Origin: a virus
IMG/VR virus record: IMGVR_UViG_3300031566_000113
Location: 1 to 43,142 of that record
DNA length: 43,142 bases
Strand: one strand, 5' to 3'
The position numbers and the translations under genes were made by a program. Positions 1 to 43,142 of this stretch are shown piece by piece (the first letter of the stretch is position 1; every line of letters starts with the position of its first letter). The notes under the pieces were generated by a model. That model made no database searches. It was not told where the DNA came from and saw nothing but the letters and a program-made list of their open reading frames with translations.

Positions 1-329
1 TATCGTGGGGCATACAAGATGGATTGTTCGTAGTGTACCAAAACGGAATACTTCCTACGCCGCCAGGATTCGCGCCGCCGCTGCTCGCGCCCTTTTCTGG
101 TCTGCTCGACTTTCGCGAGCAGGACGATGGCGGCCTACAGTTTGAGGCGCTGGCGCTGCCATCTGTCCAGCCAGGTAGCCTCGTACTTTTCCAAGATTTC
201 GATTTCCAGACGGGCGTAATCAAAACGATAGGCGGCGCGCCGATGCGCATCGAGCAGATTAAATTCGATGGCTCGACGCAGGGTAATTCCACTATGAGCG
301 GCATAGCTCGACGGCTGCAGGTTTTCTAA
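1..329 (+). CDS. Baseplate hub protein, 3' part (cut by window start)
   Basis: This is the C-terminal 108 residues of the hub gene that is complete at 38398-39315. Reading begins in frame at base 3. There is no real start here; an apparent TTG at 24 lies inside the gene. The protein is identical to the right-hand copy, although six bases in five codons differ. The stop TAA at 327-329 overlaps the ATG of the spike gene. Confidence 0.9.
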   Translation, partial: SWGIQDGLFVVYQNGILPTPPGFAPPLLAPFSGLLDFREQDDGGLQFEALALPSVQPGSLVLFQDFDFQTGVIKTIGGAPMRIEQIKFDGSTQGNSTMSGIARRLQVF

Positions 330-1054
330 TGGGTCGCGAAAATAGATCGGTCGACGCCTACGACCTTAGCCAAACGCCAGCTCTTAGCGATATCAATCGG
401 TCGCTAGCTCGAGCTATCAAGCTGTCGATTCGTACGCATATACCATCGACGATTATTGCCTACGATCCAGCTACGCAGACTGCGACGCTAACAGTCGATG
501 CGCTGCCAGTCGTACGAGTAACCGACGCTGCGCGCATACCTAAGAATATCCTCACGCTAAAGGGCGTGCCGCCAAACGCAGAGGCGGTACTCGCGCCCAT
601 TACGCTATCGCGCATACCAGTGCAGTTTATGAGCGGCTCTATGGGATATGTAACGATACCGCTAACGCCAGGCGATACGGGCCTGCTGCATGTTAGCGAC
701 CGGTCGCTCGAGGCATGGATGCAGGCCGGTATACCTAGCGATCCTGTTTTCGCGTTTACGCATGCGCTAAAGGATTCCGTTTTTTATCCAGGCCTGCGAC
801 CGACAGCGAAACCGATAACGCCGCCGCCAGCTGGCGGTACAGTGATAGAAGGTACGCCGCTAATCAAGCTTGGCCCTACCGCTACCGAGTCGATTACGAA
901 AGCAGAGTCGCTGCTACTGGCGCTAACGACTGCGGTTACCGCTACTGTTACCGTTCCAATGGATGGCGGCGCATCGTTCAAGTCGACGCTGCTTGCGCAG
1001 ATTGCGCTGATTCTGCCGACTACCATTGGCAGCATCAAAGGAAAGGTCGAGTAA
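329..1054 (+). CDS. Baseplate central spike protein, Gp138-N-like
   Basis: This 241-residue protein probably forms the spike below the hub at the tip of a contractile tail. Residues about 30-165 resemble the Gp138 N-terminal domain, an OB-fold-type domain. The visible pattern is YVTIPLTPGDTGLLHVSDRS followed by a Trp, then a stretch ending in FYPGL. The C-terminus has a Pro/Gly hinge and a Thr/Ala-rich stretch consistent with a trimeric beta-structure. It starts at an ATG overlapping the hub stop (TAATG) and its own stop overlaps the next ATG, so it sits in the baseplate operon. The domain assignment is from pattern memory; the role is strongly supported by its place between hub and wedge. 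Confidence 0.82.
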   Translation: MGRENRSVDAYDLSQTPALSDINRSLARAIKLSIRTHIPSTIIAYDPATQTATLTVDALPVVRVTDAARIPKNILTLKGVPPNAEAVLAPITLSRIPVQFMSGSMGYVTIPLTPGDTGLLHVSDRSLEAWMQAGIPSDPVFAFTHALKDSVFYPGLRPTAKPITPPPAGGTVIEGTPLIKLGPTATESITKAESLLLALTTAVTATVTVPMDGGASFKSTLLAQIALILPTTIGSIKGKVE

Positions 1055-1386
1055 TGGCTCTGGCAGCTGGCAGCGTTTCGATTAGCGACGCAGGTACGGC
1101 TAGCGGTAGCGGCCTGGCGCGTACGCTGTACGACTCGCATGATGCAGGTATGTCTGCAGAGTATGGCGCAGACTACGACGCAATTAAAAACAGCGACGAC
1201 GCAGCGGTACGCAAGGGCCTGGCAGTGCTAGCTAACGCCTACGCTGCAGGAATCATCGCAGAGATAAAAGCAAATGGCGAGGCAGTGATTCCCATGGGCG
1301 CAGCTGGCGCAGGCCTACAGACTACTACCAACGTAGGCGTCGCAACAGATGGGCCAGCAGCAGAGGAACGGATAGGCCTCGACTAA
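1054..1386 (+). CDS. Small baseplate-cluster protein, unknown
   Basis: This is a 110-residue protein rich in Ala and Gly, coupled by TAATG overlaps to the spike upstream and the gp25-type wedge downstream. The middle (residues about 40-80) looks helical and the ends are flexible. I do not recognise a family. Many contractile-tailed phages carry one small protein between spike and wedge, so a minor baseplate component or assembly factor is a reasonable inference. No signal peptide, membrane segment or metal-binding cysteines are visible. Confidence 0.75.
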   Translation: MALAAGSVSISDAGTASGSGLARTLYDSHDAGMSAEYGADYDAIKNSDDAAVRKGLAVLANAYAAGIIAEIKANGEAVIPMGAAGAGLQTTTNVGVATDGPAAEERIGLD

Positions 1387-2471
1387 TGGATCTTAAGCTC
1401 ACAAATTATGACCTCGACCTGACTAACGGCGAGCTTTCATTTGTTACGGATTTCGACGCCATCCGGCAGGATATCGAAATGGCTCTGCGTACCTGGTTGC
1501 GCGAAACGCCATACGACAGAAACGCAGGCGTACCGTACCTGCAGATCATCTTTAAGCGCGGTACGTCGCTAGACGCGATTCGCTTTATCATTTCGGAAAT
1601 TATCCAGGGCCGCGAGGGCGTAACAGAGGTACTCGAGCTAGCTACCGAGCTGGATACGCTAACTCGCACGCTAACCATAACCGGGCGCGTACTAGCATCT
1701 GGACAGGTTATCGATTTCGCTGCAGGTAGTCCTACGCCGCCAGGGCCATGGGTGCCGCCTGCCAATGGCCTACAGAGCTGGCTCGACCTCGAGCGACGAC
1801 GCTATACGCTCGACGTAGGTATCGCGTCCATGGTCGACGAGGGCGCGATAGGCGGCACGCTAGACCAAGCAGCGCCTACCAAGCAGCCGCCAGTACTGCA
1901 GACGCTAGGCCTAAACAATCTGCAGAACATGGCGCCGGATGGCGTCGACGATTTCCTGCTACATTCTGCAGCTGCCTCGAGCTGGCAATTTCTAAACAAT
2001 GCGCTGGGCGCTACCGTCGCAGTGGTAACTACCGATCCAGCAGACGCAGACGGCGCGCTATTCGCTACCATGGATGGCGCAGCGTCGACGGATGTAGGAA
2101 TACGCCTGCGTCGAGTAGCAGGAAACCTCGAGCTGCGCGTAGCCAATGGCGGCGGCGCTTTCGCGCTCGACCTAACTGCTGCGGTAGCAGCTAGCGCAGA
2201 TAAGATTATCGCAATCCGACTAGATGCGACTGGCGTACAGACGCAGATAAACGGCGCAGTCGTAGCAGGCCTAACAGCTGCCTACGCTGCAGCGCCTGCA
2301 GACGTAGCGCCAGATTATCCGCTAACGCTGCTATCTGCTGCAGGCGCTGCGCCAGCTGGCGGCGGATTGTGGGGCCCTGGCTGGTTCGCTGCGTATGATC
2401 GGTATAATAGCGACGCAGAAACCGCAGAGCTTTTCGCGCAGCTGAATACCAGATACAGGATCTATCCATAA
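1386..2471 (+). CDS. Baseplate wedge (gp25/GpW-like) fused to a LamG-like domain
   Basis: Residues 1-112 match the T4 gp25 / Mu gp46 wedge family: an acidic first strand, TDFDAIRQDIEMALRTWLRE at 21-40, then a helix and the strand pair LTRTLTITGRV. This domain joins the sheath to the baseplate. A Pro-rich linker (about 113-128) leads to about 230 further residues with the look of a LamG/concanavalin-like beta-sandwich. That part begins LQSWLDLERRR and has APDGVDDFLL at 183-192, resembling the FDGVDD signature of that fold. Family members normally have about 100-150 residues, so this one is 2-3 times longer. The tail domain may bind glycans or decorate the baseplate. The wedge call is firm; the LamG call is moderately sure. 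Confidence 0.85.
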   Translation: MDLKLTNYDLDLTNGELSFVTDFDAIRQDIEMALRTWLRETPYDRNAGVPYLQIIFKRGTSLDAIRFIISEIIQGREGVTEVLELATELDTLTRTLTITGRVLASGQVIDFAAGSPTPPGPWVPPANGLQSWLDLERRRYTLDVGIASMVDEGAIGGTLDQAAPTKQPPVLQTLGLNNLQNMAPDGVDDFLLHSAAASSWQFLNNALGATVAVVTTDPADADGALFATMDGAASTDVGIRLRRVAGNLELRVANGGGAFALDLTAAVAASADKIIAIRLDATGVQTQINGAVVAGLTAAYAAAPADVAPDYPLTLLSAAGAAPAGGGLWGPGWFAAYDRYNSDAETAELFAQLNTRYRIYP

Positions 2472-3694
2472 TGGCCCTCGAGCTAACTACTACCGGCCTG
2501 TCGACGCAGACGCAGCAGGAAATCGCAGACGAGCTAGCCGCCAAGATTCGCGCGACATTTGGCGAGAATACTAAAACCTCTGCTGATTCGATTATGGGCC
2601 AGCTGGTAAACATCGTCGCAGAGCTGCGCGCAGTCGACCAGCAGACGCTGCTAGCCGTTTACCGATCATTCGACCCCAATGGCGCGATAGGCTCTGCGCT
2701 CGATAGGCTGCTTACGCTTACTGGCTCGACGCGACTAGGCGCTCTGTCGAGCGTAGTCGATGGGCTGGCAGAATTTAGCGCAGCAGGATCGCTAAACGAT
2801 GGCGACCTAATCCGTAACAGCGATAACGATACGCTTTGGAAATTGATAAACGGGCCCGTCGTAGCTGGCGGCGCTGGTTTTTTCGCTGCCACATTCCAGG
2901 CTGTAGATACCGGGCCTACGCTCGCTAACGCTGCTACATCCTGGTCGGTCGTAACAGTGGTCGCAAACTTCGTAGGCTTTACCAATCCGGCCGACGACGC
3001 AGAGCTAGGCAGGAATCAGGAAAGCGACGCAGACGCAAGGGCGCGAAGAATCGTCGAGCTTTTCTCGCAGGGTACTGGCCCGCTCGCGACGATTCGAGCT
3101 GCAGTATCTCGCGTCGACGGCGTGATAGGCGTAAACGCCTACCATAATCCGAGCGTAAATCCTGCAGACGTCGACGGTATACCGTTTAAAGCTTTCAACG
3201 TGGTAGCGCAGACGCAGCCGACCGTACCTACCGCTGCGCTGCAGCAGCTGATATTCGACGCCATCTTTAGCGCCATGGGCGCAGGCGGCCAAGCGTACGG
3301 TACAGGTTTTAGCGGTACGTCTATCGATACCGAGGGAATTGCGCACGTAATTGCGTTCGATACCGTCGACGTACAAGATATCGAAATCGAAATCGACCTC
3401 GTTACCTCGACCAGTGAATCGCCGATCACGCCGAACATAGAGGCGGTAGTCGCTGCGCAGGTAATACTGGTAGCGCAGGCCGGTTTCGAGGAAGTAGGGC
3501 GCGACGTATTGGCGCTCGACTTTCGCGGTATCGTTTACGACATGCTGCAGAGCGGCACGATTAGCGGCGTCGACGATGTAACCGTGCGCCTATCGATCCA
3601 GCCAGCGCCGCCAGCTGCGGTCGCTAAGCTGTCTATCGGTATTCGACAGATAGCCGATTACGATTCCGGAAACCTAACAGTGGTACAGGTTTAG
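2471..3694 (+). CDS. Baseplate J-like protein (Mu gp47 family)
   Basis: This 407-residue protein is a wedge component that links the central hub/spike to peripheral fibres in contractile tails. The N-terminal helical part (IADELAAKIRATFG, then DSIMGQLVNIVAELRAVDQQ) and the middle block around RARRIVELFSQGTGPLATIR, followed by AVSRVDGVIGVNAYHN, are typical of Baseplate_J. The length fits the family. It starts at an ATG overlapping the wedge gene stop (TAATG). Gene order gp25, J, then DUF2612/fibre genes is the classic one for P2/Mu-type baseplates. Confidence 0.9.
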   Translation: MALELTTTGLSTQTQQEIADELAAKIRATFGENTKTSADSIMGQLVNIVAELRAVDQQTLLAVYRSFDPNGAIGSALDRLLTLTGSTRLGALSSVVDGLAEFSAAGSLNDGDLIRNSDNDTLWKLINGPVVAGGAGFFAATFQAVDTGPTLANAATSWSVVTVVANFVGFTNPADDAELGRNQESDADARARRIVELFSQGTGPLATIRAAVSRVDGVIGVNAYHNPSVNPADVDGIPFKAFNVVAQTQPTVPTAALQQLIFDAIFSAMGAGGQAYGTGFSGTSIDTEGIAHVIAFDTVDVQDIEIEIDLVTSTSESPITPNIEAVVAAQVILVAQAGFEEVGRDVLALDFRGIVYDMLQSGTISGVDDVTVRLSIQPAPPAAVAKLSIGIRQIADYDSGNLTVVQV

Positions 3695-3696
3695 TT

Positions 3697-4653
3697 ATGA
3701 CGATGCGATTTGCCCCGAATGTTACGATTGCAGACGCTGGTACGGATAGCGTTTTGAAATACCTATTTCAGTGGCTGGATTTCATGCGCGCGGCATCGCC
3801 GACCGGGCCTGGCTGGACTGTACCGCGCTCGAGCGACGGTACTACCGGCGGCGCAGGCGATAACATCGCATCGTTTTCGGATCTGTCGCAGTACGTCGCA
3901 GCGACCTCGATTAGCTGGTTTGTGATTCGCCAGCCGGACGGCGGCCGCGAGTACCTGTTTTATCGTACGACTGCGACCGATACGCAGTGGTCGCTACTGT
4001 ATTCGCCAGGCGCGCTTTTCATAGGCGGAACAATCGCAGCTATCCCTACTGCGACCGATGGCGAACAGATCCTGCTAACCGATATCCTAACGCTAACCGG
4101 TAACAAGGTTTTGCACGCTGGCGCCGACGACGCAGCGCCATACGGCTGGTATGTGTTCGCTAACGCATCCGGCGATCTAACTACCGAGCACGGCGGCATG
4201 ACTATGATTCCGCTAACGGATGGTTTGCAGCCAGGAGAGGTCGACTCCATCGTATTTTTTCAGGATGGCGGCGGCGCCGGTTTTCTTCGCGCCGGATTGT
4301 CGACTGAGACACGCAGCGACACACAGGCCTGCACTGCAGGATTTACACCCGGATCGGCCGTGTGGGAATCGGTACCTGCTCTGTCTGTTAACTCAAGTGG
4401 TAACTATGTTTTCCCAGGAGGCGCATCGCAGGACGACAATGGAGAGGATGTTAGCGCGCCGATCCAATTCGGTAGACGCGCAGCGCTGGTTCCATCCGGC
4501 ATAAAAGGATTCTCGGATTTCATGCAGTGGAATGGAGCAATCCGCGCGAATGGATCTACGTTCGAGCGGGCAGGTAGCGGTAACCCGGATCGCATATCAT
4601 GGGGCGATGTGAACTTTGAATGGGACGGCGTAACCACGCCGAGCGCCACCTAG
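3697..4653 (+). CDS. Putative tail fibre or baseplate-associated virion protein
   Basis: This 318-residue protein follows gpJ with a 2-base gap. It is rich in Gly, Ser, Thr and aromatic residues and lacks a signal peptide or membrane segment, like receptor-facing tail proteins. Residues about 1-190 share the base composition of the rest of the phage. The C-terminal third (from about base 4280) switches to different codons, including ACA, GGA and TCA, suggesting a recently exchanged tip. No specific family is recognised. Position argues for a fibre or a peripheral baseplate protein. Confidence 0.7.
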   Translation: MTMRFAPNVTIADAGTDSVLKYLFQWLDFMRAASPTGPGWTVPRSSDGTTGGAGDNIASFSDLSQYVAATSISWFVIRQPDGGREYLFYRTTATDTQWSLLYSPGALFIGGTIAAIPTATDGEQILLTDILTLTGNKVLHAGADDAAPYGWYVFANASGDLTTEHGGMTMIPLTDGLQPGEVDSIVFFQDGGGAGFLRAGLSTETRSDTQACTAGFTPGSAVWESVPALSVNSSGNYVFPGGASQDDNGEDVSAPIQFGRRAALVPSGIKGFSDFMQWNGAIRANGSTFERAGSGNPDRISWGDVNFEWDGVTTPSAT

Positions 4654-4655
4654 CC

Positions 4656-5072
4656 ATGGCCCAATTTCCGCAAGCTCTAGGCTGGACAGCAGCAGACGCA
4701 GCGATAGCGCCGCAGCGAATCGAGTCGCTCGCGCAGCGCCTGGCGTTTACGTTTAGCGGAGATACAGCGCCGCCGCTTATCGCGAATTTCTTACCGGTAC
4801 CTGGCTCTGCAATCGCTCGAAAGCAGCCGATTACTTTCGACGTAACAGACGCAAACGGATTCGGCAGAATCATGGTTCTAGCCAAGCAGTCGAGCTTTGA
4901 ATACGTGATACATGATGGCGACGCTTTTCTGCTTGGTTTCGCCATCGATTCGACGCGCATCGCTATCGCCAGCGGCTTCGCATATTCGGTCGTACCTGAT
5001 AGCGGATGGGAGGTAGCGCCTACCATCCGCATATTCGCAGTCGACGCTGCAGGAAATGAAACGCCGCCATAA
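4656..5072 (+). CDS. Hypothetical tail-region protein with Ig-like appearance
   Basis: This is a 138-residue protein. I prefer the ATG at 4656 (MAQFPQ), just after the preceding stop, to an upstream ATG at 4620 inside the previous gene. From residue about 38 it looks like a bacterial Ig-like or cadherin-like beta-domain: it opens after TAPPLIANFLPVPGS, has alternating hydrophobic strands, and ends with IRIFAVDAAGNETPP, a common Ig-like closing strand. Such domains decorate phage fibres. It is translationally coupled to the DUF2612 gene through TAATG. Function is inferred from place and composition only. Confidence 0.68.
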   Translation: MAQFPQALGWTAADAAIAPQRIESLAQRLAFTFSGDTAPPLIANFLPVPGSAIARKQPITFDVTDANGFGRIMVLAKQSSFEYVIHDGDAFLLGFAIDSTRIAIASGFAYSVVPDSGWEVAPTIRIFAVDAAGNETPP

Positions 5073-5758
5073 TGGCTCTGCCTAGCTTTGCATTTGAGAT
5101 TTCGGCCGGTCAAAACGTGCCGCCGGATCTGTCGTCGCTTACGCTCGAGCAGCTAGCCGACGTGCGTGTATTAGTGCAGATGGACGACCAGCTCGCGAAT
5201 CGACGCTTTCGCGAGCTAATGATCGACTTCGCAGAGGGCGCGCAAAATTACAAGCTGGTAGCAGAGCAGGTCGCTGGCGCTTTCGACCTGCCCATATCCG
5301 TAGGCGTACAGCTAGACGCGATTGGCGCAGTCGTAGGCCTGCAGCGCGAAGGTTTTACCGATGCGCGTTACCGTACGTTCCTCGAGATACAGATACTGCT
5401 ACTGCTATCGGCAGCTCGCGACGACGCTAACTGGACAGGAACGATCCAGAACATCGTAACGATCTGCCGAACCTTCATAGGCGAAACCGCGCTACCGGTA
5501 CGCCTAACGAATAATCCGCCATCCTCGTACGAGGTCGACGTACCTGGCCTAGTGCTTAGCGAGGCGCAGCTGCTGGCGCGATTCCTCAAAACTGCGACGT
5601 ATGCTGGCGTACTTGGCTACATGGTTATCATTCTCGCAGCTGATAGCCTATGGGATTCCTCAGCTGTCGCGGTAACCGATAGCGGTATCTGGTGTAGCGA
5701 TTCTGTCGCAGTTGTCGGCTGCGCTACTTGGTCGACTGTCATAACTACGGATTGCTAA
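5072..5758 (+). CDS. Tail protein, DUF2612-like (P2 gpI / Mu gp48 position)
   Basis: This 228-residue protein has the DUF2612 signature near residues 92-125: a QLDAIGAVVGLQREGF-type segment, then YR and a helical stretch rich in Leu. The family sits after baseplate J in many myoviruses and occupies the gpI-type place, where it helps attach fibres to the baseplate. The last 35 residues are Ser/Thr/Trp-rich with several Cys and are probably variable. It starts at an ATG in a TAATG overlap. It is followed after 3 bases by a fibre-like gene. Confidence 0.82.
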   Translation: MALPSFAFEISAGQNVPPDLSSLTLEQLADVRVLVQMDDQLANRRFRELMIDFAEGAQNYKLVAEQVAGAFDLPISVGVQLDAIGAVVGLQREGFTDARYRTFLEIQILLLLSAARDDANWTGTIQNIVTICRTFIGETALPVRLTNNPPSSYEVDVPGLVLSEAQLLARFLKTATYAGVLGYMVIILAADSLWDSSAVAVTDSGIWCSDSVAVVGCATWSTVITTDC

Positions 5759-5761
5759 AAC

Positions 5762-6415
5762 ATGGCTACTAAACCAAGCGTCGACGTTGTTTTTACCTGG
5801 GCTACAGATGTTAACTTTAGCAGCGGCCCAGCTGTCGGTAATCCTACCAAGGTTAACCCCTCTGGCTGGGCGGTAGTCGCGCAGGGATCCGTACCTGGTA
5901 ACGCAATCGTCGCAGAATTTACTAACAAGGTACGAAACGTACTAGGGCAATGGACCGGCTGGCTCGACGCTGGCAGCTTCGCAGGCGCAGCCGATGCGCA
6001 TATCCTCGAGGCGGATAGCGTAGGCGGCTCGAGCGTAAAGGCGCATCGATCTACGCGCGAGATCGATACTGATATGACTCGCGTATCTATCAGCGTCGCC
6101 AATGTTGTTATTCGAGACGCCGCGCTAAAAAACCAAGGTACTGAATTTCTAATCGAGATTTCCGGCCTAACCGCTAACCGAGTCCTAACCGTAAACATGG
6201 ACGCGCCCGATCCGCCAGAGGATGGCGAGCAGGTATGGCTAACATTCAATAGTGCGCATGCAGGATTTATTGTCGACGTCGATAGCGAGGGCGGCGGCAG
6301 TAACCCAATCTTTACGACTACGTTCAATACGCCGCAGGCCGTTAAGCTGCTTTTCGACGATACGCTAGGCGCAAACGGAGAATGGATCGTGGCTGGCGTA
6401 ATGCCGCTAGTCTAG
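5762..6415 (+). CDS. Putative tail fibre protein
   Basis: This 217-residue, beta-rich protein has no signal peptide. It contains two likely domains: residues 1-90, ending in a Ser/Gly linker, and residues 100-217, with many alternating strands such as EFLIEISGLTANRVLTVNM and a final GEWIVAGVMPLV that resembles the end of phage surface-exposed modules. It is the last gene of the tail operon before the terminase genes, the usual place for a host-recognition protein. No family is firmly recognised. Confidence 0.68.
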   Translation: MATKPSVDVVFTWATDVNFSSGPAVGNPTKVNPSGWAVVAQGSVPGNAIVAEFTNKVRNVLGQWTGWLDAGSFAGAADAHILEADSVGGSSVKAHRSTREIDTDMTRVSISVANVVIRDAALKNQGTEFLIEISGLTANRVLTVNMDAPDPPEDGEQVWLTFNSAHAGFIVDVDSEGGGSNPIFTTTFNTPQAVKLLFDDTLGANGEWIVAGVMPLV

Positions 6416-6419
6416 GTAC

Positions 6420-6842
6420 ATGGCTAGGCGAGATACGCCAGAGGATGTTTATGGCGAGGTACGCCTACGTCGCTTTTTCGAGCTGCTTGCTCGAGGCCTG
6501 TTTCGCGTCGAGGCCTGCAGAGCTGCGCAGCTAGATCCGGGAAAGGTCGACCGCTGGCTGCGCGCAGGCGATAAGGGCGCCGAGCACTGCAGCGGTTTCG
6601 CCAGGCGCGTACGCGAGGTCGAGGCAGGCCTAGTCGATACCGAGCTAAAGGTTATCCGCGCGACAGACGATTACCGCGCTCGTATCTGGTTCCTCGAGCG
6701 ACGCTTTCCTAACCAATGGGCAGCAGGCGCTGGCGGCGATAGCGAAATGCCAGCAGGGCAGGTCGACGATCTGCGCAGTAAGCTGCTCGAGCGCCTCGAG
6801 GCTATCATTGGAAAACCAGACGCAGCTGCCAGCGATAGCTAA
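6420..6842 (+). CDS. terS: Terminase small subunit
   Basis: This 140-residue DNA-binding protein recognises the packaging site and loads the large subunit. The N-terminal half has a helix-turn-helix pattern: RRFFELLARGLFRVEACRAA, then DPGKVDRWLRAGDKG. This is followed by a helical ring-forming part and the segment ARIWFLERRFPNQWAAG, which is common to small terminases ahead of a Terminase_6-type large subunit. The C-terminus is acidic and helical. The gene overlaps the terL start by 35 bases. The ATG at 6420 comes 4 bases after the tail operon ends. Confidence 0.85.
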   Translation: MARRDTPEDVYGEVRLRRFFELLARGLFRVEACRAAQLDPGKVDRWLRAGDKGAEHCSGFARRVREVEAGLVDTELKVIRATDDYRARIWFLERRFPNQWAAGAGGDSEMPAGQVDDLRSKLLERLEAIIGKPDAAASDS

Positions 6843-8124
6843 CCTGCTGGCTAGCCTCGACGCTTCACAGCTGCGCGACTACGTATCGCAGCTCGAGGTC
6901 GACGAAATCATCGCTACGCTTAGCGACTGGTCGCTCTGGTCGCTACCGTACCAGCAGGTACCGCGAGGTAGCTGGCGTCGCTGGGTTTTTCGAGGCGGTA
7001 GAGGTACCGGTAAAAGCTACACTGGCGCGAAAACTACGCATGAGATAGCGCGAGATACCGACAAGATTCGCGGCGGAGAAATCGGAATAGTTGGCCGCGC
7101 ATGGGATGACGCAATCGCTACCATGGTCGAGGGCCCTAGCGGCCTGCTCGCTACCGCGCCGCTGGATTTCCGTCCAGAATGGTCGCCAGGCAAAGGTCTA
7201 ATTACCTGGCCTAATGGCGTACGCGGCCATCTGTACGCAGCTGGATCGCCTGCGTCGCTGCGCGGCCCAAACCTCGCATGGGTATGGGCCGACGAGGTAG
7301 AACACTGGGCGCGTAATGAGCAAGTATGGTTTGAGTCAATCGAATTTGCGCTGCGCATCGGATGGGCCAGAGCTTTGCTTACCTCGACGCCGATTAAAGG
7401 TTCGCGCCTGCTGCGCAAGCTCGAGGAAAAAAACGATACGGTAGTTACGCGAGCAGCTACGCGCGACAATCCGTATCTAAGCGCAGATGTACGCTCGACT
7501 CTGTACGAGTACTTTGCAGGTACGCGCATAGGTAGGCAGGAATTAGAGGGCGAAATAATTGACGAGGTAGAGGGCGCGCTCTGGTCGCTCGCTATGATCG
7601 ATCCATATCGCGTCGACCATGCGCCTATGCTCGAGCGCATCGTAATCGCTGTCGACCCAGCAGTTAGCGATACCGAGGCTAGCGCAGAGCATGGACTAGT
7701 GGCTTGCGGTCGCTGCGAGCTAGGCGAGGGCTACGTACTCGAGGATAGATCGCGCAGAGGTAGCCCGGAAAGCTGGGCCAGTGTAGCGGTAGCTATGTAC
7801 CGACGCTTTGGCGCAGATTGCATCGTCGCAGAGGTAAACAATGGCGGCGATATGGTCGAGAGCACAATCCGAGCCATAGATCCAAGCGTAAACGTAAAGC
7901 AGGTACGAGCCAGTCGCGGTAAGATGATACGCGCCGAACCTGTTTCCGCGCTGTACGAGCGGAAAAAGGTCCATCATGTGGGCGTACTGCCAGAGCTAGA
8001 GGAACAGCTATGCACGCGCGAGCCAGGCGATACAGAAGGTTTCGACCGATTCGACGCTGTAGTATGGGGCCTAACAGAGCTAATGCTAAAACCATCTGCA
8101 GGGCCGCTAAGCGCATATATCTAG
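6808..8124 (+). CDS. terL: Terminase large subunit
   Basis: This 438-residue protein is the DNA-packaging motor ATPase and genome-cutting nuclease. The Walker A motif GGRGTGKS lies at residues 63-70, Walker B in LAWVWADEVEHW at 156-167, and the coupling motif LTSTP at 191-195. The nuclease domain has D283 in AVDPA, E342/N344 and D416 in FDAVVWGL, as expected for an RNase H-like fold. The only plausible start is the TTG at 6808 inside terS, so translation is probably coupled to terS. The length is slightly short but complete for this class. The packaging strategy cannot be read from the protein alone, but the permuted assembly fits headful packaging. Confidence 0.96.
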   Translation: MENQTQLPAIANLLASLDASQLRDYVSQLEVDEIIATLSDWSLWSLPYQQVPRGSWRRWVFRGGRGTGKSYTGAKTTHEIARDTDKIRGGEIGIVGRAWDDAIATMVEGPSGLLATAPLDFRPEWSPGKGLITWPNGVRGHLYAAGSPASLRGPNLAWVWADEVEHWARNEQVWFESIEFALRIGWARALLTSTPIKGSRLLRKLEEKNDTVVTRAATRDNPYLSADVRSTLYEYFAGTRIGRQELEGEIIDEVEGALWSLAMIDPYRVDHAPMLERIVIAVDPAVSDTEASAEHGLVACGRCELGEGYVLEDRSRRGSPESWASVAVAMYRRFGADCIVAEVNNGGDMVESTIRAIDPSVNVKQVRASRGKMIRAEPVSALYERKKVHHVGVLPELEEQLCTREPGDTEGFDRFDAVVWGLTELMLKPSAGPLSAYI

Positions 8125-8125
8125 C

Positions 8126-9430
8126 ATGACAAATCCAGCAGAATACCTGCAGCCTAATACCGACGACTATAGCAACGTGGTTACCGCGCTCGGTACCGGT
8201 AAAGATAAGTCGACCGCTACGCGATTCGGCGCAGATGAGGATTTAGACTGTCTGCAGCTCGATGCGCTGTACGAGCATGAGCCTATGGCCGCGCGCATTG
8301 TGGATCGAGTAGTCGACGATGGTACGCGCGAGGGCTGGTCGGTAGTAGGCAGCGATCCTAACTACGACTACGCAGAGCTAGGCGAAGGTTTCGGCGCGCT
8401 ACGTACTAACGAGGCGGTAGCAGACGGATGGCGCTGGGCGCGCCTGTACGGCGGCTCGATTATCGTTCTGATTGTTAACGATAATACGCCAATGGATAAG
8501 CCGATTGACCTGGCCCGAGCTAATCGCCTGCTGTCGCTGCAGGTTATCGAATCTCCGTTTGCTATGCCGCGCAGCTTTGATCCAGGCCTAGGCTCTAGCG
8601 CGTTTCGCAATCCAGAGGCCTACGACGTAATCGCGCCAGGCGGCTCTGCTGCGCGGTCGATACATGGGTCGCGCGTAATTCGCGTCGAGGGCATCCGCGT
8701 GCCGCCTACGCGCATCGTCGCTCGAGGCGGATGGCCGCCTAGCGTACTGGATCGCGTTTGGTCCGATCTAAAGCGCCTCGGTAGTGTGATGGGCTACGCA
8801 GAAAACATCATGCACGAATTATCGGTTATGGTTCTGCGTCTAGTTGACTTTCGTACTCGAGCATCCGGTAGCGGCAAGAGTAAGCAGGAACTACGCACAG
8901 CAGTCGAAACGATGCGCATGTTTATCGATAACCTAAACACGCTGGTTATTGATACGCAGGACGAATACGTCGAAAGTACGCGCAGCGTCGCAGGCCTCGA
9001 TGCTCTGATAGGCAGATTCGTCGACGGACTGGTACGAGCGACCGACATGCCGCGTACGATCCTGCTAGGCGAGCAGCCGAGCGGACTAAACGCTAGCGCT
9101 GATAGCGAGATTCGCGCCTGGTTCGACTTCGTATCCTCGCAGCAGCGTCTAGTACTGCAGCCGATTCTAACGCGCATCGTAGGCCTCGAGCTGCTGCTGC
9201 GCGAAAAGCGCGGCCAGGCGCCGCCTACAGATTGGTCCATCGAATTTAATTCGCTATGGCAGCCTACCGACGCAGAGCAGGCGCAGACAGAGCTGGTACG
9301 CGCGCAAGCAGCGCAGGCGCTGATAACCGCAGAGGTAGTATCGCCGGATGAGGTACGCGCCAAGATGATCGCAGAGGGCAAGCTCGATGCTCTGCCTACG
9401 TTACCATCGGAGCCAGGACTTGGCAGCTAA
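8126..9430 (+). CDS. Portal protein, DUF1073-like
   Basis: This 434-residue protein would form the dodecameric ring at the capsid vertex through which DNA passes. Family features are the early segment LDALYEHEPMAARIVDRVVD, then GWRWARLYGGSIIVLIV. Further features are the stretch HGSRVIRVEGI, a helical middle part, and TDMPRTILLGEQPSGLNASA, which precedes a long C-terminal helix region. It lies immediately after terL and overlaps the MuF-type gene by 44 bases, the standard order in Mu-like head modules. No truncation is seen. Confidence 0.9.
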   Translation: MTNPAEYLQPNTDDYSNVVTALGTGKDKSTATRFGADEDLDCLQLDALYEHEPMAARIVDRVVDDGTREGWSVVGSDPNYDYAELGEGFGALRTNEAVADGWRWARLYGGSIIVLIVNDNTPMDKPIDLARANRLLSLQVIESPFAMPRSFDPGLGSSAFRNPEAYDVIAPGGSAARSIHGSRVIRVEGIRVPPTRIVARGGWPPSVLDRVWSDLKRLGSVMGYAENIMHELSVMVLRLVDFRTRASGSGKSKQELRTAVETMRMFIDNLNTLVIDTQDEYVESTRSVAGLDALIGRFVDGLVRATDMPRTILLGEQPSGLNASADSEIRAWFDFVSSQQRLVLQPILTRIVGLELLLREKRGQAPPTDWSIEFNSLWQPTDAEQAQTELVRAQAAQALITAEVVSPDEVRAKMIAEGKLDALPTLPSEPGLGS

Positions 9431-10391
9431 CGGCCTAGCTGTCGACTTTCCTAAGCGCCTCGCAGAGCAGCTCGAGCGACGCTTTGGCAAATTCAGCGAC
9501 CGAGCTGCAGAGCTAGCGATCCAAATTCTAGGCCCGTCGATTACCGATCCAGATCCTACCGCTGTCGAGGCAGCGCTAGTCGAAATCGAACAGCTGCTAG
9601 ACGATGAATTTCCAGATCGACAATTCGAGGAAGATAGCCGCGCAGCTGGCGCTAGCGTCGACAGGCGGCACGGCATAGCGTTTTTTGGTACGCTAGCTGC
9701 TGTCGCTGGCGTAGTGATTCTAGGCAGCGATAAGAGCGCCACAATGCCCGCTGCGATACCTGGCCCAAACAGTCGCATACGAGGCGGAAACGGAAAACCG
9801 CCGCGCAGGCCTAAGCTCGGCCCGTTTCGTACGCCTGGCCTACCTCGCGTACCGAAAACCGTTCTAGGCGTAAAGCTAAGCGCGAACCCTGCGATTCTGG
9901 TCGACAAATTCGCCAGCCAGAATGTCGCGCTAATCAAGTCGCTGCGTCCTGAAATTATCCCTGCGCTGCGCGATGAGGTAGTGCGCTCCTTTTCCGGCGC
10001 GTTTACGCCAGAGGAATCGGCCGCGCGACTGATTGCGAAATGGGAATCTAAGGGCGTACCAATCGCAAACGGAAACCTAGCGCCTCGAGTAAAACAGATC
10101 GTACACAATCAGGTTTCGCGCCTGAATACGCAGATTACTCGCGAGCGCCAAACCTCTGCGGGCATAACCAGGTTTCGCTGGATATCGCAGCGCGACTCGG
10201 ATGTACGGCCGCTGCATGAGGAACTAGATGGACAGGAATTTGATTGGCAAACTGGCGCGCCTGGCGAGGGCCTACCTGGCGAGCCGCCAAACTGTCGATG
10301 CTTTGCAGAGGCGGTAGTCGATCCTGGCGCAATCGCTAACGCGCCTGGTTTTGTACAGCTTGCTAATGCTGAGATAGGATTGGATTTCTAA
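9387..10391 (+). CDS. Phage head morphogenesis protein, SPP1 gp7 / Mu gpF-like
   Basis: This 334-residue minor head protein is thought to be carried inside the capsid and to bind the portal. The C-terminal MuF domain is clear: WISQRDSDVRPLHEELDGQE at residues 265-284 and the metal/fold motif GEPPNCRCFAEAV at 298-310. Residues 95-115 are hydrophobic and might interact with membrane, and 120-160 is Pro/Arg-rich and disordered. The ATG at 9387 lies within portal; starts further downstream are possible. The stop overlaps the next ATG (TAATG). Confidence 0.9.
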   Translation: MLCLRYHRSQDLAANGLAVDFPKRLAEQLERRFGKFSDRAAELAIQILGPSITDPDPTAVEAALVEIEQLLDDEFPDRQFEEDSRAAGASVDRRHGIAFFGTLAAVAGVVILGSDKSATMPAAIPGPNSRIRGGNGKPPRRPKLGPFRTPGLPRVPKTVLGVKLSANPAILVDKFASQNVALIKSLRPEIIPALRDEVVRSFSGAFTPEESAARLIAKWESKGVPIANGNLAPRVKQIVHNQVSRLNTQITRERQTSAGITRFRWISQRDSDVRPLHEELDGQEFDWQTGAPGEGLPGEPPNCRCFAEAVVDPGAIANAPGFVQLANAEIGLDF

Positions 10392-10804
10392 TGGATCTGC
10401 CTACGCTGTCGCAGCTCGTACCGCAGATCCTGATTGCGCTCGTAATCGTTGGAACGGTCGCATGGTTTCGTAAGCAGGATAGCGAGCAGCTCGCCAGCTT
10501 GCGCGGCGAAGTACGTAGCGTACGAATGTCTGCCATGCCAGATGATGCGCCAGGAAACACAGGCCGCCATGCAGCAGTGGTCGACAATTCAGAGCGCATC
10601 GACAACAAGCTCGAGGGCCTAACGCAGACGCTTGGCGGCCTAACGCAGACGCTTGGCGGCGTCGCAGTAAAGCTCGACAACGAAATAAGCGAATCGAAAC
10701 GGTTTCGCGAAACGCATGCGCAGCGTGTTACTGCGCTCGAAACCGACGTACGCTGGCTGCGTCGAGGCGGTAATCCGAACAGCGAAAGCCCAGGCGGCAG
10801 ATAA
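10391..10804 (+). CDS. Single-pass membrane protein with coiled coil, unknown
   Basis: This 137-residue protein has one membrane segment at about residues 9-26 (VPQILIALVIVGTVAWF) followed by charged, heptad-like helices to about residue 125. A perfect seven-residue duplication (LTQTLGG twice, about 76-89) comes from a tandem DNA repeat. This topology is shared by inner-membrane spanins, some holins and capsid-linked membrane proteins. Its position between the MuF gene and an appendage gene does not decide among them. It is joined to both neighbours by TAATG overlaps. Confidence 0.7.
   Translation: MDLPTLSQLVPQILIALVIVGTVAWFRKQDSEQLASLRGEVRSVRMSAMPDDAPGNTGRHAAVVDNSERIDNKLEGLTQTLGGLTQTLGGVAVKLDNEISESKRFRETHAQRVTALETDVRWLRRGGNPNSESPGGR
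10616..10657 (+). repeat. Perfect 21-bp tandem duplication
   Basis: Two identical adjacent 21-base units (10616-10636 and 10637-10657) encode a doubled LTQTLGG in the coiled-coil membrane protein. The unit length is a multiple of three, so the frame is kept. It may vary in copy number by slippage and so change the length of the helix. Confidence 0.9.
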
Positions 10805-12357
10805 TGCAGACGCTAGGCCTACCGAACCTGCAGGGCGTCTACGACGCTACCAATGGCGTACCTTCCATCGTACTAGCAGCTGCGCAGCCGTTTACGCTGC
10901 GCGATAACGCAGTACCGATCGGCGACGTACTCGTCATCGAGGATTCGGGCGGCGTCGACTTTTTCAACGTCGACCCTAACGAGCTTAACTACGGCGTCGC
11001 GACTAACCGAGCCATCGAGGTTAATGCAGATCCTACAGGCAAGGGCGGTATTCGCTACATGCCAGATGGGCGCACAGTGACCAGCACGGTTTCACAGGCG
11101 GCGCTTCAGTGGGATTCGTCGATCATCAGTAATATTCCTGGCGGCGCGCCATTCGGGAACGATGACGCGCCCGCGATGGTCGCCGCCACTGGTGAGTGTC
11201 GCTTCGATGATCCAGCGTTTCTGTTTTCTACGTCGCTGCTTTTCAATCAAGCGACGACTATTAGCGCGAACACTGGCTCGCCCACGCTGGGGCCGATCTA
11301 CACGATGGTACATCAGCCGCTGATTCGGTCTGTATCAGCTAACGCTAAAACCTGCTCGCAAATGAACGCGGTACGCGCGCAGGCTTCGATCGGGCCTAAC
11401 ACTGCTGGCAACCTAACGCAGACCAGCGTTGCATACTTTCTGTCGACGATTACCGTCGACGCTACCGTAGGTACGGTTTCGGTAACCGATTGCGTCTACT
11501 CGCTCTATGCCGCGCCTAACCTCGTAGCAGGCGGCACGGTCGGCACGCTATCGTGCATACGACTCGCCGCGATTCCTGCAGCTGGTATCACGAACCTGCG
11601 CGGTATCGATTCGGCTATGTCGGCCGGTCAATTTATCCGCCATACCGGTACAGCGCCTGCGCAGCTTGGCGGCGCTCTGCAGCTCGGATTAGGAACCACT
11701 TTCGATTGGTCGCTATCGCGAGTCGCTGCCAATCTGGCGTCGCTGGCAGATGGCGACAGCTTGCGCATTACGACCGGTCGGCTTTACTTTGGCGCCAGCG
11801 GCGCTGGCGCTGATTTTATTTCCTCTGGCGCTGGGAACCTACAGGTTACCTCGACGCGCCTAGGTTTCGGAGTAGCGCCAGCTGGCAGCAATTGGGCATT
11901 TGCACTAAACGCTACAGCGCGAACGATTACGCTGGCAGGCGATTACGCCAACTGCCTAAACACTGCAGGCGGAAACCATACCGTAGACGCCGCATTATCG
12001 ACGCTAACGCAATGGACGGTAAACGCGCCTGCTGCGACGCTGGGTACCGGCTCGGTAGTCGACGCTGCCAATATGCTGATTCAAACAGCGCCAAGCATCG
12101 GCACGAATCGCAGCTGCCTAAAGGTTAGCGGTAACCCTAGCGGCGGTACGCTCAATTTCGCGATCTGGCAAAGCAATACCAGCGGCCGCGTACGCATCGA
12201 CGGTAGGCTCGACATTAACCGACCGATAGCGCTTGGCGCTGGCGGCGCTGCGACGCTTGGCCTAACCGGCGGCAGCGGCCCTACTGCTGCAGCCCAGAGC
12301 AAATGGGTCGAGGTCGACGTCGCTGGCGTACCTCACTGGATACCGGCATGGATATAG
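10804..12357 (+). CDS. Putative virion appendage / fibre-like protein
   Basis: This 517-residue protein is rich in Gly, Ala, Thr and Asn with short repeated strand-turn units (for example around residues 300-460), as in beta-helical phage fibres. It has no signal peptide. The C-terminus WVEVDVAGVPHWIPAWI resembles the closing strand of many virion surface proteins. Residues about 93-178 (bases 11080-11340) use a different codon style from the rest, pointing to an exchanged segment. It overlaps a small Cys-containing gene at its 3' end. No named family is recognised; a capsid fibre, tailspike-like or other surface protein is inferred. Confidence 0.7.
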   Translation: MQTLGLPNLQGVYDATNGVPSIVLAAAQPFTLRDNAVPIGDVLVIEDSGGVDFFNVDPNELNYGVATNRAIEVNADPTGKGGIRYMPDGRTVTSTVSQAALQWDSSIISNIPGGAPFGNDDAPAMVAATGECRFDDPAFLFSTSLLFNQATTISANTGSPTLGPIYTMVHQPLIRSVSANAKTCSQMNAVRAQASIGPNTAGNLTQTSVAYFLSTITVDATVGTVSVTDCVYSLYAAPNLVAGGTVGTLSCIRLAAIPAAGITNLRGIDSAMSAGQFIRHTGTAPAQLGGALQLGLGTTFDWSLSRVAANLASLADGDSLRITTGRLYFGASGAGADFISSGAGNLQVTSTRLGFGVAPAGSNWAFALNATARTITLAGDYANCLNTAGGNHTVDAALSTLTQWTVNAPAATLGTGSVVDAANMLIQTAPSIGTNRSCLKVSGNPSGGTLNFAIWQSNTSGRVRIDGRLDINRPIALGAGGAATLGLTGGSGPTAAAQSKWVEVDVAGVPHWIPAWI

Positions 12358-12527
12358 AACGCTGCCAGAAACACGATCCATACTCGCGCGAGGAATTGGA
12401 AAAGCTGCCAGAGCTGGTAGCCGATCTGCTTATGCGCAATGGCGTACCGCTGCCATTTGTTAACGGTAAACCATGCCGCGCATGTAAGATATGCGGCGCG
12501 TTCTATTGGGAAGGTTCGGAAGAATGA
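12348..12527 (+). CDS. Small zinc-ribbon-like protein
   Basis: This 59-residue protein starts at the ATG at 12348, which overlaps the end of the previous gene by 10 bases; an upstream in-frame start at 12303 is less likely. It has a helical, charged first half and a C-terminal cluster CRACKICG (C at about 44, 47 and 50), with an earlier Cys-x-Lys-His at about 6-9, so a bound zinc is possible. The stop overlaps the next start as ATGA. Function is unknown. Confidence 0.6.
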   Translation: MDIERCQKHDPYSREELEKLPELVADLLMRNGVPLPFVNGKPCRACKICGAFYWEGSEE

Positions 12528-12721
12528 AGCACTACGCAATCGACGCCCAGACGCTGCAGGCAATAGCCGATTACATCGCGCAGAATCCTAGCTCGCAGCC
12601 AGTAGGGGTCGCAGTGAATCTGCTAGCCAAGCTGCAGCAGCTATCCGAGCTGCCAGCGATGGCGACAAGCTCGACGCCTGCGCTCGAGCGCAGCGATAAC
12701 GGCGCGCATGCAGACGGCTAG
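12524..12721 (+). CDS. Small hypothetical protein
   Basis: This 65-residue protein starts at an ATG overlapping the preceding stop (ATGA), which decides the start over an upstream in-frame candidate at 12491. Residues 8-45 look like two amphipathic helices (QTLQAIADYIAQN, then PVGVAVNLLAKLQQLSEL). This is a pattern I associate with small phage proteins of unknown role that sit near structural genes. It has no Cys and no membrane segment. Confidence 0.6.
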   Translation: MKHYAIDAQTLQAIADYIAQNPSSQPVGVAVNLLAKLQQLSELPAMATSSTPALERSDNGAHADG

Positions 12722-12724
12722 ATC

Positions 12725-13756
12725 ATGATCGGTAAGGTAGGCGCAGCGTATCGCTACTTTTTCAGTGTCCGTACAGGATCGGGCGCTGCGCGTACTGGTC
12801 TAGTAACGGCCAACTTTACGATCACGGTACGCAATCCAGGAAACACTGCGACGCTAGCTGCGCCTACGGTTACCGAGGTCGGCGCGGGCCAATACTTTTT
12901 CGATATCGCTGGCGCTTTTTCGACTACGCACGGCGCAGGGCAGTACGGCGTAACGCTATCCGTAATCCTGGCGCCTCTGGATACGGTAGGCGGATCGGTC
13001 GACTTTTTCGTTAGCAGCCTAGACGATCTAGCGACAGCTACTGCGCTGGCTGCTGTGCAATCTGATACGGACGATATCCAGACCAGACTACCGGCGTCGC
13101 TAACAGGCGGCCGTATGCGCTCGCATGTCGAGGCGCTCGACGCTGGCGTTATCACTGCAGTCGTAGCGCCTAACCTCGACGTAGCGGTATCGACGCGCAG
13201 CGACTTTAACGAGGTTACCGATCCTGTCGAGCTGTTAGACGCTGGCGGCGCTGCAGGTACATCTGCTGCAGAGCTTGTCGCAGATATCGACGTAGCGCTT
13301 AGCGCTGCGCATGGCGCTGGTAGCTGGGCTACCTCGACGCTAGGCGCTGCAGCAGTCGCTACCGCTGTTTGGTCTGAGATACTGCCAGGCGCTTTCGGCG
13401 CTGGTACTGCTGGCCTAATACTCGGTACAAATCTCGACGTTGTACTATCGACGCGAGCTGCGCCAGGCGATGCGATGGCGCTTACCATCGCAGAGCGCAC
13501 GGCTACCGCTACCGAGGTCGACGCGGTACTTAGCCTCGCGCATGGCGCAGGTAGCTGGGTAGGCGCAGGCCTAACGGTAACGCAGGATGATCGGCTGCGT
13601 ACTGTCTGGAAAATCCTAGGCCTAGATCCGCTGCAGCCGACAACGCATACGACAGCGACTATCGCCGTCGACGGATCGATATCGACGCCTGATACCGAAA
13701 TCGACATTACCGTCGACCAAGTAGACGCAAACACTGCGACGTTTACGCAGGCCTAG
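12725..13756 (+). CDS. Putative virion surface protein with internal repeats
   Basis: This 343-residue protein opens with a beta-sandwich-like domain (residues 1-95; YRYFFSVRTGSGAARTGL, then GAGQYFFDIAG), as in phage fibre or baseplate upper-domain proteins. A helical spacer (100-140) follows. The central region is duplicated: NLDVAVSTR at 150-158 and NLDVVLSTR at 236-244, and DVALSAAHGAGSW at 189-201 and DAVLSLAHGAGSW at 266-278. The end (RLRTVWKILGLDPLQPTT and a Thr/Asp-rich tail) has a composition shared by phage structural proteins. A receptor-binding or decorating role is inferred. Confidence 0.68.
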   Translation: MIGKVGAAYRYFFSVRTGSGAARTGLVTANFTITVRNPGNTATLAAPTVTEVGAGQYFFDIAGAFSTTHGAGQYGVTLSVILAPLDTVGGSVDFFVSSLDDLATATALAAVQSDTDDIQTRLPASLTGGRMRSHVEALDAGVITAVVAPNLDVAVSTRSDFNEVTDPVELLDAGGAAGTSAAELVADIDVALSAAHGAGSWATSTLGAAAVATAVWSEILPGAFGAGTAGLILGTNLDVVLSTRAAPGDAMALTIAERTATATEVDAVLSLAHGAGSWVGAGLTVTQDDRLRTVWKILGLDPLQPTTHTTATIAVDGSISTPDTEIDITVDQVDANTATFTQA

Positions 13757-13758
13757 CG

Positions 13759-14031
13759 ATGACGATACCTGCGCAGCAGATAGGGCAGATAGGTCGACGC
13801 TTTGGCAATGCGCAGCTGCGCGGCCATTTCGGCAGGATTCCGTTTCTGGCTGCTGCAGCTGCTGGTAAAGCTACGCTGTTCGAGGGCGGCGCTACCGCTG
13901 CGCTGCTCGAGCTTGGCGCGACAGCTACGCTAACAGCGACAGGCGCGACAGCTACGCTAACCTCTACAGGCGCTACCGCTACGCTGCTAGAGCTAGGCGC
14001 TACCGCTACGCTATTCGAGGAAATCTGTTAA
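13759..14031 (+). CDS. Small protein with nine-residue GATATL repeats
   Basis: This 90-residue protein has residues 1-40 basic/hydrophobic (starting MTIPAQQIGQIGRRFG). Residues 44-88 are five head-to-tail nonapeptides beginning GATA at 44, 53, 62, 71 and 80, with Leu at position 6 of most units. Such short, regular Thr/Ala/Leu repeats can form a beta-solenoid or fibre shaft. It lies among other suspected surface genes and is coupled by TAATG to the next. No family is recognised. Confidence 0.65.
   Translation: MTIPAQQIGQIGRRFGNAQLRGHFGRIPFLAAAAAGKATLFEGGATAALLELGATATLTATGATATLTSTGATATLLELGATATLFEEIC
13888..14022 (+). repeat. Five 27-bp coding repeats (GATATL nonapeptide)
   Basis: Five in-frame units with exact 27-base period encode GATA(A/T)L plus three variable residues (LEL, TAT, TST, LEL, FEE). 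Units differ mainly in the last three codons, suggesting old duplications followed by divergence rather than recent slippage. Confidence 0.85.
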
Positions 14032-14381
14032 TGGCTAACCCAGTACGATACCAGCCAGGTACAGTCGCGCTGCTAGGCGTCGACCTGGTAAACGAAAACG
14101 GCGTAGCTGCAGATCCAGACGTCGACATTAGGATCCGAATACTCGACGATCTAGGCGTAGTCGTAGTCGACTTAACCGAGGCTATCGGCGGCCTGGCGTC
14201 TATCGAAAATCCAATCGTAGGCCGCTACCAGTACCGACATGCAGTTACGACTAACGACAGCACTGCCGACACAATCTGGCAGCACGAATGGACAGGCAAT
14301 AGCGCGACGCCGCCAGCGCCTACCGTAAAAGGTAAGCCGGCCTGCTTTCTGGTCGAGGCTACCGATTTTCCGGTACCGTGA
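14031..14381 (+). CDS. Hypothetical protein with Ig-like appearance
   Basis: This 116-residue protein is predicted mostly beta: DVDIRIRILDDLGVVVVDL, then GRYQYRHAVTTND and TIWQHEWTG, with a hydrophobic end. The spacing resembles small Ig-like domains often attached to virions. It follows the nonapeptide-repeat gene with a TAATG overlap and closes the appendage cluster 13 bases before the holin-like gene. No signal peptide. Role inferred from neighbours only. Confidence 0.62.
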   Translation: MANPVRYQPGTVALLGVDLVNENGVAADPDVDIRIRILDDLGVVVVDLTEAIGGLASIENPIVGRYQYRHAVTTNDSTADTIWQHEWTGNSATPPAPTVKGKPACFLVEATDFPVP

Positions 14382-14394
14382 TAGGCTCGCGCGC

Positions 14395-14673
14395 ATGAGC
14401 CTAACAGCACTCAAAACCCTAGCAGCGTCGAGTAAAGCTACCGTACTGGTCGGCGTCGTCGCAGTGCTAGGCGTACTCGTTTATCTTGGCAAGCTCGACG
14501 CGCAGCAGATGCTAACCGCTGTCGAGTACCTCGTACCGTCCTGGTTCCTCGCGCACGCTGGCGAGCAGGGCGCTAGGCATCTGGCAGGCGGAAAGGTAGC
14601 GCCTGCGCCTGCGCCTGCAGAGGTCGAGGTCGAGGTCGACGCAGACGCTACGAAACCAGAGCCGAGCAAATGA
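14395..14673 (+). CDS. Putative holin
   Basis: This 92-residue protein has a strong membrane segment at about residues 16-33 (ATVLVGVVAVLGVLVYLG), a second, weaker hydrophobic helix at about 40-55, and an acidic, Pro/Ala/Glu-rich C-terminal tail. Small size, hydrophobicity and a place directly before a lipoprotein and two murein hydrolases are typical of a holin that times lysis by opening the inner membrane. There is no family-level match I can name, and a phage membrane anchor protein is the alternative. Confidence 0.65.
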   Translation: MSLTALKTLAASSKATVLVGVVAVLGVLVYLGKLDAQQMLTAVEYLVPSWFLAHAGEQGARHLAGGKVAPAPAPAEVEVEVDADATKPEPSK

Positions 14674-15209
14674 AGCGCCTAGCGCTGCTCGTTTTCATCC
14701 TGGCCGCCTGGTTCCTCGGATGCGGTACGCCGCGCGACAATGCGGTACGAGTCGCAAATTCTGCAGCGTCGTTTATCGACAGCGCAGAGGATATCCTCGC
14801 CAAGCAGTACGAGCGCGAGCTGCTCGGCTGCGTCGACCTCGATACCAAGGTCGCAGCGGTAGCCTGCCAAACGAAAACGAAACGACGCTACGCGCTAGCC
14901 TGGGCCTCGCATACGTCTGCTCGAGCTAGCTGGCTGCTGCTGGCTGCTACCATCGAGGCAGCAGACGCTGGCGGCGAGCAGCCAGATCCGCTCGAGCTTG
15001 CCAAGCTGCTCGCCAGGCTAGCCAAGTCGCTCGAGGCCTTTAAGCGCATCGCAGAAGGTTCGCCAGAGGCCTCGCCAGAGGCCCCAGAAACGCCAGCGCC
15101 AGAGGCCTCGACAGATACGCGCGCAGCGCCAGAAACCAGCGCAGCGCCAGCTACAGCGCCAGCGCCAGGCGATCCAGAGGCCTCCGCAGGCCAGGGCGGC
15201 GCATCATGA
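14670..15209 (+). CDS. Lysis-cassette lipoprotein, possible outer-membrane spanin
   Basis: This 179-residue protein starts with MKRLALLVFILAAWFLGCG, a signal peptide ending in a lipobox with the modifiable Cys at 18. A helical middle part with three further Cys (about 54-67) follows, and from residue 130 a Pro/Ala/Glu/Ser tail of the kind that spans the periplasm. In a lysis cassette this suggests an outer-membrane spanin or another lysis lipoprotein, although it is longer than usual. It overlaps the holin-like gene and the next small gene by ATGA. Confidence 0.7.
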   Translation: MKRLALLVFILAAWFLGCGTPRDNAVRVANSAASFIDSAEDILAKQYERELLGCVDLDTKVAAVACQTKTKRRYALAWASHTSARASWLLLAATIEAADAGGEQPDPLELAKLLARLAKSLEAFKRIAEGSPEASPEAPETPAPEASTDTRAAPETSAAPATAPAPGDPEASAGQGGAS

Positions 15210-15385
15210 GCGGCGCATTTCTGCTGCTGGTCGACTTCGTTTCGCGCTTAGCGCCTGAAATCATAGAAGCTTTTTTCGTCGAGCATCCTGATTTAAGGCC
15301 GCCGCCGCGCGAAGGTAGCCAAGCTGCAGTCGAGCGCGCAGCAGCGCAGGCGCTAGCCGACAAATTCGACAATTCAGACGGCTAG
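15206..15385 (+). CDS. Small lysis-region protein (59 aa)
   Basis: This short gene starts at an ATG overlapping the lipoprotein stop (ATGA). The first 25 residues are hydrophobic and amphipathic (SGAFLLLVDFVSRLAPEIIEAFF). The rest is charged, with a Pro triplet and an Ala-rich helix (VERAAAQALADKFD). It may be a small membrane-associated lysis protein or partner of the lipoprotein. The intrinsic terminator lies 32 bases after its stop, so it ends the upstream late transcript. No family is recognised. Confidence 0.6.
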   Translation: MSGAFLLLVDFVSRLAPEIIEAFFVEHPDLRPPPREGSQAAVERAAAQALADKFDNSDG

Positions 15386-15417
15386 CGGTAGGCTCGGTTT
15401 CTCCTAATTGGTCGCCG

Positions 15418-15455
15418 CGCGCAGGATCTATCCCCCCAGATCCTGCGCGTTTTTT
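15418..15455 (+). terminator. Intrinsic (rho-independent) terminator
   Basis: A perfect 12-bp stem (CGCGCAGGATCT at 15418-15429 pairing with 15438-15449) with an 8-base loop is followed at once by six T (15450-15455). It ends the rightward transcript after the 59-residue gene and separates it from the two lysin genes, which would need read-through or their own promoter. Confidence 0.92.
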
Positions 15456-15462
15456 CGTACCT

Positions 15463-16041
15463 ATGCTTACATCTAACGCAGTACTGGCGCTGATTCTTAC
15501 CGTCGCAGCGCCGCCAGGTAGGAGCGCGCACAGTCGCGTCGAGGTAGCGCCAGATACCTACCGACTCGAAACCAGAGCAGAGGGCCTCGACCGGTATCGC
15601 ATCGTCGCTCGAGCCATCGCAGAGGCCTCGAAAGGTAACCTGCGAATGGCTCGGATTCTGGTAACGATTGCAGAACACGAATCGAGCTTTAGGCGCGACA
15701 TTCACAGCTGCGAAAAGCTAGGCGACAGAGGGCATAGCTACTCTGTTTTTCAGATTCGCTACGGTAAGAAATCGAAACGAGGCGCTGCTATCTGCGGCCT
15801 CGATTACGACTCGACGCTGCGAGCAGCTCGAGCTGCTGCCAAGCATGTCGGCAGAACCAGCGGCCAGTTATGCAGCAGCGGGCCTAGCTGCGTCGCTGCT
15901 TTCATTCGCTACAGCGGCCTACCGCGCATCGTCGCGACTACCGATCCAAGGTACGCGAGCAAGATAGCAGCCAGAGCCAGAACATACGCAGCGACTGCGA
16001 CGCCGCTCCCTTTACCGGTTTGGGCTACGCTCGACGGATGA
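15463..16041 (+). CDS. Exported lytic transglycosylase-like endolysin
   Basis: This 192-residue protein opens with a likely signal sequence (about residues 1-22). It then has a lysozyme/SLT-like domain: HESSF at 72-76 with E73 as the likely catalytic acid, SYSVFQI at 92-98, a helix AARAAAKHVG near 121-130, and FIRYSG at 147-152. It would cleave the glycan strands of peptidoglycan. Four Cys could form disulphides in the periplasm. It begins just 7 bases after the terminator T-run, without an obvious Shine-Dalgarno site, and overlaps the next gene by ATGA. Confidence 0.78.
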   Translation: MLTSNAVLALILTVAAPPGRSAHSRVEVAPDTYRLETRAEGLDRYRIVARAIAEASKGNLRMARILVTIAEHESSFRRDIHSCEKLGDRGHSYSVFQIRYGKKSKRGAAICGLDYDSTLRAARAAAKHVGRTSGQLCSSGPSCVAAFIRYSGLPRIVATTDPRYASKIAARARTYAATATPLPLPVWATLDG

Positions 16042-17252
16042 ATCCGTTTAGCAGCGACCAAGTAGACGTATCGATCCATCCGAGCGGATTTGTGCGCCTG
16101 CCTAGCGGCGTCGCTGTGTCGAGGCTACCGATCTGGGATTCGCGCTATAGCGTGTTTGCCAGGTTAGGACATGGCAGCGCAGCGCAGGCGCTCGAGGCTA
16201 TCGGCATGCGTACGCCTACCGTCGAGGAATACGCAGAGCTGCATAGCGTCGCTCTGCATGTCGACCCCTACTACCTGCCTACCGCTGCGATGATAAGCGC
16301 AGCAGGCGTACCGAAACCATGGCGCGATGCTGCTGGCAGAGATAGCCATGCGATGGCTACCTATCGAGCAGAGGATATGCGCTCGCTACTCTGGTCGCAG
16401 CTGCACGATACCGAGGTATTCGCGCGACTCGATGCGAGCGGATGGACAAATGAGCCAGTCGCTAACGCTGGCAAACACTGGGCTACGCATGGCGGCGTCC
16501 ATGTTCTTACTGGCTGGTACGCTCGCAACGGTAGGGCGCTGCAGCATGCGTCGACCGCGCATCTAAACGAGCCGATGTATACAGACTACGCGACTACCGT
16601 ACATGCAGCCTACGACGCAGCCAGTACGCCAGAGCTGCCGCCGCCTACCAGCGTATCGAAACGCGATACCGATCCTGCGCCAGATTGGAAAACAGGCCTC
16701 GACCTGCGCGAGCATAACGTAGGCCTGCGCTGCCTCGCGTGGCTAGGGTTTCAATCGCAGCTAGGCATTAGCGAAGTACCTGGCCCGAAACATGATTCGC
16801 GCATCGTCGCTTACTCGCAGCACTGCAGGCGCGGCGGTACGTTCTTAGGCGTCGACGGCAGAGGCCTGCCAATCTGGCGAGGCGGTAATAGCCTGGCGCT
16901 TTCGACGGATGAGGAACCCTGGTGCGCAGCGATTACTAGCGCAGCGCTGCTCGAGTCGCTGCTAGTAGGCGAGCATCCGCCGCACGGATTGCGCGTTAGT
17001 GTGCGCGAGCTGTGCGAGGATGCGCGCATCGCTGCGACGCTGCGACCGCTACAGTGGTATCCGCCGCCAGGCGCGCTAGCCATCTGCGCTCGCAGCGGGC
17101 AGAATCCGCTGCATGGCGGCAGGGGGCACGTTAGGCGAGTCGTTACGTTTACCGAGCAGCGGCACTACGGAATCGGCGGGAACGAAAGCGACCGCATTGT
17201 AGCCGCCTGGCATGATAACGCAGAGGTCGTAGCCTGGATCGACTGCAGCTAG
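16038..17252 (+). CDS. TIGR02594-like peptidase/amidase endolysin with novel N-terminal domain
   Basis: This 404-residue protein starts at the ATG at 16038 (ATGA overlap with the transglycosylase). Residues 225-400 match the TIGR02594 NlpC/P60-like pattern: GISEVPGPKHDSRIVAYSQH, then PWCAA with catalytic C296, RGHVRRVV with H364, and GIGGNESD with N382. The likely action is cleavage of peptide or amide bonds in the cell wall. Residues 1-200 form a separate, well-folded-looking domain rich in Trp, His and Tyr that I do not recognise; a Pro-rich linker follows. Paired with the upstream glycosidase it forms a two-enzyme lysis set. Confidence 0.8.
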   Translation: MNPFSSDQVDVSIHPSGFVRLPSGVAVSRLPIWDSRYSVFARLGHGSAAQALEAIGMRTPTVEEYAELHSVALHVDPYYLPTAAMISAAGVPKPWRDAAGRDSHAMATYRAEDMRSLLWSQLHDTEVFARLDASGWTNEPVANAGKHWATHGGVHVLTGWYARNGRALQHASTAHLNEPMYTDYATTVHAAYDAASTPELPPPTSVSKRDTDPAPDWKTGLDLREHNVGLRCLAWLGFQSQLGISEVPGPKHDSRIVAYSQHCRRGGTFLGVDGRGLPIWRGGNSLALSTDEEPWCAAITSAALLESLLVGEHPPHGLRVSVRELCEDARIAATLRPLQWYPPPGALAICARSGQNPLHGGRGHVRRVVTFTEQRHYGIGGNESDRIVAAWHDNAEVVAWIDCS

Positions 17253-18361
17253 CCTACGTTTCCGAATAGGCCTAGCTGCGCTGTACGCTTCTTTATCAGC
17301 GGCTCGTAATCTGGATTTAGCTCGATACCGAACCACTTACGACCTAGCGCCTCTGCGACCATGCCAGTCGTACCGCTGCCTAGGAAGGGGTCGAGTACCA
17401 TGCCGCCCATAGGCGCGCCTGCCATGATGCAAGGTTCGATTAGCTTTGGCGGAAAGCAGGCGAAATGCGCGCCGCTGTAGGCGATGCTAGGTACGCGCCA
17501 AACGCTGCGCTTATTCCTGCCGTCGTCGCGCTGTCGACTGTCTGCGCCCTGCGCCTGGTTACCGATTGCAGAGTGCTTACTCGCACGATTGAAAACGCCG
17601 CCGCTGCCATTCGTTACCATCTGCTCGCGAATCGCATCTGCGTCGTAGTGGTACGTCGAGGATTTGCTAAGCAGGAAAATATATTCATGCGCTTTTGTTG
17701 GTCGGTCGGTTACGCTTTCCGGCATAGGATTTGGTTTCGACCAGATGATATCGCTGCGCAGGTACCATCCGTCGGCCTGCAGCGCGAAAGCTACGCGCCA
17801 TGGTATGCCTACCAAATCTTTAGGCTTTAGATTGGCAGGAACGCTGCGAGCTATGGCGTACTGCGCTGCGCCCCTGTCCTTACCGCCGTCGAGCGTACTT
17901 GACGCGCTAGGATTGGACATGCCGCCAGCTGCGTAGCTGTCGCCTAGGTTAATCCAGAGCGTACCATCGTCGCGCAGTACTCGTTTTACCTCTGCGAATA
18001 TCTCGACCATGCGCTCGACGTAGGCCTCTGGCGTTTCCTCTAGGCCTACTTGCATGTCGACGCGAGTAGCGCCGCATTTGGCGCAGGTTTGGCGGTACTG
18101 CTGCGAGCGATTCATAACCTGCGCTTTAATGACATCGTTTGACATGCCGTTAGGCAGGCCGTCGCCTGCGCAGTCAAGCGTCGGCGCTTTGAATCCGCCT
18201 AGCGGCGGTCGCAAATGGTCGCAGTCGCTGTCGCCGCCATCCCAGGTCGCAGTGCCGTAGTCGCGCAGGCCCCAATATGGCGGCGACGTAACGCACGTTT
18301 GCGCGAAACCTGCGTCGAGCTTGCGCAGCTCGGTTAAGCAATCGCCTATAGCGTAGCTCAT
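17249..18361 (-). CDS. DNA methyltransferase (N4-cytosine/N6-adenine, beta-type order)
   Basis: This 370-residue protein starts at the ATG at 18361, which overlaps the upstream stop (ATGA). The catalytic motif TSPPYW is at residues 25-30. The AdoMet-binding motif LDPFLGSGTT lies near the C-terminus (about 323-332), followed by GIELNPDY, so the motif order is beta-type. A middle CxxCGA segment followed by QVGLEETPEAY is common to phage-borne site-specific methyltransferases. No restriction partner is seen, so protection of phage DNA or expression control is likely. The stop codon shares one CTAG with the stop of the convergent peptidase gene. Confidence 0.9.
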   Translation of the reverse strand: MSYAIGDCLTELRKLDAGFAQTCVTSPPYWGLRDYGTATWDGGDSDCDHLRPPLGGFKAPTLDCAGDGLPNGMSNDVIKAQVMNRSQQYRQTCAKCGATRVDMQVGLEETPEAYVERMVEIFAEVKRVLRDDGTLWINLGDSYAAGGMSNPSASSTLDGGKDRGAAQYAIARSVPANLKPKDLVGIPWRVAFALQADGWYLRSDIIWSKPNPMPESVTDRPTKAHEYIFLLSKSSTYHYDADAIREQMVTNGSGGVFNRASKHSAIGNQAQGADSRQRDDGRNKRSVWRVPSIAYSGAHFACFPPKLIEPCIMAGAPMGGMVLDPFLGSGTTGMVAEALGRKWFGIELNPDYEPLIKKRTAQLGLFGNVG

Positions 18362-19053
18362 GCGAGCGCCTCTGCTGCTATCGTCCAGAAACCTGCGAAG
18401 GTATCGACATGAGGGCCATACATTCGCAGGCCCCACGGATTAGCAGCGTCTGCGTATGGCGCGCCTGCGTTATAGCTAGCTGCGAGCAGCAGCGGATCGC
18501 CGCCTAGGTCGTAGCGCTTGTTAAGCTCTGCCAGCGTCTGCGCTCCAATCAGGATGGAGTTACGCGGCTCGAATAGAAAGCGCCGCCAGTCGAGCATCGC
18601 GCCGCCCCCTGGCAGCGAATTTCTAGGCATAAGGTACGGCCGCGCGAGCGCATCATCTGGCAGCTTGGTAGGGTAGCCAAGCAATGCGCCGACATGGCGC
18701 GCCGTTCTAGTTAGCGTCTGCATAAGGCCTAGCGAGCTGTCGTTTAGATGCGCCTCGAGGCGCTCTGCGTTGTACTTGCCAGTCGACTCGGTACAGATAC
18801 AAGCGACAATCGTACGCCGGTCGACGCCGGAGCTATGCGACGCATCGCGTATCAGCATTTCATATTCCGACCAGACGTACGCAGGTAGCGCCTGCTCGCT
18901 AGGATGCGCTCTGCGCAGCTTGCGCTCGACGCCATCCTCGCGCATGTAGACTGCTTTCGTGCCGCGCGAGTCGCTCGAGCCTACGCGCCAAGACCTTTTA
19001 CCGTTTGCGGTTATCCATTCGCCATCCGCGCGAATTGTTGCGAGCTTAGCCAT
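18358..19053 (-). CDS. Lytic transglycosylase (SLT-like) in the early operon
   Basis: This 231-residue protein, from the ATG at 19053, has an SLT-type catalytic domain: CTES with E89, SSLGLMQ at 106-112, then AQTLAELNKRYDLGGDPLLL and AASYNAG at 191-197. It lacks a signal peptide. Residues 1-60 are basic and might bind DNA or be a virion-targeting segment. Its place between a small zinc-like gene and the methyltransferase, on the strand opposite to the lysis and virion genes, is unusual. It could act during entry, in late lysis, or on the cell wall early in infection. Confidence 0.82.
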   Translation of the reverse strand: MAKLATIRADGEWITANGKRSWRVGSSDSRGTKAVYMREDGVERKLRRAHPSEQALPAYVWSEYEMLIRDASHSSGVDRRTIVACICTESTGKYNAERLEAHLNDSSLGLMQTLTRTARHVGALLGYPTKLPDDALARPYLMPRNSLPGGGAMLDWRRFLFEPRNSILIGAQTLAELNKRYDLGGDPLLLAASYNAGAPYADAANPWGLRMYGPHVDTFAGFWTIAAEALA

Positions 19054-19249
19054 TCGTCGACCTCTTAGCGATACAGTTAGGGCAGGTAGGCGCGCCGGTA
19101 ATCGTAACAGGCCGTTTGATACTAGAACGATCTGCGCCGCATAACGGCGCGCCGCCATCCGACCAAGCATGCCAGAAACCATCCCAGTGTTCGCTACCGG
19201 TACCAGGCGCTTTAGCTCTGGCTGGCTGGTCGAATAGCTCTAGCTGCAT
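19046..19249 (-). CDS. Small Cys-containing protein, unknown
   Basis: This 67-residue protein begins at the ATG at 19249, overlapping the previous gene end by 10 bases, and its stop overlaps the transglycosylase start by 8. The N-terminus MQLELFDQPA resembles phage proteins that start with a hydrophobic/acidic patch. The C-terminal part has CGAD and then CPNC, which could hold a zinc ion together with nearby His. It is not otherwise recognised. Confidence 0.6.
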   Translation of the reverse strand: MQLELFDQPARAKAPGTGSEHWDGFWHAWSDGGAPLCGADRSSIKRPVTITGAPTCPNCIAKRSTNG

Positions 19250-19770
19250 GGCAGTACGATACCTCTGCGCTCGCGCTTAGCGCCTGGCATGATCCAGCGC
19301 TTAACGACTACGCCAGGCGGCAGCTCGCGCGTATCGAAAGCGCGAAAGCTACCGGTACCATCCGGGCTAGGTATGTCGCTGTACTGCAGCTGCTGCGTCG
19401 ACCAAGCAGCGCGGAAAGCATGCAGGTCGACGATTCGATACGCGCCGACAAGCTCGCGCGATGGATGCGCGAAACCATAAAAGTACCAATCTGCCCATCC
19501 ATCCTCGAATATTTTAGCAAATTCAGTACGAGCGCCAGAGGGCCTCGACAGGCGTATCGCTACATCATGTGGGAATCGCTGCAGGTACTGCGACCTGCGC
19601 ATCCTACAGGCGATGCGCTGGCCGCCTACGACCTCGAGTACCATTAGATCGGTAGCCTCGTTTCTGTCGACCTCGAGCGACGCTTTGGCGAAAAGCAGCT
19701 CTGCTAGATGGCGTCGAATATCTGGCAGGAACGATTCGCCCCATGCGAAATCCGTAGCGAGGCCTGCCAC
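19240..19770 (-). CDS. Hypothetical protein, possible nuclease-fold
   Basis: This 176-residue protein uses a GTG start at 19770 that shares a base with the preceding TAG (TAGTG). The middle contains TDLMVLEVVGGQRIACRMRR, an arrangement of strand and basic residues reminiscent of restriction-like nuclease cores. It is followed by EFAKIFEDGWADWYFYGFAH, a motif I recall from uncharacterised phage proteins. The conserved Asp/Glu residues and the operon with exonuclease, annealing protein and methyltransferase suggest DNA handling, but a catalytic PD-(D/E)XK set cannot be confirmed by eye. Confidence 0.65.
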   Translation of the reverse strand: MAGLATDFAWGESFLPDIRRHLAELLFAKASLEVDRNEATDLMVLEVVGGQRIACRMRRSQYLQRFPHDVAIRLSRPSGARTEFAKIFEDGWADWYFYGFAHPSRELVGAYRIVDLHAFRAAWSTQQLQYSDIPSPDGTGSFRAFDTRELPPGVVVKRWIMPGAKRERRGIVLPCS

Positions 19771-20009
19771 TATTCGGCCTGCGTCGGATGGTACGCCATT
19801 GGATTGCGCCTGAGTATTGCTAGCAGCTCGCTACCGCGATGCGCGATGGCTACAGCTAGACCATGCGGCGCGCTAGCGGATTCGCCTAGCGACGTCGTAA
19901 ACGCGACCAGATCGAGGTAGGCATCATGCGACCGCGCGGCGTCGCGCTGGTCGCGCTCGAATAGTTTGCCGTCTGCCGTGCGGTAGACCTTGGTTAGCTC
20001 TGCTGCCAT
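19770..20009 (-). CDS. Small hypothetical early protein
   Basis: This 79-residue protein starts at the ATG at 20009 ([14 protein letters not shown]), overlapping the stop of the annealing-protein gene as ATGA. The first 30 residues look like a short beta-hairpin with charged residues (LFERDQRDAARSHD). The rest is mainly helical. No metal sites, membrane segments or recognised family. Because it is translationally coupled to the Bet-like gene, it may assist recombination, but this is only positional. Confidence 0.6.
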   Translation of the reverse strand: MAAELTKVYRTADGKLFERDQRDAARSHDAYLDLVAFTTSLGESASAPHGLAVAIAHRGSELLAILRRNPMAYHPTQAE

Positions 20010-21112
20010 CAAAAAACCTCGTCAATGTTATCGCTAGGCAGCGCTGCGCTACCTGGCTGTTCGTTAAAAAATGCCTCTGCATCGTCTGCGTCTGCTGCTG
20101 CGATGGCGGCGCGCTCTGCTGCGTCATCGTCGCTAGTAGTCGTCGCTGGATTGGTAGGCGCCGATCGGGTTTCCGATTCGGCGCCCGTCGTAGGGTTTGC
20201 TTTGAACGAATGGCGCTTGGCGCGATAGGCGTCGATTACGTCCTTACGCTCGCCAGCTGCCAGCGCCTGCAGCGATTCGCCGTTGTCGGTTACCCAGCTG
20301 TCGACGCCTGCTATCGACCGTTTGCGCTTTAGCTCTGCGAGCAGCTCTGCGACCTCGAGGCGCTGCGCGGTATGCGCTGGCAGCGGCTCTGCCTCGTACG
20401 CCTGCTCGCGCTCGTACTGGTCGCCAGCTGGCGTACCGGATGGCGGCGCATCCGGCGGCGGATAGATTGGCGGCGCATGCGACGCCTGTAGCGCAGGCCT
20501 CGAGGTAGGCGTAGGCGCAGCGTTATTCGCCTGGCCCATTTCGTCATCCGTATAGACGCCGGAAAGCTCTGCAGGAAAAGCTCGACGCAGCGCGAGCGCC
20601 TCTGCGCATTTGCCAAGCATGAGCGGCCCCATGTTCTGCCACATACGGTTAGGATTTCCGTCGCGCGTAGTCTGTACGTAGCTATCCCAGATCGCGACCG
20701 ACCAGAGCGGCTCGGTAAATCCTGCTTTCAGTACGCCTACGCGAGCAGCTCGAGGCGCCTCGCGCTGTAGCCAAACGTCGACCCATGCGCCATCCGCGCC
20801 GCACCAAAACGGACCAAGCTGGCCCTGATATCTACCGGTACGATCTGCAATCAATCGGTAGCCATCTATCGACGTTTGGATCGACATTACTTCGCGGCGC
20901 AGTTTGCTATCCCAGCGCATTACCGCGAAGATTTGCCGCGCGAAGGGGTCGAGGCCTAAGCGCTTAGACGTCTGCACGAATAGCGATAGTTCATCATCCG
21001 ATGCGCCTCGACAGATCGTACGCTTGATTAGGTCGACCTGCTCTGCGCTTAGCGCATGCGACTCGACCTGCGCTACTAGCTGCTGGTCTGGTTTTCTTAG
21101 CTCTAGGCTCAT
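20009..21112 (-). CDS. bet: Single-strand annealing protein, Bet/RecT family
   Basis: This 367-residue recombinase anneals complementary single strands, working with the adjacent exonuclease to repair or circularise phage DNA. Residues about 20-190 match phage recombination protein Bet: [20 protein letters not shown], then [28 protein letters not shown], and near the end [13 protein letters not shown] with [10 protein letters not shown]. After residue 200 comes a Pro/Ala/Glu-rich, low-order tail with a helical patch. The tail is longer than in lambda Bet. It overlaps the upstream exonuclease stop by 4 bases, as in many phage recombination pairs. Confidence 0.92.
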
Positions 21113-21768
21113 GACACTACCTTTTTCATTATCTTATCCATGTCGTACATCTTGCGCATGGTTAGGAACATTTCGAGGCCGCCGTTTAGTACGTCTGCGC
21201 CAAACGAGTAGTGCGCAAATGCGGCCTGCTCGCGCGACAGCTTGAGTACGTGCGCCTCGACTGGATCGATATCCAGACATTCGCGCGCGAGCTGCTTGTA
21301 CGCGCCAAGCTGGTAGAGCGTATCGACGTAGCAGCTTGTACCCTTGCCGGTTTTGAAGTCGAGCAGGGCAGGCGCGCCGTCGACCTCGACCAGCGCATCG
21401 AACGTACCGCCGTAGCGATGCGCCTCGGAAACGAGCGGCGTTTCTGTCTGCAGGACTACCATGCCGGTACCTTTGGCCCAGCGCCGATAGTTTTCGAGCG
21501 CGCCTAGCGCAAGCTCGACCATTTCTGGCGGCGTATCTGGCGCAGGTACGAAGTCGCGCGAATGGATATCGGCATCGATCATTTCGTGCGCGAGCGTACC
21601 AGCGCCTGCAGCGGCGTCGCGCGCATCGCGGTAGTTAATCTGCTGCATGCCTAGATCCCAGGCCCAGTGTATGAGCGCGCCGGATTCTTTGAATCGACCG
21701 GTAACCGTTGTCGTACCTGGTACTCGTTTACCGTCGCTTGCTTTGTAGCCGCTTTTTGGTCGAGCCAT
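21109..21768 (-). CDS. PD-(D/E)XK exonuclease (RecB/Cas4-like)
   Basis: This 219-residue nuclease has the expected core: GTLAHEMID at 57-65, GGTFDAL with D124, LLDFKTGKG with D137 and K139, and YQLGAYKQL at 152-160. Such enzymes resect double-stranded DNA ends and feed the annealing protein coded directly downstream (ATGA overlap). Size and motif spacing are typical for phage versions. The ATG at 21768 lies 41 bases inside the preceding small gene, so the two are translated in overlapping frames. Confidence 0.9.
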
Positions 21769-21946
21769 CTTCTGTTCCCCTAACTATGGATACAATCGCG
21801 TAGCGGAAACCGCGATACGTTGTACCTGTTATCGTTTCTAGTTTCGTCCATGCGATGCGCTCTGCTACCTGCTCGTTTGGGGCTAGTACGTAGAGGCGCT
21901 CGAGCTGGCCGCGCGCTCGCAGATCGACCTGGTAGATCGCTGCCAT
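21728..21946 (-). CDS. Small hypothetical early protein
   Basis: This 72-residue protein starts at the ATG at 21946 (MAAIYQVDLRARGQ). The first half looks like a beta-alpha unit (LERLYVLAPNEQVAERIAW) and a further strand GFRYAIVSIV follows, ending in a basic tail. This resembles small phage proteins with a simple alpha/beta fold, but I recognise no family. Its 3' end overlaps the exonuclease gene in another frame. It is part of the tightly packed leftward operon. Confidence 0.6.
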   Translation of the reverse strand: MAAIYQVDLRARGQLERLYVLAPNEQVAERIAWTKLETITGTTYRGFRYAIVSIVRGTEDGSTKKRLQSKRR

Positions 21947-21948
21947 GG

Positions 21949-22149
21949 CTAGCGGATATCCTCGAGCTTTCGACCTGCTAGCTGTTCGTGCGACGTAATC
22001 ACTGCGACCAGCGTTAGGCGTACATGCTCGAGATGTTCGTGCGATGCGTCTAGATCGGGAAACGAGCAAGCGCTGCCTACCCTAACGACAAGCTGCTGCG
22101 CAAGCTCTACGCGGCGCAGCAGCTCGCGCACTACTCGCGGCGTTATCAT
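21949..22149 (-). CDS. Small helical early protein
   Basis: This 66-residue protein starts at the ATG at 22149 (ATGA overlap with the upstream zinc-finger gene), preferred over an earlier in-frame start. Two long helices are likely: residues about 4-22 (RVVRELLRRVELAQQLVVR) and 30-60 (ASHEHLEHVRLTLVAVITSH). The single Cys does not suggest a metal site. The family is unknown; a helical hairpin could be an inhibitor or a DNA-mimic-like factor, but nothing proves this. Confidence 0.58.
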   Translation of the reverse strand: MITPRVVRELLRRVELAQQLVVRVGSACSFPDLDASHEHLEHVRLTLVAVITSHEQLAGRKLEDIR

Positions 22150-22628
22150 ATGCTGCTGGCCCTCCGTACCCCTTCGCCGTTGCAATCAGGACACAACTCG
22201 ACGCCATCTGCGTCGATAAGCTTGCCAGCGCCAGCGCAGGCGCTGCATGGCGGCGGCCTAGACTCGAGCGCGCTATCAGCTGTGCGATTCGTGTAGTGCG
22301 CGATTAGCTCTGCCAGTACGACAGCATCTGCCATACCGCAGTCGAGCTTTTCTGCGACGTAGGCTGGCGCGAGGTAACCGCAGTCGCGGAAAACATGGCA
22401 GCATCCGCCGCGCGAGCGATTGAGCCAGGTAAACATAAACACGCCGTCTGGTTCCTGCCTAGCGAATCCGAGCAGAGGCAGCGCAGTCGCGCCCAGGTCG
22501 AGCTGCACGAAAACGCAGGCGTAGCGCGTACCGTTTCCTGGCTGGTACTCGACGAAAACTGCGCCTGCCATGTTGCTGGTTTCCGACCAGACAATGGCGT
22601 CGACGATTGGTTTGGTCCGACCTTCCAT
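22146..22628 (-). CDS. Early protein with DnaJ-type zinc finger, unknown
   Basis: This 160-residue protein starts at the ATG at 22628 (TAATG overlap); an internal ATG at 22571 is possible. The C-terminus has two CxxCxGxG-type knuckles, CSACAGAG at 128-135 and CPDCNGEG at 146-153, the arrangement of a DnaJ-like zinc finger. Residues 20-115 form an unrecognised globular part with paired Cys (GGCCHVF, then a further Cys) and strands such as TRYACVFVQLDL. Possibly a chaperone-like or nucleic-acid-binding helper; function unknown. Confidence 0.65.
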   Translation of the reverse strand: MEGRTKPIVDAIVWSETSNMAGAVFVEYQPGNGTRYACVFVQLDLGATALPLLGFARQEPDGVFMFTWLNRSRGGCCHVFRDCGYLAPAYVAEKLDCGMADAVVLAELIAHYTNRTADSALESRPPPCSACAGAGKLIDADGVELCPDCNGEGVRRASSI

Positions 22629-22888
22629 TAGCTGGTACCTGCAGTTAGTTCTGCTGCTGCTTGCCCGCGGTCGATGGCAGCATCATCCGCTGCAGCCTGG
22701 CGCGCCCGCTCTGCGCTTACTGGATCCGATTGGAGCCAGTGCGCGCCGTCTGCTTGGCAGAGCATTAGCGAATCGAGCAGCAGCGTCGACCCCTCGATAG
22801 CGTGTATCAGCTGCTCTGCGCCAGCTGCGCTAAACGCATCTGCGAGGCGCTCGTACATGGTTGCGGTTATGTCGATTCTGTCGCTCAT
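22628..22888 (-). CDS. Small helical early protein
   Basis: This 86-residue protein starts at the ATG at 22888, overlapping the preceding stop as ATGA. It is acidic and mostly helical (MYERLADAFSAAGAEQLIHA, then ERARQAAADDAAIDRGQAAA). No known motifs. The low pI and helical nature are seen in phage inhibitors of host enzymes, though ordinary housekeeping roles are just as likely. Confidence 0.58.
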   Translation of the reverse strand: MSDRIDITATMYERLADAFSAAGAEQLIHAIEGSTLLLDSLMLCQADGAHWLQSDPVSAERARQAAADDAAIDRGQAAAELTAGTS

Positions 22889-23058
22889 GTTGTAGCCTCT
22901 GTTTTCTGTTTGGAGTTTGCCTTGCGCTCGAGCGCCTGCGCCTGCGCCTCGCCGTCTGCGCAGTACTGGCCAGAGCGCCAGAGGGCCGCGCAGTGGCGCA
23001 GCTCACTGGCGGTATGTAGCCCGAACCTGCGCGCCGCGAATGGTCGCGCTGCTTTCAC
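22885..23058 (-). CDS. Small basic early protein
   Basis: A GTG at 23058 overlaps the upstream stop as GTGA and fits the junction style of this operon, giving 57 residues. A longer version from a GTG at 23097 would overlap the upstream gene by 43 bases. The start is basic and hydrophobic (VKAARPFAARRFGLHTASEL), the middle has two Cys, and the end is charged (ALERKANSKQKTEATT). Reading of the region as ATG-like helices with HTASELRHCAALWRSGQYC suggests a small folded domain of unknown role. Confidence 0.52.
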   Translation of the reverse strand: MKAARPFAARRFGLHTASELRHCAALWRSGQYCADGEAQAQALERKANSKQKTEATT

Positions 23059-23528
23059 GATGTTTCCTTCGATATCGATTCGTCCTGCGCATTGCACAGA
23101 TCAATCATTCCAGCGTCGAAACCGCGCACCCAGCTAGCGCGCTCTGATAGTCGCTGCCGGCACTCTGCCTCGCAGCTGCCATTGTGGATCGCGTGTCGCC
23201 ATCCGCGCATGTAGGCGCTCGATAGCTCTGCTGCTGTCGCTACTGCGCGCTTGCGCTTCACTGGCGCTGCAGGCGCATCGTCGCGAGCAGGAACGGTAAC
23301 CGCTACCGTCGAGCCATCGCTGCGCGTAGCCTGGTATTCGACCTCGAGCTTTACCAGAGGCGCAGCGCCTCCCCCAATCGTCGCGCTACCATCGCGCAGC
23401 AGCGCCTCGAGCCATTCTGCGCAATCCTCTGGATCGTTGTCGATGGCGAAATCCTGCCAGCTACCGCGCCAGTCGATGGCGCCGTTTTCGTCGAGCATGC
23501 GTACGCGCAGATCGGTAGGCGCGCTCAT
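23055..23528 (-). CDS. Hypothetical early protein
   Basis: This 157-residue protein starts at the ATG at 23528 (ATGA overlap). The N-terminal 70 residues contain WRGSWQDFAIDNDPEDCAEW and strands such as LVKLEVEYQATR. A basic, Ala/Lys linker (about 90-98) follows, then a helical C-terminal segment (SAYMRGWRHAIHNGSCEAEC, ending with ASWVRGFDAG) that looks like a small separate domain. I know no family. Charge and two-domain layout would suit an adaptor or inhibitor, but this is speculation. Confidence 0.6.
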   Translation of the reverse strand: MSAPTDLRVRMLDENGAIDWRGSWQDFAIDNDPEDCAEWLEALLRDGSATIGGGAAPLVKLEVEYQATRSDGSTVAVTVPARDDAPAAPVKRKRAVATAAELSSAYMRGWRHAIHNGSCEAECRQRLSERASWVRGFDAGMIDLCNAQDESISKETS

Positions 23529-23758
23529 GATGCGACCTCGAGCCATCGCTGCATGGTTTCGACAGCAGCGTCGATAGCCTCGACCTCGACGTCTGCTGCT
23601 GCGACGATATCCTCCGTACCATCTGCGTCGACGGTAATCCAAACAGCAAACAGAGCAGGCGCGTAGGCATCGCGGTCGACGCGCACAGTAGCGCCAAGTC
23701 GCGCAGCCAGTCGCAGCATCTGCTCGCGCGACTGATTCGCGTAGTCGCGGGCGCTCAT
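23525..23758 (-). CDS. Small hypothetical early protein
   Basis: This 77-residue protein starts at the ATG at 23758 (ATGA overlap). A helix (REQMLRLAARLGATV) precedes a beta-hairpin (APALFAVWITVDADG) and a second acidic helix (EVEAIDAAVETMQRWLEVA). It is negatively charged overall. No cofactor or metal site is visible. It is the second gene of the leftward operon and is therefore probably made early. Confidence 0.6.
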   Translation of the reverse strand: MSARDYANQSREQMLRLAARLGATVRVDRDAYAPALFAVWITVDADGTEDIVAAADVEVEAIDAAVETMQRWLEVAS

Positions 23759-23931
23759 GATGCGACCTCGCGCTGCTCGAGGTAGCGGTAGTCGACAGAC
23801 TGCGGGCGCTGTCGGTAGTAGGCGTCGAGGCTAACGCCTAGGCTCGCCGCCAGCTTGCGATGAAATGCCAGCGTACGCAGCGACTGGCGGCGCTCGTACT
23901 CGACCTGCTCTGCTGTGAATGTCTTAGCCAT
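23755..23931 (-). CDS. First gene of the leftward operon, small unknown protein
   Basis: This 58-residue protein begins at the ATG at 23931 (MAKTFTAEQVEYERRQSLRT), next to the divergent control region; an in-frame start at 23970 would lie within the presumed operators and is rejected. It looks like two or three short helices (LAFHRKLAASLGVSLDAYYR), with a helix-turn-helix flavour in AASLGVSLDAYYRQR that is too weak to name. As promoter-proximal gene it could regulate the operon. Confidence 0.6.
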   Translation of the reverse strand: MAKTFTAEQVEYERRQSLRTLAFHRKLAASLGVSLDAYYRQRPQSVDYRYLEQREVAS

Positions 23932-24019
23932 GGATCGACAGTACAGGAAAAGATTACGTGCGGTAAACAATAATCGACAGTACTAACGAAAAAAACCTCG
24001 ATTGTGATACTGTGCAACC
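23932..24019. promoter_or_regulatory. Divergent early control region with repeated 11-mer operators
   Basis: These 88 bases separate the leftward and rightward early operons. The word ATCGACAGTAC occurs twice in the same orientation, at 23934-23944 and 23973-23983 (39 bp apart, close to four helical turns). A likely -10 element GATACT is at 24006-24011, only 8 bases before the ATG of the ribbon-helix-helix gene, which has no Shine-Dalgarno site. That mRNA may therefore be leaderless. The ribbon-helix-helix protein is the natural candidate to bind the 11-mers. Confidence 0.65.
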
Positions 24020-24232
24020 ATGGCAGATGAAAAACAGCGCGAATCGCTAACCATCCGTTTGCGGTCGGTCGACGTCGAACGTATCGAAACCATTAGGAAA
24101 ACGCTTGGTATCCAGAACCATACCGAGGTTATCCGTTTCGCTTTGGCGCAAGCAGCTCGCCAGGCCTGCGACCAGCCAGCGCCAGCGCCAGCGCTGCTCG
24201 AGCGCGACTACGCAGACAAACGCATCGGATAG
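24020..24232 (+). CDS. Ribbon-helix-helix transcriptional regulator
   Basis: This 70-residue protein has the Arc/CopG-type fold pattern: strand ESLTIRLRS (residues 8-16), helix DVERIETIRKTLG, the turn QNHTE and helix VIRFALAQAARQA. The strand pairs in a dimer to read operator DNA. The Pro/Ala tail from residue 52 is flexible. It lies at the head of the rightward early operon, facing the leftward one, so it probably represses one or both promoters. An early-gene switch is likely; lysogeny cannot be claimed because no integrase is present. Confidence 0.82.
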   Translation: MADEKQRESLTIRLRSVDVERIETIRKTLGIQNHTEVIRFALAQAARQACDQPAPAPALLERDYADKRIG

Positions 24233-24234
24233 CG

Positions 24235-24257
24235 GTCAAACGTGCTAGTAGTTTGAC
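24235..24257. promoter_or_regulatory. Inverted pair of the iteron word GTCAAAC
   Basis: GTCAAAC (24235-24241) and its reverse complement GTTTGAC (24251-24257) are separated by 9 bases, between the ribbon-helix-helix gene and the zinc-ribbon gene. The same 7-mer occurs four times in direct orientation inside the replication gene 600 bp downstream. In iteron plasmids such an inverted pair is the operator through which the initiator represses its own gene. No T-run follows, so it is not a terminator. Confidence 0.7.
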
Positions 24258-24480
24258 TGTGCGACACTGGACAATCCTAGATCGTGGCAGCGTTCCTGTT
24301 GGCGCGCCGAAATTCGCGTTTAGCTGCCCTGGCTGCGACGCAGTAGCCATGCTGCCAGTAGTAGGTAAGCCGCTCGCGCAGCTTGCAGACGGCGGTATCG
24401 TTTTCGACGTTGGACCGCGTGCACTGCCCGTATCGATGCGCTGTACGAGCTGCCGCCATGTATTCACGACTGAGGAATGA
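24253..24480 (+). CDS. Small zinc-ribbon protein
   Basis: This protein is 75 residues from TTG at 24253, or 73 from GTG at 24259; no ATG start is available. Two Cys pairs, CPGC at 25-28 and CTSC at 64-67, would hold one zinc. Between them are strands (AVAMLPVVG, then GIVFDVGP). It ends with HVFTTEE. Such ribbons bind DNA, RNA or protein partners. The gene begins on the inverted GTCAAAC pair and overlaps the replication gene start, so it is likely co-controlled with replication. Confidence 0.62.
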   Translation: MTVRHWTILDRGSVPVGAPKFAFSCPGCDAVAMLPVVGKPLAQLADGGIVFDVGPRALPVSMRCTSCRHVFTTEE

Positions 24481-25448
24481 TGTACGGAAAATGGTTTAAA
24501 TCCGCCTATACAGGTTCGATGTACGGCGCTGGCGAGCATGTTTTTGCGGTCTGGTCCTGGGTAGTCGCTAACGCTGGCCCATCTGGCGTAGTCGAGATCA
24601 ATCCGCGTGCACTGGCAGACTCGATAGGCTCGACGCCAGAGCGGATGCAGGCGGCGCTCGAGTACCTTACTGGCGAGGATTCCGACAGCAGAACCAAAGC
24701 AGAGGGCGGTCGACGCCTGCTGCATGAGGGCGGCTACCAATATCGGATCGTAAACCATGGCGTCTACAGGTCGCTGCGAGACGAGCAGGAACGGCGCGAC
24801 TATAACCGTACGAAAATGCAGGAATCTCGTGCGCGAAAGCGTCAAACGCAGGATGCGAAAGTCAAACGCGGTCAAACGCAAAGTCAAACAAGTGTACCGC
24901 CGTGTGCCTATACAGAGGCAGAGGCAGAGTTAGAGGCAGATCCAAATACAGAAGCCGTAGCCGCCGTAGGTTGCGCGCGCACGCCTGTAGCAAGCGACAT
25001 GCCAGAACCAGACGCAACAACTGCAGCAACGGCAACAACTGCGGATCTGTCGAAACAGGTCGAGGCAGGTACGGTCGATCCGCTCGCAGCTGCCATCCTG
25101 CAGACGCTGCGCAGCGACAGGCGCGCCGTCGAGCTTGGTATCGCAGAGCTGCCATATGCCGAGCAGCTGCTTGGCGTAGTCGCTCTGGCGCCCTATCCGC
25201 TAACCGCTGCGACTGCTGGCGAGGCTATCTGCGATGCGCTAGCCGACCTGCCAGCAGGCGCTAACGAGCAATTCGCGCGCAAGATGGTACGAAGCTACCT
25301 CAAACAACAGGCGAAAAAACCGCCTGGCGAGCATGCGCACAGATCGCAGGATACCGACGTCGCTAGCGCGCTCGGAATCAAGTCGAGCAGATCGACCAGT
25401 AAGCAATACGCTGCGCCGTACCATCGACCATTCGAGGCAGACGAATGA
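24477..25448 (+). CDS. Replication initiator (lambda O-like organisation)
   Basis: This 323-residue protein is most likely the origin-binding protein. Residues 1-115 look like a winged helix of phage replication proteins: KWFKSAYTG, then HVFAVWSWVVANAGPSGVVE, RALADSIG, a helix ending ALEYLTGEDSDSR, and YRIVNHGVYRSLRDEQERRD leading to YNRTKMQESRARKRQ. The centre (122-138) is encoded by the iterons. A Glu/Ala/Thr-rich linker and a helical C-terminal domain (195-285, EQLLGVVALAPYPLTAATAG), perhaps for helicase loading, follow. Start is ATG 24477 or 24480; GAGG at 24472 slightly favours the latter. Confidence 0.78.
   Translation: MMYGKWFKSAYTGSMYGAGEHVFAVWSWVVANAGPSGVVEINPRALADSIGSTPERMQAALEYLTGEDSDSRTKAEGGRRLLHEGGYQYRIVNHGVYRSLRDEQERRDYNRTKMQESRARKRQTQDAKVKRGQTQSQTSVPPCAYTEAEAELEADPNTEAVAAVGCARTPVASDMPEPDATTAATATTADLSKQVEAGTVDPLAAAILQTLRSDRRAVELGIAELPYAEQLLGVVALAPYPLTAATAGEAICDALADLPAGANEQFARKMVRSYLKQQAKKPPGEHAHRSQDTDVASALGIKSSRSTSKQYAAPYHRPFEADE
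24841..24889 (+). repeat. Iterons: four GTCAAAC repeats, putative replication origin
   Basis: GTCAAACGC occurs at 24841, 24861 and 24871, and GTCAAACAA at 24883, with start spacings of 20, 10 and 12 bases, so all lie on nearly the same helix face. The second copy is in a different reading frame from the other three (GTC AAA CGC against GT CAA ACG C). This shows the DNA, not the peptide, is what is kept. Position inside the initiator gene is as in lambda O. A purine-rich strand with repeated AGAGGC follows at about 24915-24945. Confidence 0.8.
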
Positions 25449-25666
25449 GCGACGACGCTTTCGACGCCAGGCCTATGGTAGTGCACGGATTGAGCTGCTG
25501 CGTACGCGAATGTTTAGCGCTGCGCTGGTCGCGCGACGACTACCTGCGCATTGTTAGCCAATCATGGACAAGATTTACCGAGCGCGGCCAGAGGCAGCAC
25601 GATACGCGAGCAGAGCGCCTGCAGCTCGCCGGTAAGGTTTGGGATCTAACGACTGGCGCAGCATGA
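25445..25666 (+). CDS. Small hypothetical protein
   Basis: This 73-residue protein starts at an ATG overlapping the initiator stop (ATGA). It has three Cys (SCCVREC at about 17-23) and a mainly helical, basic C-terminal part (FTERGQRQHDTRAERLQLAG). I do not recognise a family. Coupling to the initiator suggests a replication-linked role such as helper or modulator, but only by position. Confidence 0.58.
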   Translation: MSDDAFDARPMVVHGLSCCVRECLALRWSRDDYLRIVSQSWTRFTERGQRQHDTRAERLQLAGKVWDLTTGAA

Positions 25667-25905
25667 TCGCAGATGATGAGTTACGGCCAGAGCATGGTTT
25701 CGGCTATCGCCTGCAGATGGCGCGAAAGCTCGCAGGCCTAACTCGAGCGCAGCTAGCTCGCAGAATCGACGTTACAGATCGCGATGTACGCAGATGGGAA
25801 ACGGGCCAGAGGCAGAATCCTCGACTTCGTTGCGTTGTCGAGCTTGCCGAAGTTTTGAGCGTAACAATCGACTGGCTGGTAGCCGGTAAGGAAGAAAAAC
25901 CATGA
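25663..25905 (+). CDS. XRE-family helix-turn-helix regulator
   Basis: This 80-residue protein starts at the ATG at 25663 (ATGA overlap), preferred to an upstream start at 25639. The Cro/CI-type domain is clear: YRLQMARKLAGLTRAQLARR (helices 1-2), IDVTDRDVRRWETGQRQNPR (recognition helix and loop) and VVELAEVLSVTIDWLVAG. There is no dimerisation or peptidase domain, so it is Cro-like in size. It may regulate early genes together with the ribbon-helix-helix protein. Confidence 0.85.
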   Translation: MIADDELRPEHGFGYRLQMARKLAGLTRAQLARRIDVTDRDVRRWETGQRQNPRLRCVVELAEVLSVTIDWLVAGKEEKP

Positions 25906-26165
25906 AAGCAATCGAGCAATGGCTAGCGCAATCCGATCCTGCGACGCTGCGCAAGCTAACCGTTTTCGCAGAGTACAGCGCAGACGGAAAACCGGAAACG
26001 TACCGAGCTTGCGGCATGGCAGGATCGACCAATGGTCTAGCGGTCTATGCCAAGGGGTCGACGCTACCCGAGGCGCTCGATGCGCTCGACGTCGAGCTAG
26101 CGTCGCAGGCTATGGCTATCATCGATGCGCTCGACGATAGCGAAGGTAGCGAGGGCGAATCATGA
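25902..26165 (+). CDS. Small hypothetical protein
   Basis: This 87-residue protein starts at an ATG overlapping the regulator stop (ATGA). A helix (IEQWLAQSDPATLRKLTVFA) leads into a hairpin (GKPETYRACGM, then GLAVYAKG) and a helical acidic end (TLPEALDALDVELASQAMAI). The hairpin-helix layout is reminiscent of small phage proteins with a beta-beta-alpha unit, but no family name can be given. Part of the rightward early operon. Confidence 0.6.
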   Translation: MKAIEQWLAQSDPATLRKLTVFAEYSADGKPETYRACGMAGSTNGLAVYAKGSTLPEALDALDVELASQAMAIIDALDDSEGSEGES

Positions 26166-26287
26166 GCATCGTACAACTCGACCGATTGCTGCGGCGCGCC
26201 ATGCGCATCGGCTGCGTAGTCGTTTGGCGGCCAGGCTATGGCGGCGGTAGCTGGCAGCTATGCAAGCTCGAGGCGCTCGATGGCTAG
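26162..26287 (+). CDS. Very small early protein (41 aa)
   Basis: This is a 41-residue reading frame between two coupled genes: its ATG overlaps the preceding stop (ATGA) and its TAG lies 8 bases into the next gene. The sequence is basic and aromatic (RLLRRAMRIGCVVVWRPGYG, then SWQLCKLEALDG), with two Cys. Gene packing in this operon leaves the 26166-26279 gap empty unless this frame is used, which is the main argument that it is real. Confidence 0.55.
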   Translation: MSIVQLDRLLRRAMRIGCVVVWRPGYGGGSWQLCKLEALDG

Positions 26288-26540
26288 CGCCAAAAGCAGA
26301 GCAGGTAAACGGGCGTCTACTGTCGACGGCGATTTTCGACTGCCGCCAAAGCGTCGTAACTGGAAACCTGGCACGTACCAGCTTGGTTTTTTCGTGCGCT
26401 TTCCTGATGGCTCAACCGTTACGACAATCAGCGATAGCGCTAGCGAGGCTAAAGCGCTGGCAGCGGTCAAACTGCTGGTACGTGCCAGGTATCCGCTGGT
26501 AGCAGTCGATCTGCTCGAGGCGCTGCATGCAGAAGTGTAG
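26280..26540 (+). CDS. Small basic hypothetical protein
   Basis: This 86-residue protein starts at the ATG at 26280 (MASAKSRAGKRAS). A highly basic N-terminus (about 1-30) precedes a beta-hairpin (TYQLGFFVRFPDGSTVTTI) and a helix (SEAKALAAVKLLVRARYP), a layout like small nucleic-acid-binding domains of the beta-beta-alpha type. No named family. The gene contains a 17-bp inverted repeat at 26366-26490 and one GTCAAAC word at 26466. Confidence 0.6.
   Translation: MASAKSRAGKRASTVDGDFRLPPKRRNWKPGTYQLGFFVRFPDGSTVTTISDSASEAKALAAVKLLVRARYPLVAVDLLEALHAEV
26366..26490. repeat. 17-bp inverted repeat inside a coding region
   Basis: ACCTGGCACGTACCAGC at 26366-26382 has its exact reverse complement at 26474-26490, with 91 bases between. 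Each arm is itself nearly palindromic. One GTCAAAC word (26466-26472) lies beside the right arm. It might bind a protein dimer or form a hairpin; coding constraint does not explain it, because the two arms encode unrelated residues. Confidence 0.7.
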
Positions 26541-26757
26541 ATCCTGCGGCGCTGCGATTCGCTGGGCGCGTACCGTTGCCGGTAAGCTAATGCCGGTCGA
26601 CGCAGCGCCTAGCATCGACGGTAACCTACAGCTGATAGGCGACCAGCTCGATAGCGTGGTTTATCTGTCGACAGCTAAGCAGGCAGAGCTATTCGACGTC
26701 GACCGGTATACCTCGCATTTTGCGACCTGCCCAAACGCAGTAATACATCGCAAGTGA
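26527..26757 (+). CDS. Small zinc-binding phage protein
   Basis: This 76-residue protein begins CRSCGAAIRWARTVAGKLMP and continues VDAAPSIDGN, a pattern I know from many actinophage and other phage genomes for a short zinc-binding protein of unknown role. C4, C7, H64 and C68 could hold the metal. It overlaps the previous gene by 14 bases. Its stop overlaps the GTG start of the resolvase-like gene (GTGA), so the pair is probably co-translated. Confidence 0.72.
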   Translation: MQKCRSCGAAIRWARTVAGKLMPVDAAPSIDGNLQLIGDQLDSVVYLSTAKQAELFDVDRYTSHFATCPNAVIHRK

Positions 26758-27224
26758 TAGGGGGCGGCTGTACGAAATGCGGCGGCGTCATGCTCGCCGA
26801 TACCGAGGATTGGCCTGCGCCGCTCTGCTACGACTGTTATGCGAAAATGAAAACGATTCGCGTCGACCTGCAGATGCGTACCGTTAGCGAATCCAACCAG
26901 CGCGGCAGCTGGCGCAAGCATCATAAGCGACGCAAGCTGCAGCGCGGAAACGCGATGCTATGTACGCGCCTGGCGCTCGATGGCGAAAAGCGAAAACCGG
27001 CGCATATCATCATGCGCAGGGTAGCGCCTCGCATGCTCGACCAGGGCAACGTAGCAGCAGCGCTAAAGTACGCGCAGGATGGCGTCGCAGATGCGCTCGA
27101 GATAAACGACGGCGACCAGTCGATAGCCTGGCAGTACGAGCAGCGACGCAGCGCGGTAGGCGAGGGCTATCGCGTCGAGGTCGACATATTCTGGCCAGAT
27201 GAGCTAAGGTCGGTCGATGGCTAG
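26754..27224 (+). CDS. RusA-like Holliday junction resolvase with N-terminal zinc ribbon
   Basis: This 156-residue protein uses a GTG start at 26754. Residues 1-30 carry a zinc ribbon (C6, C9, C25, C28). The rest resembles RusA: VAPRMLDQGNVAAALKYAQD, then GVADALEINDGDQ, with D96, N99, K105, D109, D119 and D121 at expected places, and a closing strand VEVDIFWP. The usual second Asp of the DxDN motif is replaced (DQGN). RusA cuts four-way junctions formed by replication or recombination, fitting the exonuclease/annealing pair. The RusA call is good but not certain. Confidence 0.7.
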   Translation: MIGGGCTKCGGVMLADTEDWPAPLCYDCYAKMKTIRVDLQMRTVSESNQRGSWRKHHKRRKLQRGNAMLCTRLALDGEKRKPAHIIMRRVAPRMLDQGNVAAALKYAQDGVADALEINDGDQSIAWQYEQRRSAVGEGYRVEVDIFWPDELRSVDG

Positions 27225-27546
27225 TGAGATGCAATTAGGCGGCGTAACGATCCAGCTTGGCCTAACTCGCAAAGGGGTCGAGCTTGTACGCAAAGGTTTG
27301 GTAGAGGCGCCTCGCGAGGTAACGCCAGATCTGCTCGCAGCTCGAAAAAAAGCAGTCGCAGCGGCTACCATTTCGTCGCGCGCAGCCAAAGCCGCTCGCG
27401 TCGAAACACGTAAAAAGCGACCAGCGCCGCCAGCCAGCGAAACGGAAAAGCGTCGAGCAGCAGAGGCGGAAAAGCGCGCAGCTGCGCATGCTGCCAAAGC
27501 AGCAGAGGCGCCGTCGACCGAGCCTAGCCCGGAATCTGCTACTTGA
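27217..27546 (+). CDS. Basic Ala/Lys/Arg-rich protein, unknown
   Basis: This 109-residue protein starts at an ATG 8 bases inside the resolvase gene. Residues 1-40 may fold (VTIQLGLTRKGVELVRKGLV). From residue 40 it is a long charged helix or disordered tail rich in Ala, Arg, Lys and Glu (ARKKAVAAATISSRAAKAAR). Such proteins can bind DNA or serve as capsid-internal proteins. It is the last gene before a small gap and a possible promoter. Confidence 0.58.
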   Translation: MASEMQLGGVTIQLGLTRKGVELVRKGLVEAPREVTPDLLAARKKAVAAATISSRAAKAARVETRKKRPAPPASETEKRRAAEAEKRAAAHAAKAAEAPSTEPSPESAT

Positions 27547-27573
27547 CGCCAGGCGCGCCAGCGTGTTTATGCT
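27543..27573 (+). promoter_or_regulatory. Possible promoter for the head operon
   Basis: TTGACG (27543-27548) and TATGCT (27568-27573) are spaced by 19 bases; TTTATG at 27566 would give 17. The -10 ends 6 bases before the ATG at 27580, so a transcript would be leaderless or nearly so, as suspected at 24020. The match is moderate and the region lies between early and late genes. Confidence 0.4.
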
Positions 27574-27579
27574 CGACGC

Positions 27580-27852
27580 ATGGCTACCGCTACAGAGCGC
27601 CTCGAGGCGCTGGCAAAGCGAAAAGCTGCGCGAGCAGGCGCAGGCGTAGTCGAGCATCGTCTAGCCAAGGGCGACGCGACCAAAGGTACGCCGAAAACCG
27701 GAATCGTTAAGCGTCGAAAGCGTAAAGCTAAGACGTCTAGCCCTGGTACCGAGGCCTCTACCGAAACAATCGACCTCGACCTCGACCTCGAGGCGCTGCC
27801 TAAAGTAGACGCAGCGCCTAGCGATGGCGGCCAGGTCGAGCGTAACGATTAG
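27580..27852 (+). CDS. Small Lys/Ala-rich protein, unknown
   Basis: This 90-residue protein is basic in residues 1-55 (LEALAKRKAARAG, then KRRKRKAKTSS) and acidic in 60-80 (TIDLDLDLEALPK). Dipolar, low-complexity proteins like this occur next to prohead genes, where they may bind DNA or the scaffold. Its TAG shares a G with the GTG start of the DUF2213 gene (TAGTG), which couples them. No known family. Confidence 0.58.
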   Translation: MATATERLEALAKRKAARAGAGVVEHRLAKGDATKGTPKTGIVKRRKRKAKTSSPGTEASTETIDLDLDLEALPKVDAAPSDGGQVERND

Positions 27853-29132
27853 TGCGCCAGCGTCGCATCGACTTTGTAGGCGACATTCACTGCGACCCAA
27901 ATCGCGGAGATGGCGTACTGGCTAAGCTCGACGCAGCTACCGGTTTCCTGCAGCTAGATGGCAGGCTAACGACTGTCGGCGTATTCACGTACAGCGACGC
28001 CGCTGGCAAAGTATGGGGCGAGCTGCGTACGCCAGAGGAAGTATTCTCGCCAGAGGCGCTCGCATCGTTCGAGCTTGTCGTAGCTACCAACGATCACCCG
28101 GATACGTTCGTCGACGTCGATAACGTAAAGCAGGTACAGGTAGGTACGGTAGGCAGCGACGTTAGGCGAGATGGAGAATTTGTTAGGGCCTCGATTGTCA
28201 TAACCGACGCATCGACAATCCTAGCGATCCAGCGCGGCAAAATGCAGCTTTCCTGCGGCTATACCGCAGAGGTACTCGCGCAAACAGGCGTCGCTAACGG
28301 CGACAAATTCGACGGCGTACAAACCAACATTCGCGGCAACCATGTCGCCATCGTAACCAAAGGTCGAGCAGGCGCTAGCTGCTCGCTAATAGCTCGCGGC
28401 GACGCCGCATTTTCAAAGGTAACCATGGACAAAAAAACCGACGCTAAAGCGCGAGCTGCGAGCATGATCGCTAAGCTCAAAACAGACCAAGGGGTCGAGC
28501 AGGCGCAGGCCGTAATCGATCTGCTGCAGGCGGCTATCGACAGCGGTAACGACATGCTTATCGAGGCATCGCTGCTGCAGGCCTCTGGCATGCTTGGCGG
28601 TAGCGTCGAGGTCGCAGCGGAGCCAGAGGCAGGCGCAGAGCCAGAGGCGCCGGTCGAGGCGCTGCAGGCTAGCGCTACCGCGCCAGCCGTCCAGCCTAGC
28701 GCTTTCGACGATGCTACCGCGCTGCGCGCGAAGGTCGATACGCTCGAGGCCGCTCGCGCTACCGACTCTGCGAGCTTTTCGCAGCGTGTTGGCCTGCGCG
28801 TAGGCCTCGAGCGCAAAGCGTCTGCCATCTGTCCAGAGCTGCAGCTCGACGGTATGAGCGACGACGCAATCCGCAAAGCTGTCGTGTTGGCGGTTTCGCC
28901 TAACGTCGCTGCCAAGCTCGAGCAGAACAGCAAAGCGCCTGGTTACCTGCGCGCTATGTTCGATACCGCTGTCGAATTGCACAGCGGCCGCGAGCGACAC
29001 GCCGACGAATTGGGGCGCGCCATTTTCGACGCGCACAACGAGGGCAGCAGCGACGTCGACCTCGACCAACTGCATGCCGACTACCTCGACAGACAGAACG
29101 GCTGGAAAACTGCCGACCGGAAAGCTAACTAA
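27852..29132 (+). CDS. Prohead protease and scaffold, DUF2213-like
   Basis: This 426-residue protein starts with GTG at 27852. Residues 1-185 are DUF2213: FLQLDGRLTTVGVFTYSD, then GELRTPEEVFSPEAL, NDHPDTFVD with H82, LSCGYTAE with S134 and NHVAIVTKGRAG with H164, residues that could take part in proteolysis. Residues 190-426 are an Ala/Glu-rich helical scaffold with a Pro/Glu hinge. An internal ATG at 28425 with a strong Shine-Dalgarno may yield the scaffold separately. It precedes the cement and capsid genes as usual. Confidence 0.88.
   Translation: MRQRRIDFVGDIHCDPNRGDGVLAKLDAATGFLQLDGRLTTVGVFTYSDAAGKVWGELRTPEEVFSPEALASFELVVATNDHPDTFVDVDNVKQVQVGTVGSDVRRDGEFVRASIVITDASTILAIQRGKMQLSCGYTAEVLAQTGVANGDKFDGVQTNIRGNHVAIVTKGRAGASCSLIARGDAAFSKVTMDKKTDAKARAASMIAKLKTDQGVEQAQAVIDLLQAAIDSGNDMLIEASLLQASGMLGGSVEVAAEPEAGAEPEAPVEALQASATAPAVQPSAFDDATALRAKVDTLEAARATDSASFSQRVGLRVGLERKASAICPELQLDGMSDDAIRKAVVLAVSPNVAAKLEQNSKAPGYLRAMFDTAVELHSGRERHADELGRAIFDAHNEGSSDVDLDQLHADYLDRQNGWKTADRKAN
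28415..28427 (+). promoter_or_regulatory. Internal ribosome binding site and start for a nested scaffold protein
   Basis: AAAGGT at 28415-28420 lies 5 bases before an in-frame ATG (28425), which begins MDKKTDAKARAAS, exactly where the protease-like domain ends. A 235-residue scaffold would result, in the manner of lambda Nu3 within gene C. Most starts here have weaker Shine-Dalgarno sites, so this one stands out. Confidence 0.65.
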
Positions 29133-29134
29133 CC

Positions 29135-29962
29135 ATGCCGCAATTCGCATATGGGCAGCAGCCCCAATTCCTCAACGGACAAATCTACGACGCATCCGCT
29201 GCGTCTGTCGATTCGTACCTAAACGAAATCGTCGCGCAGCAGAGTAACGCAGCCGCTGGCGCTGGCGTCGCTGGCGCTGGCGAGGTCTACACGCTAACCG
29301 CAGTTGGCGGCGACGGATCGACCGTAGCGGTTTCCACTGCTGCGCAAGCTGGCGGCGAAACCGCTACGCAGATCCTAACCGAGCTGGCTACAGCTTGGAA
29401 CGCAGATCCAATCGCTGCAGGCATTGCGCTTGCGACCGACAATACCGGCGACGTCGACCTCGACTTCGTTGCGGTAGGCGTAGCGTTTACCGTAACGCTG
29501 CCCGACCAGACGTCTGCGTTTACGCTTACCACGCCGCAAGCTGCTGGCGGCGCGGATATCGGTCTAGCGGTCGCCGTTCAGTACGGCGCGGATGACGATA
29601 CCGCTATCGCATCTGGCGCTGGCATGGTCGACGCCGACGTAATCGGCTTTACCGTGCGAAACGTCGCGATCCAGGTTCAAGCTACGCCTACCGGCGCAGT
29701 GGTCGACGATGCTTTCGCGCCTGGCGAAATGCTTTCTGTCATGCGCCAGGGCACGCTAGTCGCGCTCGCAGAGGAAGCCGTAACCAAGGGCGCGCCGGTT
29801 TTCGTGCGCATCGCAAACGTAACCGTCGCAGGCGATCCGCTCGGCATGCCTCGCAGCGACGTCGATGGAGCTAACGCTATCCAGCTTACCGGCGCGCGAT
29901 TCGCGTCGACCACTACGGCTCGCGGCCTGGTTCGCATCGAGCTTAACCGGCCTGCAGCCTAA
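29135..29962 (+). CDS. Capsid cement (decoration) protein with inserted domain
   Basis: This 275-residue protein resembles structural cement proteins that lock the mature capsid. The terminal parts, residues 1-45 and 145-275, carry the family pattern (VIGFTVRNVAI, then PGEMLSVMRQGTLVALAEEA, GAPVFVRIAN, ending ARGLVRIELNRP). Residues about 50-140 look inserted: an EVYTLTAVGGDGSTVAVST-type beta-domain with ETATQILTELATAWNADP, a module found in many phage capsid and tail proteins. The gene precedes the major capsid protein by 12 bases. Confidence 0.78.
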   Translation: MPQFAYGQQPQFLNGQIYDASAASVDSYLNEIVAQQSNAAAGAGVAGAGEVYTLTAVGGDGSTVAVSTAAQAGGETATQILTELATAWNADPIAAGIALATDNTGDVDLDFVAVGVAFTVTLPDQTSAFTLTTPQAAGGADIGLAVAVQYGADDDTAIASGAGMVDADVIGFTVRNVAIQVQATPTGAVVDDAFAPGEMLSVMRQGTLVALAEEAVTKGAPVFVRIANVTVAGDPLGMPRSDVDGANAIQLTGARFASTTTARGLVRIELNRPAA

Positions 29963-29974
29963 AGGTATCGACCC

Positions 29975-30955
29975 ATGAATCTCGCAAAGATCCAGAACAT
30001 GCAATCCAAGCGCCTCGCGCGTTTGGTCGATAGCGTCGGCCGCTTGCCGATGTTTCACGCCGACATCGAAACCGGCGTTTTCGCTAGACGCCTGGTTACC
30101 GCTACGCTCGCAGAGCTTTTCCGATTCGAGTACGCAGAAAACAAATGGGCCAGCGGCGAGCTGCTGCCTCTGTCGTCGGAAGTAAACGAGGGCGCTAACG
30201 AGTACGGATACCAGGAGATCGGCTATACCGGCCGCGCCAAGCTGGTAGCCGACAACGCTACCGATATTCCGTACGTCGACGTCGAGGGCCGCGATACAAT
30301 CAATACGATTAAAACGCTAGCCTGCGCGTTTCGCTACTCGACGCAGGAGGTACGTACCGCGCAGCTGCAGGGCAGGTTCGATATCGCCAGCGAAAAAGCT
30401 CGAGGCGCTCGCGAGGCCTACGATACCGAGCTAAACGATCTGCTGCGATTCGGCGCGCCTGCGTTCAATCTGGCAGGCGCTACCAACGTACCGGGCATGC
30501 TGGTCGTAAACGCTGCTACTGGCAGCTGGCAGGCCGCTACCGCTGCGCAGATCGTCGCGGATTTCACAGCAGCTGCGAACCAGCTGCCAAACCTAACCAG
30601 CGGAATCGAAATGCCAAACACGGCCGTTTTCGATATCGCATCATGGACGCGAATCTCGACGCTGCAGAACAGCGCCGCTAGCGATGCGACTGTGCTTACG
30701 TTCCTCAAAAATGCGTTTCCCATGATCGCTAGCTGGACATGGGATTCTGGTATGGCGACAGCAGCGCAAGCTGGCGGCCCTGCTGTCATGATCTACAAAA
30801 AAGATCCGACTCGCATGCGCGGCGTGATTCCTATGGCTCTGCGCGCTCTGCCGCCAGAGCAATCAGGCCTGGTTTTCAAGATCACGCTGGAATCGCGATT
30901 CGGCGGCGTAATGGCTCCGAAACCTCGCGCTGCTCTGCGACTGGACGGCGTTTAG
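29975..30955 (+). CDS. Major capsid protein, DUF2184-like (HK97 fold)
   Basis: This 326-residue protein builds the icosahedral shell. Family features are the early strand-loop (MFHADIETGVFARRLVTATL), ENKWASGELLPLSSEVNEGA, then GYTGRAKLVADNATDIPYVD, a long helix STQEVRTAQLQGRFDIASEK, and a P-domain end (TRMRGVIPMALRALPPEQSG) with VFKITLESRFGGVMAPKPRA at the end. Length is normal and there is no visible pro-region for cleavage, consistent with a separate scaffold. The gene uses more CTG and GCT than its neighbours, which may reflect high expression. Confidence 0.9.
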   Translation: MNLAKIQNMQSKRLARLVDSVGRLPMFHADIETGVFARRLVTATLAELFRFEYAENKWASGELLPLSSEVNEGANEYGYQEIGYTGRAKLVADNATDIPYVDVEGRDTINTIKTLACAFRYSTQEVRTAQLQGRFDIASEKARGAREAYDTELNDLLRFGAPAFNLAGATNVPGMLVVNAATGSWQAATAAQIVADFTAAANQLPNLTSGIEMPNTAVFDIASWTRISTLQNSAASDATVLTFLKNAFPMIASWTWDSGMATAAQAGGPAVMIYKKDPTRMRGVIPMALRALPPEQSGLVFKITLESRFGGVMAPKPRAALRLDGV

Positions 30956-30956
30956 C

Positions 30957-31316
30957 ATGCAGGTACGAAACGCTACGCAATTCGTTCGAGTCGTGCAGCA
31001 TGCGCGGCCAGATGCGACTACCGGCGAGCATGTCGTAAAGAGCTTTGCTGTCGAATCTGGCGGCGTCGCGCATATCCCGGATGATATTTGGGCAGAGGTT
31101 TCCGACCTCGACCCTAAGCGTCTATGGGGCCTGCAGGCGCGACCAGACGAAAAGCTCGAGACGACCAAGGTTAGCGCTAGCGAGGCTATCAGCCTGGTTA
31201 TCGCCTGCAGCGATCCGGCCGCCATCGAGGGCGCTCTGCGCATCGAGGAACGTAAAAGCGTAGTCGCTGCTTTGCATGCGAGGGCCGAAGAAATTGGCGC
31301 AGAGGTTAGCGACTAA
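30957..31316 (+). CDS. Small head-region protein, possibly head-tail connector related
   Basis: This 119-residue protein follows the capsid gene by one base. An N-terminal beta-part (ATQFVRVVQHARPDATTGEH, then VAHIPDDIWAEVSDLDP) resembles small head proteins placed after DUF2184 capsid genes. A helical end (EAISLVIACSDPAAIEGALR) follows, like rho-N or HeH helical units. It overlaps the next gene by 41 bases. Family not named with confidence. Confidence 0.65.
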   Translation: MQVRNATQFVRVVQHARPDATTGEHVVKSFAVESGGVAHIPDDIWAEVSDLDPKRLWGLQARPDEKLETTKVSASEAISLVIACSDPAAIEGALRIEERKSVVAALHARAEEIGAEVSD

Positions 31317-31659
31317 AGCAGAGCTGCTAGCATTTGCGCCAGGCCTCTGCGGCGAGAATCGGGAACCAGCAGAAACGCTGCTCGAGGTCGCTGGCAGTAT
31401 GATCTCGCTAGAGTGCTGGGGAGCTAAAGCTAGCAACGGCCATCTGTTGCTAGCTGCGCATCTGCTGCAGCTGTTTGCAGGCGCTGGCGGCGCCTCTGCT
31501 GGCGGCCCAGTCGCATCGCGTACGATTGGCAAGATTAGCGAATCGTACGCGGTAGCGACGCAAGCAGACGCAGAGCTAGCGACTACGACATATGGCCAGC
31601 TCTACCTAACTCTGCGAAAAACGCTGCTGCTGCTACCTATCACTGGTCGAGCTTGTTAA
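31276..31659 (+). CDS. Head-tail connector, DUF4054-like
   Basis: This 127-residue adaptor likely docks under the portal. The DUF4054 pattern is visible in the second half: HLLLAAHLLQLFAGAGG, then GGPVASRTIGKISESYAVAT and TTYGQLYLTLRKTL. The ATG at 31276 lies inside the preceding gene in another frame. The next gene (gp10-like) begins immediately after its stop, so head completion genes form one unit. Confidence 0.83.
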   Translation: MRGPKKLAQRLATKAELLAFAPGLCGENREPAETLLEVAGSMISLECWGAKASNGHLLLAAHLLQLFAGAGGASAGGPVASRTIGKISESYAVATQADAELATTTYGQLYLTLRKTLLLLPITGRAC

Positions 31660-32151
31660 ATGTCTGCGACTGTCAAAACCAATACGAAAGGCCTCGACGA
31701 TCTGCGTACTCGACTGCGCAAGCTCGACGGATTGCGCCTAACGCTAGGTTTTCAGGGCAGCAAAGGTATCACGCTGTACGAAAACGGCGCTAACGTAGCG
31801 ACGGTAGCTTTCTGGCAGGAATTTGGGACTATCGACATACCAGCTCGAGGATTCCTGCGCTCTACCATGGTCGAGCAATCCAGCGCCATAGCTCGCGCTT
31901 TCGCTGTCGAGCTGGCAGGCGTATTCGACCGAAAACGCGATCCAGTCGAGGCGCTCGCAGCAGTAGGCGCGACAATCGCCAAGATGATAAAGCGCAAGAT
32001 CGATACCTCGAGATCATGGGCTACGCCTAATGCGCCAAGTACCATCGCTAAAAAGGGCGATAATTTCCCGCTGCATGAATCCGATCTAATGTCGGAATCG
32101 GTAACGTACGCAGTACGTCGAGGCGCCTCGATACTTAGGGAGGGCCCTTAG
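31660..32151 (+). CDS. Neck / tail completion protein, HK97 gp10-like
   Basis: This 163-residue protein shows the HK97-gp10/tail-completion pattern: VATVAFWQEFGTIDIPARGF followed by LRSTMVEQSS, then a helical part ending IAKMIKRKIDTS and a final NAPSTIAKKGDNFPL with a short strand VTYAVR. It helps join tail to head. It starts right after the connector stop, and the next gene follows after 2 bases. Confidence 0.82.
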   Translation: MSATVKTNTKGLDDLRTRLRKLDGLRLTLGFQGSKGITLYENGANVATVAFWQEFGTIDIPARGFLRSTMVEQSSAIARAFAVELAGVFDRKRDPVEALAAVGATIAKMIKRKIDTSRSWATPNAPSTIAKKGDNFPLHESDLMSESVTYAVRRGASILREGP

Positions 32152-32153
32152 CC

Positions 32154-32534
32154 ATGCCGCTGCTTTCCTCTGTTGCGTCGCTAATCGACAATTTCAACGT
32201 AGGCCCGCTAACGGTTAACCGGCCTGGCCTACCGACTCAAAACGCGCGAGGCGCCTACGAAACCGCTGCGCCTGCTACCTTCGATATCAACCCTATCGCA
32301 GCAGTACAGGCTAGCGGTCGCTCGCTACTTGGCGCGCCAGAGGCAGATCGCAACGATGCTACCGTTGAATTTTACGCTAGGGTTCGGCTGCATGTAGCGG
32401 ATGGGCTGCAGGTCGCAGATCGTATCGCGTACGAATCTCGCAGCTATCGGATTACGACTGTCGAAAACTACCGCCAGCAGGGCGGCGTTTACTGCGCTGT
32501 AGGTACGCTCGAGGAAACGGGCCAGCCGGTATGA
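32154..32534 (+). CDS. Head closure / neck protein, unnamed family
   Basis: This 126-residue, beta-rich protein (VGPLTVNRPG, then ATFDINPIAAVQASGRSL, ATVEFYARVRLHVADG, and DRIAYESRSYRITTVENYRQ followed by GGVYCAVGTLEE) has the look of the small neck proteins placed between gp10-like and tail-terminator genes. It would close the capsid after packaging. The stop overlaps the next start as ATGA. Family identified by position and pattern only. Confidence 0.75.
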   Translation: MPLLSSVASLIDNFNVGPLTVNRPGLPTQNARGAYETAAPATFDINPIAAVQASGRSLLGAPEADRNDATVEFYARVRLHVADGLQVADRIAYESRSYRITTVENYRQQGGVYCAVGTLEETGQPV

Positions 32535-33376
32535 GCGTACGCCTAGACCGATTGCAGACTGCGCTATTTCAGGCGCTAGGATCTGTCGCGCCGGATGTTC
32601 TATGGACGTACGGCCAGCCGCCGCGCGAGCAGATATCGAGCGACCTGCTAACGCTGTCGCTAACGACTGGGCCTAGCCTAAACCTGCGTCGCTCGCGTCG
32701 AGGCTATGTACTGCAGCCAGCGACGTCGGTAGTAGTGCGCGTTACCGCTGCGACAGTAGGCGTACGAAACGTACTGCGCCTAAACGGTTTCGACTACTAC
32801 CGCGATACGATTGGCGGCGATACGCTAACCACGATTCGCGATGCGATGCTGCTCGACGTGGCAGCTGGCGAGCCAGTCGTAACAGCTGCCGCAGATGGCG
32901 CCGATGGGATTCTGCTAACCGCGCCGACGCTAGGCGACATTCGTACACTGCAGCTGCTTGGCGATCTGGGAAACGATGCGCCTGTTTTTCCTGCTGCGCC
33001 TGCTGATAGCGTACTGGTTACAGAGGGCCATTCGCTGCATTTGGTAACCGTTCAAGGTTTTAGCAAACAGCGCGAGCCATTCAACGGCGCATGGTCGCTA
33101 TGCGATGCTGCGCTCGACATTCTGCAATCAGACGCAGGCGTCGAGCTGCTAAACCGGTACGACCTAGGCCTGCTGAATAAAGGGCCAGTCGTTAACCTGT
33201 CGGCTATCGCTGGCGGTAACTGGGAAACCCGCGCAGCGTTCGACCTAACCATCGCTATGCCTAGCGTTTCCGTCGAGCAGATCCAGACAATCGAAACCGT
33301 TAACTATACCGTCGACGTAGACGATGTTAGCGGCGCTACTGTCGCACAGCTAACCGGTAGCCAAGCGGCTCCGTAA
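32531..33376 (+). CDS. Tail terminator / neck terminator (gp12-like, LIC_12616-like)
   Basis: This 281-residue protein begins with a helix (RLDRLQTALFQALGSVAPDV), then LLTLSLTTGPSLN, and continues with strands. Near the end there is WETRAAFDLTIAMPSVSVEQ followed by IQTIETVNYTVD, a typical ending for this family of neck terminators. A middle part (about 70-165) is an extra, possibly inserted domain with repeated Thr-rich strands. It sits directly before the sheath gene, matching the terminator's task of capping the tail. Confidence 0.76.
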   Translation: MSVRLDRLQTALFQALGSVAPDVLWTYGQPPREQISSDLLTLSLTTGPSLNLRRSRRGYVLQPATSVVVRVTAATVGVRNVLRLNGFDYYRDTIGGDTLTTIRDAMLLDVAAGEPVVTAAADGADGILLTAPTLGDIRTLQLLGDLGNDAPVFPAAPADSVLVTEGHSLHLVTVQGFSKQREPFNGAWSLCDAALDILQSDAGVELLNRYDLGLLNKGPVVNLSAIAGGNWETRAAFDLTIAMPSVSVEQIQTIETVNYTVDVDDVSGATVAQLTGSQAAP

Positions 33377-33389
33377 AGGAAAACGAACA

Positions 33390-34472
33390 ATGCCCGCAGC
33401 AATCAGCAATTTCGTCGACGTAACGGTAGCCCTCGCAGGCGCGCTCGCCGATAAGTTTTCGTTCGGTACGCTGCTAGGCGTATTCGACCATTCGGTAACC
33501 GCTAACCGGCAGGATGGACCCTATACGTCGATTACAGAGGTAGTCGACGCAGGTTTTACCGCAGCTGCAGAGCCAGAGGTAAACGCATGGGCTACCGCTG
33601 CGTTTTCGCAGGATGATGGCGTCGACCAGATCATTATCGGCCGCGAGGATGTAGCCGACCTAGACTGGACGGCTACCATGGATGCGGTAGAGGCGGCCGA
33701 TCCTAACAGCTGGTACATTACCAATATCGAGTCGCGCGTAGCTGCAGACATTCTGCTAGTCGCTGCATGGACAGAGGCGCGGCGTAAAATCTACATCGCG
33801 CAGAGCAGCGACGCAGGTATCCTCGCAGATACCGGCGGCAATATCGCAGAGTCGCTCGAGGTACTTGGCTACAATCGTACCGCGCTGATTTACCATGCTG
33901 TCGACAATGCGGCAGGCGGCCTAACGCCGCCGGATGGCTACCTCGATGGAGCTTTTTCTAGCTCTGGCGGCGGCCTCGACCTCGACGGGCCAAACGGCGT
34001 AGGTACCTGGATCTATCGCCAGCTCGAGGCGGTAACCTTCGATGCTGTTACCTCGACCGAGGCAGGAAACATCTACAGCAACAATGCGAACCTGTTTGGC
34101 CGCAATCTAGGCCTGTCGTTTTCGAGCAAGGGTACGATGGCTAGCGGCCGGTTTATCGACGTGCAGACGTCGCTCGACTGGACGCAGATTCGGCTCGAGG
34201 AAGATATTCTTTCGCTGTTCGTCGGCGTCGTAACAAAGATTCCGTATACAAATGCAGGAATCAATCAGGTAGGCGGCGCAGTTCAGGGCGTCTACGATAA
34301 GGGCGTGAGCTTTGGCCACTACTCGCCCGACCAGCCGCCTACGCTTGTCGTACCAGACGTCGCTACCGTTTCTGCTGCGGCCAAGCTGGCTCGCGAGCTA
34401 ACGCTAACCGGTAACGCTGTACTAGCTGGCGCTATCCACAAAGCAATCGTTACCATTAACGTCCAGCAGTAG
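33390..34472 (+). CDS. Tail sheath protein, DUF3383-like
   Basis: This 360-residue protein forms the contractile sheath. Family features are FGTLLGVFDHSV early, SQDDGVDQIIIGRED, the middle PNSWYITNIESRVAADILLV followed by AAWTEARRKIYIAQSSDAGI, and the C-terminal GRFIDVQTSLDWTQIRLEED followed by ILSLFV, INQVGGAVQGVYDKG and AIHKAIVTINVQ. A clear Shine-Dalgarno (AAAGGAAAA) precedes the ATG. Its presence proves a contractile tail. Size is at the short end for sheaths, as in other DUF3383 members. Confidence 0.9.
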   Translation: MPAAISNFVDVTVALAGALADKFSFGTLLGVFDHSVTANRQDGPYTSITEVVDAGFTAAAEPEVNAWATAAFSQDDGVDQIIIGREDVADLDWTATMDAVEAADPNSWYITNIESRVAADILLVAAWTEARRKIYIAQSSDAGILADTGGNIAESLEVLGYNRTALIYHAVDNAAGGLTPPDGYLDGAFSSSGGGLDLDGPNGVGTWIYRQLEAVTFDAVTSTEAGNIYSNNANLFGRNLGLSFSSKGTMASGRFIDVQTSLDWTQIRLEEDILSLFVGVVTKIPYTNAGINQVGGAVQGVYDKGVSFGHYSPDQPPTLVVPDVATVSAAAKLARELTLTGNAVLAGAIHKAIVTINVQQ

Positions 34473-34481
34473 AGGTACATC

Positions 34482-34922
34482 ATGCGTCAATACAGCATCG
34501 ATAAGGTCGAGCTTTCCTGGGCTAGCATCGATTTTAAACCTGGCCTAGCCGTAGGTACGTCCATCACAGAAGCGCGAGCTACTCAATCCTGGGCCGTGAA
34601 ACCGACCGGTACTGGCTCAATCGTGCGCGCTTTCAATCCAGACAAATCCGGTACGCTGTCGGTAGTAGTCGACCAAGAATCACTGCTACACCAGCAGCTG
34701 CGCCTGCTCGCGCTTACGGATGAGGCAGGTAGGAACGTGGTTTTTCCTGGCCGCCTGTACGATGGCTCGACGCAGGAAACGATTACCTATCGAAATATGT
34801 TCATCCTCAGCGAACCAGACGAAAGCAGAGGTACGGAAAGCTCTACGTTTACCTGGGTTTTCCAATTCGAGCGCCGCGAGGCGCTGCCAGCGCTGGGTAA
34901 CGCTAACGTGGTAGGCCAGTAG
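34482..34922 (+). CDS. Tail tube protein, DUF3277-like
   Basis: This 146-residue protein, coded directly after the sheath, has the tube pattern: YSIDKVELSWASIDFKPGLA, an ITEARATQSWAVKP strand, GTGSIVRAFNPDKSGTLSVV followed by VDQESLLHQQL, and the closing TFTWVFQFERREALPALG. It polymerises into the inner tube through which DNA travels. AGAGG lies 9 bases before the ATG. A 33-base gap separates it from the chaperone gene. Confidence 0.88.
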   Translation: MRQYSIDKVELSWASIDFKPGLAVGTSITEARATQSWAVKPTGTGSIVRAFNPDKSGTLSVVVDQESLLHQQLRLLALTDEAGRNVVFPGRLYDGSTQETITYRNMFILSEPDESRGTESSTFTWVFQFERREALPALGNANVVGQ

Positions 34923-34955
34923 CCGCGCAGGCCTAGGCCGTGGTAGGCCTAGTCG

Positions 34956-35381
34956 ATGGCAGTGGTAAAGAAGCACGAAACGACAATCGACGCGCACAGC
35001 TACGTTACCGAAACCTTTCCCGCCACAGAAGGCCTCGAGCTAATCGGCGCGCTAGGCGGCCTGCTCGACGAAAAAGCAGGGCAGCTGCTTATGCAGATCG
35101 ATAGCGAGCAAGAGGCGCAGGCGCTGTTTAGCGAAACCGGCGTACTGGTCGCGCTGATTGGTACCGCGCTACGAGCTGCGACGCATAACGGCGGCCTAGC
35201 GCCTCTGGCTAAGCGCATCCTGGCGCGTACCGTCTGCACTAATATGATGGTAGGCGAGGTCGTAACCGCGCCGGTCGATGGTAACGTGCTAGCCAATTTC
35301 GACGCGCATTTCGCTGGTAGGTACGTCCATCTTTTTAAGCTCTGTACCTGGGTAGTGCGAATGTCTTTAGGCCTGCCCTAA
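34956..35381 (+). CDS. Tail assembly chaperone, first part
   Basis: This 141-residue protein sits between tube and tape measure, the standard position of a tail assembly chaperone that coats the tape measure. It has the expected N-terminal beta-part (HETTIDAHSYVTETFPATEG) and a helical body (LAPLAKRILARTVCTNMM, then DAHFAGRYVHLFKLCTWVVR). Its stop overlaps the start of the second chaperone frame as TAATG. No classical slippery heptamer was seen, so coupling rather than frameshifting is preferred. Confidence 0.78.
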   Translation: MAVVKKHETTIDAHSYVTETFPATEGLELIGALGGLLDEKAGQLLMQIDSEQEAQALFSETGVLVALIGTALRAATHNGGLAPLAKRILARTVCTNMMVGEVVTAPVDGNVLANFDAHFAGRYVHLFKLCTWVVRMSLGLP

Positions 35382-35638
35382 TGCGCAAGCCCTTGGCTAA
35401 GGGGCCCGTTTTTCCGGGAGCAAGCGGATCCCATCGAGGCATAGAGCCAGCTAACCTAGCAGCGGAAATCTACATAGCCTGCGCTGGCGCAGATGGCGTC
35501 GACGCAGCTACATACGTTAAGCTACATACGACAATCGACCTCGACGGCCTATACGACCTAATCGAAATGCAGCAGGTTCATTCGAGCTGGGAATCCGCTG
35601 CGCAGCTTAACGCGCATGAGAGGGCAGCAGGTTCCTAA
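35381..35638 (+). CDS. Tail assembly chaperone, second part
   Basis: This 85-residue protein corresponds to the distal chaperone product that contacts the tape measure. The end is typical: DLDGLYDLIEMQQVHSSWES followed by AAQLN. The frame is -1 relative to the first part and is open upstream to base 35339, so a frameshift fusion is possible in principle. The ATG in the TAATG overlap gives a simple start. It overlaps the tape measure ATG by one base. Confidence 0.72.
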   Translation: MRKPLAKGPVFPGASGSHRGIEPANLAAEIYIACAGADGVDAATYVKLHTTIDLDGLYDLIEMQQVHSSWESAAQLNAHERAAGS

Positions 35639-37299
35639 TGGCTACCACTATCGCAGAGCTGCTCGTATCAATCGGCGTCGAGGTTAAGGACGCAGAAAAA
35701 GCAGAAAAGAAGGTTAAGGACGTACGCCAGGCTACCGAAAAGCTAGGCAGCACTGCGAAAAAGGAAACCGCAGAGGCTAGTAGCGCGTTTAAGAAATTCG
35801 GATCGACTGTGCGCGATGTAGCCGCGAAGTCGAAAGCTAGTATCCAGAAAATGGGCGCAGCGCTTAAAGCTGCCAAGGGCCCGATCCTGGCAGCAGGCGT
35901 AGCAGCTACCGCCGCAGCTGTCGGCGTTTTCAAATTCGTAGATAGCCATACTGCGTCGCTCGATGCGCTTAACAAGCTTAACGCTGCGCTCGGTACCGAA
36001 ATCGAGGATTTGCAGCGGCTAACATTCGCTGCGTCGCAGAGCGGCGTTAGCCAGGATACGCTTTCGACCGCGCTAAAAAAGCTCAATACGAATCTGCAGG
36101 ACATAGCCATCGGCGGCGGCGCGCTAGCTGGCGAGGCGCTAAAAAAGCTAGGCCTGAATTTCGAGGATATAACCAAGCTCGAGACTAGCGAGCAGCTTGG
36201 CGTAATCGGCGATGCGCTAAACGGCGTCGAGGATGAGGGCCAGCGCGCTGCTTTGGCCGCCAAGATTTTCGGACAGAAAGCAGGGCCAGAGCTTGCGACG
36301 CTGCTTAAAGAAGGTAGCGCAGGAATCGCCAAGCTAGGCGCAGGCGCGAAGGGCGTACTAACGCAGGAGGAAATCGACCGCGCTACTGCGTTCCAAGATC
36401 GGCTAGGCGAGCTAACCAATACCGTCGAGGCGCTAGCGACAGAGATAGCGCTAGAGCTGCTGCCAATCGTCGAGGATGTAGTCGTCGCGATTTCGGATTG
36501 GATAGATGAAAACGATTCGCTGATTCGCCAGTCGCTAGGTACATTCGTCGCAGCGGTAACCGAGGAATTTACATTCCTAAGTGACCAGCTCGACATAGTT
36601 GTACGCGCTACGAATCTGGTTACAGACGCATGGTCGAGCCTGCTGCCAGAGATGGAAGGGGTAGAGCTTGGCCTAGGCGATCTAGCCAGCGAATTTCTAA
36701 GAACACTAAACCCAATCACGCGAATGATAGATGCGTTAGGCGAGCTAATCGGCCTAATGGAAGATTTGAATATCGTTACGCGACAGCTCGAGGGCGGCGC
36801 GACTGGCGCTGCGACCGCTACCGCCAAGTCTATCGAGCGCGAACAGTCGCGAGCTGCTCGACTGCAGCAGCGACAGCGTACGCGAGGCGGCGGCGGTAGC
36901 GGCGGCGTACCTCCGCTGCTGCGCAGGCCTACGGATTCGCCTAAGAGCGCAGCCAGAGGCGGCGGCGGCGCGAAACCGAAAGCAGCAGCGAAAGCAGCGA
37001 AAGCAGCAGGCGCAGATAAACCAGCAGGCCGAACGCTGCCAGAGCTTTTCGCAGCGCTGCTATCCGGCGACCAGACAGCGCTAGCCGAACGGTTTAAAGG
37101 CCTCGATGCGACTACGCCTAGCGTCGCAGACGTAAAGCCTACCGTCGCAGTTACGTTTTTTAATATGAAGGTCGAGCAGCATATTGTTTCGCCATCGCCG
37201 GTCGAGGCAGGCGCAGCGTCTGTGCGAATGATTCGCCAGGAACTAGGCCGCGCTACCGCGCAAGCAGCGCAGGCGCTTAGCCCGCAGATCGTACGCTAA
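35638..37299 (+). CDS. Tape measure protein
   Basis: This 553-residue protein sets tail length and is ejected with the DNA. The N-terminus (IAELLVSIGVEVKDAEKAEK followed by KVKDVRQATEKL) is a coiled coil, then there is a hydrophobic stretch at about 84-104 (GPILAAGVAATAAAVGVFKF). A central part resembles other tape measures (TLSTALKKLNTNLQDIA, then ALAAKIFGQKAGPELATLL). From residue 400 it is Arg/Gly/Ala-rich and disordered. At about 0.15 nm per residue it would give a tail near 80 nm. This is my estimate from family rules. Confidence 0.9.
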   Translation: MATTIAELLVSIGVEVKDAEKAEKKVKDVRQATEKLGSTAKKETAEASSAFKKFGSTVRDVAAKSKASIQKMGAALKAAKGPILAAGVAATAAAVGVFKFVDSHTASLDALNKLNAALGTEIEDLQRLTFAASQSGVSQDTLSTALKKLNTNLQDIAIGGGALAGEALKKLGLNFEDITKLETSEQLGVIGDALNGVEDEGQRAALAAKIFGQKAGPELATLLKEGSAGIAKLGAGAKGVLTQEEIDRATAFQDRLGELTNTVEALATEIALELLPIVEDVVVAISDWIDENDSLIRQSLGTFVAAVTEEFTFLSDQLDIVVRATNLVTDAWSSLLPEMEGVELGLGDLASEFLRTLNPITRMIDALGELIGLMEDLNIVTRQLEGGATGAATATAKSIEREQSRAARLQQRQRTRGGGGSGGVPPLLRRPTDSPKSAARGGGGAKPKAAAKAAKAAGADKPAGRTLPELFAALLSGDQTALAERFKGLDATTPSVADVKPTVAVTFFNMKVEQHIVSPSPVEAGAASVRMIRQELGRATAQAAQALSPQIVR

Positions 37300-38045
37300 T
37301 GGTTTTTCCTCTAGTGCCATCTCCGATGGGAGGAAACCTAGGCGCTACCACTGCCAGTTTTTTCCGCCTGGATCCTCTAGGCGTCGCTGCGCTCGAGCCG
37401 CTTATCGACCTGATACCAGGGCTAACGCCGCTGCGCGTTACGTTCGATATGGTCGACAGCGAAAGCGCGACATATACCTACGACGTAACCGAGCATCCGC
37501 TGCAGTCGTTCCTCGACGTAACTACCAACGTACATAAGCGCCTCGAGAAAATCACGATTACAGGAACGCTAGGCGCGACGCCGCCGCTACAGAATTTTCC
37601 GCCTGCGCCTCTGCCATCGCCTAGCAGCGCTGGCGGCGCAGCGCTGGCAGTAATACCGCCGCCGCCTGTACCTGGATCGTCGCTGCGCCTCGACCTGCTG
37701 CGCATCCGAAACCTAAAAAGCATCGCAGATGCTCGAGCGCCGATCATGGTAGTTACGCCGCGCTTAGGCCTCGGTAAATGTTTCATCGAGTCAATCGTGC
37801 CGAATTGGAATCCGAACCTAGCCGAAAGCTCTACCGTAACGATTACGGTAAAGGAGGCGCGACTAGTCAATCCGCTAACCGGCGGCGAGCTGCTAGCGCC
37901 TGACTATCCAGCGCAATCGCCTGGCAACAACGCAAGCAGCGGCGGCGGCCAGTCGCAGACGTCTGCAGCTGGCGAAAGCGCATCGCCTGCCAGTACCGAC
38001 GCAGGCGCGCCTAGACTTGGCGGTACATCGGGGCCGAGCGCATGA
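37299..38045 (+). CDS. Dit-like / LysM-position baseplate protein
   Basis: This 248-residue protein has a Dit-like core: VTEHPLQSFLDVTTNVHKRL followed by EKITITGTLG, then LLRIRNLKSIADARAPIMVV and ESIVPNWNPNLAESSTVTIT followed by VKEARLVNP. A Pro/Ala/Ser-rich insertion (about 100-130) and a Ser/Gly-rich C-terminal tail of 40 residues are extra. It likely forms the ring connecting tube to hub. It starts at TAATG after the tape measure and overlaps the next gene by ATGA. Confidence 0.78.
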   Translation: MVFPLVPSPMGGNLGATTASFFRLDPLGVAALEPLIDLIPGLTPLRVTFDMVDSESATYTYDVTEHPLQSFLDVTTNVHKRLEKITITGTLGATPPLQNFPPAPLPSPSSAGGAALAVIPPPPVPGSSLRLDLLRIRNLKSIADARAPIMVVTPRLGLGKCFIESIVPNWNPNLAESSTVTITVKEARLVNPLTGGELLAPDYPAQSPGNNASSGGGQSQTSAAGESASPASTDAGAPRLGGTSGPSA

Positions 38046-38395
38046 GCTTGCTAGCGATAACCGTACAGCCTAACGCTAGCGTTTCGCATTTCCGTACGAC
38101 TGTCCTGCTACCAGACGCAGACGGATCGCGTAATCGATGGACGTTCGATTTCTACACGAACACTGCCGATAACAGCTGGTACTTCGACCTCGAGAATGAT
38201 GGCGGCTCGGTATCAATCAAGGGCGTAGGCCTAGCTAACGGTTTTAACCTGCTCTATCCGTACCGCTACCTCGACCTGCCGCCAGGCGCGCTATTCATTC
38301 GCGACAAAGGCCTCGATGGCGCAGATCCAGACGTCGATGCTTTTTCGGAGGGCAGAGCAGCGCTGTACTACTTCGTAGACGATGGGCTACCGTAA
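38042..38395 (+). CDS. Baseplate protein, DUF6983-like
   Basis: This 117-residue protein shows the small baseplate-plug pattern: WTFDFYTNTADNSWYFDLEN, then GVGLANGFNLLYPYRYLDLP and PGALFIRD, ending in a short acidic strand. Such proteins sit between the Dit-like ring and the hub in many contractile phages. Overlaps the previous gene by ATGA and precedes the hub gene by 2 bases. Confidence 0.8.
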   Translation: MSLLAITVQPNASVSHFRTTVLLPDADGSRNRWTFDFYTNTADNSWYFDLENDGGSVSIKGVGLANGFNLLYPYRYLDLPPGALFIRDKGLDGADPDVDAFSEGRAALYYFVDDGLP

Positions 38396-38397
38396 CC

Positions 38398-39315
38398 ATG
38401 CCTACAGCTGGCCCATTTCTAAACGTAGTCGCATCGCTACAGATCCTGCCGCCTGGCATCATCCTCGAAAACCTAAGCGGCCAGGGCCTGCGCATCGATT
38501 GGTCCATCGAAAAGCAGATCGGGCCTAGTCCGAATACCTGCGACCTCGTTATCTACAATCTAAACAAGCCGCAGCGCCTGTCGCTGTCGGTCGCTGCTGC
38601 TGCGCCTGTACCTATCATCGTATCGCTACAGATCGGATGGGCAGGCCTCGCGCCGGTAGGCGTACCAGAGGTAGTTTTCGTAGGCGAGATTTGGGAGGTA
38701 CAAGCGACCAAAAAGGAAAACACGGACATTCTTACGCTAATCAAGCTAGGCGATGGCGCGAAACCTCTGGCAGATACGCCGCCGCCTGGCGGCTCTGCTG
38801 CTGCTATCGGATTCTCTGCGATGATCGTGCTAACGCTGCAGAGCTTTACGCCGCCTATCATCCCATCGCCTACCGCGCTCGCCAAGATAGGCGAGCAGGC
38901 CGCCAAGCTGCCTCTGCCAAGCTTTCAATTCGCAGGCGATGAATCGCCTAAAGAATTTCTCGACGCCATCTGCGCATCGATTGGCCTATCGTGGGGCATA
39001 CAAGATGGATTGTTCGTAGTGTACCAAAACGGAATATTGCCTACGCCGCCAGGGTTCGCGCCGCCGCTGCTCGCGCCCTTTTCTGGTCTGCTCGACTTTC
39101 GCGAGCAGGACGATGGCGGCCTACAATTCGAGGCGCTCGCGCTGCCATCTGTCCAGCCAGGTAGCCTCGTACTTTTCCAAGATTTCGATTTCCAGACGGG
39201 CGTAATCAAAACGATAGGCGGCGCGCCGATGCGCATCGAGCAGATTAAATTCGATGGCTCGACGCAGGGTAATTCCACTATGAGCGGCATAGCTCGACGG
39301 CTGCAGGTTTTCTAA
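38398..39315 (+). CDS. Baseplate hub protein (gp27-like position)
   Basis: This 305-residue protein is the complete copy of the gene cut at the window start. The early pattern LRIDWSIEKQIGPSPNTCDL followed by VIYNLN is typical of hub proteins that bridge tube and spike. A helical middle (about 140-185) and the closing segment MRIEQIKFDGSTQGNSTMSG fit the family. It starts 2 bases after the DUF6983 gene. Bases 39037-39138 differ from the left copy at six synonymous sites. Confidence 0.8.
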   Translation: MPTAGPFLNVVASLQILPPGIILENLSGQGLRIDWSIEKQIGPSPNTCDLVIYNLNKPQRLSLSVAAAAPVPIIVSLQIGWAGLAPVGVPEVVFVGEIWEVQATKKENTDILTLIKLGDGAKPLADTPPPGGSAAAIGFSAMIVLTLQSFTPPIIPSPTALAKIGEQAAKLPLPSFQFAGDESPKEFLDAICASIGLSWGIQDGLFVVYQNGILPTPPGFAPPLLAPFSGLLDFREQDDGGLQFEALALPSVQPGSLVLFQDFDFQTGVIKTIGGAPMRIEQIKFDGSTQGNSTMSGIARRLQVF

Positions 39316-40040
39316 TGGGTCGCGAAAATAGATCGGTCGACGCCTACGACCTTAGCCAAACGCCAGCTCTTAGCGATATCAATCGGTCGCTAGCTCGAGC
39401 TATCAAGCTGTCGATTCGTACGCATATACCATCGACGATTATTGCCTACGATCCAGCTACGCAGACTGCGACGCTAACAGTCGATGCGCTGCCAGTCGTA
39501 CGAGTAACCGACGCTGCGCGCATACCTAAGAATATCCTCACGCTAAAGGGCGTGCCGCCAAACGCAGAGGCGGTACTCGCGCCCATTACGCTATCGCGCA
39601 TACCAGTGCAGTTTATGAGCGGCTCTATGGGATATGTAACGATACCGCTAACGCCAGGCGATACGGGCCTGCTGCATGTTAGCGACCGGTCGCTCGAGGC
39701 ATGGATGCAGGCCGGTATACCTAGCGATCCTGTTTTCGCGTTTACGCATGCGCTAAAGGATTCCGTTTTTTATCCAGGCCTGCGACCGACAGCGAAACCG
39801 ATAACGCCGCCGCCAGCTGGCGGTACAGTGATAGAAGGTACGCCGCTAATCAAGCTTGGCCCTACCGCTACCGAGTCGATTACGAAAGCAGAGTCGCTGC
39901 TACTGGCGCTAACGACTGCGGTTACCGCTACTGTTACCGTTCCAATGGATGGCGGCGCATCGTTCAAGTCGACGCTGCTTGCGCAGATTGCGCTGATTCT
40001 GCCGACTACCATTGGCAGCATCAAAGGAAAGGTCGAGTAA
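39315..40040 (+). CDS. Baseplate central spike protein, Gp138-N-like (second copy)
   Basis: Identical in protein sequence to the gene at 329-1054 and the same gene of the circular genome. In this copy its upstream neighbour, the hub gene, is complete, confirming the TAATG coupling of hub and spike. Confidence 0.82.
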   Translation: MGRENRSVDAYDLSQTPALSDINRSLARAIKLSIRTHIPSTIIAYDPATQTATLTVDALPVVRVTDAARIPKNILTLKGVPPNAEAVLAPITLSRIPVQFMSGSMGYVTIPLTPGDTGLLHVSDRSLEAWMQAGIPSDPVFAFTHALKDSVFYPGLRPTAKPITPPPAGGTVIEGTPLIKLGPTATESITKAESLLLALTTAVTATVTVPMDGGASFKSTLLAQIALILPTTIGSIKGKVE

Positions 40041-40372
40041 TGGCTCTGGCAGCTGGCAGCGTTTCGATTAGCGACGCAGGTACGGCTAGCGGTAGCGGCC
40101 TGGCGCGTACGCTGTACGACTCGCATGATGCAGGTATGTCTGCAGAGTATGGCGCAGACTACGACGCAATTAAAAACAGCGACGACGCAGCGGTACGCAA
40201 GGGCCTGGCAGTGCTAGCTAACGCCTACGCTGCAGGAATCATCGCAGAGATAAAAGCAAATGGCGAGGCAGTGATTCCCATGGGCGCAGCTGGCGCAGGC
40301 CTACAGACTACTACCAACGTAGGCGTCGCAACAGATGGGCCAGCAGCAGAGGAACGGATAGGCCTCGACTAA
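40040..40372 (+). CDS. Small baseplate-cluster protein, unknown (second copy)
   Basis: Identical to the 110-residue protein at 1054-1386, an Ala/Gly-rich small protein of unknown family between spike and wedge. It is the same gene read twice because of the redundant ends. Confidence 0.75.
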   Translation: MALAAGSVSISDAGTASGSGLARTLYDSHDAGMSAEYGADYDAIKNSDDAAVRKGLAVLANAYAAGIIAEIKANGEAVIPMGAAGAGLQTTTNVGVATDGPAAEERIGLD

Positions 40373-41457
40373 TGGATCTTAAGCTCACAAATTATGACCT
40401 CGACCTGACTAACGGCGAGCTTTCATTTGTTACGGATTTCGACGCCATCCGGCAGGATATCGAAATGGCTCTGCGTACCTGGTTGCGCGAAACGCCATAC
40501 GACAGAAACGCAGGCGTACCGTACCTGCAGATCATCTTTAAGCGCGGTACGTCGCTAGACGCGATTCGCTTTATCATTTCGGAAATTATCCAGGGCCGCG
40601 AGGGCGTAACAGAGGTACTCGAGCTAGCTACCGAGCTGGATACGCTAACTCGCACGCTAACCATAACCGGGCGCGTACTAGCATCTGGACAGGTTATCGA
40701 TTTCGCTGCAGGTAGTCCTACGCCGCCAGGGCCATGGGTGCCGCCTGCCAATGGCCTACAGAGCTGGCTCGACCTCGAGCGACGACGCTATACGCTCGAC
40801 GTAGGTATCGCGTCCATGGTCGACGAGGGCGCGATAGGCGGCACGCTAGACCAAGCAGCGCCTACCAAGCAGCCGCCAGTACTGCAGACGCTAGGCCTAA
40901 ACAATCTGCAGAACATGGCGCCGGATGGCGTCGACGATTTCCTGCTACATTCTGCAGCTGCCTCGAGCTGGCAATTTCTAAACAATGCGCTGGGCGCTAC
41001 CGTCGCAGTGGTAACTACCGATCCAGCAGACGCAGACGGCGCGCTATTCGCTACCATGGATGGCGCAGCGTCGACGGATGTAGGAATACGCCTGCGTCGA
41101 GTAGCAGGAAACCTCGAGCTGCGCGTAGCCAATGGCGGCGGCGCTTTCGCGCTCGACCTAACTGCTGCGGTAGCAGCTAGCGCAGATAAGATTATCGCAA
41201 TCCGACTAGATGCGACTGGCGTACAGACGCAGATAAACGGCGCAGTCGTAGCAGGCCTAACAGCTGCCTACGCTGCAGCGCCTGCAGACGTAGCGCCAGA
41301 TTATCCGCTAACGCTGCTATCTGCTGCAGGCGCTGCGCCAGCTGGCGGCGGATTGTGGGGCCCTGGCTGGTTCGCTGCGTATGATCGGTATAATAGCGAC
41401 GCAGAAACCGCAGAGCTTTTCGCGCAGCTGAATACCAGATACAGGATCTATCCATAA
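40372..41457 (+). CDS. Baseplate wedge fused to LamG-like domain (second copy)
   Basis: Identical to the 361-residue protein at 1386-2471: gp25-like residues 1-112, Pro-rich linker, LamG-like residues about 129-361. That the fusion is in one uninterrupted frame in both copies argues against an assembly error at either contig end. Confidence 0.85.
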   Translation: MDLKLTNYDLDLTNGELSFVTDFDAIRQDIEMALRTWLRETPYDRNAGVPYLQIIFKRGTSLDAIRFIISEIIQGREGVTEVLELATELDTLTRTLTITGRVLASGQVIDFAAGSPTPPGPWVPPANGLQSWLDLERRRYTLDVGIASMVDEGAIGGTLDQAAPTKQPPVLQTLGLNNLQNMAPDGVDDFLLHSAAASSWQFLNNALGATVAVVTTDPADADGALFATMDGAASTDVGIRLRRVAGNLELRVANGGGAFALDLTAAVAASADKIIAIRLDATGVQTQINGAVVAGLTAAYAAAPADVAPDYPLTLLSAAGAAPAGGGLWGPGWFAAYDRYNSDAETAELFAQLNTRYRIYP

Positions 41458-42680
41458 TGGCCCTCGAGCTAACTACTACCGGCCTGTCGACGCAGACGCA
41501 GCAGGAAATCGCAGACGAGCTAGCCGCCAAGATTCGCGCGACATTTGGCGAGAATACTAAAACCTCTGCTGATTCGATTATGGGCCAGCTGGTAAACATC
41601 GTCGCAGAGCTGCGCGCAGTCGACCAGCAGACGCTGCTAGCCGTTTACCGATCATTCGACCCCAATGGCGCGATAGGCTCTGCGCTCGATAGGCTGCTTA
41701 CGCTTACTGGCTCGACGCGACTAGGCGCTCTGTCGAGCGTAGTCGATGGGCTGGCAGAATTTAGCGCAGCAGGATCGCTAAACGATGGCGACCTAATCCG
41801 TAACAGCGATAACGATACGCTTTGGAAATTGATAAACGGGCCCGTCGTAGCTGGCGGCGCTGGTTTTTTCGCTGCCACATTCCAGGCTGTAGATACCGGG
41901 CCTACGCTCGCTAACGCTGCTACATCCTGGTCGGTCGTAACAGTGGTCGCAAACTTCGTAGGCTTTACCAATCCGGCCGACGACGCAGAGCTAGGCAGGA
42001 ATCAGGAAAGCGACGCAGACGCAAGGGCGCGAAGAATCGTCGAGCTTTTCTCGCAGGGTACTGGCCCGCTCGCGACGATTCGAGCTGCAGTATCTCGCGT
42101 CGACGGCGTGATAGGCGTAAACGCCTACCATAATCCGAGCGTAAATCCTGCAGACGTCGACGGTATACCGTTTAAAGCTTTCAACGTGGTAGCGCAGACG
42201 CAGCCGACCGTACCTACCGCTGCGCTGCAGCAGCTGATATTCGACGCCATCTTTAGCGCCATGGGCGCAGGCGGCCAAGCGTACGGTACAGGTTTTAGCG
42301 GTACGTCTATCGATACCGAGGGAATTGCGCACGTAATTGCGTTCGATACCGTCGACGTACAAGATATCGAAATCGAAATCGACCTCGTTACCTCGACCAG
42401 TGAATCGCCGATCACGCCGAACATAGAGGCGGTAGTCGCTGCGCAGGTAATACTGGTAGCGCAGGCCGGTTTCGAGGAAGTAGGGCGCGACGTATTGGCG
42501 CTCGACTTTCGCGGTATCGTTTACGACATGCTGCAGAGCGGCACGATTAGCGGCGTCGACGATGTAACCGTGCGCCTATCGATCCAGCCAGCGCCGCCAG
42601 CTGCGGTCGCTAAGCTGTCTATCGGTATTCGACAGATAGCCGATTACGATTCCGGAAACCTAACAGTGGTACAGGTTTAG
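41457..42680 (+). CDS. Baseplate J-like protein (second copy)
   Basis: Identical to the 407-residue Mu gp47-family protein at 2471-3694. Same gene, repeated by the overlap of the window ends. Confidence 0.9.
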   Translation: MALELTTTGLSTQTQQEIADELAAKIRATFGENTKTSADSIMGQLVNIVAELRAVDQQTLLAVYRSFDPNGAIGSALDRLLTLTGSTRLGALSSVVDGLAEFSAAGSLNDGDLIRNSDNDTLWKLINGPVVAGGAGFFAATFQAVDTGPTLANAATSWSVVTVVANFVGFTNPADDAELGRNQESDADARARRIVELFSQGTGPLATIRAAVSRVDGVIGVNAYHNPSVNPADVDGIPFKAFNVVAQTQPTVPTAALQQLIFDAIFSAMGAGGQAYGTGFSGTSIDTEGIAHVIAFDTVDVQDIEIEIDLVTSTSESPITPNIEAVVAAQVILVAQAGFEEVGRDVLALDFRGIVYDMLQSGTISGVDDVTVRLSIQPAPPAAVAKLSIGIRQIADYDSGNLTVVQV

Positions 42681-42682
42681 TT

Positions 42683-43142
42683 ATGACGATGCGATTTGCC
42701 CCGAATGTTACGATTGCAGACGCTGGTACGGATAGCGTTTTGAAATACCTATTTCAGTGGCTGGATTTCATGCGCGCGGCATCGCCGACCGGGCCTGGCT
42801 GGACTGTACCGCGCTCGAGCGACGGTACTACCGGCGGCGCAGGCGATAACATCGCATCGTTTTCGGATCTGTCGCAGTACGTCGCAGCGACCTCGATTAG
42901 CTGGTTTGTGATTCGCCAGCCGGACGGCGGCCGCGAGTACCTGTTTTATCGTACGACTGCGACCGATACGCAGTGGTCGCTACTGTATTCGCCAGGCGCG
43001 CTTTTCATAGGCGGAACAATCGCAGCTATCCCTACTGCGACCGATGGCGAACAGATCCTGCTAACCGATATCCTAACGCTAACCGGTAACAAGGTTTTGC
43101 ACGCTGGCGCCGACGACGCAGCGCCATACGGCTGGTATGTGT
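42683..43142 (+). CDS. Putative tail fibre, 5' part (cut by window end)
   Basis: First 153 codons of the fibre-like gene that is complete at 3697-4653. The frame runs off the window end. The foreign-looking C-terminal third is not present in this copy, so its sequence rests on the left copy alone. Confidence 0.7.
   Translation, partial: MTMRFAPNVTIADAGTDSVLKYLFQWLDFMRAASPTGPGWTVPRSSDGTTGGAGDNIASFSDLSQYVAATSISWFVIRQPDGGREYLFYRTTATDTQWSLLYSPGALFIGGTIAAIPTATDGEQILLTDILTLTGNKVLHAGADDAAPYGWYV

Follow-up and report, generated by a model that had tools for sequence, protein, structure and literature searches.

A probable replication origin inside the initiator gene of a myovirus, with matching sites in the operon leader

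The closest described systems place an origin of replication inside a replication gene. The lambda origin lies inside the initiator gene O (PMC7466680). In SPP1, oriL consists of direct repeats within the replisome-organiser gene 38, adjoining the opening region (PMC6316719). In 80alpha, the deletion of ORF20 cannot be complemented in trans (PMC5499656), and the origin is therefore thought to be inside this gene. Here we analysed the virus contig IMGVR_UViG_3300031566_000113, all 43,142 bases of which make up the window, that is, the whole stretch of DNA under analysis. Replication of this phage probably begins at a short repeat-rich stretch within the gene that encodes its start protein, and the same site, present again in the operon leader, is the likely off-switch.

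The two ends of the contig (1–4156 and 38987–43142) share a 4,156-base repeat at 99.86% identity, and the six differences all lie inside the first 152 bases. The real genome is therefore about 38,986 bp; the end repeat represents circular permutation or assembly past its own start, and the record is stored as a single longer entry. A tail sheath gene (PHROG 205) bears out the initial annotation of the phage as a myovirus, and the left arm of the genome encodes RecT and an exonuclease. The plasmid-like stage suggested by the same annotation finds no support, since neither an integrase nor a partition gene turned up in the proteins scanned and DnaA boxes are absent from the vicinity of the iterons described below. 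Among 29 loci checked, L027 is the sole one with a perfect DnaA box (TTATCCACA) near the initiator, 330 bases upstream of it. The GC skew, proposed as a check for an origin near 24.8 kb, changes sign near 24 kb in the window. This is no evidence for an origin, because the gene direction flips there too.

Rightward from about 24.0 kb, the window contains a small ribbon-helix-helix-like ORF (assigned by eye only), an inverted pair of GTCAAAC heptamers, a zinc-ribbon ORF, the initiator, a 73-residue ORF and an HTH_3 protein. The features are arranged as follows.

24235–24257, inverted GTCAAAC pair, the likely operator; arms at 24235–24241 (plus strand) and 24251–24257 (minus strand), separated by a 9-base gap
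24253–24480, plus strand, zinc-ribbon ORF, the first of a two-gene module; start at TTG 24253 or GTG 24259; Zn_ribbon_4 match of E 1.7e-4, below the cut-off
24477–25448, plus strand, initiator (replisome-organiser-like) gene, 323 residues
24477–24851, plus strand, winged-helix N-terminal domain ending in a long basic C-terminal helix, assigned from alignment, AlphaFold and fold matches
24841–24847, plus strand, iteron 1, GTCAAAC
24861–24867, plus strand, iteron 2, GTCAAAC, in a different codon frame
24871–24877, plus strand, iteron 3, GTCAAAC
24883–24889, plus strand, iteron 4, GTCAAAC
24892–24908, plus strand, GTGTACC GCC GTGTGCC, two boxes 10 bases apart, matching in position the GTGTRCC or TGTCAGCC boxes of relatives
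24913–24954, plus strand, YAGANN tract, CAGAGG CAGAGG CAGAGT TAGAGG CAGATC, one slot missed, then CAGAAG; adjoins the iterons and boxes
25639, HTH protein, downstream of the initiator

The YAGANN tract, the GTGTRCC/TGTCAGCC boxes and the zinc-ribbon gene, which separates the likely operator from the initiator, are additions to the initial annotation.

What kind of protein does this gene encode? The AlphaFold model of the N-terminal domain consists of a winged helix and a long basic helix (pLDDT 83). The fold matches are weak (1hkq, E 0.066; 7u7o, E 0.18), yet they are winged helices: those from the PDB include pPS10 RepA and RepE, and those from the viral library include phage replication proteins. 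PHROG 10469, a DnaD-like helicase loader, also matches weakly (E 0.087). Searches against Pfam, NCBIfam and PHROG gave no family match, including none to PF09681 (Phage_rep_org_N), and no sequence match was found to lambda O or to RepA/RepE. No helicase loader was recognised adjoining the initiator, the 73-residue ORF that follows being without a match.

Homology searches that used the whole protein or its N-terminus directly as the query retrieved no relatives. These were reached via a degenerate DNA pattern for [DE]RR[DE]YNRxK and then via alignment, which recovered 50 viral loci and one in a Burkholderiales genome, corresponding to about 40 distinct relatives. About 30 close relatives are mostly 40–55% identical over 120 residues, and a cousin family is 30–37% identical. 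The relatives are mostly metagenomic and of common ancestry, so that the locus counts given below are not independent events. In most of the close relatives (L026–L075), a zinc-ribbon gene with the pattern WxILDxG...CPxCGxxAxLPVxG...IxCRxCxRxF lies directly 5′ of the initiator, and it is missing from the cousins. As the cousins keep the iterons without this gene, the comparison favours the winged-helix protein as the one that would bind GTCAAAC. The zinc-ribbon protein is possibly a partner in replication or control.

A recount reproduced exactly all of the GTCAAAC coordinates of the initial annotation, as well as the spacings of the direct copies (20, 10 and 12 bases) and the 9-base gap of the inverted pair. 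The heptamer occurs eight times in the window, as compared to 2.1 ± 1.6 expected, and the only copies outside the two sets are at 18137 (minus strand) and 26466 (plus strand). Apart from GTCAAAC, no 7-mer of the window packs four non-overlapping copies into 49 bases, and a comparable cluster of any 7-mer was absent from all 300 simulated first-order Markov genomes of the same dinucleotide make-up. When the 21 residues of the iterons were recoded synonymously, four copies of any 7-mer arose in 2 of 20,000 trials. The second direct copy had been described as lying in a different codon frame, so that the DNA itself would be conserved; the frames of iterons 1–4 are indeed 1, 0, 1 and 1. The inverted pair alone is unremarkable, given the 79 perfect 7-bp inverted pairs with spacers of 3–14 bases in the window, and nothing sets its hairpin apart (z = −0.84). 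It is notable because it consists of the same heptamer as the iterons, and because a cluster of sites occupies the same place in relatives. Its right arm overlaps the possible TTG start (24253) of the zinc-ribbon ORF.

The same arrangement recurs in the relatives. In most of them, the DNA right after the winged-helix domain contains GTCAAnn or TGTCAATGACA sites, followed by GTGTRCC or TGTCAGCC boxes. GTCAAAC itself is directional, and the palindromic TGTCAATGACA occurs in some relatives. GTCAA is the most enriched pentamer in the linkers, where forward GTCA reaches a density of 25.5/kb versus 2.8/kb in the background (about ninefold). The spacings between GTCA sites peak at 10 bases (40 of 109), with 77 of the 109 falling within 9–12 bases, which places the direct iterons in helical phase. 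Of 35 loci with several sites, 33 have them in more than one codon frame; the DNA, and not the peptide, is conserved.

The YAGANN tract adjoining the iterons is purine-asymmetric rather than AT-rich: positions 24910–24946 are 73% purine, with a GC content of 0.49 versus 0.62 alongside. Among 42 relatives selected by protein alone, 27 have at least four in-phase YAGANN units in the linker, and no such tract of at least four units was found elsewhere on the same strand in the 42. Synonymous recoding mostly does not recreate the tract. Its period is 7 in L038 and L043, and the CTGTATCTG-type tracts of L033 and L035 represent the opposite strand. In L026 and L028, the initiator gene ends within 12 nucleotides past the domain, and the element composed of iterons and tract lies beyond the stop codon. 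The ORFs over the element have 46 codons in L026 (the only one there) and 53 and 125 codons in L028, and none resembles the lost linker in a fixed frame. In L066, the linker has no tract and a single remaining GTCA, while the iterons, a TGTCAGCC box and (CAGATG)8 are found together about 470 bases upstream (3250–3700), on the opposite strand in an intergenic region overlapped by short ORFs only. L058 has a displaced version of the element with other repeats. The two sets of sites, like the tract, are non-random; they recur among the relatives, show constraint at the DNA level and are movable as a unit.

A scan of IMG/VR for GTCA N5-35 TACAGANNCAGANNCAGANNCAGA gave at least 120 matches; as the pattern selects for the tract, these indicate its breadth and not its frequency. 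Ten proteins were tested among the matches listed: two pass the PF09681 cut-off, one matches DUF1376 and three match PF09681 weakly, and these PF09681/DUF1376-type matches carry iterons of other sequence. Scan matches in the L030–L191 range (e.g., L083, L087, L093 and L148) have GTCACG or AACGTTAC iterons followed by (ACAGAT)n; the linkers concerned belong to many phage replication proteins that look unrelated. In L202 (PinkBerry-associated phage MD08, about 930–1100), an AGA-rich tract precedes the AACGTTAC repeats rather than following them. Among nine named phages selected by protein alone, a strict YAGA chain of at least three units is present in Oenococcus phiS11, Streptococcus Javan242 and Pseudomonas P52, and looser AGA-rich tracts occur in most of the other six; with the strict chain in three of nine, the generality of the tract is not established. 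In the literature searched, which was covered in part, we found no description of a YAGANN tract. It is possible, though on balance doubtful, that the tract is a common, unrecognised part of many tailed-phage origins, hidden at the protein level behind (TD)n, (EA)n or (SD)n linkers. As it stands beside initiators of different N-terminal families and beside different iterons, a shared host factor would then read it.

What such a factor might do with the tract is a matter of speculation: the tract could be the strand captured in helicase loading, or a primase start array. The start sites of gammaproteobacterial and Firmicutes primases are CTG, CTA or TTA (PMC5204125), and the complement of the tract offers 5′-CTG or 5′-CTA every six bases. 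We considered and set aside the idea that CAGA or TAGA is chosen according to the preference of the host primase for CTG or CTA; L087, with a domain matching Oenococcus phages, uses CAGATA. Identity of the tract with the DnaA-trio was likewise rejected: CAGAAG units fit the A-centred triplet, and GATACA units do not.

We next consider the leader, defined as the 80 bases before the conserved tryptophan codon of the zinc-ribbon gene, in the 21 operons where this gene could be placed. The two most strongly enriched pentamers in these leaders are GTCAA (24 copies) and TTGAC (26 copies), each at about 15/kb versus 0.6/kb. The leader sites have no strand bias, whereas the linker array is directional. 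GTCAANN heptamers common to a locus's own linker and leader number 15, as compared to 5.85 in permuted pairs (0/2000), a difference that relatedness inflates. Promoter-like sequences (at least 9/12) are present in 11 of the 21 leaders versus 3% of random windows, with the TTGAC site as the −35 hexamer; at the inverted pair of the window, no consensus sigma-70 promoter was found. In the leaders of L034, L035, L041, L050 and L054, sites or promoter-like −10 boxes lie a few bases ahead of the zinc-ribbon start, as exemplified by the TATAAT of L050, six bases ahead of the ATG. This closeness suggests that the mRNA is leaderless in some relatives. When the relatives were compared for both repeat sets, many carried both, and the reading of the initial annotation stands in this respect; leader sites or the tract are absent from a few (L052, L053 and L075). 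Judging from the overlap of the sites with promoter-like sequences in relatives, autorepression via the leader is plausible. As far as the sequences tell, putative direct origin sites together with a candidate leader operator are a design conserved across the relatives.

How could the same sites serve both replication and gene control? On the basis of the lambda/SPP1/80alpha-like layout, combined with the iteron-plasmid-like leader and phased iterons, we propose initiator-dependent opening at the tract and self-limitation. The locus is thus likely to be a theta-type phage origin embedded in the initiator gene, with the same sites reused for gene control. The winged-helix N-terminal domain of the 24477–25448 protein would bind GTCAAAC half-sites, and copies bound next to one another along the helically phased direct array (24841–24889) would distort the DNA. 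The bound array may then act on the adjoining boxes and tract (24892–24954), where one strand of the YAGANN repeats would be exposed or captured, and the host helicase and primase loaded. Given its lack of AT-richness, the tract may be read as a single-stranded sequence. The same protein on the inverted sites (24235–24257), at the start of the zinc-ribbon/initiator operon, would limit its own synthesis. This model has four inferred elements: binding by the initiator itself, origin activity, the tract's role and autorepression.

The repeats might instead encode a low-complexity, charged or flexible linker, with the DNA repeats as a by-product of peptide repeats and slippage. Most relatives do have a low-complexity linker, and 109 of 120 tracts among the matches listed from the broad scan keep to one frame. 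However, the iterons occupy several codon frames at nearly all loci with more than one site, synonymous recoding seldom recreates the iterons or the tract, the element lies past the stop codon in L026 and L028 and between genes in L066, and the period of 7 in L038 and L043 also argues against a peptide repeat; a linker by-product is very unlikely. We give hardly any credence to the idea that the sites are operators for another regulator and no origin at all. The HTH protein at 25639 and the zinc-ribbon protein are both encoded nearby, but the iterons are kept in the cousins without the zinc-ribbon gene, one phage after another has a direct phased array with a tract in its initiator gene, and an in-gene origin is supported for 80alpha ORF20 (PMC5499656).

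Two further alternatives concern the leader. Both site sets could be part of the origin, with the leader cluster as a second replication or architectural site instead of an operator, just as SPP1 gp38 binds two separate regions. The presence of one motif at both places, the iterons and tract upstream of the initiator in L066 and L058, and the location of SPP1 oriL in gene 38 with oriR about 13 kb away (PMC6316719) all fit this explanation. It is nevertheless unlikely, because the leader sites are mixed or inverted, are tract-less in the majority of relatives, and overlap both the first start codon and promoter-like sequences. Alternatively, the TTGAC enrichment could reflect −35 boxes only, the inverted pair of the window could be due to chance, and the intragenic array alone could be functional. 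TTGAC is the −35 consensus, about half of the leaders have promoter-like sequences, and comparable inverted pairs abound in the window; the equal enrichment of forward GTCAA (24 versus 26 copies) and the sharing of leader heptamers with the linker of the same locus make this quite improbable.

If the preferred reading, an origin in the initiator gene with a self-regulatory leader, is correct, an initiator family without a database name gains a testable function and a candidate binding site, and a phage may use one motif for both origin and gene control. Should the tract prove general, it would explain the dipeptide-repeat linkers in so many phage replication proteins and make origins findable straight from sequence, and the reader of the opened strand at phage origins would become an in vitro question.

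The initial annotation had combined the logic of iteron plasmids with that of lambda O. This is borne out in that the initiator-type protein, the in-gene direct repeats and the leader cluster recur in many relatives. The iteron plasmids (F/RepE, pPS10, pSC101 and R6K) resemble the locus in their short direct iterons in helical phase and in the inverted copies at the initiator operon. In contrast, the iterons of the window are inside the gene, no AT-rich region, nearby DnaA box or partition gene was seen, and the initiator has no RepA/RepE-type sequence match, with weak fold similarity. The DnaA-trio of bacterial oriC, the consensus of which is A-centred triplets, also places short repeated purine-containing units beside double-strand initiator sites, whereas the tract has a period of 6 or 7 and a YAGA core. 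Like SPP1 gene 38, the window has direct repeats within a replisome-organiser-like gene. It differs from both SPP1 and 80alpha in its N-terminal family and in the lack of a recognised helicase gene, and from SPP1 in having its second site set in the operon leader, not at a distant oriR.

As in lambda, the repeats—putative binding sites—are inside the initiator gene, after the DNA-binding domain. The iterons of lambda and the Stx phages also lie in the initiator-gene linker, with a strand-asymmetric region immediately after them on the same strand; in lambda, one strand of this region carries the purines (PMC5043065, PMC7466680). The lambda iterons, however, are inverted repeats of 18–19 bases that bind O dimers, whereas those of the window are directional half-sites about 10 bases apart; the initiator lacks O homology and a recognised P-like loader next door, and the tract is a hexamer repeat, not AT-rich. 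Lambda O is not known to act as a repressor of its own operon. The locus departs from the lambda/SPP1 type in its initiator, which matches no family model, in its directional half-site iterons, and in its tract. It is best read as a lambda/SPP1-like intragenic origin combined with iteron-plasmid-like self-regulation.
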